From Fischerella muscicola PCC 7414 (lineage in GTDB: Bacteria > Cyanobacteriota > Cyanobacteriia > Cyanobacteriales > Nostocaceae), in assembly GCF_000317205.1 (NCBI RefSeq), contig NZ_AJLK01000127.1, forward strand, positions 1 to 53,944: a DNA stretch of 53,944 bases, in the 5' to 3' direction. The notes under the pieces are model-generated. The model was not told where the DNA came from. It worked only from the letters and a program-made list of their open reading frames with translations, and made no database searches. How positions within the stretch are numbered: the first letter of the stretch is position 1; each line of letters begins with the position of its first letter. Shown here piece by piece: positions 1 to 53,944 of the stretch. Made by a program: the position numbers and the translations under genes.

Positions 1-127
1 AACTCATTCTTAGGTATGAAATTTTGAATTAATGTATTTCGTTTTGTATATATCCCATCCAGGGGGATAGGATAATAGATTAATAAGTAAGAAAAACAAC
101 AACCGAAATTTATTGAGGAATAAAATT

Positions 128-1246
128 GTGGTTGCCACACCGGAAAAACTAGAACATAACCATGAGCAATCCTCAGGTCAACAGCGAGTAGCTGTGTTGC
201 TGATGGGCTATGGCGAAGTCGAAAGCTACGAAGATTTTGCTAACTATAACGAACAAGCATTACACTTACTAACAGCAAAATTTGCACCAGTACCAGCTTG
301 GATTTATCCACCCTTAGCTAGAATTTTGGCTTTATTTGACCGCCATGAGTGGGGCCACCAACACAATGATTTTATTTCTCCCCACAATGCCATATTTGAA
401 AAGCAGCGTGCTGGCATTGAGAAGAATTTACAGCAAAAGTGGGGCGATCGCGTCCAAGTTTTCAAAGCCTTCAACTTCTGCGCCCCATTTCTTCCTCATC
501 AGGTTCTAGCAGAAATCAAAAATCAAGGTTTTGATAAACTTTTAATTTACCCACTGTTGGTAGTTGATTCTATCTTCACCAGTGGGATTGCGATCGAGCA
601 AGTCAATAAAGCTTTATCCCAGTTGACTGATGGTAGCGAACACTGGGTAAAAGGCCTACGCTACATTCCTTCTTTCTACAACGAAGCCGCCTACATTGAC
701 ATGATGGTGCGTCTTGTAGAAGAGAAAATAGCTAGCGATTTAGCTGCTACCTATCTACCAGCAGAAATTGGTATTGTCTTGATGAATCACGGTTGTCCCC
801 ATAAAGCCAAAGGCTTCACCTCAGGAATCACCGAAAGTCAAGCACTCTACGACTTGATCCGAGATAAATTAATCAACCGCTATCCTTTGATTTCCATCGG
901 TTGGTTAAATCACGATACACCACTGATTGAATGGACACAGCCCAATGTCGAACAAGCAGCGAAAAATCTCATTCAGTTGGGTGCAAAAGCTGTGATGTTT
1001 ATGCCCATCGGCTTTGCTACAGAAAACCACGAAACTCTCTTAGATGTACACCACATTATTCATACGCTAGAGAAAAAACATTCTCAGATCAACTACGTGC
1101 AAATGCCTTGTGTCAACGATCACCCAGACTTTTTAGCAATGGCAGCACAATGGGCAGATGCTCATATTGCTGATTTGTTGGCAGAAGAAGCAATGACGGT
1201 TAACCCACAACTAGCAGTAGCCCATGATCACCATCACCATCATTAA
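128..1246 (+). CDS. Ferrochelatase-family protein with natural C-terminal His tail
   Basis: The protein has about 372 residues and resembles the class II chelatase (ferrochelatase) fold. It starts with VAVLLMGYGE, has an NHGCP segment where ferrochelatases carry the catalytic histidine (AHG/AHS-type motif), and later has TENHETLLDV matching the conserved glutamate-containing segment of HemH. HemH inserts Fe2+ into protoporphyrin IX. This copy lacks the C-terminal chlorophyll-binding-like transmembrane extension of the usual cyanobacterial enzyme, so it is probably a paralogue whose metal or substrate may differ. It ends in AHDHHHHH, a possible metal-binding tail. I chose GTG at 128 because GAGG (115-118) sits at ribosome-binding distance; a TTG at 113 is also in frame. 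It stands alone, convergent with the next gene. Family assignment is good; substrate is unknown. Confidence 0.75.
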   Translation: MVATPEKLEHNHEQSSGQQRVAVLLMGYGEVESYEDFANYNEQALHLLTAKFAPVPAWIYPPLARILALFDRHEWGHQHNDFISPHNAIFEKQRAGIEKNLQQKWGDRVQVFKAFNFCAPFLPHQVLAEIKNQGFDKLLIYPLLVVDSIFTSGIAIEQVNKALSQLTDGSEHWVKGLRYIPSFYNEAAYIDMMVRLVEEKIASDLAATYLPAEIGIVLMNHGCPHKAKGFTSGITESQALYDLIRDKLINRYPLISIGWLNHDTPLIEWTQPNVEQAAKNLIQLGAKAVMFMPIGFATENHETLLDVHHIIHTLEKKHSQINYVQMPCVNDHPDFLAMAAQWADAHIADLLAEEAMTVNPQLAVAHDHHHHH

Positions 1247-1371
1247 ATAAATTAAGAGGGGAAAAAGGGGGCTGACAGGTATAGATTAATAATTTTGAGT
1301 ATTAATGAATACTCTCATTGTCAACTCCCTATTCTCCATAATGATGGCAAGTTCACGGGTATTATTTTGAT

Positions 1372-1758
1372 TTACCACAAAGCCCGTACGCCATTACCAT
1401 TATTTTGTTGATTAGTTCCTGGTGTAGTTGTGTCTTGTACGGGTTGAGTAACACCAGGGGTAGTTGTATCTGGTTGAGTAACACCAGGGGTAGTTGTACC
1501 TGGTTGAGTGACGCCAGGGGTAGTTGTACCTGGTTGAGTAACACCAGGGGTAGTTGTACCAGGAGAAGTATCCCTATCTTGACCTACACCAGGGGTAGTT
1601 TGAGCGAGATTACCCTGATTATGAGAATACTCTTCAAAAATGCTAGGATTAGGATTGACTTGAGCTTTGACTGGGAGACTAAAGCAAGCGCTAACGCTAG
1701 CAATGCCAACCAAAGTGGCAATGCTCTTAAACAAATTCCTGGAATTTTTTGTATTCAT
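1372..1758 (-). CDS. Secreted protein with Thr/Pro/Gly decapeptide repeats
   Basis: About 128 residues. The start is a basic region and a hydrophobic stretch (SIATLVGIASVSACFSLP) followed by VKAQ, which looks like a type I signal peptide cleaved after VKA. The mature part contains about four imperfect copies of TTPGVTQPGT, encoded by 30-nt tandem repeats around 1440-1570, and ends NNGNGVRALW. No enzymatic motif is visible, and low-complexity Thr/Pro/Gly repeats suggest an extended cell-surface or linker polypeptide. The ATG at 1758 is preferred over one at 1773 because GGAG lies 8 nt upstream of it. A 26-bp palindrome lies about 90 bp upstream. Function is not recognised. Confidence 0.6.
   Translation of the reverse strand: MNTKNSRNLFKSIATLVGIASVSACFSLPVKAQVNPNPSIFEEYSHNQGNLAQTTPGVGQDRDTSPGTTTPGVTQPGTTTPGVTQPGTTTPGVTQPDTTTPGVTQPVQDTTTPGTNQQNNGNGVRALW
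1440..1570. repeat. 30-nt tandem repeats inside a coding sequence
   Basis: About four imperfect copies of a 30-nt unit, each built around the shared core ACACCAGGGGTAGTTGT on the plus strand. They keep the reading frame of the minus-strand gene and encode the decapeptide TTPGVTQPGT with minor substitutions (G to D). Copy number in such in-frame tandem arrays often varies between strains. Confidence 0.8.
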
Positions 1759-2371
1759 AGCTGAAAACTCCATGTGAGAAATTTGAACAACAAATCTGCT
1801 GCTATCCTCAATTTCAGAACTTTTGTCAGAGATAGCAACATCGATTAATCAATTAACTAATTGATTAATTGATTAAGAATTATTTGTTAAATTTTGCATT
1901 AGATTACATCTTTAAAATGCCGACTGATAAATTAAGTTTTTAATGCAGAAATTGATTGCCAAAAATTATTAGAGTCGAACATTTTTCATCAAGTCTAGGA
2001 ATCGAAATCTTATTATTTCTCTATCTATAGTTTGATTTGGATTTTCAAACCAAAAGTTAATTTACTATTGAAGTAATAACTCGTAAATTTCTCTAAGATA
2101 ATGCAATTTAAAGATTGTGAAAAGATAAGATAAAAATCCTCAGAAAAATGACATAAAAAATACCAAATAAATTGAATTGAGTCATTTATTTATCTTTGAT
2201 ACTGATTGTGACTATCAACTTGATTGTTCCTCAATTTTTCTGAACAGATAAGCAAATATTTCTATTGCCAGATGCTGTCGAGACTTAGAGTTGAACAACT
2301 CGATTAGAGGTGAATCTGAATCCACTGCAAGTGTTTGTTGATCAAGGTAAAAACTGATTAAAACTTACCCG
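1759..2371. other. Intergenic region with a 26-bp palindrome
   Basis: AT-rich spacer between the divergent repeat protein and CAP-lipoprotein genes. The only marked structure is a perfect 12-bp inverted repeat (ATTAATCAATTA, 1844-1855; TAATTGATTAAT, 1858-1869) with a 2-nt centre. It could be an operator or a hairpin. No further ORF with a convincing start is seen. Confidence 0.5.
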
Positions 2372-2920
2372 ATGACTACTTTTAGAAAATTTTGGTTGAT
2401 AGGGGTAGCGATCGCTCTCCTAACAAATGGGTGTGAAAGAGCAATAGAGTATTTGCCACCCCTACCCAGAGTCGAAATACCCTCAAATCAATCTCGAAAA
2501 CCTGCACTTGCTTCTCAGTCTGCTAGCACTGCAAAAATCGAAGCAGGAGTCCGTCAAAGCATTAACCAAGTGCGTCAAAAGGAAGGACTCCAGCCACTGC
2601 AAAATAATGAAAGACTGGCAGAGGTTGCCCGTAACTATAGCCGCCAGATGGCAGAAAACAACTTTTTCAGCCATACGGGGGCTGATGGTAGTACCCCCGC
2701 TAAGCGGGTTGAAACTGCGGGAATAGTTTACTGGGTGGTAGGAGAAAACCTGTTTAAAGGAACGAATATAAATCAACCTGTCAAAGTTGCAGTAGACGGT
2801 TGGTTAAAAAGTCCAGAACATCGTGAAAACATCCTACGTCCATTGTTTACAGAAACAGGAGTCGGAGTTTGGCGAGTTAACAACACTTACTACATTACAC
2901 AATTATTTTTACGACGTTAG
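2372..2920 (+). CDS. CAP-domain (SCP/PR1, YkwD-like) lipoprotein
   Basis: 182 residues. The N-terminus has a short basic region, a hydrophobic stretch and LLTNGC, a plausible though not perfect lipobox, so the protein is probably lipid-anchored outside the cytoplasmic membrane. After a Pro/Ser linker comes a CAP domain from about residue 55: IEAGVRQSINQVRQKEGL, then NFFSHTGADGSTPAKRV, GENLF, and SPEHRENIL followed by GVGV, the usual CAP signature blocks including the conserved histidines. Bacterial CAP proteins are extracytoplasmic, and their molecular activity is mostly unresolved. A HIP1 site (2408-2415) lies inside the gene. The gene is complete and starts at ATG 2372. Confidence 0.85.
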   Translation: MTTFRKFWLIGVAIALLTNGCERAIEYLPPLPRVEIPSNQSRKPALASQSASTAKIEAGVRQSINQVRQKEGLQPLQNNERLAEVARNYSRQMAENNFFSHTGADGSTPAKRVETAGIVYWVVGENLFKGTNINQPVKVAVDGWLKSPEHRENILRPLFTETGVGVWRVNNTYYITQLFLRR

Positions 2921-3036
2921 CACAAAAACATGTGCTACTACTATTGGTGGATGTAAAGGATGACCAAATCACTCAGGATAAAGCAAATCTCTAAATAGCT
3001 TCTTTGCTCATCCTCTCAATTGTTAAAGGAGGAGTT

Positions 3037-3216
3037 GTGAACAAAAAATTACTTTTTCTAGCTTCAACTGTTGGCATAAGCATACTTATAGGTGCTTGTG
3101 AGCCTGCTACACAAACCCCAACAACTACACCACCAGCTGGTTCTCCACCACCCGCTGATACTCCACCAGCAGGAGTTCCGCCAGCAACTCCAACGGTGAC
3201 TCCAACTACCCCTTGA
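3037..3216 (+). CDS. Small Pro/Thr-rich lipoprotein
   Basis: 59 residues from a GTG start at 3037, chosen because AAAGGAGG (3026-3033) is a near-consensus Shine-Dalgarno just upstream; an upstream ATG at 3004 is in frame but lacks one. The start reads MNKKLLFLASTVGISILIG followed by AC, a clear lipoprotein signal with lipobox I-G-A-C. The mature part is almost entirely Pro, Thr, Ala and Gly (PPAGSPPPADTPPAGVPPA) and has no recognisable domain. It is probably a small membrane-anchored, unstructured surface protein. The gene lies 116 bp after the CAP lipoprotein on the same strand. Confidence 0.6.
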   Translation: MNKKLLFLASTVGISILIGACEPATQTPTTTPPAGSPPPADTPPAGVPPATPTVTPTTP

Positions 3217-3317
3217 TACCGTTTCACTATAATTCTGATACATTTGGCGACCAAGGATACAAAGAGGGCAAGGGGGAGAACAGTTAATTTAGTTAGCTGC
3301 TATTGTCGTAGCTAGAC

Positions 3318-4406
3318 TCAATTCTTTTCAAAGGGAGCTATTTCACTCCAGTTATAGCCCATGTAATTAGCCAGCCTAGTTAAATAGGGATTCCACTTGC
3401 GGCGTAGAGAGATGTACAAACAAGCACCTGTCTCTAAATCTATTGCTGTCTCTATTCCCTCGCCTCTCAACTTTTCCACTGCGTCATAATATCGCTTTCG
3501 CCACACCTGTTCTAGCGACTCATTAATATGGAAATTTGAACGACTCTTGGGCAAAAAAAAGCTAGATAACTCAGTCAGCAGTTGTAGACTTCCACCCCAT
3601 AATTCTGCTACTGCTGTGGAATGTACTAGTGAACGATACTTTTCAGTGTTCAATGCACTTTTAATCAAAGTAGCTGTATCCATTGCTAAAAGTAGTATTC
3701 GTGGTAGAGCATAATAAGCTTGTCGAAAGCGAAAAAACAGTAGCGCTGGGTAAGAATGCTGTGACTCCAGCAAATTAATTAAGTCTCTTGCCATGTCAGA
3801 AATATCTTGCTGTACACCGCTGAGTTCGCCACTAGCTCCCAACCTGGCTAGTATTTCTGCTGCGTCTGCTGTACCAGCAGAGCGGTGGTGTAAGCTCAAA
3901 GCAAAGGTGTTGCGTCTGATCAGGGCGCTATAAATTGATAATAGATAAGTAATAGTTAAGGTAAAGATCGAAAAGCCAAGTGCTGCTTCTAATATCATCA
4001 GCAGTCGTTGAAAGTCTGTTTTTGGTGACAAATCTCCTGTTCCAAGCGTCGTCAGTGAAAAGCCACTGTAGTAAAGCGCGCTAACAAAATCAGTATCAGT
4101 CCACCCATTATTAGATTGAATAGCCGAACCCAAATCAACCCAGACGATTAAAGCAAATCCACAGATTAGCAAGGATACCCATAATGTTACTGTGACGATT
4201 ATTAATGTAGGGCCACTATGGGAAAGTAGTTTTTCATCTTTGCAGGGAACAGTACGCGCCAGTAATCGAAACAATCGCCACATTCCTTTACCTAATGACA
4301 GACTAAGTAAGCTACTGCCAAGGCGAGGAAATAACACAGTTAGGTAAATATCTATAAGTGATAAAATTACTAGCCCCACACCTACTATCTGCACTAATAA
4401 TCCCAT
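3318..4406 (-). CDS. K+-channel-like two-TM-pore protein
   Basis: About 362 residues. There is a hydrophobic segment at the N-terminus (roughly residues 3-25), another near 67-92, then a pore loop with the selectivity-filter-like sequence TTLGTGDL (about residues 120-127) and a following helix (LMILEAALGFSIFTLTITYL). This is the layout of the two-TM/pore ion channel family (Ion_trans_2). The C-terminal 200 residues are soluble and helix-rich with no RCK/TrkA nucleotide-binding motif that I can see, so gating is unknown. The filter reads TLGTGD rather than TVGYGD, so strict K+ selectivity is uncertain. ATG 4406 is favoured over a TTG two codons upstream. The gene is monocistronic. Confidence 0.8.
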   Translation of the reverse strand: MGLLVQIVGVGLVILSLIDIYLTVLFPRLGSSLLSLSLGKGMWRLFRLLARTVPCKDEKLLSHSGPTLIIVTVTLWVSLLICGFALIVWVDLGSAIQSNNGWTDTDFVSALYYSGFSLTTLGTGDLSPKTDFQRLLMILEAALGFSIFTLTITYLLSIYSALIRRNTFALSLHHRSAGTADAAEILARLGASGELSGVQQDISDMARDLINLLESQHSYPALLFFRFRQAYYALPRILLLAMDTATLIKSALNTEKYRSLVHSTAVAELWGGSLQLLTELSSFFLPKSRSNFHINESLEQVWRKRYYDAVEKLRGEGIETAIDLETGACLYISLRRKWNPYLTRLANYMGYNWSEIAPFEKN

Positions 4407-4997
4407 TGCCAATTGCTATATTATTTACGACGACATTATACTTCTTGCAGAAGTCGGGGAAAGGTGAAAGGGGAAGGGTTAAAGGAATTAAAAAATCCTT
4501 TACCCTTTAACCTTTTCCCTACTCTTGCAAAGGGTACTTTTGCAAGAGGTCTATGACATTTGAGATGTCTATCTGCGACTGGGTTTATAAGTCGAGTAAT
4601 TGAACTTTCAGAAAGTTGATTTCAGGTATTTTCTCACTTACTGAAATTTACAACTATTGGTATTAATTGAGCTTTAATCAGTATTTTAATACTCTGACAA
4701 AAAAACAGCTATGTTGCAGGCAGAAGACATAAGGAATAAAGATTTTTCTCGGCGGTGCTGTACTAATACAGTAAAGCATAATGATAACTATTACAACAAT
4801 ATAGGACTTACGCAACAAAACTCTCAAACTCCTATTTCTCCGTGTATGCGTCCTCTGCGGTTCAAATTTTTTGTTAGTTGTGCGTAAGTCCAGCAATAAT
4901 ATAAATAAATGGCAATGGTGAACTGAAAGTAATGAAAACTACTCAAAACAATTAGAAGCTTATAGTCTGAAAAGATGGAAATATTAGTTTCATAACT
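4407..4997. other. Intergenic region with hairpins and a MITE-like element
   Basis: No convincing gene. It holds a perfect inverted repeat CTCTTGCAAA/TTTGCAAGAG (4522-4531 and 4539-4548), an imperfect hairpin around 4475-4515, and the 88-bp inverted-repeat element at 4804-4891 listed separately. The 72-codon minus-strand reading frame here runs through the repeat element and is not believed to be coding. Confidence 0.5.
4804..4891. mobile_element. 88-bp MITE-like element with 11-bp terminal inverted repeats
   Basis: GGACTTACGCA at 4804-4814 is mirrored exactly by TGCGTAAGTCC at 4881-4891. The interior has no coding capacity and contains CCTCTGCGGTT, a sequence also found in other spacers of this window. 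This is the structure of a small non-autonomous element. One end of the TnpB element near 32985-32995 carries the same 11-bp sequence. Confidence 0.65.
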
Positions 4998-5390
4998 TCA
5001 GTGATTTTTGTTGGTATTTTTTTCATGTTTGGGGCAGTAGTCAGTGCAATTGATTGCTTCTTCTGTCAAAACGATTGAAGGTTGTACTGCACACTTGAGA
5101 TGATGGTTGTGTGAAAAATAATGACAGTTTCTACAGGGAACTTTATGTGAAGGTTGGATGGAGAAAATTAATTTATTATCTTGTGCTAATCTCCTCATTC
5201 TAGACAAAAATACTAAAAATACTGCCCAAATGATGATGAAGCCAAAAGAACCTCCAGCAAGAATAATTTTTGCATCGGGGATGCTTCCTCCATCAACTTG
5301 ACTATTATCTACTTTTACTTCACCCTGAAGATTCTGATTTAAATTTGTTGCAGCTGCTAGATGTTGTATAAATTTTTCCTGATTATACAT
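4998..5390 (-). CDS. Single-TM protein with C-terminal Cys/His-rich domain
   Basis: 130 residues. Residues 1-45 are polar. A single membrane segment (GGSFGFIIIWAVFLVFLS) follows at about 46-64, then a basic stretch and a C-terminal domain rich in Cys and His: PCRNCHYFSHNHHLKC, later INCTDYCPKH. The spacing (CxxCH, then C, then CxxxC) suggests a metal-binding or redox fold on one side of the membrane. I recognise this as a cyanobacterial hypothetical-protein type but cannot name a function. It starts at ATG 5390 and is flanked on both sides by over 500 bp of spacer, so it is probably transcribed alone. Confidence 0.6.
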   Translation of the reverse strand: MYNQEKFIQHLAAATNLNQNLQGEVKVDNSQVDGGSIPDAKIILAGGSFGFIIIWAVFLVFLSRMRRLAQDNKLIFSIQPSHKVPCRNCHYFSHNHHLKCAVQPSIVLTEEAINCTDYCPKHEKNTNKNH

Positions 5391-5926
5391 ATAGATAACC
5401 CTTTGTGAAATTTATTTAAGCATTGTTGAATGATTAGCATAAAGCTGACAAATACATAATGGCAAAATCTCGACTCTCTGGGTAGAGAGTTATGTTTCAA
5501 TATTCATTACTAGACAAAACCAATATTATAGATGTAGCAAACTTTATATAAGAATATCTCTGTCAAGAGATTTGCTTATAGATAATAGATTTATGCCAAA
5601 AGGAATAAGATTAAATTCTTGTGATTTGTTATAGACAATCATTGAAGAAGAGAACAGGAAATTGGGAATAGGGAATAGATTTCCCTATTTCCTGCGCTTT
5701 ATTTGGAAGTAAGAGACTCTCACTTCTATAAATGACAAGTTTTGGTTGGGCTAATAGTCCCCCTTACCATTATCCTCGGTTGACCGTTAAGAGTTCCCTT
5801 ATTAATCACTTAGCGATCGCTTTGCTAGCGGTTTGCTTGGTTGGAATAGAAAAGTTGTGCTATGAGAAGTTTTTTGATGCATAGTCTAGTTTAAATATCA
5901 ACTAGTTGGAGCGGGGCATATCTATA
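5391..5926. other. Intergenic region, no gene seen
   Basis: 536-bp AT-rich spacer between divergent genes. It contains a small hairpin ACTCTCT/AGAGAGT (5473-5479 and 5484-5490, loop GGGT) and a pair of complementary GGGAAT/ATTTCCC tracts around 5665-5692. Promoters for the flanking divergent genes are expected here but no clear box can be assigned. Confidence 0.4.
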
Positions 5927-6544
5927 ATGATTGATCAAAGAATTTTGTTGTTACTAATCACTGGAGTTAGTGCTGTATTTGGTGTGACAGGAAGCACTTT
6001 AACAGGTGATTTTGAAGTAGATGCACAAGTTCCTATTCCTGTCAAGAAATCTCAAGAAAATCAAGCAGATGTACCCTATGTGCCAACACCACAACGAGTA
6101 GTGAACACAATGTTGGAACTAGCAAAAGTCAACAGCAATGATGTTGTTTATGACTTGGGTAGTGGTGATGGGCGAATTCCTATTACTGCTGTGCAGAAAT
6201 ATAATGCTCGTCGTGCTGTAGGTGTGGAAATTAATCCTCGACTCGTGCAACAAAGCCGTAACAATGCTCAAAAAGCAGAAGTGAGCGATCGCGTTGAGTT
6301 TCGTCAGCAAGACTTATTCCAAACTAATTTAACAGATGCCACAGTAGTAACACTCTACTTACTACCCGATATCAATTTAAAACTACGACCTAAGCTGTTA
6401 AAAGAACTCAAACCAGGTACTCGCATCGTTTCCCACAGGTTTAATATGGGTAAGTGGAAACCACAACAAGTGGCGCAGGTAGATAATAAATATGTTTACT
6501 TGTGGATTGTGCCGAAAAATGTACCAGCCAACCTAGATGACTAA
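5927..6544 (+). CDS. SAM-dependent methyltransferase with N-terminal hydrophobic leader
   Basis: 205 residues from ATG 5927; a TTG at 5906 is also in frame. The first 25 residues (ILLLLITGVSAVFGVTGS) form a hydrophobic segment, followed by VDAQ, which could be a signal peptidase site. The rest is a class I methyltransferase core: VYDLGSGDGRIPI is motif I, GVEINPRLV the acidic end of strand 2, and VTLYLLPDINLKLRPKLL motif IV/V, as in DOT1-like or related small-molecule methyltransferases. A SAM enzyme behind an export signal is odd, because SAM is cytoplasmic; the leader may instead be a membrane anchor with the catalytic domain inside the cell. Substrate unknown. Confidence 0.75.
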   Translation: MIDQRILLLLITGVSAVFGVTGSTLTGDFEVDAQVPIPVKKSQENQADVPYVPTPQRVVNTMLELAKVNSNDVVYDLGSGDGRIPITAVQKYNARRAVGVEINPRLVQQSRNNAQKAEVSDRVEFRQQDLFQTNLTDATVVTLYLLPDINLKLRPKLLKELKPGTRIVSHRFNMGKWKPQQVAQVDNKYVYLWIVPKNVPANLDD

Positions 6545-6659
6545 ATGCTATTCTCTCCTAAGTACAGTATTTCATAGAAAAGACTCTGCGTTTCTCTGCG
6601 TTGACTCCGCGCTCCTCTGCGTTTAAAAAAGTTACAATTTTACGCAAAGCTGTGCTAAG

Positions 6660-7583
6660 TCAAATTCCCCTTTCCTTGAGAAACGTATCAAACGTTAACC
6701 GATCTGGAAGCGAAGTTTGTGCGCCTAATTTAGTCGCTGCTATTGCACCTGCTGCTGCACCCCAAACTATCGCCTGACGTAAAGGAAGTCCTTGAGAAAG
6801 TGCAGCGGCTAAACCACCATTAAATGCATCTCCCGCTGCAACCGTGTCTACCGCCTTGACGGGAAATGCAGGAACAAAAAAGGTTTCAGTAGATGTGGCA
6901 CAAACTACACCTTGGGCACCTAATTTCACGATCGCATTTTTCACACCCCTGTTTAGCAAAGCTTCGGCTGCTTTTTTTGCCGACTCTTGTCCATCGACAG
7001 CAAAACCCACTAATTGCCCTGCTTCCACTTCATTGGGAGTGATGATATCTACCAAAGAGTAAAGTTCATTTGGTAAATTAGACTGGGCAGGTGCAGGATC
7101 AAGAATTACCGTTACTCCTGCTGTTGTTGCTGCTTGTGCTGCTGCAAGTACCGTAGATATGGGAATTTCTAATTGTAAAAGAAGTGCAGAGCTTTCTGGC
7201 AATAGACGCGACATTCTAGTCACATCTTCTTGATTAACACATCCATTGGCACCTGGAATGACGACTATTTGATTTTGACCTGCATCGTCAATGATAATGA
7301 TCGCAACACCAGAACTAACAGTTTCGTCTAGCAACACATTTTCTGTTTGTACACCAGCAGCCTGCAAACTATCAATCAGTTCTGCACTAAAACTTTGTGC
7401 GCCTACACGTCCCACCATTTGTGTAGGAATTCCCAGTCGTGCTAATGCTACCGCTTGATTTGCACCTTTACCTCCAGGGACTTTCAAAAAATCATGTCCT
7501 AACAGTGTTTCTCCTGGAAGTGGTAAATGGGGTGCAGTTGCCACCAAATCTAGATTGATACTACCGAAGACGATAACTGTCAT
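6660..7583 (-). CDS. rbsK: Ribokinase
   Basis: 307 residues, the usual ribokinase length. PfkB-family sugar kinase signatures are all present: FGSINLDLV at the N-terminus, PGGKGANQAVALARLG (substrate and lid region, about residues 36-51), ILDPAPAQ, ITPNEVEA, and DTVAAGDAFNGGLA near residue 245, which contains the catalytic base Asp and the anion hole. It phosphorylates D-ribose to ribose 5-phosphate using ATP in the cytoplasm. No ribose transporter or RbsD lies beside it, so it probably works in ribose salvage. It starts at ATG 7583. A short spacer with inverted GGGGAT-type tracts separates it from the gene upstream. Related PfkB kinases cannot be excluded, but the motifs favour ribokinase. 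Confidence 0.9.
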   Translation of the reverse strand: MTVIVFGSINLDLVATAPHLPLPGETLLGHDFLKVPGGKGANQAVALARLGIPTQMVGRVGAQSFSAELIDSLQAAGVQTENVLLDETVSSGVAIIIIDDAGQNQIVVIPGANGCVNQEDVTRMSRLLPESSALLLQLEIPISTVLAAAQAATTAGVTVILDPAPAQSNLPNELYSLVDIITPNEVEAGQLVGFAVDGQESAKKAAEALLNRGVKNAIVKLGAQGVVCATSTETFFVPAFPVKAVDTVAAGDAFNGGLAAALSQGLPLRQAIVWGAAAGAIAATKLGAQTSLPDRLTFDTFLKERGI

Positions 7584-7710
7584 GGCTGTCTTGGAAATAG
7601 GGAATCGGGGATCGGGGAACTCATCGGTCCCCTCTGGGGATTAGGGGTTATGGGAAAAAGGTTTTCATGTCCTCTTTGTGGGCTATCCCCTGTGGGGATC
7701 TAGCTAATTT

Positions 7711-8298
7711 TTAATTGGAAATTGGCACATTTTTAAATGCAGCTGTATCTGGCACAAAGATGTCTAGGGTATTGACATCTTGAGGAATTCTCAACCAAAC
7801 GTAGGCATCAGCCGAAGCATTGGGACGCAGCGAAAATAAAGAAACACTACCAGTAGAACGGTCAAAGCTAATAGGTTTATAAGTTTCACTCGTTTCAGGA
7901 TTGCGGGCTGTGGTGTTGGAAACCCCTATTAATTCAGCAGGACTTACCCTGTCCGCAGCTAGCCTCCGGATACGCATTTGTACATTCACGACATCACGGT
8001 TTCCGGTTTCTGGATCTTTAATCCGTTTAACTGAAAGTAACTCTACTTCAGCTTTTTTGCCAAAGGCAGGCTGGACAAATTGACCAGGTTGGATTGTTTC
8101 ACTGGAAGTAGTTGCTGATTGTGCTGTTACCTCGGGAGATGAGAATACTTCAGGTGCTGGTGTAGATGTTTGGTTAGTATTGGCAGCAGGAGTATTATCG
8201 ATTTGGCTAGGAGCGATCGCACTACTACTAATTTTTGTGTTTAAAGCATCCAGTGTTCTTTGTAGTGTGAGAACGAACTTGGTAAATTGCATAGCCAC
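7711..8298 (-). CDS. Soluble part of a frame-split membrane-anchored protein
   Basis: 195 codons from an internal GTG. The sequence starts with what looks like the continuation of a membrane protein (LTLQRTLDALNTKISSS), passes through a Pro/Thr/Ser linker, and ends in a beta-rich domain from about residue 85 (VELLSVKRIKDPETGNRD, VNVQMRIRRL, PNASADAYVWLRIPQ), reminiscent of DUF4352-like extracytoplasmic domains. The membrane anchor that should precede it is in another frame at 8228-8422, and the two frames overlap by 71 nt. Removing one base (or adding two) near 8260-8275 would join GGYAIYQVRS to TLQRTLDALNTK. Probably one ancestral gene with a frameshift, either real or a sequence error. Function unknown. 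Confidence 0.6.
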   Translation of the reverse strand: MAMQFTKFVLTLQRTLDALNTKISSSAIAPSQIDNTPAANTNQTSTPAPEVFSSPEVTAQSATTSSETIQPGQFVQPAFGKKAEVELLSVKRIKDPETGNRDVVNVQMRIRRLAADRVSPAELIGVSNTTARNPETSETYKPISFDRSTGSVSLFSLRPNASADAYVWLRIPQDVNTLDIFVPDTAAFKNVPISN

Positions 8299-8422
8299 CG
8301 CACACCAAAGCCAAGGTAGAAAGTAGCACTGCCATACTAGACAGAAATGTACTCACACCGTTACCTCTATTTCCTGTTGCCGCTTGTGTTGGTTGATTAG
8401 ATTGTTGATTTTGGTATGCCAT
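8228..8422 (-). CDS. N-terminal membrane-anchor part of the same frame-split gene
   Basis: 64 codons from ATG 8422. A polar Gln/Asn-rich head (MAYQNQQSNQPTQAATGN) leads into one transmembrane segment, FLSSMAVLLSTLALVCGGYA, followed by IYQVRS; the frame then runs into an unnatural tail and stops. The natural continuation is in the frame of 7711-8298, so this is most likely the first quarter of a single-pass membrane protein of about 230 residues. It lies downstream of ndhB, whose own terminator (8761-8784) separates the transcripts. Confidence 0.5.
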   Translation of the reverse strand: MAYQNQQSNQPTQAATGNRGNGVSTFLSSMAVLLSTLALVCGGYAIYQVRSHTTKNTGCFKHKN

Positions 8423-8828
8423 AAATCAAATCTTAAGTTGATTGCTTGTATATTTATCATGTAAGTAACACATGTAAACTAAATCATTCCTGATACTTAA
8501 CCACTACTGTCTAAGGAAAGAAGTTAACACTACGGTATAAAGATTATCCGTCAAAAATGGTATATTGCTGAAACTAAAGGCATAGATTAAGTAAAAATTT
8601 TATTTATAATTCTGTTTGAAGTAGTTTTTAATACTCAGATTTAAGTGGAAAGCTGATCTAAAAAATTGGTATTTTTCATGTGCAAGTATGCGATCGCATA
8701 GAATTGGCGAGTTGGAGAATTAAAGTCCAGGTAGAACTTATAGAATCTAAACACGCAAAAACGCCTGACAAAAATGCCAGGCGTCCTAGTTGCAAAATTG
8801 TAAACAGAACAAGTATTTGCAATTAAAT
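8423..8828. other. Intergenic region containing the ndhB terminator
   Basis: 406 bp between the ndhB stop and the start of the frame-split gene. It contains the hairpin terminator listed at 8754-8784 and an AT-rich part that probably holds the promoter of the downstream gene. No ORF seen. Confidence 0.5.
8754..8784 (-). terminator. Intrinsic terminator after ndhB
   Basis: Read on the minus strand: stem ACGCCTGGCA / TGTCAGGCGT (8784-8775 and 8770-8761) with a TTTT loop, followed by TTTTGCG. It starts about 45 nt after the ndhB stop codon, as expected for an intrinsic terminator. Confidence 0.75.
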
Positions 8829-10391
8829 CTACGGTCTGTCGGTTTGCTCAGTAGAAATCGCACTTACTTGTGTGCTATCAACTGTTTTAGCTTGCAAAGT
8901 AGGGATGTCGGTCACAGAATTGTTAGCCAGGGTAAATAATGGATTCGACAAAATTCCGGCAATCGAAGTGGCGATCAAAGTAGTTATCAAACCCACTTGT
9001 AAAGGCCTAAACCCAGGCAAATTCCAACTAATTTCGGGATAATTCTTCACAGCGTCGGACATTTCTTGGGGTTCTTTGACCACCATCATTTTCACTACGC
9101 GAATGTAGTAGTAGATGGAGACAACACTAGTAATTAACCCCAACAAAACTAACCAGTAAAGACCTGCTTGCCAACCAGCCCAGAATAGGTAAATCTTTCC
9201 GAAGAACCCAGCTAAGGGCGGAATACCACCCAAGGACAACAGGGAAATACTCAATCCCAAAGTCAACAGGGGATCTTTCTGATATAAACCAGAGTACTCG
9301 GCAATTTGGTCAGTTCCCGTCCGCAGAGAGAAGAGAATCACGCAAGTAAAGCCGCACAGGTTCATAAACAGATAGACCAACAAATAAAATATCATGCTGG
9401 CATATCCGGCTTGGGTGTCGGCAATCAAGCCAATCATCACAAACCCCGCTTGGGCAATGGATGAATAAGCTAACATCCGTTTCATGCTGGTTTGTGCTAA
9501 GGCGACGACGTTACCCAACACCATACTCAGCACTGCTAAGGCGGTGAAGACAAACTTCCACTCTTCGGCGACAAGAGGAAAAACAGTTGTCAGCAAACGA
9601 ATAGCAAGGGCAAATCCAGCAGCTTTGGAACCAACAGACAAAAAGGCAATGACTGGGGTGGGTGCGCCTTCGTAAACGTCTGGTGTCCACTGGTGGAAGG
9701 GTGCTGCGGAGATTTTGAAGCCAACACCTGCAATGGCAAATACCAGGGCAATCACTATACCCAATGATTGAGATAGGTTAGCACTAGCAATACCATTAGC
9801 GATCGCATTGAGTTCCGTTTGTCCACCAGACAAACCGTACAGCAGAGAGACGCCATACAAAAATACCGCCGTACTTGCAGCACCAATTAACAGGTACTTC
9901 AGTGCTGCTTCATTAGAACGGGGATCGCGCTTGGTATAACCAGTCAGCAAATAAGAGGAAATACTCAAGGTTTCTAGCGAGACGAAAATCATCACTAACT
10001 CACTAGCGCCTGATAAAAACATTCCTCCCAAGGTAGCTGTTAGCAAAATCGCTATGAATTCTGCTAAGGCGGTGCCACTTTGTTCAACGTAGCGAATTGA
10101 CATCAAAATTGTCACAGCTGCGGACAAAGCCACAATACCGCGAAAGACAATACTGAGGTTGTCACCGTTAAAAGCACCGGCAAAAAACAGGGGATTGGCA
10201 TTATCCCATTCAAAATAGAGGGCGACTATGGAGGCTAACAAACCTGCGATCGCTAGATACCCAATCCAGCGTGAAGAATTGCGCCCCAAAATCAAGTCCA
10301 CTATCAAAACCCCCAAGAGGGTTAAGACCACAATTCCCTCTGGTAATATCGTTCCAGCATTCAACTGGGATGCAACATTAGCAAAATCCAT
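8829..10391 (-). CDS. ndhB: NAD(P)H-quinone oxidoreductase subunit 2 (NDH-1 subunit NdhB)
   Basis: 520 residues, typical for cyanobacterial NdhB. The protein is almost entirely transmembrane helices and contains the antiporter-like (proton-translocating) family features: [14 protein letters not shown], then [20 protein letters not shown] with a conserved Lys, [20 protein letters not shown] and the later [16 protein letters not shown]. NdhB is a membrane-arm subunit of the thylakoid NDH-1 complex, which accepts electrons from ferredoxin and serves respiration, cyclic electron flow and CO2 uptake. It starts at ATG 10391. It is monocistronic, as often seen for this subunit in cyanobacteria, with its terminator at 8754-8784. 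Confidence 0.97.
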
Positions 10392-10722
10392 GAGCTGTAT
10401 AGGTTTTGGCTATTAGACATTTAAGGAACCAACTGTGTTAATTCTATTGTGTTTTTAACTAAAGTTTCCTAAATCTGTCTGTATTACGGGATTAATAGCA
10501 TCAAATTAGTTGATTGTTGATAGTTGGTTGTTGATTGTTCGTTGCAAAAACCACCTACCAACTATCAACCATGAACCACCAACACATTTCAAAACAATAA
10601 GCAGATTCAGTAACATACTGAATCTGCTCTTCTTAAGTATTATATTGCGCTTGGCAAATATTTATTATTTATGCCTTCTAGCAATTGCTCTTGAGATTGA
10701 GCTTTATAAGTTCATTCAAGCC
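10392..10722. other. Intergenic region with a 12-bp inverted repeat and the rbp terminator
   Basis: 331 bp between ndhB and rbp. GTTGATAGTTGG (10516-10527) pairs with CCAACTATCAAC (10558-10569), a hairpin-forming repeat of the heptameric GTTGNTN type common in Nostocales. The rbp terminator (10590-10628) follows. The ndhB promoter must lie in the first 100 bp. Confidence 0.5.
10590..10628 (-). terminator. Intrinsic terminator after the rbp gene
   Basis: On the minus strand a perfect 13-bp stem AGCAGATTCAGTA / TACTGAATCTGCT (10628-10616 and 10612-10600) with a 3-nt loop is followed by TATTGTTTTG. It lies about 95 nt after the rbp stop codon. Confidence 0.75.
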
Positions 10723-11037
10723 TTAATAACGTCGAGAGTATCCACCGCTGTTACTTTTTCCCCAGCTACCACCGCCGGAGCGTCCGCTTTTTTCCTCCCG
10801 AGGTCTTGCTTTATTAACTTTCATTACGCGACCTTTCCATTCGGCGCCATCCAAAGCATTAATGGCAGCCGTTTCTGCTGCTTCTGATTCCATTTCTACG
10901 AAACCAAAACCTCGTGAGCGACCCGTTTCCCGATCTGTGGGAAGTTGAACTCGCGTCACAGTGCCATACTCTGAAAATACGTCGCTTAGCTCTTCTTGGC
11001 TAACACTGTAGGATAGGTTGCCTACGTAAATTGACAT
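10723..11037 (-). CDS. RRM-type RNA-binding protein with Gly-rich tail
   Basis: 104 residues. A single RNA recognition motif fills residues 1-80: SIYVGNLSY is RNP2 and RGFGFVEM is RNP1, with the aromatic residues used for RNA stacking present. The C-terminal 25 residues are Gly, Ser, Arg and Lys rich (SGGGSWGKSNSGGYSRRY). This is the cyanobacterial Rbp family, the glycine-tailed class whose members are often cold-induced and bind mRNA in the cytoplasm. It starts at ATG 11037 after GGAGAG. That ribosome binding site can pair with an upstream CTCTCC in the leader, suggesting regulation at translation initiation. It is monocistronic with its own terminator. Which Rbp paralogue it corresponds to cannot be settled here. 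Confidence 0.93.
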   Translation of the reverse strand: MSIYVGNLSYSVSQEELSDVFSEYGTVTRVQLPTDRETGRSRGFGFVEMESEAAETAAINALDGAEWKGRVMKVNKARPREEKSGRSGGGSWGKSNSGGYSRRY

Positions 11038-11041
11038 TAAT

Positions 11042-11088
11042 CTCTCCAGAATTCAGTTATGCATATGCAGAGCCGTTCATCCGGAGAG
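11042..11088 (-). promoter_or_regulatory. Leader hairpin that can sequester the rbp ribosome binding site
   Basis: In the mRNA, CTCTCCGGA (11088-11080) can pair with TCTGGAGAG (11050-11042): 9 bp including one G-U, closing a 29-nt loop. The second arm contains the Shine-Dalgarno GGAGAG, four bases before the ATG. Loops that hide the ribosome binding site are a known form of temperature or ligand control. The 5' leader of rbpA1 has been implicated in cold regulation in Anabaena variabilis; that this hairpin is the element is inference. Confidence 0.55.
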
Positions 11089-11519
11089 CCACTTGCAGTT
11101 TTCAACAAAAACAAGAACACCACCGCCGAACTTCATTCTCCAAGCTTATTTTAACATATATCTTATTCCAGCAAGGCTATATTTGCCCTTTTATGCCATA
11201 TTTTTGAGCAAAATGTATCATTTTTTACGGTCAATCCTATTATTGTTGCTTATGCTTCAACTGACGCAATAATTTGTCTCTATACTAGGTCTTAATAAAT
11301 AGAAATATTATATTTTATAATTATTATTAGTTTGATTTCTTATAGAAACTTTGAGAGCGATCGCCAAACTTAATCTACTAAAGTGAAAACCTAAAATTAT
11401 GTCTTAAGCAAGATGCTAAATATATAAACTTTATGTATTCATCAATTTCCTTTAGTTTACTTATTTCAAATTAAAGGTGACTGTCTAGCTTAGCAGCTAT
11501 TCTTTTTTTTGAAATTTCC
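11089..11519. other. Divergent intergenic region between rbp and topA
   Basis: AT-rich spacer holding the outer part of the rbp leader and the promoters of two divergent genes. No ORF of note. A HIP1-like GCGATCGC lies near 11357. I cannot assign −35/−10 boxes with confidence. Confidence 0.4.
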
Positions 11520-14180
11520 ATGTCAACTCTTGTCATCGTCGAATCTCCGACCAAAGCTCGTACCATTCGCAACTACCTGCCAAAAAACTATCGGGTAGAA
11601 GCATCTATGGGTCATGTACGTGACCTACCCCAGTCGGCTAGCGAAATTCCCGCCAATGTCAAAGGGGAAAAATGGGCGCAGCTCGGGGTAAATGTAGACG
11701 CCGACTTTGAACCACTGTATGTCGTTCCCAAGGACAAAAAGAAAGTTGTCACTCAGCTCAAAGAAGCTCTCAAAGACGCTTCTGAACTGATTTTGGCAAC
11801 AGACGAAGACCGAGAAGGTGAAAGCATTAGTTGGCATTTGTACCAGTTGCTCAAGCCCAAAGTCCCAACTAAGCGGATGGTGTTTCACGAAATTACTCAA
11901 GAAGCCATCAAAAAAGCTCTGCAAAACTGTCGCAGTATCGATGAGCAGTTAGTTCGCGCCCAAGAAACACGGCGAATATTGGATCGACTTGTGGGTTATA
12001 CTCTGTCTCCTCTGCTGTGGAAAAAAATCGCTTGGGGATTATCTGCGGGTCGTGTACAGTCGGTAGCAGTGCGGTTGCTGGTGAACCGAGAACGAGAACG
12101 CCGTGCTTTCAAACAAGCGACATACTGGGATTTGAAAGCTACTTTAACCCCACCGCAAACTGGAAAGAGCAAAGAGCAGTCCTTCACTGCTGTACTTGTC
12201 ACCTTAGCAGGAACTAGACTAGCAACTGGTAGTGATTTTGACCCTACCACAGGGAAAATAGTCGCTGATCGCAAAGTCGTGCTGCTCAATCAAGCCGAAG
12301 CAGAAGCCCTCAAACAACGCCTGAGTGATAAAATTTGGAAAGTTACAGATATTGAAGAACGTCCAGTAACGCGCAAACCAGCACCGCCATTTACCACTTC
12401 CACGCTGCAACAGGAAGCTAACCGCAAATTGCGGCTTTCAGCACGGGATACCATGCGAATTGCCCAAAGTTTGTATGAGCAGGGGTATATTACCTACATG
12501 CGTACAGACTCGGTACATTTATCGGAACAGGCTATAGCAGCTGCCCGTAGCTGTGTAGAACAACTTTACGGTAAGCAATACCTCAGCCCCCAACCCCGAC
12601 AGTACACCACCAAATCTAAAGGCGCACAAGAAGCTCACGAAGCGATTCGTCCGGCGGGTAGTAGCTTCCGTACTCCCCAAGAAACAGGCTTGAGCGATCG
12701 CGAACTCAAACTCTACGACTTAATTTGGAAGCGTACCGTCGCCTGTCAAATGGCTGACTCTCGCCAAACCCAAATCACCGTGCAACTGCAAGTGGAAGAT
12801 GCTGGTTTCCGTTCTTCTGGTAAACGCATCGATTTTCCTGGCTACCTAAGGGCATATGTCGAAGGATCTGACGATCCCGAAGCTGCATTAGAAGACCAAG
12901 AAATCATTTTACCTGACCTCAAAGTCGGGGATCATCCTGACTGTCAAGAATTGGAAACAGTCAAGCACGAAACCCAACCCCCAGCCAGGTTTACTGAAGC
13001 TACTTTAGTAAAAACCTTAGAAAGCGAAGGTATTGGACGTCCTAGTACCTATGCCAGCATTATTGGCACGATTATTGACAAAGGGTACGCCCAACTGACT
13101 AATAATGCCCTCATTCCCAGTTTCACTGCTTTTGCTGTAACTGAACTGCTAGAAAAATACTTCTATGATGTCGTTGATCCCAGTTTTACTTCCAAAATGG
13201 AGCAAACTCTCGATGATATCGCTGCTGGTGAAGCTGAGTGGCTACCATATTTGCGGAAATTTTATCTAGGAGATAATGGTCTAGAAACCCTGGTCAAGCA
13301 AAAAGAAGATCAAATTGATGCCAACCAAGCTAGAACTGTAGAACTAGAAAACTTAAACGCCAAAATCCGCATCGGTAAATTTGGCCCCTACATTGAAGTT
13401 GAAAATGGTGATGGTGTCGTTACAGCATCAATTCCTAGAGATTTGACGCCTGCTGATCTCGATCCCCAAAAGGTAGAAACCTTGCTCAAGCAAAAAACCT
13501 CTGGCCCGGACGAGGTAGGACGTCACCCCGAAACAGGTGAACCAATTTACGTACTCATAGGCCCCTATGGACCTTACGTGCAATTGGGTGATAAGTCTGA
13601 TGAAAATCCTAAACCTAAACAAGCTTCTCTACCCAAGGGTGTCAAGCCAGAAGATGTCACCTTAGACATGGCTATTGGTCTTTTATCCCTACCCCGGACA
13701 CTAGGCACACATCCAGAAACAGGCGCAACCATTCAAGCAAATTTGGGACGCTTCGGGCCTTATATCGTGCATAACGCCAAGGAAGGCAAAGACTATCGTT
13801 CCCTCAAAGCAGGTGACGATGTATTGACAATTTCCTTGGAACGTGCTTTAGAATTATTGTCTGAACCGAAAAAAGGACGCAGCACCAGTAGCAAATCTAA
13901 GGCGGCTTTACGAGAATTGGGAACTCACCCTGAAGATGGCGAACCTGTAAATATCTATGATGGACCATATGGGCCTTATATCAAGCACGGCAAAACCAAT
14001 GTCAGTCTTCCAGAAGGTACATCACCAGAAAATATAACGCTGGATACAGCATTGGAGTTGCTAGCAAGCAAAATATCAAGCGGTAAATCCACTCGCAAAA
14101 CCACTAAATCCACAACTAGTTCGCGTAGCAAATCAACAAAAGCCAAATCATCAACTACTGCTGCCAAAAAAACTAGCTAA
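11520..14180 (+). CDS. topA: DNA topoisomerase I (type IA)
   Basis: 886 residues. The N-terminal TOPRIM domain has [10 protein letters not shown] (Glu8) and ATDEDREGE (around residue 95), the metal-binding acidic triad. The catalytic tyrosine is Y326 in [14 protein letters not shown], and [11 protein letters not shown] follows near 505. Instead of zinc fingers, the C-terminus carries four repeats of the kind [38 protein letters not shown] and [12 protein letters not shown] final Lys/Ser/Thr-rich tail (from about residue 860) probably binds DNA. The enzyme relaxes negative supercoils by single-strand passage. It starts at ATG 11520, and the gene stands alone after an AT-rich promoter region. 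Confidence 0.97.
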
Positions 14181-15039
14181 AAGCAATAGCTAATAGTCAA
14201 TAGGACAAAGTCCACAGTTTTACAATTGACTATTTATTGTATGGGCGAAGCTATTAGGTAATATTTTATTAACTGGCTGAGAATATTTATTACTTAAATC
14301 AAATGCTTCGCCCCTAACGACTATTGCTATCGATACACAAACAAAACTTCTACAACTAGGGTTCTTCGATTTTGGGTTTTGCGAAAAGTTTGTAGACGAG
14401 GCAGTGCGCAAAAGGGGAGTTCTCATCCCATAAGCGCCCTGGCTCCTCTGTTAGCGTCAGATCCGAAAGCGATCGCGAGACTGAAAGCTTTTAAATGACG
14501 AATTTTCACAAATAAATCTGGGGGCTTCCTGCGAGGAATTATTGCTAATCAGAAATGTATTGAAAAAACTTATATAAAATTATTTATTTGCAAAAAGTCT
14601 GTGAGCAGAGAATTACAGTTTTATTTGCCAAAAATAGACGTTTTTGTCTTGTTATTCTTACTCTGTTTTTTATAATAGTTACTGATAAAAAATATTTTCT
14701 GCTATACCCATACACCACTTCACACAATTCCTGATACAAATTCTCCCCCTTGTTGTCTGGTCGCCAAATCTATTCAGACTGACAACAGAGAGTTGTTATC
14801 AACCTCTAATCCTAGTCCTTTTTTTCAAAAAGCTATCTTTAGTAAGATGAGTTGTCTAGGTAAGGGATGTGATACTCTAAAAATTAAGGGAGAAAATAAC
14901 ACTATAATTTTAATAAATGGCTCAAGCCCGGAACACGGGAACAAAAATTAGCCGTTCAAAAACCAGAGTGCAAAAAAGCTAGTTTCTCCGTAGCTGATAA
15001 GCGAAAAATCGAGTTAGTATTTCAGGAGCGGTCAGTCCA
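14181..15039. other. Long intergenic region between topA and the small ORF
   Basis: 859 bp. GGGCGAAGC (14243-14251) and GCTTCGCCC (14305-14313) form a 9-bp inverted repeat typical of dispersed Nostocales spacer elements. The 68-codon minus-strand frame across it is not believed to be a gene. From about 14903 a leader of roughly 125 nt precedes the 45-residue ORF; it includes an ATG at 14917 opening a 21-codon frame (starts MAQARNTG, ends RVQKS) with no ribosome binding site. Confidence 0.45.
14903..14908 (+). promoter_or_regulatory. Possible −10 box upstream of the small ORF/aroQ
   Basis: A perfect TATAAT in an AT-rich context, about 130 bp before the 45-residue ORF. No good −35 is seen 17 bp upstream, so this is tentative. 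If real, the transcript would start near 14915 and cover the small ORF and aroQ. Confidence 0.35.
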
Positions 15040-15177
15040 ATGGACTATATTGAAAAGGTGCTAGAAAAGCTTAAGGAATTGGCACGCAAGCTGATTGAAG
15101 CCCTTTTAGGGCCAGAAGCTGAGCCGGAACCGGAGCTAATTCCAATTCCTGTAAACGATCGCTCACGTCGTCGCTAA
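15040..15177 (+). CDS. Small 45-residue protein upstream of aroQ
   Basis: ATG 15040 to TAA 15177, with GGAG (15025-15028) in ribosome-binding position. The product begins [18 protein letters not shown], a strongly predicted amphipathic helix, continues with an acidic-proline stretch ([14 protein letters not shown]) and ends in a basic NDRSRRR. The organised helix / acidic-Pro / basic-tail layout, the ribosome binding site and the 10-bp distance to aroQ on the same strand argue that it is a real gene. Function unknown; it may bind a membrane or a partner protein through the helix. It is too short for most automatic gene callers. Confidence 0.6.
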
Positions 15178-15187
15178 GAGAGCAAAA

Positions 15188-15652
15188 GTGCAGGAGTTGA
15201 TATTAGACCCCTTAAGCGTTCTGGTGCTGCATGGTCCAAACCTGAATCTGCTAGGACAGCGAGAGCCTGGTATTTATGGCTCCCTGACTCTGAGTCAAAT
15301 TAACCGCCAGTTAGAAACGGAAGGACAAAAACTGGCAGTGAAAGTATTTACCATGCAGTCAAATCATGAGGGGGTATTGGTTGATGCAATTCATGATGCC
15401 TTGGGAAAACACCAAGGTATCTTAATTAATGCTGGAGCTTATACCCACACCAGTATAGCATTGCGAGATGCGATCGCTGCTGTGAGTCTGCCTACAGTAG
15501 AGGTACATTTAAGTAACATTTATAAGCGAGAAGAGTTCCGTCATCACTCTTACATAGCTCCCATTGCCATTGGTCAAATCAGTGGTTTTGGGGTACAAAG
15601 TTATATCTTAGGATTACAAGCATTAGTGCTTTATTTAAGACAGAATATGTAA
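15188..15652 (+). CDS. aroQ: 3-dehydroquinate dehydratase, type II
   Basis: 154 residues, the usual length for type II dehydroquinases. Signatures are [17 protein letters not shown] with the catalytic Tyr near residue 29, [31 protein letters not shown], and [20 protein letters not shown] with the catalytic His region. It removes water from 3-dehydroquinate in the shikimate pathway, in the cytoplasm as a dodecamer. The GTG start at 15188 has only a weak ribosome binding site and follows the small ORF by 10 bp, so translational coupling is possible. The N-terminal extension [10 protein letters not shown] before the conserved core fits this start. Confidence 0.95.
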
Positions 15653-15726
15653 GATTAGTTAGTGGTTGGTTGTTGGTTGTTGGTTGTTGGTTGTTAGTTG
15701 TTAGTTGTTAGTTATTGGTTGTTGGT
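15653..15726. repeat. Heptanucleotide tandem repeats (STRR), GGTTGTT/AGTTGTT
   Basis: About eight back-to-back copies of a 7-nt unit (GGTTGTT changing to AGTTGTT), directly after aroQ. Short tandemly repeated sequences of this kind are characteristic of heterocystous cyanobacteria. Confidence 0.8.
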
Positions 15727-15774
15727 AATTTCCAATGCCCACTCCCCACACTCTCAAGCCCCGATCCCGAAATT

Positions 15775-16704
15775 ATGCATTATTCTCTTGTCAGCCGCAC
15801 TAGAGGGACTATATTAGGAGCTTTAATTGGGGAAATTTTAGCCTTAAAAGGTGAACAGGTGCCAAACTTTGCATCTAGCTATTGGCAAAAAATGGCGATT
15901 TTGAGTGCTGAAAGTTTAATCGAGGTGGGTAGATTTGACTTAGGAGATTGGAGTAGGCGTCAGCAACAATCAGGAATTATTTTAGAGAATAATACAGACG
16001 CTGCATTACAATTAATTTTGGCCACACTACCAGTAGCGTTGTTTTTTCATGAACATGCTGTCAAACTACGACAAAGCTTGCTACATGTAGTTAAAATTTG
16101 GCAAAATAACCCAGTTGTAGAAGATTGGACACTGGCAGTAGGTTATGCGATCGCTCTGTCTCTGACAGAAAAACTTACTCCAGCTACTCTCATCCCCCAA
16201 ATAATTAGCTTTGTGGGAGAAACACCCACATCTGTGCCACAGACATTATTAAAATTACACAATTTGTTAGAAAAACAGGCTGGATTAGAAATAACACAAG
16301 CCGAATTCTGCACAGAAGAAAAGCTAAGTCATGCCCTAGCAATTGCTTTTTATTGCTTTGTTAGTAGTTTAGAAGACTTTCGCCTTTCAGTCTTACGGTC
16401 TACTCAAGTTACCTCGCGCTCAATTTATATCAGTACAATTACTGCTGCTTTATCAGGAGCTTATAACGCTACAGCAGGTATTCCTGTAAGTTGGCGGTTT
16501 TTACTTGCTAAAAATAGGGCGGCACAATGGCAACCAACGGATTTATCCCAGATGGTAAAATTAGCAGATACACTTGTGGCTACCTGGTCGGGAGTGTATG
16601 ATCCTACTTTGCATCAAGGCGACGTGAGAGCAGAATGGGCCATTACTCTGAGCGATATACCTCCAGAGGCGATCGCAGCTCCCCGCGTGATCCGGCTGCG
16701 TTAA
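15775..16704 (+). CDS. ADP-ribosylglycohydrolase-like protein with eroded active site
   Basis: About 310 residues from ATG 15775; a frame open from 15715 would add residues derived from repeat DNA. The opening RGTILGALIGEILALKG is the N-terminal glycine helix of the ADP-ribosylglycohydrolase (DraG/ARH) fold, and AALSGAYNATAGIPVSW matches the helix that follows the second metal-binding block. The metal-binding acidic residues are mostly gone: NNTDAALQL stands where SDDT-type ligands are expected, and the DADT block before ALSGAYN is replaced by SIYISTIT. The fold is probably kept while Mg-dependent hydrolysis is lost, so it may be a binding or scaffold protein. It lies between aroQ and the 7TM-HD gene on the same strand. 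Confidence 0.65.
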   Translation: MHYSLVSRTRGTILGALIGEILALKGEQVPNFASSYWQKMAILSAESLIEVGRFDLGDWSRRQQQSGIILENNTDAALQLILATLPVALFFHEHAVKLRQSLLHVVKIWQNNPVVEDWTLAVGYAIALSLTEKLTPATLIPQIISFVGETPTSVPQTLLKLHNLLEKQAGLEITQAEFCTEEKLSHALAIAFYCFVSSLEDFRLSVLRSTQVTSRSIYISTITAALSGAYNATAGIPVSWRFLLAKNRAAQWQPTDLSQMVKLADTLVATWSGVYDPTLHQGDVRAEWAITLSDIPPEAIAAPRVIRLR

Positions 16705-17005
16705 TTTCACTTCTACCTTACTAATGATACAAAGTATAAAATATAGAAATTTTCTATTACAATAAATTAATTTTTAGTAAAAAAATATACTATTTTTTGG
16801 GAAAACATTAAAATTCAATCGGGTTCTGTAGGTAGCAATTGTGGCAAACAGGCTTCAAGTGTTTTGACTTAAAGCAATCAAGCAAGAAACTGCGATTATA
16901 GACGATGAAAACGCAGTCATTTTTTTAATCGTTGACTTAAGCAATTTATTCACTGGAAGCAACTTTACCAAAGCCCTACGCCGTTTACATTTATCGAAAC
17001 CAATT
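16705..17005. other. Spacer upstream of the 7TM-HD gene
   Basis: About 300 bp. The frame of the downstream gene stays open back to a stop at 16865-16867, but the stretch contains no ATG, GTG or TTG with a ribosome binding site, so the true N-terminus is unclear. An ATG at 16905 starts a different frame that soon stops. Confidence 0.4.
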
Positions 17006-17458
17006 GTGAAAGGCAAGCATAAAAAACAAAGAGCGCCAAACCCAAAGGTAAATAGTGGTAGTTTACCTGGAAAACCTTCTCCTGTTGTTTTCGTGATTGC
17101 AGTAGTCTCTCTTACGGGGATAATGGGGCAAAATTTATACAATCAGCCCCAATTAAAAATAGGAACCACCGCACCAGAGACTATTAGAGCGCCCTATAGT
17201 AGCCTGATTGAAGATACAAAAAAAACAGAAGCACAGCGCAAAGATGTTAGCAAAAGATTTGTGCCTGTGTTAATGGTTGATGAAAACATTAATAAACAAA
17301 TCAAGCAAAAATTACGAACGCTTCTAGCGCAGGGTAATGAAATTCGAGCTGCTGCTGGTTCTTTTCCTTTTTTGATACTTTTGTTTTGTCAGTTTCTAGT
17401 CAGCGTTATCTGCGCTCCTGTGCTGACTCGGAATGGGAAGACTTATTGGTGGCTCTAG
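17006..17458 (+). CDS. N-terminal fragment of 7TM-HD (PgpH-like) protein, before frameshift
   Basis: From GTG 17006 the frame encodes a basic cytoplasmic head (KGKHKKQRAPNPK), a first membrane segment (SPVVFVIAVVSLTGIMGQNL) and the start of the extracytoplasmic domain (IGTTAPETIRAPYSSLIEDT, then AQRKDVSKRFVPVLMVD), the typical opening of 7TMR-HDED domains. After SFPF (about residue 122) the natural continuation FDTFVLSVSSQRYLR lies in the −1 frame; this frame reads on out of phase to 17458. The switch point is the heptamer T TTT TTG at 17368-17374 in exactly the zero-frame phase used for −1 slippage. It belongs to the same protein as the next entry. Confidence 0.6.
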   Translation: MKGKHKKQRAPNPKVNSGSLPGKPSPVVFVIAVVSLTGIMGQNLYNQPQLKIGTTAPETIRAPYSSLIEDTKKTEAQRKDVSKRFVPVLMVDENINKQIKQKLRTLLAQGNEIRAAAGSFPFLILLFCQFLVSVICAPVLTRNGKTYWWL

Positions 17459-19521
17459 AACATACCAATCAACAAAAATCAGGAGTATTAACTCAAAACC
17501 TCAGAAGCATTTTCATTAAAACTAAACAGCAGAATCAAAACGCAAATAAGCAAAGAGTTGGAGATACGGAGAATGTTTCCGTGCCATCACGTTTGGATGT
17601 CCCCGCATCCTCTTCATCGAAGTCACAGCCTTCCTTACTCAGCGTTTCCTCCACTCCAGAAGTAAAACCCAATGATTCGTTCCAAAATGCGGAATTTGCC
17701 CAAGCAATGGCAGAATTAGAAGCTTATCGCCTCAAGACTTCTACGCAAAACTTGGTTTCACTATTGGGTAAAGTTGCTCAAGCACGCCAAGGTTATACCC
17801 AAGCCATCATCAAGTTGTCACAACTGCTGAGTGAAAATCCCCAAACAGCTTATGAGACAACTTCTTTCCTGAATTTATCTGATCAAGACTGGGCAAAAAC
17901 CCAAATGGGGGTGCAGCTGAGTGCTGAGCGGATTTTGGCTCAAGGTATTCCCCAAGGACTACCCCCTAGTGTTTTACAAAATGCAGTCAATCTGCATATG
18001 CATAACTTAGTGCCACAACCAGCAGAATCTTTTGCTAAGAAACTGCTGTTGGAGGTTTTGGAACCTAATCTTAAACAAGATGAAGAACAAACTAAATTAC
18101 AAGCAGCAATGGCAGCGGCAGAAGTCAAGCCTGTAATTGTGGCAGTGGAGCAAGGTGAGGTAATTATCCGCAAGGGCGATCGCATTACATCTTGGCATTT
18201 AGATGTACTGGAAAACTACCACCTGCTACGCCGAGAAATTAACTGGTTGGGATTGATGTATTTGGCGGGAACTGTCAGCTTTTCTATAGGAATTTTTACT
18301 TTTGTTGAACGGAGCATTAAGTATCGATGGCGACAAAGCGATCGCCTGTTAGTATTATTGCTGACTTTGAGTACGCCTTTGGTAGTCACGATGGGTACAC
18401 CTTATACTACCTGGAGTGGTGTAGGTTTATTGCTGGGTAGCTTTTACGGAGCGACTGCGGGTGTCACAGTGGTAGGGCTGCTGGTAGCGTTGTTATGCAT
18501 GAGCCTAGAAATCAGTAAAATTTCGCTGTTGGCAGGTGCCGCTGGGGGAATATTGGGCAGTTGTATGGCCCATAGATTGCGATCGCGTGAGGAATTAGCA
18601 TTATTAAGCGTAGCGATCGCTTTAACTGAGGGTGGTGTTTACCTACTCATTCAAATCTTTTTGGGGGCAGCATTTGGTCCTTCTTTTTACGTTGTCCTCA
18701 AAGAAGCAGGGATTTTTGCTTTATCTGGTTTAGCTTGGAGTATTGTAGCCTTGGGGTTAAGCCCTTATTTAGAAAAATTATTTGATTTAGTTACTCCGAT
18801 TCGCTTGGCAGAACTGGCAAACCCTAACCGTTCTTTATTAAAAAAACTGGCAACAGTTGCCCCTGGGACTTTTCAGCATACGCTATTTGTCGCTACTCTG
18901 GCTGAGGCTGCCGCCAAAGAATTAGGATGCAACATTGAATTAGTGAGAGCTGGTACATTATATCACGATATTGGTAAAATGCACGACCCCCAAGCCTTTA
19001 TTGAAAATCAAATGGGGGGGCCAAACAAGCATGATACAGAAATTAAAGACCCTTGGCATAGTGCTGACATCATTAAAAAGCATGTCAGCGCAGGCTTAGT
19101 AATGGCAAAAAAACACAGTTTGCCTTCTTCTATTCAAGCTTTTATTCCAGAGCATCAAGGCACTATGCAAATTGCTTATTTCTACCACCAAGCTCAACAG
19201 ATGGCTAAAGAAGATCCGAGTTTGACAGTAGATGAGGCAGACTTTCGCTACGATGGGCCAATTCCTCAATCACGGGAAACAGGAATTGTGATGCTAGCAG
19301 ATTCCTGCGAAGCAGCATTGCGATCGCTCAAAGATGCTAGTTGTGAACAAGCGTTGGTGATGGTTAACAATATTCTTCGTGCCAGATGGCAAGACAACCA
19401 ATTAGTAGACTCAGGATTAACACGAGAAGAAATGAGCAAAATTGCCGAAATTTTCGTAGAAGTTTGGCAACAATTTCATCACAAACGTATTGCATATCCC
19501 AAGTTAAAGGCTGGGAATTAA
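17386..19521 (+). CDS. 7TM-HD phosphodiesterase (PgpH-like), main part after frameshift
   Basis: 711 codons from ATG 17386; coding sense in this frame begins at about GAT 17374. It carries the rest of the extracytoplasmic domain with a Ser/Gln-rich insert, about seven transmembrane helices (roughly residues 290-460) and a cytoplasmic HD domain with H...LYHDIGK (H527, D528) and IPEHQGT. In Listeria PgpH this architecture hydrolyses the second messenger c-di-AMP. Together with 17006-17458 it makes a full-length protein of about 830 residues. The HD motif and all membrane segments are intact, so the break is recent, a sequencing error in a T-run, or bypassed by slippage. Whether c-di-AMP is the substrate here is inferred from the family. 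Confidence 0.85.
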   Translation: MSVSSQRYLRSCADSEWEDLLVALEHTNQQKSGVLTQNLRSIFIKTKQQNQNANKQRVGDTENVSVPSRLDVPASSSSKSQPSLLSVSSTPEVKPNDSFQNAEFAQAMAELEAYRLKTSTQNLVSLLGKVAQARQGYTQAIIKLSQLLSENPQTAYETTSFLNLSDQDWAKTQMGVQLSAERILAQGIPQGLPPSVLQNAVNLHMHNLVPQPAESFAKKLLLEVLEPNLKQDEEQTKLQAAMAAAEVKPVIVAVEQGEVIIRKGDRITSWHLDVLENYHLLRREINWLGLMYLAGTVSFSIGIFTFVERSIKYRWRQSDRLLVLLLTLSTPLVVTMGTPYTTWSGVGLLLGSFYGATAGVTVVGLLVALLCMSLEISKISLLAGAAGGILGSCMAHRLRSREELALLSVAIALTEGGVYLLIQIFLGAAFGPSFYVVLKEAGIFALSGLAWSIVALGLSPYLEKLFDLVTPIRLAELANPNRSLLKKLATVAPGTFQHTLFVATLAEAAAKELGCNIELVRAGTLYHDIGKMHDPQAFIENQMGGPNKHDTEIKDPWHSADIIKKHVSAGLVMAKKHSLPSSIQAFIPEHQGTMQIAYFYHQAQQMAKEDPSLTVDEADFRYDGPIPQSRETGIVMLADSCEAALRSLKDASCEQALVMVNNILRARWQDNQLVDSGLTREEMSKIAEIFVEVWQQFHHKRIAYPKLKAGN

Positions 19522-19627
19522 ATCAGGGAACCTTGTCCATCAACCGTCACAGATTACCTCTCAAACTCAACCAATAATTTCTATACGGTCGGGTGCATGG
19601 GTGTTGTTATACTACTGGACATGTTGA

Positions 19628-20236
19628 TTACTTCTGGTTCACAAGCTTATTACCAATTGCACAATAAATAGGATGCTTGGGGTTCGGCCCATCAAGGATT
19701 TTTACATTTACAAATCCAGAAGATAGAAGTAAATCTCTGACGATGTTGGGTTTCCATCGAGCGTAAATCTCATCATCTCTATTACGCGCAGTAATCGCTA
19801 CAGTTCCTTCTGGTTTTAAGACGCGATATATTTCAGCTAAACCTTCAGTTGGTGGTTCCCAAAAGTAAATGCAGTTAATTGAATAAACTATGTCAAAATA
19901 ATTGTCCTCAAAGGGCAATGCCATCACGTTACCAAGCTGAAGCCTCACACGATCAGACTTAACAGCGCTCTGATTTCTTTTTTGAGCTACTTTCAGCATA
20001 GTTTCAGAATGGTCAATACCGTAAACACACCCGTGTGTTGCTATCTTCGCAGCGTCAGCGATCGCTAAACCTGTCCCAAAACCAATTTCAAGCACTTTGC
20101 TCGTTTCGCCAATATTCAGTAATGAGACAGTCCAATGATTATCCTCTCGGTTGTAGATGTCCATCAAATAGCCGACTATTCTACCGACTATTCCTGTTGG
20201 CTTTCCAGGTTGTGCCCGTAATCCACTTTGTGTCAT
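19628..20236 (-). CDS. Class I SAM-dependent methyltransferase
   Basis: 202 residues. SAM-binding motif I is VLEIGFGTGLAIAD (about residues 48-61), followed by GIDHSETMLKVA (strand 2 acidic residue), LGNVMALPFEDNYFDIVY (motifs II/III) and IYRVLKPEGTVAIT, the Methyltransf_11 pattern. The enzyme is cytoplasmic and moves a methyl group from SAM to an unidentified substrate. The N-terminal helix GIVGRIVGYLMDIYNREDNH resembles UbiE-like or quinone/lipid methyltransferases, but no signature fixes the substrate. It starts at ATG 20236. It lies 125 bp downstream of the BluB-like gene on the same strand and may be cotranscribed. Confidence 0.85.
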   Translation of the reverse strand: MTQSGLRAQPGKPTGIVGRIVGYLMDIYNREDNHWTVSLLNIGETSKVLEIGFGTGLAIADAAKIATHGCVYGIDHSETMLKVAQKRNQSAVKSDRVRLQLGNVMALPFEDNYFDIVYSINCIYFWEPPTEGLAEIYRVLKPEGTVAITARNRDDEIYARWKPNIVRDLLLSSGFVNVKILDGPNPKHPIYCAIGNKLVNQK

Positions 20237-20361
20237 AGCAGAGAATCTCTAGCTTTTAGTTCAACACTAGCTTAACGTTGAGCCATAACCGATCACCTTT
20301 CAACTTGCCCTCACTGATCAACAATGAGTACACTTAAAATTACCTGATCACTGATAACTGA

Positions 20362-20970
20362 TTATCTGTAAATCACTACAGGCTCTGAACAGCGTTGTTT
20401 CCAACCAACTTGTTCCAGCATTGGTTGTCCATCATAGTCTGTAGCAGGTTTTCCTATACAAAGATAACCTAACGGTTCCCAATCATCAGGAACACTAAGT
20501 ACTTGTTTGAGCTGATCGTAATCGAGAATGGAAACCCAACCCGCACTGTAGCCTTGTTCTGTTAAGGACAGCCAAAGATTTTGGATCGCGCACACACAGC
20601 TCCATTTCAATGTTTCATCTGTCCAAACAGTGCCTATTGTGTAGTTTTCTTTAGGGTATTCGCAAAATACTGCCAAACCAATCGGAGCATCTTCAATCGC
20701 TTCCAGTTTCAAACTTTTATGAAGCTTTAGTTTGTCTTGATCATTGGTCAAATTCGCTTCTGCTTTTGCCCTGATTTTCAAGAAAGATTGTTTGAGTATT
20801 GCCTTAGTCTGTTGATTACGAACTACCACAAATCGCCAAGGTTCACTCAAACCAACTGAGGGAGCACAGTGAGCGGCTGTTAGCGCTTTTTTCAATACAG
20901 TTTCAGGGACATCGTCTTTCAGGAAATGTCGTGTATCACGCCTCAGCCTCAAACACTGTTCCAGTTCCAT
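20362..20970 (-). CDS. bluB: Nitroreductase-family protein, BluB (5,6-dimethylbenzimidazole synthase)-like
   Basis: 202 residues. It shows the flavin-binding nitroreductase fold with BluB features: RRDTRHFLKDDVPETVL at the N-terminus, HCAPSVGLSEPWRFVVV for FMN binding, and GWVSILDYDQLKQVLSVPDDWEPLGYLCIG, then QVGW near the C-terminus. BluB fragments its own FMN cofactor to make 5,6-dimethylbenzimidazole, the lower ligand of cobalamin. Most cyanobacteria make pseudocobalamin, so the physiological role here is uncertain, and no other cobalamin gene is nearby. It starts at ATG 20970. Confidence 0.75.
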   Translation of the reverse strand: MELEQCLRLRRDTRHFLKDDVPETVLKKALTAAHCAPSVGLSEPWRFVVVRNQQTKAILKQSFLKIRAKAEANLTNDQDKLKLHKSLKLEAIEDAPIGLAVFCEYPKENYTIGTVWTDETLKWSCVCAIQNLWLSLTEQGYSAGWVSILDYDQLKQVLSVPDDWEPLGYLCIGKPATDYDGQPMLEQVGWKQRCSEPVVIYR

Positions 20971-21356
20971 AAAGCTCTACTTCCCCTAAACACTCATCAA
21001 CAATAGCTTAACCGAGCAGTTATCTAGTTGCACTTTCACAACTCTAACAACTTGAGCATATTACTAAGCATATAGCCAAATAATTATCCGGTAAATCTTG
21101 TAATCACGCTCAAGATATGTAACGAATGTAAAACAGTGTTGATGTTATATTTAGAAATCAATGTAATTACTACTTAAATAATATAAAGTGTCAGCCCATA
21201 TGAAAAACATGGGCTGACACTTTATTGCTTTGTAACTTCGTTGTTATATTTAGGGTCTTTATTTTGCTGACCCCAATGTTATCTATACTTAAATAATCCC
21301 CTACTTTTGTAGTAAACAAAGTTTTTTTAATTTTTTCTTTAGATTTATTTTCCTGA
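20971..21356. other. Intergenic region with strong hairpin
   Basis: 386 bp between yqeG-like and bluB-like genes. It holds the 15-bp perfect stem listed at 21185-21223 and otherwise AT-rich DNA. The promoter of the bluB-like gene is expected near 21000-21100. Confidence 0.45.
21185..21223. terminator. 15-bp perfect hairpin, probable terminator
   Basis: AAAGTGTCAGCCCAT (21185-21199) pairs perfectly with ATGGGCTGACACTTT (21209-21223), 9-nt loop. It lies about 135 bp after the YqeG-family stop codon, with A/T ends on both sides, so it could terminate transcription in either direction. Confidence 0.65.
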
Positions 21357-21902
21357 CTATTTGTGAAGCTTTGTAAATCTACGTTTTTTGGGGCTGATGG
21401 AGGCTCCCATAAATTCAGATACCCAAACTTCAAAGTTACGGACTGGGTGGGAGCGCAAAGCAACATCAGGATGAACAATTGGTTCAACCAAAATGGTAAA
21501 CATTCCCAGCCGATTGCCAGCTAACACATCGGTAAATAAGCGATCGCCCACCATGGCGACTTGTTCTGCGGGCAAATTCATGGCATTGAGTGCTGCTTTG
21601 ATCTTACGTCGCGAGGGTTTAGCAGCGCCCAAGTAGTAAGGTAAATCCAAAGAACGAGCAATATTACCGATGCGGATTTCGCTTAAATTATTGCTTACAA
21701 GATACAGAGTTGCTACCTGACGGATTTCCTTAACCCAGTTTTGTAGTTCTGCTGAAGCCGATACTACTCTAATTGGTACTAAGGTTTCATCTACATCCAA
21801 CACCAGCCCCTTCAGCCCATATTGTTGGATCATACCAGGTGTGAGATTCAACACTGAACCTTCCAAAATTAAATCAGGCTGTAGGAGGTTGTTCCAGCGC
21901 AT
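21357..21902 (-). CDS. YqeG-family HAD IIIA phosphatase
   Basis: 181 residues. HAD motifs are LVLDVDETLV (motif I, nucleophile D about residue 36), YLVSNN (motif II Ser), AAKPSRRK (motif III Lys) and VAMVGDRLFTDVLAGN (motif IV). This matches the YqeG class of HAD superfamily subfamily IIIA phosphatases, small cytoplasmic hydrolases related to mitochondrial PTPMT/Gep4-like lipid phosphatases; in cyanobacteria and plastids the family is linked to phosphatidylglycerophosphate dephosphorylation. It starts at ATG 21902. It is last in a same-strand run GNAT, RuvX, DUF3727, YqeG, but a 252-bp gap with heptameric repeats makes it less likely to share their transcript. Confidence 0.85.
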   Translation of the reverse strand: MRWNNLLQPDLILEGSVLNLTPGMIQQYGLKGLVLDVDETLVPIRVVSASAELQNWVKEIRQVATLYLVSNNLSEIRIGNIARSLDLPYYLGAAKPSRRKIKAALNAMNLPAEQVAMVGDRLFTDVLAGNRLGMFTILVEPIVHPDVALRSHPVRNFEVWVSEFMGASISPKKRRFTKLHK

Positions 21903-22154
21903 AGTTTAGGCAGAAGTCAATGGTCAATCGTCAATGGTCAATCGTCAATGGTCAATCGTCATTATTAAAGAAACCTTGACAATTAACACTTGACTATGGA
22001 AACTTAACTATAGACATATTTCTCAGAAATCTATAGCAATAGCTAAAACATTTGACAAAAAGACTGCCAAATGCTTATGTCCATAGCTAATAACAATTAA
22101 AAATTCCTCATGTAGAAATTAAATACTGCCATTTTTTGTTTTGAATTTTTAATT

Positions 22155-22727
22155 TTATTCAACTCCATTAAACAAATGCTCTTCTAAAAGCGGTTGTACT
22201 TGACGGAATTCTTCTGGAGAAAGTAATTCAGGTTTACCACTTTTAGATATCCGTGCAAAAAACAGCAGTGGATCAAGAGGGGTATAAATTGCATACTCCT
22301 GCTCTTCATAGTAAAAGCTAGCTAGCAATTGTAATTGCTCTGGTTCCAAATCTGACTGTTCGTCTTCGATTTCTAAAGTGAACAATTCTGATTCTTCAAC
22401 TGGTGGTAATTCACCTGCAACAGTTAAAGCATAAGCTGTATTTTTAAGGACTAGATTTTGTTCCGATAGCACAGCTTGGGCAGTGCTAAAAATTTGCTCG
22501 ATAGTGGCATCATCTTCTACGAGAACAGCCTCTTCTTCTTCATCCTCACCCTGCCAAGCGAAGATTTCTACAGGTGAGTCAACTGGAAGAAGCAAAAAGT
22601 AGCCTTGTCCATCCACTTCTAGTGAATGCTCAATGTAACATTCGAGCGATCGCCCTTTGTCATCGCTCAAAGTGATGGTACCAGCAGATCCGCGATCGTG
22701 TTCGTCCGAAAAATAAGAAAAAGACAT
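22155..22727 (-). CDS. DUF3727-type cyanobacterial protein
   Basis: 190 residues, very acidic (clusters such as WQGEDEEEEAVLVEDD). The N-terminal half (GTITLSDDKGRSLECYIEH, YFLLLPVDSPVEIFAW) is a small beta domain, and the C-terminal half (LLASFYYEEQEYAIYTPLDP, ARISKSGKPELLSPEEF) looks like a related repeat, so the protein may be an internal duplication. I recognise it as the DUF3727 type found across cyanobacteria and plastids; function is unknown. It starts at ATG 22727, downstream of ruvX with a 200-bp gap containing GGGATTA heptamer repeats. Confidence 0.8.
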   Translation of the reverse strand: MSFSYFSDEHDRGSAGTITLSDDKGRSLECYIEHSLEVDGQGYFLLLPVDSPVEIFAWQGEDEEEEAVLVEDDATIEQIFSTAQAVLSEQNLVLKNTAYALTVAGELPPVEESELFTLEIEDEQSDLEPEQLQLLASFYYEEQEYAIYTPLDPLLFFARISKSGKPELLSPEEFRQVQPLLEEHLFNGVE

Positions 22728-22769
22728 AGCCGAGATATAAACTGTATGACTACCAGCTACTTGATAGAG

Positions 22770-22807
22770 GGGGAAAGAGGATTAGGGATTAGGGATTAGG
22801 GATTGGG
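22770..22807. repeat. Heptamer repeat tract GGGATTA
   Basis: About four tandem copies of a 7-nt unit (GGGATTA, last copy altered) between ruvX and the DUF3727 gene. Same class as the other short tandem repeats in this window. Confidence 0.7.
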
Positions 22808-22927
22808 GCTGAAAAAATGAGCGATATCCTAATAACCCTTTCCCCGTTCCCTGTTTCTCTTTAACCTTCAATTATTTTCTACCTTTGCTGGCTAACAGAT
22901 TTCAGAATATCATGCGACAAGGTGTGC

Positions 22928-23395
22928 TTACTCAGCAGATAATTCTGTAGCTTGTAAGCCAGTTCGCCGTGTATCTAACCATTGCTGCAAAATTAAAGCT
23001 GCTGCTTTACGGTCAATCAAAGCTTTATGGCGTGATGGAGAGCGGTTTTCAGCAATGAGCAACTGCTCTGCTTGAAAAGAAGTTAATCGCTCATCTACAT
23101 ACTCCACAGGCAGCTTCAGAACTTTGCCTAGTCGTGTGGCAAACTTTTGCACTTGTTTGGCTTGAAACCCCAAAGAACCGTCCATTGAATAAGGTAAACC
23201 GACGACTAAAACTTCTACTTCTCGTTCATTGACCAGTTTTTGTATTTGTTCTACATCTTGCCTAAAAGATGTGCGTTCGACAGTAGTAATGCCAGTGGCT
23301 ATCAACCCCAAGCGATCGCACCCCGCCACACCAATACGTTTACGACCGACATCTAACCCTAAAGCAGAAACATATTTAGAAGTAAGGTAGGACAT
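22928..23395 (-). CDS. ruvX: Putative pre-16S rRNA nuclease / Holliday junction resolvase-like RuvX (YqgF)
   Basis: 155 residues. The RNase H-like fold is shown by ALGLDVGRKRIGVAGCD (first catalytic Asp about residue 15), VEVLVVGLPYSMDGSLG (strand 4), VEYVDERLTSFQAEQLL (Glu) and HKALIDRKAAALILQQWL (last acidic residue). YqgF/RuvX processes the 5' end of 16S rRNA in E. coli and is also annotated as a resolvase. It is cytoplasmic and normally single-copy. It starts at ATG 23395. It follows the GNAT gene by 121 bp on the same strand. Confidence 0.92.
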   Translation of the reverse strand: MSYLTSKYVSALGLDVGRKRIGVAGCDRLGLIATGITTVERTSFRQDVEQIQKLVNEREVEVLVVGLPYSMDGSLGFQAKQVQKFATRLGKVLKLPVEYVDERLTSFQAEQLLIAENRSPSRHKALIDRKAAALILQQWLDTRRTGLQATELSAE

Positions 23396-23516
23396 ACAAG
23401 AGCGGGAAGACTATGGAGAGGGGAAAGACAAGGGAGAAAGATTACTTCCTTGTCCTCCTAGTCGTCGTCCCCCTTGTCCTCCGTGTCCTCCTTGTCCTTG
23501 TTCCATATCCACACAA

Positions 23517-24779
23517 CTACTCCTGCTGTTGTCCATCAGCTGAGTCTGGCTGACAAAATGGTTCTAGGTGAGAATTTTTGCAAGAAAAGGAAATAGTTTC
23601 TTTTGATGGATTGGGTTGTGTTGACCTATCTGGAGAAGTTTGCTGATGTGGTGGCAACCATGACATTCCCCCTGGTATGGGTTTACGTGCTGGTTGTAGA
23701 CCTTGTAGTACTTCGGGTAACTGAATTCCTTCTAAAGAGACAAATTTAGATTCTCGTACTTTATGCCACACCGAGCGAGACATAATTAGAGTGTGTTCTA
23801 TACGACCTGCTCCAATTTGTTCTAAATACTCTTCTCCTTCTGGTTGATAATCTGCTGAAGCTAGTTGCAATGGTTGTTGGGGGAAATCCTGGGCAATACG
23901 AGCAAGTTGAGTCAATAGCTCTGGATACAGCCAAGTGTATGCTGGGTGGACTGTGAGCGTCGCCCAGTGTGGTTCTTCCCCTTTGCGGTCTAGCGTAATC
24001 TGAAAATAACCGATCGCTGCTTTACGTTGGGGTTCAAATACGTAACCGCTTACTACTTCTGTTTTAGTCACCCACTGTTTGACAGCATCAACCAAGGCGT
24101 TAAATAAGTTGGTTTTAAAGTCATCGGTTTGGCGGTCAAATACCTGCCGCACCAAAGGCGGCATTGATGCCGTATCTAGTTGATATAACAGCTGAGCATC
24201 AGCGTTACTTATAGGCAGCAAATTAGGCAAGTCTGGGTTAACCTGTGCCAATTCAGCTAGCAGTTCTGGTTTAATTTCCCAATAGGTCATTTCAGCCAGA
24301 CGCTGAAAACCGTTTTGCCGATACAGTGCCAATGCTTCTGTATCGTTAATGTTTACTTCTAATATCCAAGTACGAGCCTCTAAAATTGACTCAAAGCAGT
24401 AACGCAAAAGCTGTGAGCCAATTCCTTGCTTATCGGCAGCACGCTCTAGGATCACACGGTCTACGCGCCAAGTGCTACGCGTACGATTAAATGGCGATAC
24501 TTGGATCATTCCTAAGAGCGATCGCCCCTGTTCTGCTACATAACCACAAAAAATATACTGTAATGGGTTAGGAAACCAACTTAAAAATTTCAACAATCCA
24601 TACCAGCGGCGCAGCCATTGCATTTGCCGCATGGCAAAATCGGCTCCTTTTCTGGTTTTAGCTGCGAATGAATCTAAAGCTAGACGTCCTATACCATCCA
24701 AGTCTCGATATTGGATTGGTCGGATGACAACGCTAAGATTTTTTTGAAGTAATGAATTCATTTTCATTCGAGCCGCCAT
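23517..24779 (-). CDS. Double GNAT-domain N-acetyltransferase
   Basis: 420 residues. The first GNAT domain covers about residues 15-170: IRPIQYRDLDGIGRLALDSF at the start and RAADKQGIGSQLLRYCFE as the acetyl-CoA pyrophosphate loop, followed by EVNINDTEALALYRQNGFQ. Residues 190-345 form a second, degenerate GNAT-like domain (SGYVFEPQRKAAIGYFQITL, ATLTVHPAYTWLYPELL) without a clear acyl-CoA loop. The last 75 residues are Pro/Ser/Gln-rich and probably unstructured. Substrate unknown. It starts at ATG 24779, with alternative in-frame ATGs at 24767 and 24761. It may be cotranscribed with ruvX. Confidence 0.85.
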   Translation of the reverse strand: MAARMKMNSLLQKNLSVVIRPIQYRDLDGIGRLALDSFAAKTRKGADFAMRQMQWLRRWYGLLKFLSWFPNPLQYIFCGYVAEQGRSLLGMIQVSPFNRTRSTWRVDRVILERAADKQGIGSQLLRYCFESILEARTWILEVNINDTEALALYRQNGFQRLAEMTYWEIKPELLAELAQVNPDLPNLLPISNADAQLLYQLDTASMPPLVRQVFDRQTDDFKTNLFNALVDAVKQWVTKTEVVSGYVFEPQRKAAIGYFQITLDRKGEEPHWATLTVHPAYTWLYPELLTQLARIAQDFPQQPLQLASADYQPEGEEYLEQIGAGRIEHTLIMSRSVWHKVRESKFVSLEGIQLPEVLQGLQPARKPIPGGMSWLPPHQQTSPDRSTQPNPSKETISFSCKNSHLEPFCQPDSADGQQQE

Positions 24780-24975
24780 TGCGCCTTAATAACAGAAACA
24801 GAGGTACTGCTGCATTAATATTAACGGCTTTCCACCCCTTTCTATTGCTCCAAAAGAGTGATTTTCACAACTCAATATTAAAAAGCAGACTCGTTGATGA
24901 CTACATTAGCTTGGACTCAACAAGTTCTGCTTTAATTTTATTTAAATTTTATTGAAGATTTGTATAGATTGTGAA

Positions 24976-25191
24976 CTATATAGCTCGGCGAGAACGAGAA
25001 ATGAGTTTTTCAAAATTTGCTTGGGTTTGATGGAGTAATTGCTCTCGGCTGTCTACCTGTGTCTGCTTCAGGGATGGAACCAGATTACGAGCTTGCAGAG
25101 CCATGTGCATTTGGAGGTGGGCAACATATTCACTAAAGTCTTCTTCAACGACTACATTTGTACCCTTGAGGAACTGTGATTCCATCGCCAC
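24976..25191 (-). CDS. Small 71-residue helical protein
   Basis: 71 residues, GTG start at 25191 with GGAG 6 nt upstream; ATG 25185 is the alternative but is farther from the site. The sequence (VEEDFSEYVAHLQMHMALQ, then KQTQVDSREQLLHQTQANF) is predicted to be mostly helical and ends in ISRSRRAI, a basic tail. No motif is recognised. The clear ribosome binding site and non-random composition support a real gene. It is transcribed away from the histidine kinase gene. Confidence 0.55.
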   Translation of the reverse strand: MAMESQFLKGTNVVVEEDFSEYVAHLQMHMALQARNLVPSLKQTQVDSREQLLHQTQANFEKLISRSRRAI

Positions 25192-25833
25192 TATATTCTC
25201 CTTTGTTTATTAATCCCTAGTTACTGATTCACATTATCAAAACTTATCATGTCGTTTTACCTGGCTTCTTAGTTTGCAATGAAGTTTAACGATTTTTACA
25301 AAGATTATGGAGAAATGTAAATTATAGTAAATAGTGTTGGTTGTTGGTGGTTGGTTGTTAGTAGTTAGTGGTTATTAGTAGTTGTACCAGACGTGCCATG
25401 GTGCGTTTGGTACATTGGTTAGTGGTTACTGCTTTACTACTCCCCACACTCCCCTGTTTTCCACACTTCCCATACTCCCCTGTCCTCCTTGTCCTCCAAG
25501 TCGTCCCCCTTCCCTGTTCACCGTTCCCTAAATAAACTTGGTGTCCGGTGATTAAGAAGTATTAAAATTTACTTTTTTAAACGTTAAGTTTGACACCGAA
25601 GACATTTTTACAATATTATCTAAAACTTAATTGATTTAAGTATAAAAATTAATTTTGGAATCCAAAATTTCTTTACTCAAATTAAAATGCTAATGCTTAC
25701 AACAAAACCCTTGTTTTACAACAATAGTAGCAAAAATAAGGTGATAAAAAAGTAACAATTTAAGGAGTTGGAGTTGCGGCTCTATAACTTCTAGCTACCG
25801 ATTTTGCTGGTGCTGAATTATACTAATACACAA
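25192..25833. other. Intergenic region with heptamer repeats and a palindrome
   Basis: 642 bp between divergent genes. GTTGGTT-type heptamers occupy about 25335-25385, the near-perfect 30-bp palindrome of the next entry is at 25384-25413, and a C/T-rich stretch runs to about 25530. AAGGAG at about 25761 is too far from the kinase ATG to serve it. No ORF seen. Confidence 0.45.
25384..25413. repeat. 30-bp near-perfect palindrome
   Basis: GTACCAGACGTGCCA followed directly by TGGTGCGTTTGGTAC. The arms pair over 15 bp with two G-U-type differences and no loop. This resembles a known type of small cyanobacterial palindromic spacer element rather than a gene regulator. Confidence 0.6.
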
Positions 25834-27918
25834 ATGCCACTCTTCAGCTTTTTCAATCAAAGTACCGAGCAACAATCTAGCCCCCAAATAGTAGGACGGG
25901 GTGTAAGGTTGCAAGCTAGTTACTCAAAACTACCTTTAAGCCAAAGAATTATTATGCCCTTTATGCTGGTATTCTTTAGCATTATGGTAGTGGCGGTGAT
26001 TAGCTTTGCTTTCTGGTTTACCAGCAGAATGGAATACCAGATGAAAAATTCTGTTGCATCAGGTGCAGCAGTGATTTTGCAAGAGTTGCAAACAGAAAAA
26101 CAAGACTTAGGTTCTTGGGTACAGCTAATAGCAGAACGAAATGATGTGCGTACCGCACTGCAACAGAAAGATACTCAAGCACTACTGAAAATATTAGTGT
26201 CGCACAAGACTAATTTGGAATTAGACCTGATCAAGGTTGTCAACCAAAATGGTGGAGTAGTGCTAGAACTGAGAGAGCCAAGATTAAATGAATCATATTT
26301 AGAAGATAGAACCAGTATTTCTCAAGCACTTGCTGGGATGTACCCTTTAGATGTAGTAAATCTTGAAAAACAACGAGGACAACCACAGTTAGTTCTGGTG
26401 GGTACAGCTCCAATTAAATCTAATGAAGAAGTAATTGGCGCGGTCGAAATTGGTATTCTCATCAATAATGAATTACTCAAAAGTCTAATAGCAGCCAAAG
26501 ATGAGTATTTGATTGTATTTAACAAAGATAAAACAGTTGTTGTTTCTACATTAACAGCAGTTACTAATAGAAATTGGCAGTTACCACCTACTTCTGTTCC
26601 ACCAATACGCATCTTACTCACAAATAAACACTATGTTGCCAAAAGTATTTTTCTGCCAGGATTAAGTAATACCTCTTTGACTGTGGTATTGCTAAAGTCG
26701 CTTGCTGAACTCAACCATACTGTGCAGTATCTATGGTTAAGATTGTGGGGTTTTTTCCTACTGGGGGGTTTGATTTGTACCTTGGTGGGTAAGAATATAG
26801 CGCGAAATATTTCCGGGCCTTTATTGACTGTAGCGAGAGTTGCTCAAAAAGCTACTCAAGAAGGAAATTTTGATTTGCAAGCTCCTGTCACAAGAAATGA
26901 TGAAGTTGGAATTTTAGCTACTTCTCTCAATAGTTTAATTCGGCGAGTTGCAGAATACACTCAAGAATTAGAACAAGCTCGGACAACTTTAGAAAAGCGA
27001 GTTGAAGAACGCACTCACCAACTTTTACAAAAAAATCAGGAATTAAATCTAGCTTACGATCAACTTAGTTATGCAATTCAAGAACTCCAGCAAACTCAAG
27101 CACAGTTGATTCAAACTGAAAAAATGTCTTCACTTGGTAATATGGTAGCGGGGGTTGCTCATGAGATAAATAATCCCATTAGTTTTATCTATGGCAATAT
27201 TAGCTATGCCAAGGAATATATTGAACAACTATTAGAATTACTTCATTTATACAGAAAAGAATATCCTCAACCAACCGCTGCGATTCAAACTTATCTAGAA
27301 AAGACAGAGCTAGATTATATTAGCGAAGATTTGCCCAAAATTTTATCCTCAATGAAAATGGGAGCGCAGCGAATTCGGGAAATTGTTTTGTCTCTACGAA
27401 ATTTCTCACGATTGGACGAGTCTCAGAAAAAAGCTGTGAATATCCACGAGGGAATTGACAGTACTTTATTAATTCTCAATCATCGCTTAAAAGAAGGAAT
27501 TCAAGTAATCAAAGAATACGAAGCGTTACCATTAATTGAGTGTTATCCAGCACAATTAAATCAAGTATTTTTGAATCTTCTGAGTAATGCAATTGATGCT
27601 TTAGAAGAGTCATTTTTTAGTAATTTGTCGTCTGTAGATAATAAAGTCAATCCCCAAATACTGATTCACACAAACAAAGCAGCAGGTAATCGCATTTACA
27701 TACGAATTACGGATAATGGCTGCGGAATTGAACCAAAAAACCAGGATAAAATTTTTGACCCTTTCTTTACAACTAAAGAAGTGGGTAAAGGTACTGGGTT
27801 AGGATTGTGGATTTGCTATCAGATTATCCAAAAACATCAGGGTAAGATTGAAATCAATTCGTTACTTGGTGAAGGAACTACTGTTACCGTGACACTCCCG
27901 ATTGTACAAAAATCATAA
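25834..27918 (+). CDS. Membrane sensor histidine kinase (dCACHE-like sensor, HAMP, HisKA, HATPase)
   Basis: About 694 residues from ATG 25834. Two membrane segments (about residues 40-65 and 300-320) flank a 230-residue extracytoplasmic sensor resembling a CACHE fold. A HAMP domain follows ([20 protein letters not shown]), then a coiled coil ([20 protein letters not shown]), H-box [13 protein letters not shown], a long insert, N-box [15 protein letters not shown]1 [11 protein letters not shown]-box FDPFFTTK and G2 [12 protein letters not shown]. The kinase is complete and of the AHEINNP class. No response regulator lies beside it, so its partner is elsewhere. A GST-like gene follows on the same strand after 131 bp. 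Confidence 0.9.
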
Positions 27919-28049
27919 GTGCGATAGCTTTTTACTAAGTGTGAGTGCGATCGCACTTAATTATGATTATGGCATTCCTTATCTAACCTGCATCGAAATT
28001 AACTAGAGCAGCAAAGGCATAATTACACCATCACGCTTAGGAGACAATT

Positions 28050-29021
28050 ATGGCATCAGGAATGATGGTTGCAGGTAAATGGATAACTCGTGAGAATGAG
28101 CAAAATCAAAGCGGTGAGTTCCATGAGATACCAACAACGTTTCGCGATCGCGTGAGTACAGATGGGAGTAGTGGGTTTAAGGCAGAAGTAGGACGCTATC
28201 ACCTCTACGTTTCCTTGGCGTGTCCCTGGGCGCATCGCACCTTAATTATGCGAGAACTCAAAGGGTTGAATGATGTCATCTCAGTCTCTATCGTCGATCC
28301 GATTATGAGCGACAAAGGCTGGATGTTTTCTCAAGCGCCGGGGGCGATTCCAGATTTGGTAAATCACGCACAATATTTACAAGATATCTACCTCAAAGCT
28401 AATCCCAACTACACAGGGCGAGTCACTGTTCCGGTTTTGTGGGATAAGCAAACTCAAACTATCGTCAACAACGAATCTCGTGAAATCATGCGAATGTTTG
28501 ATGTAGAGTTTGCTTGTTTGGCTACGCACAAAATTGACTTATACCCACGCCACCTACAACAGCAGATTGATGAAACGATTGATGCAATTTATCTGCCAAT
28601 CAATGCTGGTGTATATCGCGCTGGTTTTGCGACAAAGCAAGCAGCCTACGAACAGGCGGTGAGTGAACTGTTCGAGAATTTAGATCGATGGGAAACCATT
28701 CTCAGCCAGCAGCACTACTTATGTGGAGAGCAACTCACCGTAGCTGATATTTGTATGTTTGTAACGCTGTATCGCTTCGACTGCGTATATTACGGTCATT
28801 TTAAGTGCAATTTGCGGCGAATTCTCGACTATCCAAACCTGTGGAATTATCTCAAGGATCTATATCAGATTCCTGAGTTCAAAGCAACCTGCAATCTCGA
28901 CCATATCAAGCGCGGCTATTACATGAGTATGACCGATATTAATCCCAATCGAATTGTGCCAAAGGGCCCAATCATCGATTTTGACGAACGAAGTGATCGC
29001 CATCGCTTTGGTAAGCCTTAG
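28050..29021 (+). CDS. Glutathionyl-hydroquinone reductase-like GST (Xi class)
   Basis: 323 residues. After a short N-terminal region, YHLYVSLACPWAHRTLIMRE carries the CPWA motif with the catalytic Cys58. VPVLWDKQTQTIVNNESREI matches the glutathione-binding segment (VPVLWD, NNES), and the C-terminal helical domain contains LTVADICMFVTLYRFDCVYY and the typical C-terminal YYMSMTDINPNRIVPKGP. This is the YqjG/ECM4 group, which reduces glutathionyl-hydroquinones and protects against quinone stress. It starts at ATG 28050. It may share a transcript with the histidine kinase. Confidence 0.9.
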   Translation: MASGMMVAGKWITRENEQNQSGEFHEIPTTFRDRVSTDGSSGFKAEVGRYHLYVSLACPWAHRTLIMRELKGLNDVISVSIVDPIMSDKGWMFSQAPGAIPDLVNHAQYLQDIYLKANPNYTGRVTVPVLWDKQTQTIVNNESREIMRMFDVEFACLATHKIDLYPRHLQQQIDETIDAIYLPINAGVYRAGFATKQAAYEQAVSELFENLDRWETILSQQHYLCGEQLTVADICMFVTLYRFDCVYYGHFKCNLRRILDYPNLWNYLKDLYQIPEFKATCNLDHIKRGYYMSMTDINPNRIVPKGPIIDFDERSDRHRFGKP

Positions 29022-29358
29022 TTGCGATCACTCCCTATTTCCGTGATCGAACATGCTAGGCCTGTGCTTGAAGCACAAGAAGTTATTAATTTTGCATTTT
29101 TGACTGATCTGTTTGAATTAAAAAGAATTAATCAAAATTTACGTAGAGTTTGTCAAACCGATTCCCCATATACAAAGCACTTTTGGCTTAATTTAAAACC
29201 ACCAAGCAAAATTAATATTAGTGTAGGGCTAGCACTTGACAAGTCACAAATATTACACTAAAAAGTGTTGTTTCATAAAATTAGCTTAGGGAGGTAGAAA
29301 CACTACAGCCCGTAAGATAGTCTGTTGTTCATCAGCAGATAGGTTTTTTTGTATCTCT
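29022..29358. other. Spacer with an unconvincing reading frame
   Basis: 337 bp between the GST and M23 peptidase genes. A 79-codon frame from TTG 29022 begins one base after the GST stop; it has no ribosome binding site and no recognisable sequence, so I do not call it. It could be eroded DNA. GGGAGG occurs at 29288-29293. Confidence 0.4.
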
Positions 29359-30282
29359 ATGACTACCGTAGATCGCACTCAAAAGTTGGTTCCAGCAGCT
29401 GTATCTAATTTGCAAGTTAACCGTCTGGCCACCAGAATGGTAGCCGGAATCTTAGCCGCTTTACCTGTAGCCTTAGCACTACCGGCAGAAGCTTTACAGG
29501 TAAGGATGACTCCAGCTAATCCAAAATTAGGGGATACATTATCGGTTTTCATTAGTGTAGATAATCCTGGGGCTGGTGCGAGTCCAACAGTCACTTCTTC
29601 TGATCAAACTTACCCAGCGTTTGAAGTTGCTCCTAATCAGTATCGGGCTTTTATTCCCACTACACCATTGCAAAAGGCTGGAAAAAGAACAATTCGAGTC
29701 AGCGGAAATGGTCAGGTAAGGAACTTGTTGGTGCAGGTGAACTCACGCAAGTTCCCTGTACAGCGAATCAATTTACCCCCAGGTAAAGCAGGAGTAAAAG
29801 CCACAGCATACGAACTCAAGCGTGTATCAGAATTTAAAGCTCTACAAACACCGCAAAAATACTGGAATGGTATTTTTATCAAACCAAATACGGGGCGAAT
29901 CTCTACTATCTATGGTGTACGTCGTTACTATAATGGTAAATTTGCTAAGGATTACTACCATCGCGGTGTTGACTACGCTGGTCCTACGGGTTCACCTGTA
30001 GTGGCTCCAGCGGCAGGAAAAGTTGCTTTAGTAGGAAGGGTATCCGAAGGATTTCGGGTTCATGGTAACGTTGTTGGCATTGACCACGGTCAAGGAGTAA
30101 CCAGTATTTTTATGCATCTGAGTCGCATTAATGTCAAAGAAGGCGATATGGTCAAACCCGGTCAACTGATTGGCGCAGTGGGTTCTACAGGTGCTTCTAC
30201 AGGGCCTCACTTGCACTGGGGATTATATGTCAACGGTCAATCTGTTGACCCAACACCTTGGCGATATCAAGAATTTAAATAG
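29359..30282 (+). CDS. M23-family (LytM) metallopeptidase
   Basis: 307 residues. The N-terminal segment MVAGILAALPVALALPAEA is a signal peptide with a likely cut after AEA. Residues 47-135 form a beta-rich domain, and residues 190-305 are a LytM peptidase: HRGVD (H201, D205) and GPHLHWG (H284, H286) supply the Zn ligands and catalytic His. Such enzymes cut cross-linking peptides of peptidoglycan in the periplasm, or act as inactive septum regulators when residues are missing; here the set is complete. It starts at ATG 29359 and is followed by the ComFB gene after 83 bp on the same strand. Confidence 0.9.
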   Translation: MTTVDRTQKLVPAAVSNLQVNRLATRMVAGILAALPVALALPAEALQVRMTPANPKLGDTLSVFISVDNPGAGASPTVTSSDQTYPAFEVAPNQYRAFIPTTPLQKAGKRTIRVSGNGQVRNLLVQVNSRKFPVQRINLPPGKAGVKATAYELKRVSEFKALQTPQKYWNGIFIKPNTGRISTIYGVRRYYNGKFAKDYYHRGVDYAGPTGSPVVAPAAGKVALVGRVSEGFRVHGNVVGIDHGQGVTSIFMHLSRINVKEGDMVKPGQLIGAVGSTGASTGPHLHWGLYVNGQSVDPTPWRYQEFK

Positions 30283-30365
30283 TAAATTCTTGTGTATTTT
30301 TGCCCAAATTGGGCAAAATAAACTGGATTGGTACCGTCCCTCCTTGCTTGGATGGCTTATAAAAT

Positions 30366-30920
30366 ATGAGCATTATGAGTATCGAAAAAATTGTGCAACA
30401 GTCTCTCCAGGATGGTTATTTAACACCAGCAATGGAAGCAGAAGTCGGGCGAATCTGTGACAATGCCAACGAACTCTCGATCGAAGAGTACATGGCACTC
30501 GATCGACTGATGGGGGCGCTGTTGACTGGTGAGGTGATCGCGGTACCACGCAAACAGTTTATTAATGTTATGGAAGAGTTGGTACTGACAGAAGCGATCG
30601 CCCGCGTAGCGGAAATTGAAGCTACTAGCGAAACTTCCTTGGATGTTGGAGATATTGCCGCTTACGCCCTCAATCGGCTACCCCCTCTATACGCAACTAC
30701 CGAAGAAGGTGCTAGCTATCAGCGCCAACACGCCAAGGCAGAACTACAAGAATTAATTGCCCAACAAGTCAGTGAAGCAATCAGCCGTTACCTGGATAGA
30801 CCGAATTTCTTTCCAGAACGGCAAGTATTGGGTAAAAATACTGGTAATGAAGTTTTGCGCCAAGTCAGTACTTTGCTGCAAGCCTACGCGCCCAATTTTG
30901 AGCAGAAATCACAATCTTAA
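30366..30920 (+). CDS. ComFB-family protein (late competence development)
   Basis: 184 residues. Residues 1-60 form a small helical region (VQQSLQDGYLTPAMEAEVGR, ELSIEEYMALDRLMGALLTG). The ComFB-like domain follows (VMEELVLTEAIARV, SLDVGDIAAYALNRLPPLYA, EVLRQVSTLLQAY). In cyanobacteria, ComFB-domain proteins have been shown to bind cyclic dinucleotides (c-di-GMP; also c-di-AMP in Synechocystis), with roles in cell size and natural competence. The protein is cytoplasmic. ATG 30366 is used, with a second ATG at 30375. Its N-terminal part resembles the 75-residue protein at 52397-52624. It sits between two cell-wall genes. Confidence 0.85.
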   Translation: MSIMSIEKIVQQSLQDGYLTPAMEAEVGRICDNANELSIEEYMALDRLMGALLTGEVIAVPRKQFINVMEELVLTEAIARVAEIEATSETSLDVGDIAAYALNRLPPLYATTEEGASYQRQHAKAELQELIAQQVSEAISRYLDRPNFFPERQVLGKNTGNEVLRQVSTLLQAYAPNFEQKSQS

Positions 30921-30925
30921 AATAG

Positions 30926-31018
30926 TTGGTAGTTATTAGTTCGTGGTTGTTTGGAAAAATCAACAACCAACAACTAACAACCAACAACCAACAACCAACA
31001 ACAAACAACCAACACATA
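30926..31018. repeat. CAACCAA heptamer tract plus dispersed GTGGTTGTTTGG motif
   Basis: About nine CAACNAA-type heptamers (30961-31013) follow GTGGTTGTTTGGAAAAATCA (30943-30962). The same 20-mer recurs in the 53-bp tandem repeats after leuS (38314-38448), so this is a dispersed element. It separates the convergent ComFB and L,D-transpeptidase genes. Confidence 0.7.
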
Positions 31019-31019
31019 A

Positions 31020-31694
31020 CTATTGACGAACTTCCACTTTTGTGCCTACGCGCACCTGTTGGTACAACATACGCACATCGGGAGTACGCATACGTAAGCA
31101 ACCGTGGGAAACAGCACTACCGACTAAGCTGTCATCTGGTGTACCGTGAAAACCTATTTTGTTGTGGCCATCTGACCAAAAACCTATCCATCTATCTCCT
31201 AGAGGACTATCTATACCTGCTGGGAATACTTTACCTGTGATCGGGTGACGCCAAACAGGGTTGCGTCGCATGTTTTGAATTTCAAAAGTACCTGTGGGTG
31301 TTTCCCAGCCTTTTTTACCTATGCCAGTGGGATAACTGGCGATAACTTGATCTTGACGGTGAACATAAACGCGGCGATCGCTTAAATCAACTATTACATG
31401 TGTCTGATTGGCTGATGCCAGAACAGTAGAAGGTTTTTGTGGCGTCGAAACCTTAGCCAACAGGGACTGAATCGGGCGAGAGACATTAGCTTTGTGTGTT
31501 TCATTGGGTATGAAACTTTTTGGCTTTGTCGATGTATCTGTTGCCGTTGCTACATAAATTCCACTGGTGTCTTGATTTGTGGGAGGTTTCATCAAATCAG
31601 AAACATGCCAATGGACAGCGAGAGATAAGAAGCCTGTGCCAAAACAAAGTAACATCGCCATACGCGTTACAGATTCATTTCTTACCGTCGCCAT
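31020..31694 (-). CDS. L,D-transpeptidase (YkuD family)
   Basis: 224 residues. An N-terminal hydrophobic segment (MAMLLCFGTGFLSLAVHW) anchors or exports the protein. A low-complexity linker follows, then the YkuD domain from about residue 95: THVIVDLSDRRVYVHRQDQ, GKKGWETPTGTFEI, and the catalytic HGTPDDSLVGSAVSHGCLRM with His183, Cys199 and Arg201. L,D-transpeptidases form 3-3 cross-links in peptidoglycan or attach proteins to it, using the catalytic cysteine in the periplasm. The active site is complete. It starts at ATG 31694 and is convergent with the ComFB gene. Confidence 0.92.
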   Translation of the reverse strand: MATVRNESVTRMAMLLCFGTGFLSLAVHWHVSDLMKPPTNQDTSGIYVATATDTSTKPKSFIPNETHKANVSRPIQSLLAKVSTPQKPSTVLASANQTHVIVDLSDRRVYVHRQDQVIASYPTGIGKKGWETPTGTFEIQNMRRNPVWRHPITGKVFPAGIDSPLGDRWIGFWSDGHNKIGFHGTPDDSLVGSAVSHGCLRMRTPDVRMLYQQVRVGTKVEVRQ

Positions 31695-31799
31695 CGTTTA
31701 TTTTCTCCAAAATTCCCCGTTGACTGAGCCATCAGATCACAACTTTTCTTACCTACTCTAACTTTAATAGAAGCGATTGTGCTGGGTATTTACAGGACT

Positions 31800-31850
31800 T
31801 ACTTGACTTCTCCCCTCCTTGAAAGAGAGGGGATTCTGAGAGGATGTTAC
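31800..31850 (-). ncRNA. Possible omega RNA 3' end at the TnpB right end
   Basis: Active TnpB proteins use a guide RNA that overlaps the tnpB 3' end and runs through the right-end hairpin into flanking DNA. Here the hairpin lies 11-40 nt after the stop codon, in the expected place. Given the degraded protein, it may be a relic. This is inferred only from position and structure. Confidence 0.35.
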
Positions 31851-32846
31851 GCAACGGCATGAATGCACGTTGCTTCACACTTCTCACGATATGCTTTACT
31901 CAGGTCGCTGAATACGTCATATCGTTGCGGCAGAGTCAAAGCTGCCCTACCAACCTCGGCTAGGGAAAACCCTAGCTGTGTTGCTACTTTTGCCATGATG
32001 TTAGCTCCGCCATTGGCATCAGCCGATGGCGGAGCCAACATGAATGCACTGCGGTACAAGCCACGCTTTACCCGTTTCCCTGATGCTGCTGCCCACCCTT
32101 CGGGTTTCTCACCGAATGCAGGTAGGCTGTCACCATCTAGAAACGATGCAGCAGAGGTATAGGCTTCTTCCGTTTCTACAAATGCGATGCCGTACTGTTG
32201 CAGTAAATCAGCCAGTCTGTTTTTCAGCCTTGCCGTAGGGATTTGCACAAACTGCTGGTTGTTCTTGGCACCAATATTGATGCCGTCTTTAATGCCAACA
32301 TTCCAACCAAATACAACCGTCCCAATTCGATTCTTCAGGCACCAGTTGACCACAAATCTTGCAGCCTTATTGATGGCATCGCGCATCTGTCGGTTTCGCT
32401 TCTCACAGATGCCTGCTAACTCATCATCCCAATAGTCTTGGGGCTTGCCTTCTTTCAGCGTTGCAACTCGTTTGTTATAGAACTGATTCAGACTCTTGAG
32501 CCTACGCCCATCAATAATGAATGACTTGCCGATATTACTTACACAGGTCAGCCAGTTATTCAAACCTGGGTCAATGCCTAGCACTTTATTGGGCTTAATT
32601 TCCGCCTTCTTAGGTTGCAACCGATAGGCGAACTCAGCATAGAAACATCCATTGCGAGGCAAGATTCGTAGTTCCTTGATGCTGTCAAACTTCAGGTTAG
32701 ACGGCATCGGGATGGTGAAGGAATCAATACCAAACCAGACTTTACAGAGCTTGCCTAACGGAACCCGAATCATGCCATCTTCCAGTCTCAATGCCGGATT
32801 CGGGTCTGACTACTGCCAAACCTCCTTTCGTGCGATAGTCAGGCAT
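31847..32846 (-). pseudogene. tnpB: Truncated TnpB (RuvC-like RNA-guided nuclease family)
   Basis: An open frame of 314 codons (31847-32791) starts inside the family sequence; the full protein is usually about 400 residues. It has the RuvC motifs GIDPGLNNW (first Asp), VETEEAYTSAASFLDGD (Glu region) and PSADANGGANIM (last Asp). The zinc-finger cysteines are absent, as in some TnpB lineages. Another piece of the N-terminus (KMPDYRTKGGLAVV, from about 32846) is in a different frame and preceded by a stop, so the gene has lost its start and suffered a frameshift. The catalytic residues look intact, but without the N-terminal wedge/REC part the protein is unlikely to be a working nuclease. Confidence 0.8.
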
Positions 32847-33009
32847 TTTAGGCTTCCCACGCTATTTTCTATAACAAGAGTGCAACGTTCGTGGCAGGGT
32901 GTAAGGGTGTAGGGGTATAGGGATATAAAGGTTATTGACACCTTGCTTGAACTCCTTGCCCATACCATTGATTTTTGGTTTTCATGCGTAAGTCCTGATG
33001 TATTTACAG

Positions 33010-33253
33010 TTAGTTAATTACTGAAAAACTTTTCAGATTCTCTTGTAAATCAATTACCAAAAATTTACAAACATTTAGCAGTTCCATTATGAATTTGTTC
33101 ATACTCATGGGCAAACTAGGGCTATACAGATATTGCCATTGCCTAATTTTGCAAAAATCCGGGTGAGAATTTCATAGATACTCCCTGGAACCGAATAGGT
33201 ACAACAGGCAATCATTTTAAGTGGTGTTCATGGTGTGGTTGGGAGTAAATATT
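33010..33253. other. Spacer right of the TnpB element, no gene seen
   Basis: About 245 bp of AT-rich DNA with no hairpin or ORF of note, leading to the ribosome binding site GGGAG (33240-33244) of the small ORF. Confidence 0.4.
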
Positions 33254-33406
33254 ATGTTAGAAAAACTATTGTTAGCAATAACGATTACGTTTTCCCTCAA
33301 TTTATTTCTGCAAGTTCGCCCACCAGAAGAGTCTAATAGTGGCGCTAATTTACAGCAGTTAAAAGAATCAGCACCTGTTATTTTGGTGAGGTTGCCACAA
33401 AAGTGA
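33254..33406 (+). CDS. Small 50-residue protein with N-terminal membrane segment
   Basis: ATG 33254, with GGGAG 9 nt upstream. MLEKLLLAITITFSLNLFLQ is a hydrophobic helix or signal anchor, followed by a polar tail RPPEESNSGANLQQLKESAP and VILVRLPQK. A longer frame from GTG 33221 is open but lacks a ribosome binding site. It lies 320 bp upstream of sigG. Composition and ribosome binding site support coding; no function recognised. Confidence 0.45.
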   Translation: MLEKLLLAITITFSLNLFLQVRPPEESNSGANLQQLKESAPVILVRLPQK

Positions 33407-33725
33407 TGGGTAATAGGTAATGGGAAATGGGTAATGGGTATGAATCAGTTAACAGTGACCAGTTTTATTTGATAACTGAATTTAGTTGTCTCCCTTGTCC
33501 CCGATCCCTGATCCCTGATTTCATATATCATAAAAAAATATTTTTGGCAATAGTAGGTATTCAGTGATGATTGGTGTCACAAAGATACGTAACGTCACTG
33601 TGTCTAACAAAGATGTATCTGCAAAGGTATCCTGTGTTCCAGTCATAAATCCGTCACTCATACAAGGAACTTCCGGCAGATAAGTAGGTCTAATAGATAG
33701 GGATGATTTACAGCCAGTACGATCT
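33407..33725. other. Spacer upstream of sigG
   Basis: About 320 bp. It begins with GGTAATGG-type short repeats and a C-rich stretch, then AT-rich DNA. The sigG promoter is expected here; ECF promoters are often autoregulated but I cannot identify a box. No ORF is believed. Confidence 0.4.
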
Positions 33726-34382
33726 ATGAGCGAATCGATTACTGTATCCTGGTCAACTGTTGATGCAAGACTTTCGGAAGCATCAGTGCAAGTTGACAAA
33801 CTTTCTAACCACGATTTAATTTTACGCTGTCAGACTGGACTGCGCCCAGATCGTGCTGCATTTGCAGAACTACTGCGTCGTTATCAATCCCAAGTCGATA
33901 GGGTATTGTATCATTTGGCCCCTGATTGGTCTGACAGAGCGGATCTCGCTCAAGAAGTTTGGATTCGGGTCTATCGCAATATTCACCGATTGCAAGAACC
34001 GTCTAAATTTCGGGGTTGGTTAAGCCGCATTGCCACTAACTTGTTCTACGACGAGTTACGCAAACGTAAGCGAGTTGTCAGTCCTGTTTCGCTGGATGCT
34101 CCCCGTTCGGTAGACGACGGCGAAATGGATTGGGAAATTGCAGGAGATACTCCTGGACCAGAGGAAGAACTCACAACTAGGGAGTTTTATGAGCAATTGC
34201 GAGATGCGATCGCGGATTTGCCTGAGGTATTCCGTACAACTATAGTGCTAAGGGAAATTGAGGGTATGGCATACGAAGAAATTGCCGAAATCACAGGAGT
34301 TTCCTTAGGAACAGTCAAATCGAGAATCGCCAGAGCTAGAGCCAGGTTGCAATCGCAGTTACAACCTTATCTTGGTTCCTAG
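33726..34382 (+). CDS. sigG: ECF-type RNA polymerase sigma factor SigG
   Basis: 218 residues with the two sigma-70 regions of ECF factors. Region 2 is FAELLRRYQSQVDRVLYHLA and DLAQEVWIRVYRNIHRL, with the −10 binding helix KFRGWLSRIATNLFYDELR. Region 4 is LREIEGMAYEEIAEITGV followed by SLGTVKSRIARARARL, the −35 binding helix-turn-helix. An acidic linker with DTPGPEEEL lies between. The anti-sigma gene follows 162 bp downstream on the same strand, so release of SigG is probably controlled by that membrane protein. In Nostoc punctiforme a SigG/SapG pair of this kind governs an envelope-stress regulon; the link to this gene is by similarity of layout. It starts at ATG 33726. Confidence 0.92.
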   Translation: MSESITVSWSTVDARLSEASVQVDKLSNHDLILRCQTGLRPDRAAFAELLRRYQSQVDRVLYHLAPDWSDRADLAQEVWIRVYRNIHRLQEPSKFRGWLSRIATNLFYDELRKRKRVVSPVSLDAPRSVDDGEMDWEIAGDTPGPEEELTTREFYEQLRDAIADLPEVFRTTIVLREIEGMAYEEIAEITGVSLGTVKSRIARARARLQSQLQPYLGS

Positions 34383-34483
34383 TTTAAAGTTCTACCTTTG
34401 ATTAATGGCAGATTTTTATATTTCATTAAGGTTTATTAAGATTATGGAAACTGCTTCTGCCATCAAGAAAAACAGGAGAAATA

Positions 34484-34534
34484 ATGATCAACTGGGGCCG
34501 AGTACGCTATGTTTACCCGTGCATGAATTGGTAA
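34484..34534 (+). CDS. 16-residue leader ORF before the anti-sigma gene
   Basis: ATG 34484 is preceded by AGGAGAA (34474-34480), the best ribosome binding site in the locus. It encodes MINWGRVRYVYPCMNW and stops at 34534, 10 bp before the anti-sigma ATG, which itself has no good ribosome binding site. It is in a different frame from the anti-sigma gene, so it is not its N-terminus. The arrangement suggests translational coupling or a leader peptide that sets anti-sigma levels. Confidence 0.45.
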   Translation: MINWGRVRYVYPCMNW

Positions 34535-34544
34535 TAATGTTAAG

Positions 34545-35162
34545 ATGACTACTGATTCTCATTTGAACGACCATTCCCACTTGCAATTAAATATCGATTT
34601 GCCAGATGGGGAGGCAGAGCATACCAATGAATTAACGGGTGCTATGGATATGGTGAAGCGCGATCGCTTCGAGTTATTGAGTGCTTATCTTGATGGAGAA
34701 GTGACAGCTGCCGAACGTAGGCAAGTAGAAGAACTACTGGCAAACGATCAGGCGGTGAAGTGCTTGTATGCACGGCTTTTGAAATTGCGTCAGGGCTTAC
34801 GAACTATGCCCGTACCGCAGTCACAGCCAGTGGAAGAAACTGTTGAACGAGTTCTATCTCGTTTACGTCGTCGCCGTGCGCGTTTGGGCTTGATCTGGGG
34901 AGGTACAGCGATCGCTGCGATGCTGATTGGTGCAGTATCTGGGTTATTACCAGGTGGGAAATTAACCCCACAACTAGCAAAAGCGCCTGCAACAGAACAG
35001 GCGCAACTAGCCAAGCCAGAAAATATTGCTGCTGCACCATTAATTGTTTCTATTAACAATCCTATTCTGCCAATTCCAAAAGCAGCAGAAACTGCTCCAG
35101 AAGAGCCAGCTAACCTGGATAAGCAGTTACAACCGTTAAGTATAGAAAACGAATATCATTAA
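34545..35162 (+). CDS. Anti-sigma factor for SigG (SapG-like)
   Basis: 205 residues. Residues 40-90 form an anti-sigma domain: DRFELLSAYLDGEVTAAERR followed by QVEELLANDQAVKCLYARLL. The HxxxCxxC zinc ligands of ZAS anti-sigmas are absent. One transmembrane segment (LGLIWGGTAIAAMLIGAVSG, about residues 110-130) follows an Arg-rich stop-transfer region, leaving a 70-residue Pro/Ala-rich outside domain. This layout fits a membrane anti-sigma that binds SigG in the cytoplasm and senses the envelope. It starts at ATG 34545 and depends for translation on the leader ORF or an upstream initiation. Confidence 0.85.
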   Translation: MTTDSHLNDHSHLQLNIDLPDGEAEHTNELTGAMDMVKRDRFELLSAYLDGEVTAAERRQVEELLANDQAVKCLYARLLKLRQGLRTMPVPQSQPVEETVERVLSRLRRRRARLGLIWGGTAIAAMLIGAVSGLLPGGKLTPQLAKAPATEQAQLAKPENIAAAPLIVSINNPILPIPKAAETAPEEPANLDKQLQPLSIENEYH

Positions 35163-35222
35163 GAATTATGAATGATGAATTATGAATGATAAAAAAAATT
35201 CATAATTTAGAATTCATAATTT
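35163..35222. terminator. Possible bidirectional terminator between convergent genes
   Basis: Complementary runs of GAATTATGAAT and ATTCATAATT type with an A8 run (about 35192-35199) in the 44 bp between the anti-sigma and GGCT genes can fold into AT-rich hairpins. Stems are weak, so this is tentative. Confidence 0.35.
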
Positions 35223-35647
35223 ATTTGGTTAGTCCACCAACCATCGGCTTGGTAAATACCTCCCAACTGATCAACCATTTCTGGTGTCATCAAGTAAACC
35301 CAAGCCCAACCAAGAAAGCGTCCTTGTAAATCATATATTTGTATTTGTTGGCGATTATATAAATTTTCCGAAACAGGTCTGGTGGGGTGGTAATCTTCCA
35401 GTTCATCTAGTTCAACTAGAACATCTGGACAATTAAATTCTAGTAAATACCCGTAGACATAATTATCCCCCGATGTCATGGCTGGGTAGCCTTGGGGTAG
35501 AGCAAACAATCTGCCTAGTGCATAAGCTTTAGTCGCATTTACCACTTTGCGATCGCAGTAGATATTATAATTAGCTTCTCCTGGTTTGAGGGTGCCATAA
35601 ACAAACACCCGTAGCAAATCAGAAGATTTTTCCTCTAATTCAATCAT
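35207..35647 (-). CDS. Gamma-glutamylcyclotransferase-fold (AIG2-like) protein
   Basis: 146 residues. [15 protein letters not shown] is the conserved YGTL(K) substrate-phosphate-type loop, and [14 protein letters not shown] supplies the acidic residue of the GGCT/AIG2 fold. Family members split gamma-glutamyl or related amide bonds with cyclisation; the specific substrate is unknown. The protein is cytoplasmic. It starts at ATG 35647, divergent from leuS with a 90-bp promoter gap. The 44-bp space to the anti-sigma gene holds AATTCATAATT-type inverted repeats that may end both transcripts. Confidence 0.85.
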
Positions 35648-35737
35648 TGCTTATTTCAACCAACCTGTTCGTCTGCTTACCATCATCTAAAATATGTAGG
35701 CAGACTATGGTTAAAGTCCAGTAGGAGAGTTTTTGTT

Positions 35738-38317
35738 GTGGATTCCCGATATAACCCAACCGCGATTGAGGAAAAATGGCAAAAGACATGGAATGAACTT
35801 GGCTTAGATAAAACTTCCCCAGACACCAATAAGCCAAAATACTACGCCCTGTCCATGTTCCCCTATCCATCGGGCAGCCTGCATATGGGTCACGTCCGTA
35901 ATTATACAATTACCGATGTGATTGCCCGCCTCAAGCGAATGCAAGGGTATCGGGTATTGCATCCGATGGGTTGGGATGCCTTTGGTTTGCCCGCAGAAAA
36001 CGCCGCCATTGATCGGGGTGTTCCCCCCTTGAAGTGGACTTATCAAAATATTGACCAGATGCGGCAGCAATTGCAATGTCTGGGTTTATCAATTGATTGG
36101 GATTGTGAAGTTGCCACCTGTTCACCAGACTATTACAAATGGACACAGTGGATTTTCTTACAGTTTTACCAAGCAGGGTTAGCTTACCAAAAAGAAGCAG
36201 CCGTGAATTGGGACCCCATCGATCAAACAGTATTGGCAAACGAACAAGTAGACAGCGAAGGACGTTCCTGGCGTAGTGGGGCGAAAGTTGAACGCAAATT
36301 GTTGCGGCAGTGGTTTTTCAAAATTACTGACTACGCCGAAGAATTGTTGAATGACTTGGAAAAATTACCAGGTTGGCCGGAACGTGTCAAATTGATGCAA
36401 GCCAACTGGATTGGCAAATCTACAGGCGCGTATTTAGAATTTCCCATTGTGGGTAGTTCCGAAAAAATTGGTGTGTATACTACCCGTCCAGATACAGTTT
36501 ACGGCGTTAGTTACGTAGTATTAGCACCAGAACACCCGTTGACACAATTGGTGACAACAGCTCAACAGCAAGCAGCAGTAGCAGCGTTTGTCAAGGAAGT
36601 CAGCAACCAAAGCGAATTGGAACGCACTGCTGAAGATAAGCCCAAGCGGGGTATTCCTACAGGTGGTAAAGCAATTAACCCCTTTACAGGGGAAGAAATT
36701 CCCATTTGGATCGCTGATTATGTCCTGTACGAGTACGGTACAGGTGCAGTCATGGGTGTACCAGCGCACGATGCCCGAGATTTTAAATTTGCCAAGGAAC
36801 AGAATTTACCCATCAAAGTGGTAATTGTTCCAGAAGGAGGCGATGCATCAGCACCATTAGAGGCAGCTTACACCGAACCAGGAATTTTGGTGAATTCTAG
36901 TCAATTCAATGGCATGAATTCCACCGATGGCAAAAAAGCAATAGTAGAATATGCCGAAAAACAAGGCTTTGGCAAAGAACGGGTACAGTATCGCTTGCGG
37001 GATTGGTTGATTTCCCGACAACGTTACTGGGGCGCGCCCATCCCCATCATCCACTGTCCCAACTGTGGTGCAGTACCTGTTCCCGATCAAGACTTGCCCG
37101 TAAAATTACCAGAAGATGTAGAATTTACCGGACGTGGTGGTTCGCCTTTGGCTAAATTGTCAAGCTGGGTGAATGTACCTTGTCCCAACTGCGGTACACC
37201 AGCCAAGCGGGAAACCGACACGATGGATACGTTTATTGATTCATCATGGTATTTCTTGCGGTTTACTGATGCTAAGAACGAACAGCAAATTTTCGACTCT
37301 GCTAAGGTAAACGACTTAATGCCCGTGGATCAATATGTGGGTGGAATTGAACACGCGATTTTGCATTTGTTGTATTCGCGGTTCTTTACCAAAGTATTAC
37401 GGGATAGAGGCTTGTTGAACTTTGACGAACCCTTCCAACGCTTGTTAACTCAAGGAATGGTGCAGGGTTTGACTTACTTCAATCCCAATAAATCTGGTAA
37501 AGATAAATGGGTTCCCTCCCATCTTGTTGATCCTAACGATCCCCGCGATCCCCAAACCGGTGAACCACTCCAACGCATCTACGCCACTATGTCCAAATCA
37601 AAAGGCAATGGTGTAGCGCCGGAAGATGTGATTAATAAATACGGTGTTGATACCGCCCGGATGTTCATCTTGTTCAAAGCACCACCAGAAAAAGACTTGG
37701 AGTGGGATGAAGCAGACGTAGAAGGGCAATTCCGTTTTTTGAATCGAGTTTGGCGCTTGGTGACAGAGTTTGCTGGCAATCAGTCATCAGCAAAAATAGA
37801 TCAATCAAAAATCCAAAATCCAAAATCCAAAATCGAAAAAGACTTGCGACGGGCAATTCACACGGCGATCAAAGAAGTCAGTGAAGACGTAGAGGACGAG
37901 TATCAATTCAACACCGCCATTTCAGAATTGATGAAGCTGAGTAATGCCCTCACTGATGCTAATTGTAAAGACTCGCCAGTATACACAGAAGGTATTCAGA
38001 CTTTAGTTGTCCTGCTGGCACCTTTTGCACCCCACATCGCCGATGAATTATGGCATTTATTGGGTAACACCAACTCAGTTCATACCCAAACCTGGCCTAA
38101 GTATGATTCAGCAGCATTGGTTGCCGATGAAATTAACTTAGTGATTCAGATTATGGGTAAAACTCGCGGTGCGATTCCAGTTCCTGCACAAGCAGACAAA
38201 GCAGAGTTGGAAAAGTATGCGCTGGAATCCGAAGTTGGCAAGCGCTACCTCGAAGGCAAAGAAATTAAAAAGGTGATTGTAGTACCTGGTAAGTTAATTA
38301 ATTTTGTTCTTAGTTGA
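35738..38317 (+). CDS. leuS: Leucyl-tRNA synthetase
   Basis: 859 residues, the normal bacterial length. [14 protein letters not shown] holds the HIGH signature (HMGH, residues 49-52); the CP1 editing domain with [17 protein letters not shown] follows, then zinc-binding pairs ([18 protein letters not shown]), and [10 protein letters not shown] supplies KMSKS (Met618). It charges tRNA-Leu and edits mischarged norvaline/isoleucine. The GTG start at 35738 has GGAG upstream and gives the conserved [14 protein letters not shown]. About residues 691-701 ([13 protein letters not shown]) are encoded by four copies of the heptamer AATCCAA, a repeat normally seen between genes. A 53-bp tandem repeat starts at its stop codon. 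Confidence 0.97.
37810..37837. repeat. AATCCAA heptamers inside leuS
   Basis: Four tandem copies of AATCCAA (the last reads AATCGAA). The 28-bp tract is in the open frame of leuS and encodes the segment around IQNPKSKI. Confidence 0.85.
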
Positions 38318-38448
38318 TGGTTGGTGGTTGTTTGGAAAAATCAACAATCAACTACTAAGTTTTTCGTTGATGGTTGGTGGTTGTTTGGAAAAATCAACAA
38401 TCAACTACTAAGTTTTTCGTTGATGGTTGGTGGTTGTTTGGAAAAATC
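38314..38448. repeat. 53-bp tandem repeat, 2.5 copies
   Basis: Copies start at 38314, 38367 and 38420 (the third is cut short at about 38448). Each begins TTGATGGTTGGTGGTTGTTT and ends AAGTTTTTCG. The first copy overlaps the leuS stop codon. Confidence 0.9.
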
Positions 38449-39311
38449 GATATAGCGCTTTCTCGTATTGGTGAAGTACAGCTTAATCGGTGTGTATCTG
38501 TGTTCATCTGTGTTCGTTTTTGATCTTGTATTGCATCCAATCCAAAACTGCTATACCTAACAACCAACAACCCTACCCTGACGGGAAGCCACTACCCTGC
38601 CTTAAGCCCTCCGGGTACTCTACGAGAAGCCGGGCTTCGCCCGTCTACGGGGGTTCGCAATCGTGACGGAAACCGCCAAGACTGCGACCCCCTCACCGCT
38701 TCGCGTCTACGTGTCTACGGGTTCGCCAGTCCCCCTACCCTTACCTTAAGCCCTCCGGGTTCGCAGTGGCTCATGGGGGACTCACCGGCCCCCACGACCG
38801 ACAGGGAGTGGGGATTGGGGGAGAACCCCCTGCGTAAGAGTCGCTGTCTCACCGCTTCGCGTCTACGTGACGGAGACCGCCTTTTTGGGGGGCTGGTCTC
38901 ACCAACAACCAACAATTTATGATACGTAAAAGCGCTTGAGTAATTTTGCGAACTCAAGCGCCTTTTATATATTTCTATACCAAATCACTTATTTGATGCA
39001 ACATTTGATATTCGTAATAACCTTTAATTTAAGGGGTATTACGAAAATGACTTGTGGCAAACATATGGTGAAGTGGTATCACTCCTTGCACAAAATAAGA
39101 ATATCTTTTCTGGTATAAAACGCGGTCTTGGGTAAGTGACAGTTTCTAAACTGACACTAGTATAACTAAGCAGCAAATGATTGCAAATTAAGCCAAATGT
39201 ATGGCATTACCCCGCTTGACCCTCAGCACAATATGGTATAAGAACATGCTCGTAACCATTGTCAATTGTTACAAAAAGTGTGAGCCTTCGTGAGTAAGAT
39301 CAGAAACCCAT
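38318..39311. other. Repeat-rich 1-kb intergenic region
   Basis: No gene. It contains the 53-bp tandem repeats, ATCTGTGTTC-type units (38495-38518), a GC-rich cluster of short repeats (about 38575-38900) and a terminator-like hairpin (38928-38965). The GC-rich part contains repeated words such as ACCGCTTCGCGTCTACGTG (two copies, near 38696 and 38851) and AAGCCCTCCGGGT (two copies, near 38602 and 38747). An 80-codon minus-strand frame lies within the repeats and is not a gene. Confidence 0.7.
38928..38968 (+). terminator. Hairpin with T-tract
   Basis: GCGCTTGAGT (38932-38941) pairs with ACTCAAGCGC (38952-38961), followed by CTTTTATAT. It lies 600 bp after leuS, so it may be a last terminator before the glycan island. 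Confidence 0.55.
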
Positions 39312-40373
39312 ATGAAAATTTTTGTACCAGGACGCCTGTGTATATTTGGTGAACATAGTGATTGGGCGGGAGGATACCGCCATCTCAACCCTGAATTGGA
39401 AATAGGCTACACGTTGCTGGTAGGTACGAATCAGGGGCTGTATGCACAAGTGAAGCCTCATCCCAATCAATTAATTCTTGGTACCTCCCTTGGTGATGGA
39501 ACTCGTAAATCCCTAACTCTACCAATGGAAGCGCAGGCTTTGCTAGCAGAAGCTAGAAAGGGTGGATTTTTTAGTTATGCTGCTGGTGTTGCTTATCAAT
39601 TTTTAGTAGGGGCGCATAACTGTACTGGGGGAATAGAAATTGACAATTACCTAACTGATTTACCGATTCAAAAAGGGCTGTCATCGAGTGCAGCTATTTG
39701 CGTATTAGTGGCGAGGGCTTTTAATCTGGTATATGACTTAAAGATGTCGATCCAAGAAGAGATGGAGTTTGCCTATCTCGGAGAGATTACCACCCCTTCT
39801 TGTTGCGGACGGATGGATCAAGCTTGTGCTTACGGTAATCGTCCCATTGCTATGATCTTTGATGGTACCCGTACAGAGATCATCGAACTTAGTGTTCCCA
39901 AGGATTTGTTTTTTGTCATAGTGGATCTTGGTGCTAGCAAAAATACTCAAGTAATTCTTAGCAAACTTAATCAGTGTTATCCTTTCGCCACCAATACAGT
40001 GCAAGCGAATGTGCAAAAATATCTGGGTTCTATCAGCTATCAAATTACTCAAGCCGCCATTAACGCCTTACAAACAGGCGATGCAGAACAAATTGGTACT
40101 CTAATGAGACAAGCACAGGTAGAATTTGACAAGCATTTGATTCCGGCTTGTCCTGAGGAGTTAACAGCACCAGTCTTACATCAATTGCTGAATTATGCAC
40201 CGATTCAACCTTATATTTTAGGTGGGAAAGGTGTTGGTTCCCAAGGTGATGGCACAGCACAATTTATTGTCAAAGACAAAGAAAATCAACAAAAAGTAAT
40301 TGAAATCATTGAAAGATATTTCCCACACATGCAATGTTTACAACTGACTATTTATGCCGAAAAATCAAATTAA
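39312..40373 (+). CDS. GHMP-family sugar kinase
   Basis: 353 residues. GHMP signatures: VPGRLCIFGEHSDWAGG at residues 5-21 (galactokinase-like sugar-binding loop), KGLSSSAAICVL (121-132) as the ATP phosphate loop, CCGRMDQACA with the catalytic Asp169, and ILGGKGVGSQGDGTAQF near the C-terminus. It should phosphorylate the anomeric hydroxyl of a sugar with ATP. The next gene, a nucleotidyltransferase, overlaps it by 20 bp, so the two probably turn a free sugar into NDP-sugar. Which sugar is not readable from the sequence; L-fucose, galactose, arabinose and heptose kinases belong to the same family. Confidence 0.85.
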   Translation: MKIFVPGRLCIFGEHSDWAGGYRHLNPELEIGYTLLVGTNQGLYAQVKPHPNQLILGTSLGDGTRKSLTLPMEAQALLAEARKGGFFSYAAGVAYQFLVGAHNCTGGIEIDNYLTDLPIQKGLSSSAAICVLVARAFNLVYDLKMSIQEEMEFAYLGEITTPSCCGRMDQACAYGNRPIAMIFDGTRTEIIELSVPKDLFFVIVDLGASKNTQVILSKLNQCYPFATNTVQANVQKYLGSISYQITQAAINALQTGDAEQIGTLMRQAQVEFDKHLIPACPEELTAPVLHQLLNYAPIQPYILGGKGVGSQGDGTAQFIVKDKENQQKVIEIIERYFPHMQCLQLTIYAEKSN

Positions 40374-41241
40374 AAAAGCTGTAATACCTGCTGCTGGGTT
40401 TGGTACTCGCTTATTTCCTGCTACTAAAGTTGTGAAAAAAGAACTTTTCCCTATAGTTGATAAAGATGGTAGGGCCAAACCTGTAATTCAGCTAATAGTT
40501 GAAGAAGCAATTAGTGCTGGAATCGAAGAAATTGGCATTGTTGTACAACCGGAAGACAAAAGAGTTTTTATTGATTTATTTAAATATCCACCCAAAGCTG
40601 AACTGTTTGAAAAACTATCACCAGAAAATCAAAAACATAGTAAACACATTGTAGATTTAGGTGACAGAATCAAATTTTTGTCACAAAAAGAACAAGCAGG
40701 CTATGGACATGCTGTATATTGTGCTAAAGAATGGGTAAATGATCAACCATTTTTACTGATGTTAGGCGACCATATTTACGCATCAGATATCAAGAAATCT
40801 TGTGCGCGTCAAGTCTTAGAGGTTTATGCACAGCAAAATCAAAGTGTTGTTGGTTTAACAACAATACCAGCAGAAATTATTCATAAAGCTGGTTGTGTCA
40901 CAGGAGTTTGGCAAAAACATAATTCTATTCTTTCGTTAACACAAGTTTACGAAAAACCAACTGTTGAATACGCGCGTCAGCATTTGCGTGTGGAAGGAAT
41001 AGCAGAGAATGAATTTTTATCTATTTTTGGGTTGTATGCACTGACACCAAGGATTTTTGATTTTCTCGAAGATAATATTAATAATAACTTTCGAGAACGT
41101 GGCGAATTTCAATTAACAACCTGTCTAGAAAAAGTACGTCAAGTAGAGGGAATGATCGGATATGTTGTGCAAGGAAAAAGTTTTGATATTGGGATGCCTG
41201 ATGCTTATTTACAGACGCTAATTGATTTTAGAAATAGGTAA
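40354..41241 (+). CDS. GalU-like sugar-1-phosphate nucleotidyltransferase
   Basis: 295 residues. IPAAGFGTRLFPATKVVKKE is the nucleotide-binding signature of GalU-type UTP-sugar pyrophosphorylases, with LLMLGDHIYAS (metal-binding Asp), VYEKPTVE, FGLYALTP and FDIGMPDAYLQTLID at the later positions. GalU makes UDP-glucose from UTP and glucose 1-phosphate; this copy, paired with a sugar kinase through a 20-bp overlap, may handle the kinase product instead. It starts at ATG 40354. It is the second gene of a four-gene plus-strand run. Confidence 0.9.
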   Translation: MPKNQIKKAVIPAAGFGTRLFPATKVVKKELFPIVDKDGRAKPVIQLIVEEAISAGIEEIGIVVQPEDKRVFIDLFKYPPKAELFEKLSPENQKHSKHIVDLGDRIKFLSQKEQAGYGHAVYCAKEWVNDQPFLLMLGDHIYASDIKKSCARQVLEVYAQQNQSVVGLTTIPAEIIHKAGCVTGVWQKHNSILSLTQVYEKPTVEYARQHLRVEGIAENEFLSIFGLYALTPRIFDFLEDNINNNFRERGEFQLTTCLEKVRQVEGMIGYVVQGKSFDIGMPDAYLQTLIDFRNR

Positions 41242-41262
41242 TAATAAAAGTGGTAATCAACA

Positions 41263-41940
41263 ATGGCAATGAAGTTAGCAAAAGTCGTTCCCTTCGGGCG
41301 ATCGCTTGATGAATATGTGCAAATGTTCAATCTCACGAAATCAGATTTGCACAAGCGAATTTTGGGTGTCGGCGATGGCCCAGCTAGTTTCAATGCAGAA
41401 GCTACAAAAATAGGTGTACACGTCACTTCTATTGACCCAATATATCAATTTAGTAGTGATGAAATACTAAAAAGATTTAATGAAGTTGTTGATAATATCA
41501 TTGACCAAGTAAAAGCAAGTCCTGATGACTGGATTTGGTCTTATCACAAATCCCCTGAAGATTTACGATGGAATCGAGTACGAGCAATCAATAAATTTAT
41601 CAGTGATTATGAGCAGGGAAAACAAGAAAAAAGATATCAAGTTGGTGAACTACCAAAACTGAATTTTCAAGAGAAAGAATATGATATAGCTTTATGTTCA
41701 CATTTTCTCTTTTTGTACTCAGATCATCATGATTACCAATTCCACTTTGATGCCATTAAGGAGATGTTGAGAGTTAGTCAAGAAGTACGGATTTTTCCTC
41801 TGCTGACTCTGATGTTGCAACGTTCGCCATATCTCGATCGCATCACCCAAGAATTACAAGAACTAGGATATACAGTTTCAATTGTCAAAGTAGAATACGA
41901 ACTACAAAAAGGTGGCAATGAAATGTTGTGGATTCGGTAA
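41263..41940 (+). CDS. SAM-methyltransferase-like protein
   Basis: 225 residues. ILGVGDGPASFNAEATKIGV followed by TSIDPIYQF resembles motif I and the strand-2 acidic residue of class I methyltransferases. YDIALCSHFLFLYSDHHDYQ is at the place of motif IV, and EMLRVSQEVRIFPLLTLM of motif V. A 70-residue insert rich in charged residues (PDDWIWSYHKSPEDLRWNRV) lies between. It may be a methyltransferase with a modified active site. It starts at ATG 41263, 21 bp after the nucleotidyltransferase gene, so it is cotranscribed and presumably acts on the same sugar or product. Confidence 0.7.
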   Translation: MAMKLAKVVPFGRSLDEYVQMFNLTKSDLHKRILGVGDGPASFNAEATKIGVHVTSIDPIYQFSSDEILKRFNEVVDNIIDQVKASPDDWIWSYHKSPEDLRWNRVRAINKFISDYEQGKQEKRYQVGELPKLNFQEKEYDIALCSHFLFLYSDHHDYQFHFDAIKEMLRVSQEVRIFPLLTLMLQRSPYLDRITQELQELGYTVSIVKVEYELQKGGNEMLWIR

Positions 41941-42056
41941 ATACAAGGGCATTACTATTGAACTTCTCCCTGTACGAATATACTAAATAGACCTCAAAGG
42001 CTTGTATTGACTTAAGTCCAAGGCAAACTATCAAATGAAGTTATTCAAATAAACGT

Positions 42057-43208
42057 ATGTCATCTACACCCCAAGTTGCACCTTTTAGCCCCAGTCCAGC
42101 AAATCAGCAAACCATTGGCATTGCAGTTGTCGGTACAGGGTTCGGTCAAAAAGTTCATATCCCCGGATTCCAAGCACATCCCCGTACCCAAGTGGTTGCT
42201 GTTTATCACCGAAATACAGAAAAAGCCCAAGCGATCGCCCAAGCCCAAAATATCCCCTATGCTTGTGATGCGATCGCAGATATTGTTTCTTTAAAGGAAG
42301 TCCAAGCAGTCAGCATCGCGACACCACCGTTTCTCCACTACGAAATGGCTAAGGAAGTTTTGCAAGCTGGGAAACATTTATTACTAGAAAAACCTGTAAC
42401 TTTAAACGTAGACGAAGCTAAAGAACTTTATTTTTTAGCAAAATCAAAAGGCGTGATTGCCACTGTAGATTTTGAATTTCGGTTTGTACCCGGTTGGCAA
42501 TTATTCTCGGAACTGTTATCACAAGACTATGTTGGCAACAAACGTTTAATTAGAATTGATTGGTTGGGTTCCTCCCGCGCTGATGCTTCTCGTCCTTGGA
42601 ACTGGTATTCACAAAAAGATAAGGGTGGTGGTGCGTTAGGTTCTTTGGGTTCCCATACTTTTGATTATATTAACTGGTTATTTGGCCCTGTACGCAGATT
42701 AAGCGCCCATTTGACTACTGCAATACCCCAACGTCCAGACAGCAATACAGGTGAATTACAGCCAGTAAATAGCGATGACACCTGCATGTTGATGCTGGAA
42801 TTAGCAGATGGGACACCTTGCCAAATTTCTATCAGTGCGGTTGTACATGCACCCCGTACTCATTGGTTGGAAGTGTATGGCGATCGCGGTACTCTAGTTT
42901 TAGGTAGCGAAAATCAAAAAGACTACATTCATGGTTTTCGTGTTTGGGCATCTCAGCCTGGTAAACAATTAACAGAAATCGAAATTCCTAATAGATTAAT
43001 CTTTCCGAAAAATTATGCCGATGGTCGGATTTCTGCATTCCTGAGAGTTGTAGATCAATGGGTACAAGGAATTGATCAAGGAGAAGAAGTAGTTCCGTCC
43101 TTGCGAGAAGGTGTTTATTCTCAATTATTGATGGATTTATCCCATGAATCAAATATGAAATCAAACTGGGTTGATGTGCCTAGTTTGGAAGAGATTTTGG
43201 GGATTTGA
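42057..43208 (+). CDS. Gfo/Idh/MocA-family oxidoreductase
   Basis: 383 residues. The Rossmann motif is IGIAVVGTGFGQKVHIPGF (residues 20-38), LLLEKPVTLN carries the conserved EKP (Lys112) and GGGALGSLGSHTFDYINWL the sugar-binding His/Asp region. These enzymes use NAD(P) to oxidise, reduce or epimerise sugars, inositols or bilin-like substrates. The gene is 116 bp after the methyltransferase-like gene on the same strand and is the last of the run. It likely belongs to sugar modification in the glycan island. It starts at ATG 42057. Confidence 0.88.
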   Translation: MSSTPQVAPFSPSPANQQTIGIAVVGTGFGQKVHIPGFQAHPRTQVVAVYHRNTEKAQAIAQAQNIPYACDAIADIVSLKEVQAVSIATPPFLHYEMAKEVLQAGKHLLLEKPVTLNVDEAKELYFLAKSKGVIATVDFEFRFVPGWQLFSELLSQDYVGNKRLIRIDWLGSSRADASRPWNWYSQKDKGGGALGSLGSHTFDYINWLFGPVRRLSAHLTTAIPQRPDSNTGELQPVNSDDTCMLMLELADGTPCQISISAVVHAPRTHWLEVYGDRGTLVLGSENQKDYIHGFRVWASQPGKQLTEIEIPNRLIFPKNYADGRISAFLRVVDQWVQGIDQGEEVVPSLREGVYSQLLMDLSHESNMKSNWVDVPSLEEILGI

Positions 43209-43228
43209 TGGCTTACGAACACAGATTC

Positions 43229-43319
43229 ACACAGATGGGTTATCGGTGTTCATCGGTGTTTATCTGTGTTCGAGTTTTTTCAGATTGTGGGGAAGTTGGA
43301 GGAATAAGAATTATCGAAC
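43229..43319 (+). repeat. About 90-bp dispersed repeat, copy 1
   Basis: Starts CACAGATGGGTTATCGGTGT, passes CGAGTTTTTTCAGATTG, and ends GGAATAAGAATTATCGAAC. The same sequence with about ten differences is found in reverse orientation at 53852-53944. A short piece of it recurs at 43334-43360. Confidence 0.85.
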
Positions 43320-43410
43320 ACCGTGCAAGGCGATAAACACAGATGGGTTATCGGTGTTTGATTTCAACAAAAATCAAATTTTCTTGCCACCCTATAATGC
43401 CTATTTTTAG

Positions 43411-44343
43411 TTACAAACTAGCCTTGAGTTGGCGCAATTGACTCTTCAAATGATCCAATCTACTTTGCCATTGATTTTTCCTAACAGGTGCGGGGATATC
43501 TGCTAGGGGTAAAGCTGGATTTAAGTTGCGGTAATATTGCCAAATTTCCCAATAAGGACAACCAGGTTGGATGCGAATACCTGCCCAATGTAGATATTGT
43601 AGTGGTTGATTTAATGTCGGATCAAATAGTACGTGTTCCTTAATTTGAAAATTGGGAGTTCCTGCCCAATTTCCTGGTGCTTTGCCCTCACGGCGGACGA
43701 TGTTAAAACGGCGAGGAATTCGCTTGAGGAGCATGTAGTTAATGATTGGTTGATCAGAAGTTTTTTGAGAGAAATCAAAGTATTCTGGATGAACTGCACA
43801 TTCAACGAAAGTTTCATATAAATCCTGTTTGGAAATGAAATTTTTTTTAGCGCCCCAGAAACCACCATTAAAAATGTCTTTTAGTTCATTTTCAGTAAAT
43901 ACTTTTTCTTCTATTACTTTGGAAGTAAAGACATTCTGAATACCGCCCAAGTGTTGATAATCACAACAAATAAAATCTACATGATTTAAATATTTGAGAT
44001 TATCAATAATTTTTTCAAAGACGACAATATCTGTATCAATGTACAAAAATTCATCAAAGGGACCAAACCAACAAGCCTGCTTCCGGAATTGATTAGGACG
44101 AGCAAAAAATTTATCTCCAAAGGTTTCATGTAATTTATTAGAAAGTCGGTCGATAAACTCTAAATCTTCGTAGATTCCAACTTGATAATGTTTGCTGAGA
44201 GTGTTAGCGATATTGTGATAATTTTCATCATAAGGAATCATGATAATTGGTGTTTCTTGGTCATATAATCTAATACTATTGAGGAGTGCGATCGCATAAT
44301 CAATGACCTTATCATTGGCAATAATATAAATTCCCCGAGTCAT
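43411..44343 (-). CDS. DXD glycosyltransferase-like protein (sister of the next gene)
   Basis: 310 residues from ATG 44343; GAGG in the end of the upstream gene is the ribosome binding site. The start GIYIIANDKVIDYAIALLNS and FDEFLYIDTDIVVFE (DTD, a DXD-type metal site) indicate a GT-A nucleotide-sugar transferase resembling GT8-like enzymes. A later region, IFNGGFWGAKKN and LHWAGIRI, fits the second half of that fold. It has the same layout as the protein of 44348-45358, so the two are probably duplicates. It resembles what RefSeq calls the Npun_R2821/Npun_R2822 family, by memory. Donor and acceptor unknown. It is the last gene of the minus-strand run. Confidence 0.75.
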   Translation of the reverse strand: MTRGIYIIANDKVIDYAIALLNSIRLYDQETPIIMIPYDENYHNIANTLSKHYQVGIYEDLEFIDRLSNKLHETFGDKFFARPNQFRKQACWFGPFDEFLYIDTDIVVFEKIIDNLKYLNHVDFICCDYQHLGGIQNVFTSKVIEEKVFTENELKDIFNGGFWGAKKNFISKQDLYETFVECAVHPEYFDFSQKTSDQPIINYMLLKRIPRRFNIVRREGKAPGNWAGTPNFQIKEHVLFDPTLNQPLQYLHWAGIRIQPGCPYWEIWQYYRNLNPALPLADIPAPVRKNQWQSRLDHLKSQLRQLKASL

Positions 44344-44347
44344 GAAA

Positions 44348-45358
44348 TTACACCTCAACTTTTATACCTAACTTTCTTAAAAATCGTGTTGTTAAACTTG
44401 GTGGTGCATTGTAAGCTCTGGCTTTAGTAGTAAACTTGGGTTGTTGTTCTGGCTCATGCAAATAGCGATAGTGTAAGAAAATATCCCGATAGGGAAAATC
44501 AATATTTTCACCATCACAAACTCTATTAAAAAGTTTGGAAGATAAACCAATATAATGCAGATAAGTTAATCTATTGCCCTGATCATAGAGAACATTATTG
44601 CGATTCTCAAATTGTGGAGAAGTTACGCAACAGCCAGTAGCTTGAGTTGCAGGTAAATTGAGCGAAAAGTTATAAAATGAGACATTTGCTCTCATTCTCA
44701 TATAGTTGAGAACAGATTGATTGGGAGCAGCCATATATAAAACATCTGATTCCCCTTCATTTAATTTAGTCAGCAACCAATCTCTTTGTTCTGGGGGAAA
44801 TATCCCTCGCTTAGAAGCGTAAAAACCAGAACAGAAAATTTCTGAGTCAATCTGCTGTTGACTAAATATCTCTAAAAGTTTGGGAGATTTTAAGTTGTAG
44901 ATATGAGCAGGGTCTTTATACTGAAAGTCATAAACAACAAAATCATGATGATCCAACTGCTCAAAAATAAAATCTAGAGGCTGCATGACCAACGTATCAG
45001 CATCTAAATAGATAAACTTTTCAAATATGCTCTCTGGATCAAAAGCACAGTAACGGCGATTTTCTCCCACTCTGTAAAACTTTTTAATCCCTCGTTCTTG
45101 CCAAGTTTGGATAGCAGTTGGATGAGATTGCCATACTTGCAAAGAAAATTCTTCCCAACAAGCAAAAATATCAGGATCTTCTAGCAGAGTAACATTCTTT
45201 CGCGATGCAACTTCGCTCCGGACTTTATCTACTTGATCATTATAAGCAATCACACATACAGGCACATCTGCACCAGCGTTAACTTCTATGCTGTTAAGTA
45301 ATGCCACCAATTGGTTATAAACTACATCATTAGCTAAAGTATAAATTCCATTTTTCAT
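44348..45358 (-). CDS. DXD glycosyltransferase-like protein
   Basis: 336 residues. GIYTLANDVVYNQLVALLNS is the opening, FEKFIYLDADTLVMQPL has the DAD metal-binding triad, and IFCSGFYASKRGIFPP and LHYIGLSSKLF follow. The gene pair 43411-44343/44348-45358 are sisters with 4 bp between stop and start, and 45363-46313 ends 4 bp upstream, so all three are translated from one mRNA. Predicted cytoplasmic, acting on sugar nucleotides. Starts at ATG 45358. Confidence 0.75.
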   Translation of the reverse strand: MKNGIYTLANDVVYNQLVALLNSIEVNAGADVPVCVIAYNDQVDKVRSEVASRKNVTLLEDPDIFACWEEFSLQVWQSHPTAIQTWQERGIKKFYRVGENRRYCAFDPESIFEKFIYLDADTLVMQPLDFIFEQLDHHDFVVYDFQYKDPAHIYNLKSPKLLEIFSQQQIDSEIFCSGFYASKRGIFPPEQRDWLLTKLNEGESDVLYMAAPNQSVLNYMRMRANVSFYNFSLNLPATQATGCCVTSPQFENRNNVLYDQGNRLTYLHYIGLSSKLFNRVCDGENIDFPYRDIFLHYRYLHEPEQQPKFTTKARAYNAPPSLTTRFLRKLGIKVEV

Positions 45359-45362
45359 TTTT

Positions 45363-46313
45363 TTAGCCTTGTTGTTTCACAAAATTCGATATCCAATTGA
45401 GCAAATTTAATTCGTGTAAAATAATTTGACGAGCCTCAGCGATAGCCTCTTTTGCTTCATACCAAGCATCAGGAGTTGCGGTGATTTCTTGAATATAGGC
45501 AATACCTTTTTCATCTAAGCTAGGTAAGCGTAAAAAACTACCGGGTGGTAATAACTTATCGGCAGCTGAACCACCGTAATAAATTGGTAAACACCACGCT
45601 AAAAGTGCGTCCCATAATTTTTCACTTACATACCAATTATTGCCACTATAATTTTCAATCGCCAGATTGTAATAGTACGGAGCCATACCATACCATTTGT
45701 TACCTAACTCGCCTGATGATTTTGTCCAGTTAGGTAAATCTCGTCCGTAGAAATCTACTTTAATTCCACTTGATTGTAAAGACTTTAAAAATTCTAAGCG
45801 CTGGCGATGGTTAGCAGTACGGCTAATTCCAGAAGTAATCCAACTGCAACTAGATATTTTTTCTGGTGGTGGCATTTCATGCAAATCTCGAAAAGAATTG
45901 GCATGATACCAAATAGCATGCATATAATCAGGAGTTGGAGCAAAATCATCAGGCCCTGATACGTAACCACAATACTTTTGCGCTTCTTGGTAAGCTAATT
46001 TGTGTTTTTCTACAACTTCATCTAAAGGTGGTTCACGTAGTAAATAAATGATTCGCTCTTTGGGAACTCCACGCAGAAAAGTTTCGATTTTGACTTCTGA
46101 TTTTTGTGGTTTACGAAATCTATCTAACCAAGATTTTTTTGGGGGAGTTTTGGGAAAATTAAACTGATACATTAATAAAAAATCTGGTTGGGTTGCCAGT
46201 GCTTGCATTTGTATATTTCCCCAAACACCAAATGGATGGGGTGTTTGTTGCCATAGCCAATCGCCTTGTTTTTCTAGTGCGCGATAGCTGCTAATCATGC
46301 CAATTGTTTTCAT
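45363..46313 (-). CDS. GT10 (fucosyltransferase)-like glycosyltransferase
   Basis: 316 residues. The C-terminal half has the alpha-1,3-fucosyltransferase block: YYNLAIENYSGNNWYVSEKL followed by WDALLAWCLPIYYGGSAADK and LLPPGSFLRL (about residues 215-260). This corresponds to the family signature in which E and K bind GDP-fucose. The N-terminal half is the acceptor domain. The predicted reaction is transfer of fucose or another deoxyhexose to a glycan. It starts at ATG 46313. GDP-fucose synthesis genes (gmd, fcl) are not in this window. Confidence 0.8.
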   Translation of the reverse strand: MKTIGMISSYRALEKQGDWLWQQTPHPFGVWGNIQMQALATQPDFLLMYQFNFPKTPPKKSWLDRFRKPQKSEVKIETFLRGVPKERIIYLLREPPLDEVVEKHKLAYQEAQKYCGYVSGPDDFAPTPDYMHAIWYHANSFRDLHEMPPPEKISSCSWITSGISRTANHRQRLEFLKSLQSSGIKVDFYGRDLPNWTKSSGELGNKWYGMAPYYYNLAIENYSGNNWYVSEKLWDALLAWCLPIYYGGSAADKLLPPGSFLRLPSLDEKGIAYIQEITATPDAWYEAKEAIAEARQIILHELNLLNWISNFVKQQG

Positions 46314-46319
46314 AGTAGT

Positions 46320-46421
46320 TAGTAGATTAGTAAATATTTTCTCTCTGTGTCCTCTGTTTCTCTGCGGTTTAAAATTTATTTATTGAACCACATGAGGCAA
46401 GAGAGAACGCAGAGGTAAGAG
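46320..46421. other. Short spacer with inverted CTCTGCG-type repeat
   Basis: 108-bp gap between GT10 and GT4 genes. CCTCTGTTTCTCTGCGGTTT (about 46351-46370) faces AGAGAGAACGCAGAGG (about 46398-46413), so the spacer can fold. Similar words occur at 4845-4862 and 6580-6620. Confidence 0.55.
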
Positions 46422-47630
46422 TTAGTGAGTAACTAATTCAGGGTGTAGAGATTCGTCAACGTAACTCAGGATTTTGGCAGCACGATTTTCCCAGGAAAAT
46501 TGTTTAACAAACTCGATAATTTCTGGGTATCCTTTTTCTTTGCGAGGATATGTTTCTAGTACCTGCTTTAATGCTGCGGCAAATTTACTTGGATTATCTG
46601 GTTCACACCAAGCAGCGATCGCGTTAGTATTTTTAAACTCCATTAATGAAGGAATTTCTGTTGCCACAATCGGATTGCCAGAGGCTAAATAATCAAATAA
46701 CTTCATTGGAGATGTAAAAGTTGCAGCAGGCCCAGAACAGTGGGGATGAGCTAAAACATCAGCTGCTTGCAGTAAGGATGCTAAATCTTTGTGCAGAATA
46801 TAACCTAAAAAGCTAATGTTATCTACCTGTTTTTGTTGCGCTAATTGCTGATAGTAAGCAACTTCTTTTTCATCGCCTCCGGCACAGACAAATTCAATAT
46901 TAGTTAATTCTTTAGCAACATCAATTAAAATATCAATGCCTTTAAATTGTCTTAATGCTCCCGAATAAACTACTAGTTGTTTTCGCCCATTTTTGAGTAG
47001 TTTTTGTCGCCAGAGAGCAGCTTTTTCTGGTTGCCTTTCCATAAAAAAGCGGTTATAGCCATTATGTAATTTAATTACTTTTTCTGGCGGCATTCCTTTG
47101 ACAATCATGTCGTCGCGGATGGTATCGGCTACTGTGATGGCTAATTGAAATAACGGATGACTCACGATTTCTGGTTCAAATTTTTTATCCTCATGATGAT
47201 GGTGTTCGTAAATAACTGGGATGCCATGTTTGATGGCAGCTTTGATAAAATTCCAGTTCCAAGCATGAACAAGTTTAGTTTGGGAAAGAATATGAAATGG
47301 AAAATAGTATTTGGTGGCGATGGTATTAGAATTAGTTAATTTTCCTTTGATATGATCTACAGGCCAAGGCATTGGCAAAGGTGCTATTTTTAGCCTTTCT
47401 TGTAGGTTGTAGTATTTAATCAGTTTTGCTGATGCTTTTCTGGGTCGGAAAGGACGAATTAAATTTAAAGGATTGAGTGCAGATAATCCTTTAGAGGGAT
47501 AAGCTAAAACAGTTGCATAACCCAAATTAGCTGCTCCATTAGCTGCGTTGGTAGATTGAACTAAACTCGCTCCTGGTTTGGGAATTTCATCTACTAAAAA
47601 AAAGACGTAATATTTTTGAGTATTTTCCAT
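46422..47630 (-). CDS. GT4-family glycosyltransferase
   Basis: 402 residues. Typical GT-B fold: NAANGAANLGYATVLAYPSK in the N-terminal half, LVVYSGALRQFKGIDILIDV at about residue 220 as the donor loop, and SPMKLFDYLASGNPIVATEI, carrying a variant of the EX7E motif (E near 349 region). An EHHHHEDKKFEPE stretch lies in the acceptor half. It starts at ATG 47630, only 2 bp after the ABC exporter's stop codon, so the two are coupled. Acceptor and donor unknown. Confidence 0.88.
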   Translation of the reverse strand: MENTQKYYVFFLVDEIPKPGASLVQSTNAANGAANLGYATVLAYPSKGLSALNPLNLIRPFRPRKASAKLIKYYNLQERLKIAPLPMPWPVDHIKGKLTNSNTIATKYYFPFHILSQTKLVHAWNWNFIKAAIKHGIPVIYEHHHHEDKKFEPEIVSHPLFQLAITVADTIRDDMIVKGMPPEKVIKLHNGYNRFFMERQPEKAALWRQKLLKNGRKQLVVYSGALRQFKGIDILIDVAKELTNIEFVCAGGDEKEVAYYQQLAQQKQVDNISFLGYILHKDLASLLQAADVLAHPHCSGPAATFTSPMKLFDYLASGNPIVATEIPSLMEFKNTNAIAAWCEPDNPSKFAAALKQVLETYPRKEKGYPEIIEFVKQFSWENRAAKILSYVDESLHPELVTH

Positions 47631-47632
47631 AA

Positions 47633-49849
47633 TTATTTAACTTTAATTGTATTTTCAAAATTTTCTAAATTATTCAGAAAATGTATGGCAGATTGCAGCG
47701 CTTTTTCAATAAATTCATTTTCTCTATGAGAATTATTGTCTAGTAAACGCAAATAATTAACTATTTGATCGCTATCTGTATGAAACTCTTTGGCAATATG
47801 AACTATGTTGGGATATTGGGTATTTGCATCTTGGGTTTGCCATTTTGTTTCTAGGCTAACCATATCGTCAATCACATCAATAATATTGAGAATTTTCAAA
47901 GCAGATTTATAAGCATCTGCAATTAATTCCTGTCTTTCTTGGGGGTTGTCTGCTAAGTTGTCAACCAATAACAGCAGAAACCCAATCATTGAATTGAGAC
48001 GTGTGCGAATTTCGTGGGAGATGCGAATTAAACCTTCTTGGTGTTTGCTGGTAGATTCTTGTTGTTCACCAAACTGCATTGAGTATAGGCGGGAGTAATG
48101 ACCATTTTTTTGTAAAAGTTCTTCATGAGTTCCCACCTCTACTACTCGTCCTTGATCTAAGACGGCGATTTGATCAGCTTTTTGCACGGTAGACAAGCGG
48201 TGTGCAATTACCAAGGTGGTACGATCGCGACTTAAATCATCTATCGCTTCCTGTACTAAACGTTCAGAAACTGTATCTAAGGCGCTGGTAGCTTCATCTA
48301 AAATGAGTATTTCGGGATTTTGTAATAAGGCCCTGGCGATCGCCAGACGCTGTTTTTGTCCTCCTGATAACATCACACCGCGATCACCAATCAATGTATC
48401 AAATCCTTGAGGTAATTTACTAATAAATTCGTAAGCATTAGCCTGCTTAGTGGCAGTAACAATTTCATCATCGGTGGCATCAGTACGTCCGTAAGCAATG
48501 TTGTTTCGCACCGAATCATTAAACAAAAACGTGTCTTGACTAACAATTCCCATCCCTTTGCGTAGAGATGTAATTTCAAATTCCCGTATATCAATGTCAT
48601 CAATGGTTATAGAACCGGAAATCGGATCATAAAATCTCGGTAAAAGGTCTGCTACAGTTGATTTTCCTGCTCCAGAACTACCTACTAAAGCTAAAGTTGT
48701 GCCACGCGGTAGATATAAATCTACGTCCTTGAGTACCATTTTTTCATGACCAGGGTAGGCAAAAGAAATATGGTTAAAACTAATACCTTTATTTAAATTT
48801 TTATAAGTAATACTACCATTTTTCATTAAAGGCTTATCATCCCGACGGAGAAAATCGGCAGTTACTTCAACGCTGCTGGTTGCATTAGCAAAACTATTGC
48901 GGAGAGTATTTAACTGAGAAATGAGTGGTAATAATCGCAGTAAGATTAATAAATAAGTGAGTAAAACAGTTGAGAGTGAAGCAATTTTTTCTTGAAAAAA
49001 TGTGCGACTTAAAATCACTATTAACAAGAGAGCAACAACTCCCATCACCTCACTAATCGGTGCGATCGCCTCGGAATTCATTTGAGAGCGAAAGTCAGCT
49101 TTTTCACGTTCCCGAATAAATTCTTTAATGCGTTGATATTCTCTTTTTTCATTACCTGTTGCTTTAACTAATCTAATACCACTGAGAATTTCTAGAATCG
49201 CAATTGAATACGCTTTTGACATTTCACTCAGTAGTTTACCAAAAGTTCGAGAACGAGCAATTACATACTGATTAATCAACGTCACAAAAGACAACAAAAT
49301 CGTAGCAGCAATAGTTAATTGCCAAGAAATCGAGATTAGTAAAGCGACAAAAACTAAAATAGTAATTCCTAGAATCACTAACTTAACTGTATTGCTAATC
49401 GTAGTAGCAGCGCGACCAATTTCTCCACCAAGTCGATTAATTAAATCACCAACTTTCATCTTGGCGTAATAATCTATGTCTATTTCTAGTAATAGCTGTA
49501 CACCTGCTTCTCGCATGTCAGAAGTCAAGCGACGTGATAAATAGCTAGATGTCAAGGAACTAGCGTAACTAGCTAAATTTTTTAAAAAAATTATTAGTAT
49601 AATTACCCCAGCCATTAGCCACAAGCGATTATTTTCTGACATGTTATCAAACGGAGAAGTAATCGCTTTGAGAATGGGAGGAGCGCTGCTAAAGTCTACT
49701 TCTTGTCCCACAATTTTTAAAATTACAGGCACAATTAAAGCTGTACCTACCCCGTTAAACAAAGCTCCAGAAAATCCTAATATTATTGTTAGGAAAATCA
49801 GACCTGGATAGGGTTTAGCAAATCTGAGTAGTAGTTTACGAGTAGACAT
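47633..49849 (-). CDS. ABC exporter with extra C-terminal HisKA-like domain
   Basis: 738 residues. Residues 1-320 have six membrane helices of an ABC exporter half-transporter, and 340-590 form the ATPase: Walker A GSSGAGKSTV, Q-loop SQDTF, signature LSGGQKQRLAIARAL, Walker B ILILDEATSALD and the H-loop AHRLST. The type is MsbA/HepA-like, which in heterocystous cyanobacteria exports lipid-linked or envelope polysaccharides. An unusual 141-residue tail follows (about 598-738) with RISHEIRTRLNSMIGFLLLL, close to the histidine-kinase H-box (His612; the usual Pro is Arg), then a helical pair and more helices. No HATPase_c motif follows. Both neighbours are glycosyltransferases. It starts at ATG 49849. 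Confidence 0.88.
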   Translation of the reverse strand: MSTRKLLLRFAKPYPGLIFLTIILGFSGALFNGVGTALIVPVILKIVGQEVDFSSAPPILKAITSPFDNMSENNRLWLMAGVIILIIFLKNLASYASSLTSSYLSRRLTSDMREAGVQLLLEIDIDYYAKMKVGDLINRLGGEIGRAATTISNTVKLVILGITILVFVALLISISWQLTIAATILLSFVTLINQYVIARSRTFGKLLSEMSKAYSIAILEILSGIRLVKATGNEKREYQRIKEFIREREKADFRSQMNSEAIAPISEVMGVVALLLIVILSRTFFQEKIASLSTVLLTYLLILLRLLPLISQLNTLRNSFANATSSVEVTADFLRRDDKPLMKNGSITYKNLNKGISFNHISFAYPGHEKMVLKDVDLYLPRGTTLALVGSSGAGKSTVADLLPRFYDPISGSITIDDIDIREFEITSLRKGMGIVSQDTFLFNDSVRNNIAYGRTDATDDEIVTATKQANAYEFISKLPQGFDTLIGDRGVMLSGGQKQRLAIARALLQNPEILILDEATSALDTVSERLVQEAIDDLSRDRTTLVIAHRLSTVQKADQIAVLDQGRVVEVGTHEELLQKNGHYSRLYSMQFGEQQESTSKHQEGLIRISHEIRTRLNSMIGFLLLLVDNLADNPQERQELIADAYKSALKILNIIDVIDDMVSLETKWQTQDANTQYPNIVHIAKEFHTDSDQIVNYLRLLDNNSHRENEFIEKALQSAIHFLNNLENFENTIKVK

Positions 49850-50048
49850 TGGGGACTTAAATTAAAATATACTCATTCTTAACATGATTTCTGATTGAAT
49901 TTTTGAAACAGCTAAAAAGTGAAAATAATCAAAAAAATAATTATGATGTTGCTGTTCCGTATTTATACGGTTGCACCCTAATCAATTTTAGATTTTGGAT
50001 TGAATAATTCCAAACCTCATCAAATTTTAAAATGCCTACTATAAATAA

Positions 50049-51221
50049 CTACAACCGAGCAATTACCGATTTTAAGCTAGATGCCATTGCCTCTAAACTA
50101 TATTTTTCTATACACCTTTGTCTGGCTCTTTTTCCACGTTCATTTGCTGCATCTAAATCTTGAAATATCAATTGAATTTGCTCGGCAATTTCTTCGGGAG
50201 AACCAGGCGCAGCTAAATAACCTGTTCCCCCTAAAATATTGGGAATATCTCCTACTTTTGTTGATAATACTGGTTTAGCCATTGCCATTCCATCTGTTAT
50301 TTTCAGAGGGAATTGAGCGCGAGTTTCTGGAGTATCTCGTTGGGGAACAACCACAATATCAGCAGCAGCTACTACATCTGGCATCACATCTGCGGAAAAT
50401 TTTGGTAGTTTAATCATCCAACGTCCCCATTGCTGTTGAAGTTGGCGATCGTAATCATCGTAGGGACTACCACCCACAATTACAAGTTTTAAATCAGACT
50501 GATTGATTTTTTCTAGTGCCATAAGAATATCTTCTAGACCTTTATAAGGTCTTGGCGCACCAGGAAACATCAAAATTTTATATCCTGATAAACCATAACG
50601 ATTTCTACTAGCATTACTGTCATATCGGGATGGATCAAATAAAGAGGTATCTTTTCCATTAGGAACAAACGTACCTCCAAATCGTTGCTGCAAAAATTGA
50701 TTATGTACAGTTACAGCATCAGCCTGATTAATCAAAGCTTCCATCCATTTCAAATACAAAGGATGATAAGGTGATCTTAAAGCACCATTTGATTTCAATA
50801 AATCTCTAGCAAACTGTTTGAGCGTAGGACGATATTGCCAACTATCGCCACCGTGCCAACTCATTTCCCAATCATCAATATCTACAATTACAGGTCGTCG
50901 AGTATAGAGTTTTTTTAAAAGTGCAACACCATAACTAGCAGGTTGAGGCTTAATTGCGTAAATAATATCTCCATCAATACGTTTTATTAATTCACCAATG
51001 GACTTAAAAAACTTTGGATAATTAGCACCCTCTCTAGCCTGTAATTTAGTATTAGGAGGAATAGCTGCATATAATTCCTTTCCAAATAAAAAACCTAAAA
51101 TTTCTACCTCATATCCTAACTGTATTAATGATTTTTGTAATAATGATGCTCGGATATAACCATCATTAGTTGACAAATTCCAAACTAGTATTGATATTTT
51201 TAATTTATCTTTCTGCTTCAT
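50049..51221 (-). CDS. GT4-family glycosyltransferase
   Basis: About 390 residues from ATG 51221 (GTG 51233 is also in frame). ILVWNLSTNDGYIRASLLQK is the N-terminal GT-B domain; FVPNGKDTSLFDPSRYD and KILMFPGAPRPYKGLEDILM form the donor-binding domain, followed by PLKITDGMAMAKPVLSTKVG in place of the EX7E motif region. GT4 enzymes retain the anomeric configuration and use NDP-sugars in polysaccharide assembly. It is followed by the ABC exporter gene after 199 bp on the same strand, which has its own promoter or continues the operon. Confidence 0.88.
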   Translation of the reverse strand: MKQKDKLKISILVWNLSTNDGYIRASLLQKSLIQLGYEVEILGFLFGKELYAAIPPNTKLQAREGANYPKFFKSIGELIKRIDGDIIYAIKPQPASYGVALLKKLYTRRPVIVDIDDWEMSWHGGDSWQYRPTLKQFARDLLKSNGALRSPYHPLYLKWMEALINQADAVTVHNQFLQQRFGGTFVPNGKDTSLFDPSRYDSNASRNRYGLSGYKILMFPGAPRPYKGLEDILMALEKINQSDLKLVIVGGSPYDDYDRQLQQQWGRWMIKLPKFSADVMPDVVAAADIVVVPQRDTPETRAQFPLKITDGMAMAKPVLSTKVGDIPNILGGTGYLAAPGSPEEIAEQIQLIFQDLDAANERGKRARQRCIEKYSLEAMASSLKSVIARL

Positions 51222-51412
51222 AATAAATAGCACATCTTATAGCAACCGATTAATTGTTTTTGAATAAGCATCACATGAATAATCCATCTGCGTCCATCTG
51301 TTTACCCTGCGGGAAGCCGCCCTTACGGACGTCTACATCTGTGTCCATCTGTGTTCGATAAAATATACACAATTTTCATCACAGATTAAATCCAGAACCA
51401 ACGTAAATATAT
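51222..51412. repeat. Spacer with ATCTGTGTCC repeats
   Basis: Between the two glycosyltransferase genes, several CCATCTGTG/ACATCTGTG units (about 51282-51350) surround a GC-rich insertion AAGCCGCCCTTACGGACG (near 51314-51331), the same kind of element seen after leuS. No ORF. Confidence 0.65.
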
Positions 51413-52255
51413 TCATTTTCCCCGCCAAGGATTAGTAACTTGATTAGGCATAAAAACTTGAGCAAACTTATCAAACACCCTTGTGTATAATGACCTAGTA
51501 ATATTTTTCGCATATTGAGGTCTATAAGCATAAGTACAATGAAGAACCTTAATTTCTTCTTCAATTTCGTAGCAATCTTTCCATTTACTTAAATAGTTAT
51601 AGGCGGGTGGCAAAACTTTCAAATTGGGACGTACAGTTTCAATCGCAGCTGCAAAAGCTCCTTGATCTCTTAATAACAACTTATCTTGATTACTTTGAAT
51701 AATTTCAAAATACTTTTGAAATTCATTAAAAAAGCTTTTGATTTTCTCATTTTTACGAAAAGCTATCAAGCCACTATTATATTGAATACTATTTTCTTGT
51801 AATGGTAGACCTACTGATTGTAAAATCTGCAAAACTTTTGGTAAATTTTCTTGCTGATTACCTCGCAATAAGTTTGTAGCTTTACTAATAACAGGTTGTA
51901 CATCTTCTGTTAATAACAAATCAAATTCATTTAAATACTCAAATACATCATTAAGATTAGTAAGTAAGCAAATATCCGAATCCAAAAAAATCGTTCTATC
52001 AAATTCTGAGAATGAATATAAAGCAACTTTTGCTAAACGTGATGCTAAAACAGTATTTTCATTAGCAGGTGCTGATTTTAAAATTACATTTTTAAAAGCT
52101 GTCAATAAAGGATAAAAAACTTTTGGAACCTGGTCTATCAAAATAATTATTGGTTCTTGATGAAACTTCCTGATAGCAGCCAAAAAATGAATGCAATCTT
52201 GAAATGAGTATAGACCTGTTAAAATAGTAATAAATCCTCTTGTTTCTTTCGACAT
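51413..52255 (-). CDS. GT8-like nucleotide-sugar transferase
   Basis: 280 residues. GFITILTGLYSFQDCIHFL starts the Rossmann-like fold, RTIFLDSDICLL supplies the DSD metal site (about residues 86-97), QYNSGLIAFRKN and LLRDQGAFAAAIE give further GT-A blocks, and VLHCTYAYRPQY has the late His. This is a divergent GT8-type glycosyltransferase. It starts at ATG 52255. It is the first gene of the minus-strand glycan run, 142 bp after the 75-residue protein gene. Confidence 0.78.
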   Translation of the reverse strand: MSKETRGFITILTGLYSFQDCIHFLAAIRKFHQEPIIILIDQVPKVFYPLLTAFKNVILKSAPANENTVLASRLAKVALYSFSEFDRTIFLDSDICLLTNLNDVFEYLNEFDLLLTEDVQPVISKATNLLRGNQQENLPKVLQILQSVGLPLQENSIQYNSGLIAFRKNEKIKSFFNEFQKYFEIIQSNQDKLLLRDQGAFAAAIETVRPNLKVLPPAYNYLSKWKDCYEIEEEIKVLHCTYAYRPQYAKNITRSLYTRVFDKFAQVFMPNQVTNPWRGK

Positions 52256-52396
52256 TGTTTTTCCAAAATAGATAATATTTAGTAAGGGCTAAGGATTCGC
52301 ACATAAGCAATATTTTGGTACAAATCTTGCCCTGCACAGTAGTTAGCTTTTGGCTATTAAGCATTCTATAAAATGCCAAAATAAAATTAGTGCAAT

Positions 52397-52624
52397 TTAC
52401 CAATTAACTAATTTTAACCGTCCTGTTTGTATATGGTCAAAAATACGATTAATTTGACGACGTCCTCCTTCATTTATTTCACCGTTATTAAGTACGGTAG
52501 ATGTGAGTAATGCATGGTCTTGACGACTCATTTCTCCTGATGTAATAATTCGATTTACAATTGCCTCTACAGCTAATTCAGATTGATTGCCAAGAGTTTT
52601 GTAGATGGGGTTGTATTTAATCAT
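52397..52624 (-). CDS. Small conserved-type protein (75 residues)
   Basis: 75 residues from ATG 52624; TTG 52645 would add seven. Core: SELAVEAIVNRIITSGEMSR followed by NGEINEGGRRQINRIFDHIQ and TGRLKLVNW. No motif of known function is recognised, but it is non-repetitive, helical and ends cleanly. Its central 50 residues resemble the N-terminal region of the ComFB protein at 30366-30920 (TGEV/TGRL, ELS/EIN, R at matching places). It probably is cytoplasmic. It lies upstream of the glycosyltransferase run, same strand. Confidence 0.65.
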   Translation of the reverse strand: MIKYNPIYKTLGNQSELAVEAIVNRIITSGEMSRQDHALLTSTVLNNGEINEGGRRQINRIFDHIQTGRLKLVNW

Positions 52625-53027
52625 CTTTTTCTCTGGTAGATGCAAATTTTCATGTCAATCTTTGCTCTATCTTCTATTAATTAAAGAGAGCGATTATCAA
52701 CATAGAAAACTATAGTGCTAAATAAAATAAAGCAAATGTTTTTTTGCTTTATCTAAACCTTTTTGTGTTTTGAATACGCAAAATAACCAAAATAAATCTA
52801 ACTTTGTATTTGCTTTTCTACCCAGAGAAAAATTACTGATAAATTGATACCTGGTTTCTAGTAAAAAAACTAATTACCGTAAAAGTACGGTTGTCAGCTT
52901 TTATTTTTCAAGAAATTTTCAAGCTATAATCAGAAAAATATAAATCTTGTGCTGATCGCCTCAAGCTTTTGCTAGGCATAGAATTGCTAGTGAATATTAA
53001 CAACGATTTGTGAGGGAGGCACAGTTA
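52625..53027. other. Intergenic region upstream of gloB
   Basis: 403 bp of AT-rich DNA between divergent genes; it must contain both promoters. A GGGAGG ribosome binding site (53014-53019) serves gloB. No repeats or ORF of note. Confidence 0.45.
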
Positions 53028-53801
53028 ATGCAAGTAATCCGTCTAGAGGCACTTTCAGACAATTACATCTTTCTATTACACGATCGCCAACAAAATATCG
53101 CTGCCGTTGTCGATCCTGCCGAGGCAAAACCAGTTTTAACAAAACTTTACGAATTACAGGCAGAACTCGTAGCAATTTTTAATACACACCATCATTCTGA
53201 TCACGTCGGTGGTAACAAAGAATTGATACAAACATTTCCACAAGTGAAAGTATATGGCGGAGCCGAAGACCAGGGTAGAATTCCAGGACAACAGATATTT
53301 TTGCAACCAGGCGATCGCGTTCAGTTTGCAGATAGAGTAGGGGAAGTAATCTTTGTACCCGGACATACCCGCGCACATATCGCCTACTACTTTCCTCCTC
53401 AGCACCCAGACGATACAGGGGAATTGTTCTGCGGCGATACCCTGTTTGCGGGTGGATGCGGTCGCTTATTTGAAGGTACGCCTACACAGATGGTAGACTC
53501 GCTGAGTAAACTACGTTCTCTACCAGATTCTACGCGAGTGTGGTGCGCCCACGAATACACCTTAAAAAATTTACAATTTGCTCTCACCGTAGATCCTGAC
53601 AACCCCGATCTACAAACTCGTTACGAACAAGTAAAAACCTCTCGCAGCAAAGGACAAGCAACAGTTCCTTCCCTGTTAGGAGTCGAAAAACGCACAAATC
53701 CCTTTTTACGTTGGGAACAGCCAGCATTACAATTAGCAGTTAACAGTCACGACTCGATACAAACCTTTGCACGTTTGCGAGGTATGAAAGATAGATTTTA
53801 A
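53028..53801 (+). CDS. gloB: Hydroxyacylglutathione hydrolase (glyoxalase II)
   Basis: 257 residues from ATG 53028 after GGGAGG. Metallo-beta-lactamase fold with [12 protein letters not shown] (HxHxDH, residues around 50-60), [12 protein letters not shown] (third metal His), [19 protein letters not shown] (bridging Asp) and [13 protein letters not shown] (last His). The C-terminal part RTNPFLRW is typical of GloB. It hydrolyses S-D-lactoylglutathione to D-lactate and glutathione, completing methylglyoxal detoxification in the cytoplasm. Divergent from the 75-residue gene. Confidence 0.95.
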
Positions 53802-53944
53802 TCAATTGTCATTCTATCTGTATCCATCTGTGTTTATCTGTGTGCATCTGTGTTCGTCATTCTTATTCCTCCGGCTTCCCCGCAATCTGAAAAAAACTCG
53901 ACCACCGATAAACACCGATTCACACCGATAACCCATCTGTGTTT
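53802..53944 (-). repeat. About 90-bp dispersed repeat, copy 2 (window edge)
   Basis: 53852-53944, read on the minus strand, is about 88% the same as 43229-43319 by eye. Before it, TATCCATCTGTG-type units (53818-53852) are further members of the ATCTGTGTT group. The window ends inside it. Confidence 0.85.

Follow-up and report, generated by a model that had tools for sequence, protein, structure and literature searches.

The window analysed here, the whole 53,944-nucleotide stretch of contig NZ_AJLK01000127.1 of Fischerella muscicola PCC 7414 (source genome of 6.9 Mb in 270 contigs), carries on its minus strand an ABC exporter gene (47633..49849) that starts with ATG and encodes 738 amino acids. 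The transmembrane part of the protein comprises about residues 1–340 (48830..49849, minus strand; Pfam ABC_membrane at 58–304), and the ATPase part comprises about residues 350–593 (48071..48802, minus strand; Pfam ABC_tran at 373–522). The Walker A, LSGGQ, Walker B, and H-loop residues are invariant or nearly so in the exporter family (alignment A6), and the protein has both domains and the intact motifs expected of a half-transporter. In NCBIfam, the exporter part comes closest to HepA (NF045513), the ABC exporter of heterocyst polysaccharide, but its 587.9 bits miss the 725-bit cut-off of that model. A second protein of the same genome (L002) scores 1035.1 bits for HepA, so the window gene is a HepA-like paralogue. 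The HepA match of L002 fills residues 27–634 of 637, ending three residues short of the C-terminus and thus leaving no room for a tail of the kind described below. The nearest named relatives of the window exporter come from Fischerella and allied Nostocales.

A GT4 glycosyltransferase gene lies upstream of the exporter (50049..51233, minus strand) and a second one downstream (46422..47630, minus strand), in agreement with the initial annotation, which had placed the exporter between glycosyltransferases. Also on the minus strand are a GT10 (fucosyltransferase-like) gene (45363..46313), two genes of the NCBIfam Npun_R2821/Npun_R2822 family that are weakly Mannosyl_trans3-like (43411..45358), and a nucleotide-sugar transferase-like gene (51413..52255) for which PF03407 scores just above its cut-off and GT8 below. 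No paper in the limited literature collection searched names Npun_R2819-R2824. Across 80 loci of named relatives, the exporter's best-conserved neighbour, the upstream GT4 gene, has a counterpart in all 80, the GT10 gene in 77, and the downstream GT4 gene in 71; in the wider class, a relative of at least one window glycosyltransferase accompanies the exporter in at least 65 of 77 loci (at least 62 of 70 genomes), a lower bound, with flanks mostly of 1.5 to 3 kb. These conserved neighbours, together with the likeness of the exporter to HepA/MsbA, suggest that the cargo is probably a glycan or a lipid-linked sugar. An 82-residue ORF with no Pfam or NCBIfam match (52397-52645, minus strand) lies between a hydroxyacylglutathione-hydrolase-like gene and the nucleotide-sugar transferase-like gene, and its relatives adjoin the cluster in 21 of the 80 loci of named relatives and in 7 of the 77 wider loci. 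On the plus strand, a gene for an ECF-type sigma factor precedes a zf-HC2 zinc-finger (anti-sigma-like) gene (33726-35162), and the stretch 39312-43208, which adjoins the glycosyltransferase cluster, encodes a GHMP kinase, a sugar nucleotidyl transferase, a product without a Pfam match, and a GFO/IDH/MocA oxidoreductase. Among the 17 ORFs of at least 120 amino acids between 31847 and 53801, Pfam finds no two-component domain besides the exporter's own.

That domain resides behind the ATPase part, as a helical hairpin derived from HisKA, the dimerization and histidine phosphotransfer (DHp) module of histidine kinases. Hairpin 1 covers residues 601–667 (47849..48049, minus strand; model helices 599–629 and 636–670), and Pfam HisKA (PF00512) matches residues 610–667 at 27.3 bits in the whole protein, against a curated cut-off of 26.9. 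On the last 150 amino acids alone, the match rises to 32.1 bits (E 1.2e-7), and HATPase_c is absent among the Pfam matches of the protein up to E 10; both results bear out the HisKA-like tail without an HATPase_c domain that had been proposed from the sequence. The H-box, S611-H612-E-I-R615-T-R617-L-N619 (47993..48019, minus strand), has His at position 612 and Arg (R617) where Pro is usual; in the family, residue 612 varies, Ser611 and Arg615 are kept, and the Pro is absent. Hairpin 1 is under purifying selection, with dN/dS of 0 to 0.35 over ten pairs (0.17 or less in eight of them), compared with 0.04 to 0.16 for the exporter parts of the same pairs. As Pfam HisKA also matches 28 of the 31 family tails submitted at E ≤ 0.01, the resemblance is more than chance. 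Thirteen sequences of solved structures match a profile covering the junction and the first hairpin at E ≤ 1. Most of them are histidine kinases, among them 7n0e (E 2e-5) and 7z8n (7.3e-5), with DivL (4q20) at just E 0.31.

The initial annotation had described a HisKA segment followed by a helical hairpin. The hairpin is indeed there, but HisKA already spans a hairpin of its own (599–670), and what follows (678–736) is a second, degenerate copy in tandem. This hairpin 2 (residues 676–736; 47642..47824, minus strand; model helices 678–705 and 707–736) scores 24.1 bits with a hairpin model derived from the first copy, and genome-wide searches with the profile that spans the junction and the first hairpin also find hairpin 2 (E 2.9e-7 in genome G002 and 1.8e-14 in G034); in the window protein, Pfam reports hairpin 1 only. 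Its dN/dS over the ten pairs is 0.10 to 0.42. The AlphaFold2 model of residues 585–738, built from 57 alignment rows, has four long helices (pLDDT 83.1, pTM 0.76), and the tail, as a single chain modelled alone, is predicted to be a compact four-helix bundle, not the other kind of fold that the initial annotation had named as a refuting outcome. The structural neighbours of this model are generic bundles, and a model of the full-length exporter was of poor quality.

At E ≤ 1e-150, the exporter is found in 49 of 60 genomes, its own counted; at E ≤ 1e-160, in 113 of 291 genomes of the class. A sample of 117 genomes from the phylum has it in 28 at E ≤ 1e-130. All 28 carriers of the phylum sample belong to the exporter's own family, order, or class (the 117 may include few or many genomes from outside the class), and two of them (G052 and G054) have a 40% match only. 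The tail is widespread in the exporter family, and its presence in close homologues, on which the first reading depended, is seen in 151 of 163 non-redundant exporters: in this non-random sample, 94 have two hairpins, 57 have one, and 12 have none. The sequences were 48, 81 (from 80 loci), and 66 frames, or 195 rows, of which 176 were distinct; a split frame (L123, two pieces) and a contig-end piece (L153) were dropped, a broken frame of G051 (L075) having been excluded earlier, two outgroup paralogues were added to give 175 rows, and removal of rows more than 97.5% alike left 165, of which 163 belong to the family. As the 40 places of the wider-class sample were picked by hand (long frames first, then a mix with some tail-less ones) and several tail-less genomes were left out, 12 of 163 underestimates tail-less copies. 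The hairpin counts lean to sensitivity, since the model derives from hairpin 1, and its threshold (E < 0.01) was applied within the set of tails. By eye, from match ends and frame lengths, 21 of the 113 class genomes have only a tail-less copy, with one genome (G086) ambiguous. Since the tail is missing both from these genomes and from 12 of the exporters read, transport would not need it. In genomes of group f45, exporters have two Tyr-type hairpins each, and a second exporter paralogue there (L184-L186, L188, L190, L191; frames of 809–987 codons) differs in that a long insert separates the ATPase from a Tyr-type hairpin, which is followed by a further stretch. Genome G019 has two adjacent exporter copies; in one of them (L058), hairpin 1 reads ADEVQSKLN and hairpin 2 SHQIRIRLN.

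The closest non-exporter relative of the hairpin in the same genome is a GAF-HisKA-HATPase_c kinase (L039). Its HisKA domain shares 43–45% identity over 71–74 residues with the exporter hairpin, including the loop and the second helix; it differs in having His, Pro, and HATPase_c, whereas the exporter tail lacks the HATPase_c domain and the Pro, and often the His. In all 12 other genomes tested, the best non-exporter match was again a relative of L039 (45–96% identity over most of the protein), and in one genome (G210), the L039-type kinase outscores the exporter tail in the profile search. With the hairpin model, L039-type kinases score 58–78 bits (64.7 for the window genome's own), and the other kinases among the matches listed score 14–64 bits, headed by a short relative in G079 (64.4) and, after it, one in G036 (59.5). 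At E ≤ 1e-90, an L039-type kinase occurs in 48 of 60 genomes, many matches covering the kinase half only. It is present in all 21 genomes with a tail-less exporter (some judged by frame length alone), in 19 of 24 tail-bearing genomes, and in 8 of 15 genomes where the exporter searches found none. The kinase is general and does not track the tail. The descent of the exporter hairpin from a GAF-type cyanobacterial kinase is well supported by these sequence comparisons, and a partnership between the tail and this parental kinase is not supported by them.

In the 57 single-hairpin exporters, residue 612 is Tyr in 52, His in 4, and Phe in 1, and Ser611 is kept in 56, Arg615 in 57, and Glu613 and Asn619 in 44 each. 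In hairpin 1 of the 94 two-hairpin exporters, residue 612 is His in 67, Tyr in 19, and another residue in 8, while Glu613 and Arg615 are each kept in 92. Overall, the 151 first hairpins have His in 71, Tyr in 71, and another residue in 9, so that the conserved phospho-accepting His expected of a histidine kinase is not found across orthologues. The position of hairpin 2 that matches residue 612 has no preferred residue, and Arg (76) and Glu (68) occur at its H-box positions. The H-box Pro at H+5 occurs in none of the 151 counted first hairpins and in none of the 161 before the redundancy cut. The sole exception among the sequences read is the dropped split frame L123, a Calothrix rhizosoleniae exporter frame broken into pieces of 361 and 422 codons, whose hairpin reads HEIRNPL, with both His and Pro; the dropped contig-end piece L153 has Asn in place of Arg615. 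The proposal that the tail is a phospho-acceptor is therefore not supported for the family as a whole, though it keeps a small chance for the His-bearing Nostocales, which include the window protein. Outside the window's family-level group, His occurs in four rows with a single hairpin; the 67 His rows with two hairpins belong to that group or to named records, almost all in Nostocales families (the exceptions being one in Microcoleaceae and two without a family). His at 612 is mainly a Nostocales state that comes and goes. A FastTree phylogeny built from the exporter part, with weak support at many forks, gives 13 His/non-His changes, 12 changes of Glu613, 10 of hairpin number, and 2 of Arg615, the last count partly restating the conservation of Arg615, which is absent from just two rows; His612 looks derived in Nostocales on this tree.

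The explanation we tentatively prefer, at somewhat less than an even chance, is that the tail is a DHp module that no longer transfers phosphate but acts as a clamp on the exporter and presents a surface for docking. An old fusion would have added the HisKA (DHp) hairpin from a cyanobacterial kinase of the GAF type to the end of the ATPase of a HepA/MsbA-like exporter, where it would carry out no phosphotransfer. In single-hairpin members, the hairpins of the two subunits in the exporter dimer would come together as a four-helix bundle tying the ATPase domains together, and in Nostocales, the two hairpins of one chain could build the bundle inside one subunit. The conserved face of Ser611, Tyr/His612, Arg615, and Asn619 would be the docking site for a partner from a two-component system, most likely a response-regulator receiver, and the bound partner would tighten or loosen the bundle and so adjust export, much as DivL reads DivK~P without chemistry. 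The HisKA matches, the compact bundle model, and the purifying selection on hairpin 1 also favour this reading. The closest precedent is the Caulobacter pseudo-histidine kinase DivL, whose H-box is conserved apart from Tyr in place of His and has Arg at H+3. It binds the phosphorylated regulator DivK~P, and R553A, T557N, Y562A, and H579E disrupt this binding, while Y550H is without effect (PMC4211667, available in part). DivL R553 (H+3) corresponds to Arg615 of the exporter tail; residue 612 is Tyr in 52 of the 57 single-hairpin exporters but His in the window tail. DivL also retains its PAS and CA domains, and the available portion of that source does not present it as part of a transporter. 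The conservation of H-box residues without chemistry fits docking by analogy with DivL. Against DivL-type docking, the H+7 position of the tail is Asn, as in the binding-deficient T557N, and H+12 is variable; against the preferred reading as a whole stand the lack of a partner among the window ORFs scanned (31847 to 53801), a parental kinase that does not track the tail, the exporters and genomes in which the tail is missing, and the His of the window protein.

The tail could instead be a purely structural clamp, the hairpins just keeping two ATPase domains close with no signalling partner, and this has a modest chance of being right. Its C-terminal position, the four-helix model, and the conserved core Leu positions all suit such a role, as does the leucine-zipper-like motif of TmrAB, a C-terminal exporter element that stabilises the ATPase dimer and that, in the available portion of the source, is not described as kinase-derived (PMC7756269). 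However, in the single-hairpin set, the entropy of Ser611, Tyr612, Arg615, and Glu638 (0 to 0.5 bits) is as low as that of core Leu618, Leu625, and Leu627 (0.1 to 0.6 bits), and a zipper would have no need of H-box residues. Because a mere coil would need its hydrophobic core only, the retention of the polar positions suggests more than a coil, and the keeping of Tyr612 in single-hairpin lineages looks unlike random decay. The docking and dimerization options of the initial annotation both fit these data.

It is unlikely that the tail has become a phospho-acceptor in Nostocales, with a regained His612 receiving phosphate from a kinase or a phosphorylated regulator. The His of two-hairpin members, its near restriction to Nostocales, its apparently derived state there, the high retention of Glu613 and Arg615, and the His and Pro of L123 would all suit this role, but close relatives have Tyr, Asp, Gly, Gln, or Val instead, His is exchanged repeatedly on the tree, and neither the H-box Pro in the counted hairpins nor an HATPase_c domain is present. 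That the tail acts on the parental GAF kinase as a decoy or inhibitor, pairing with the kinase DHp as RetS replaces the GacS DHp partner (PMC12148439, available in part), is very improbable; the kinase is the best non-exporter match in every genome tested, yet it is missing in five of the 24 tail-bearing genomes (four of them 97–100% complete), present in all tail-less ones, and not among the window ORFs scanned (31847 to 53801). RetS–GacS does illustrate how a DHp hairpin can pair with a partner not its own, in this case blocking catalysis, although there both partners are kinases (PMC12148439).

The limited literature collection searched gave no report of a HisKA domain fused to an ABC transporter, and its papers touching on cyanobacteria, ABC transporters, HisKA, and exopolysaccharide together were by title on other subjects. 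Two-component modules are normally read out at promoters or at enzyme output domains. A more far-reaching version of the docking reading, which we regard as rather doubtful, is a direct switch in which a phosphorylated receiver would bind the dead DHp of the exporter and set surface-glycan export without acting on transcription in much of Cyanobacteria, with Nostocales regaining a phosphorylatable His. Regulation of export by the tail is what we infer; a kinase-derived hairpin that many cyanobacteria retain at the end of a presumed glycan exporter would link signalling to export at the cell surface by a post-translational route. Arg615 and residue 612 offer a testable handle on the regulation of such exporters.
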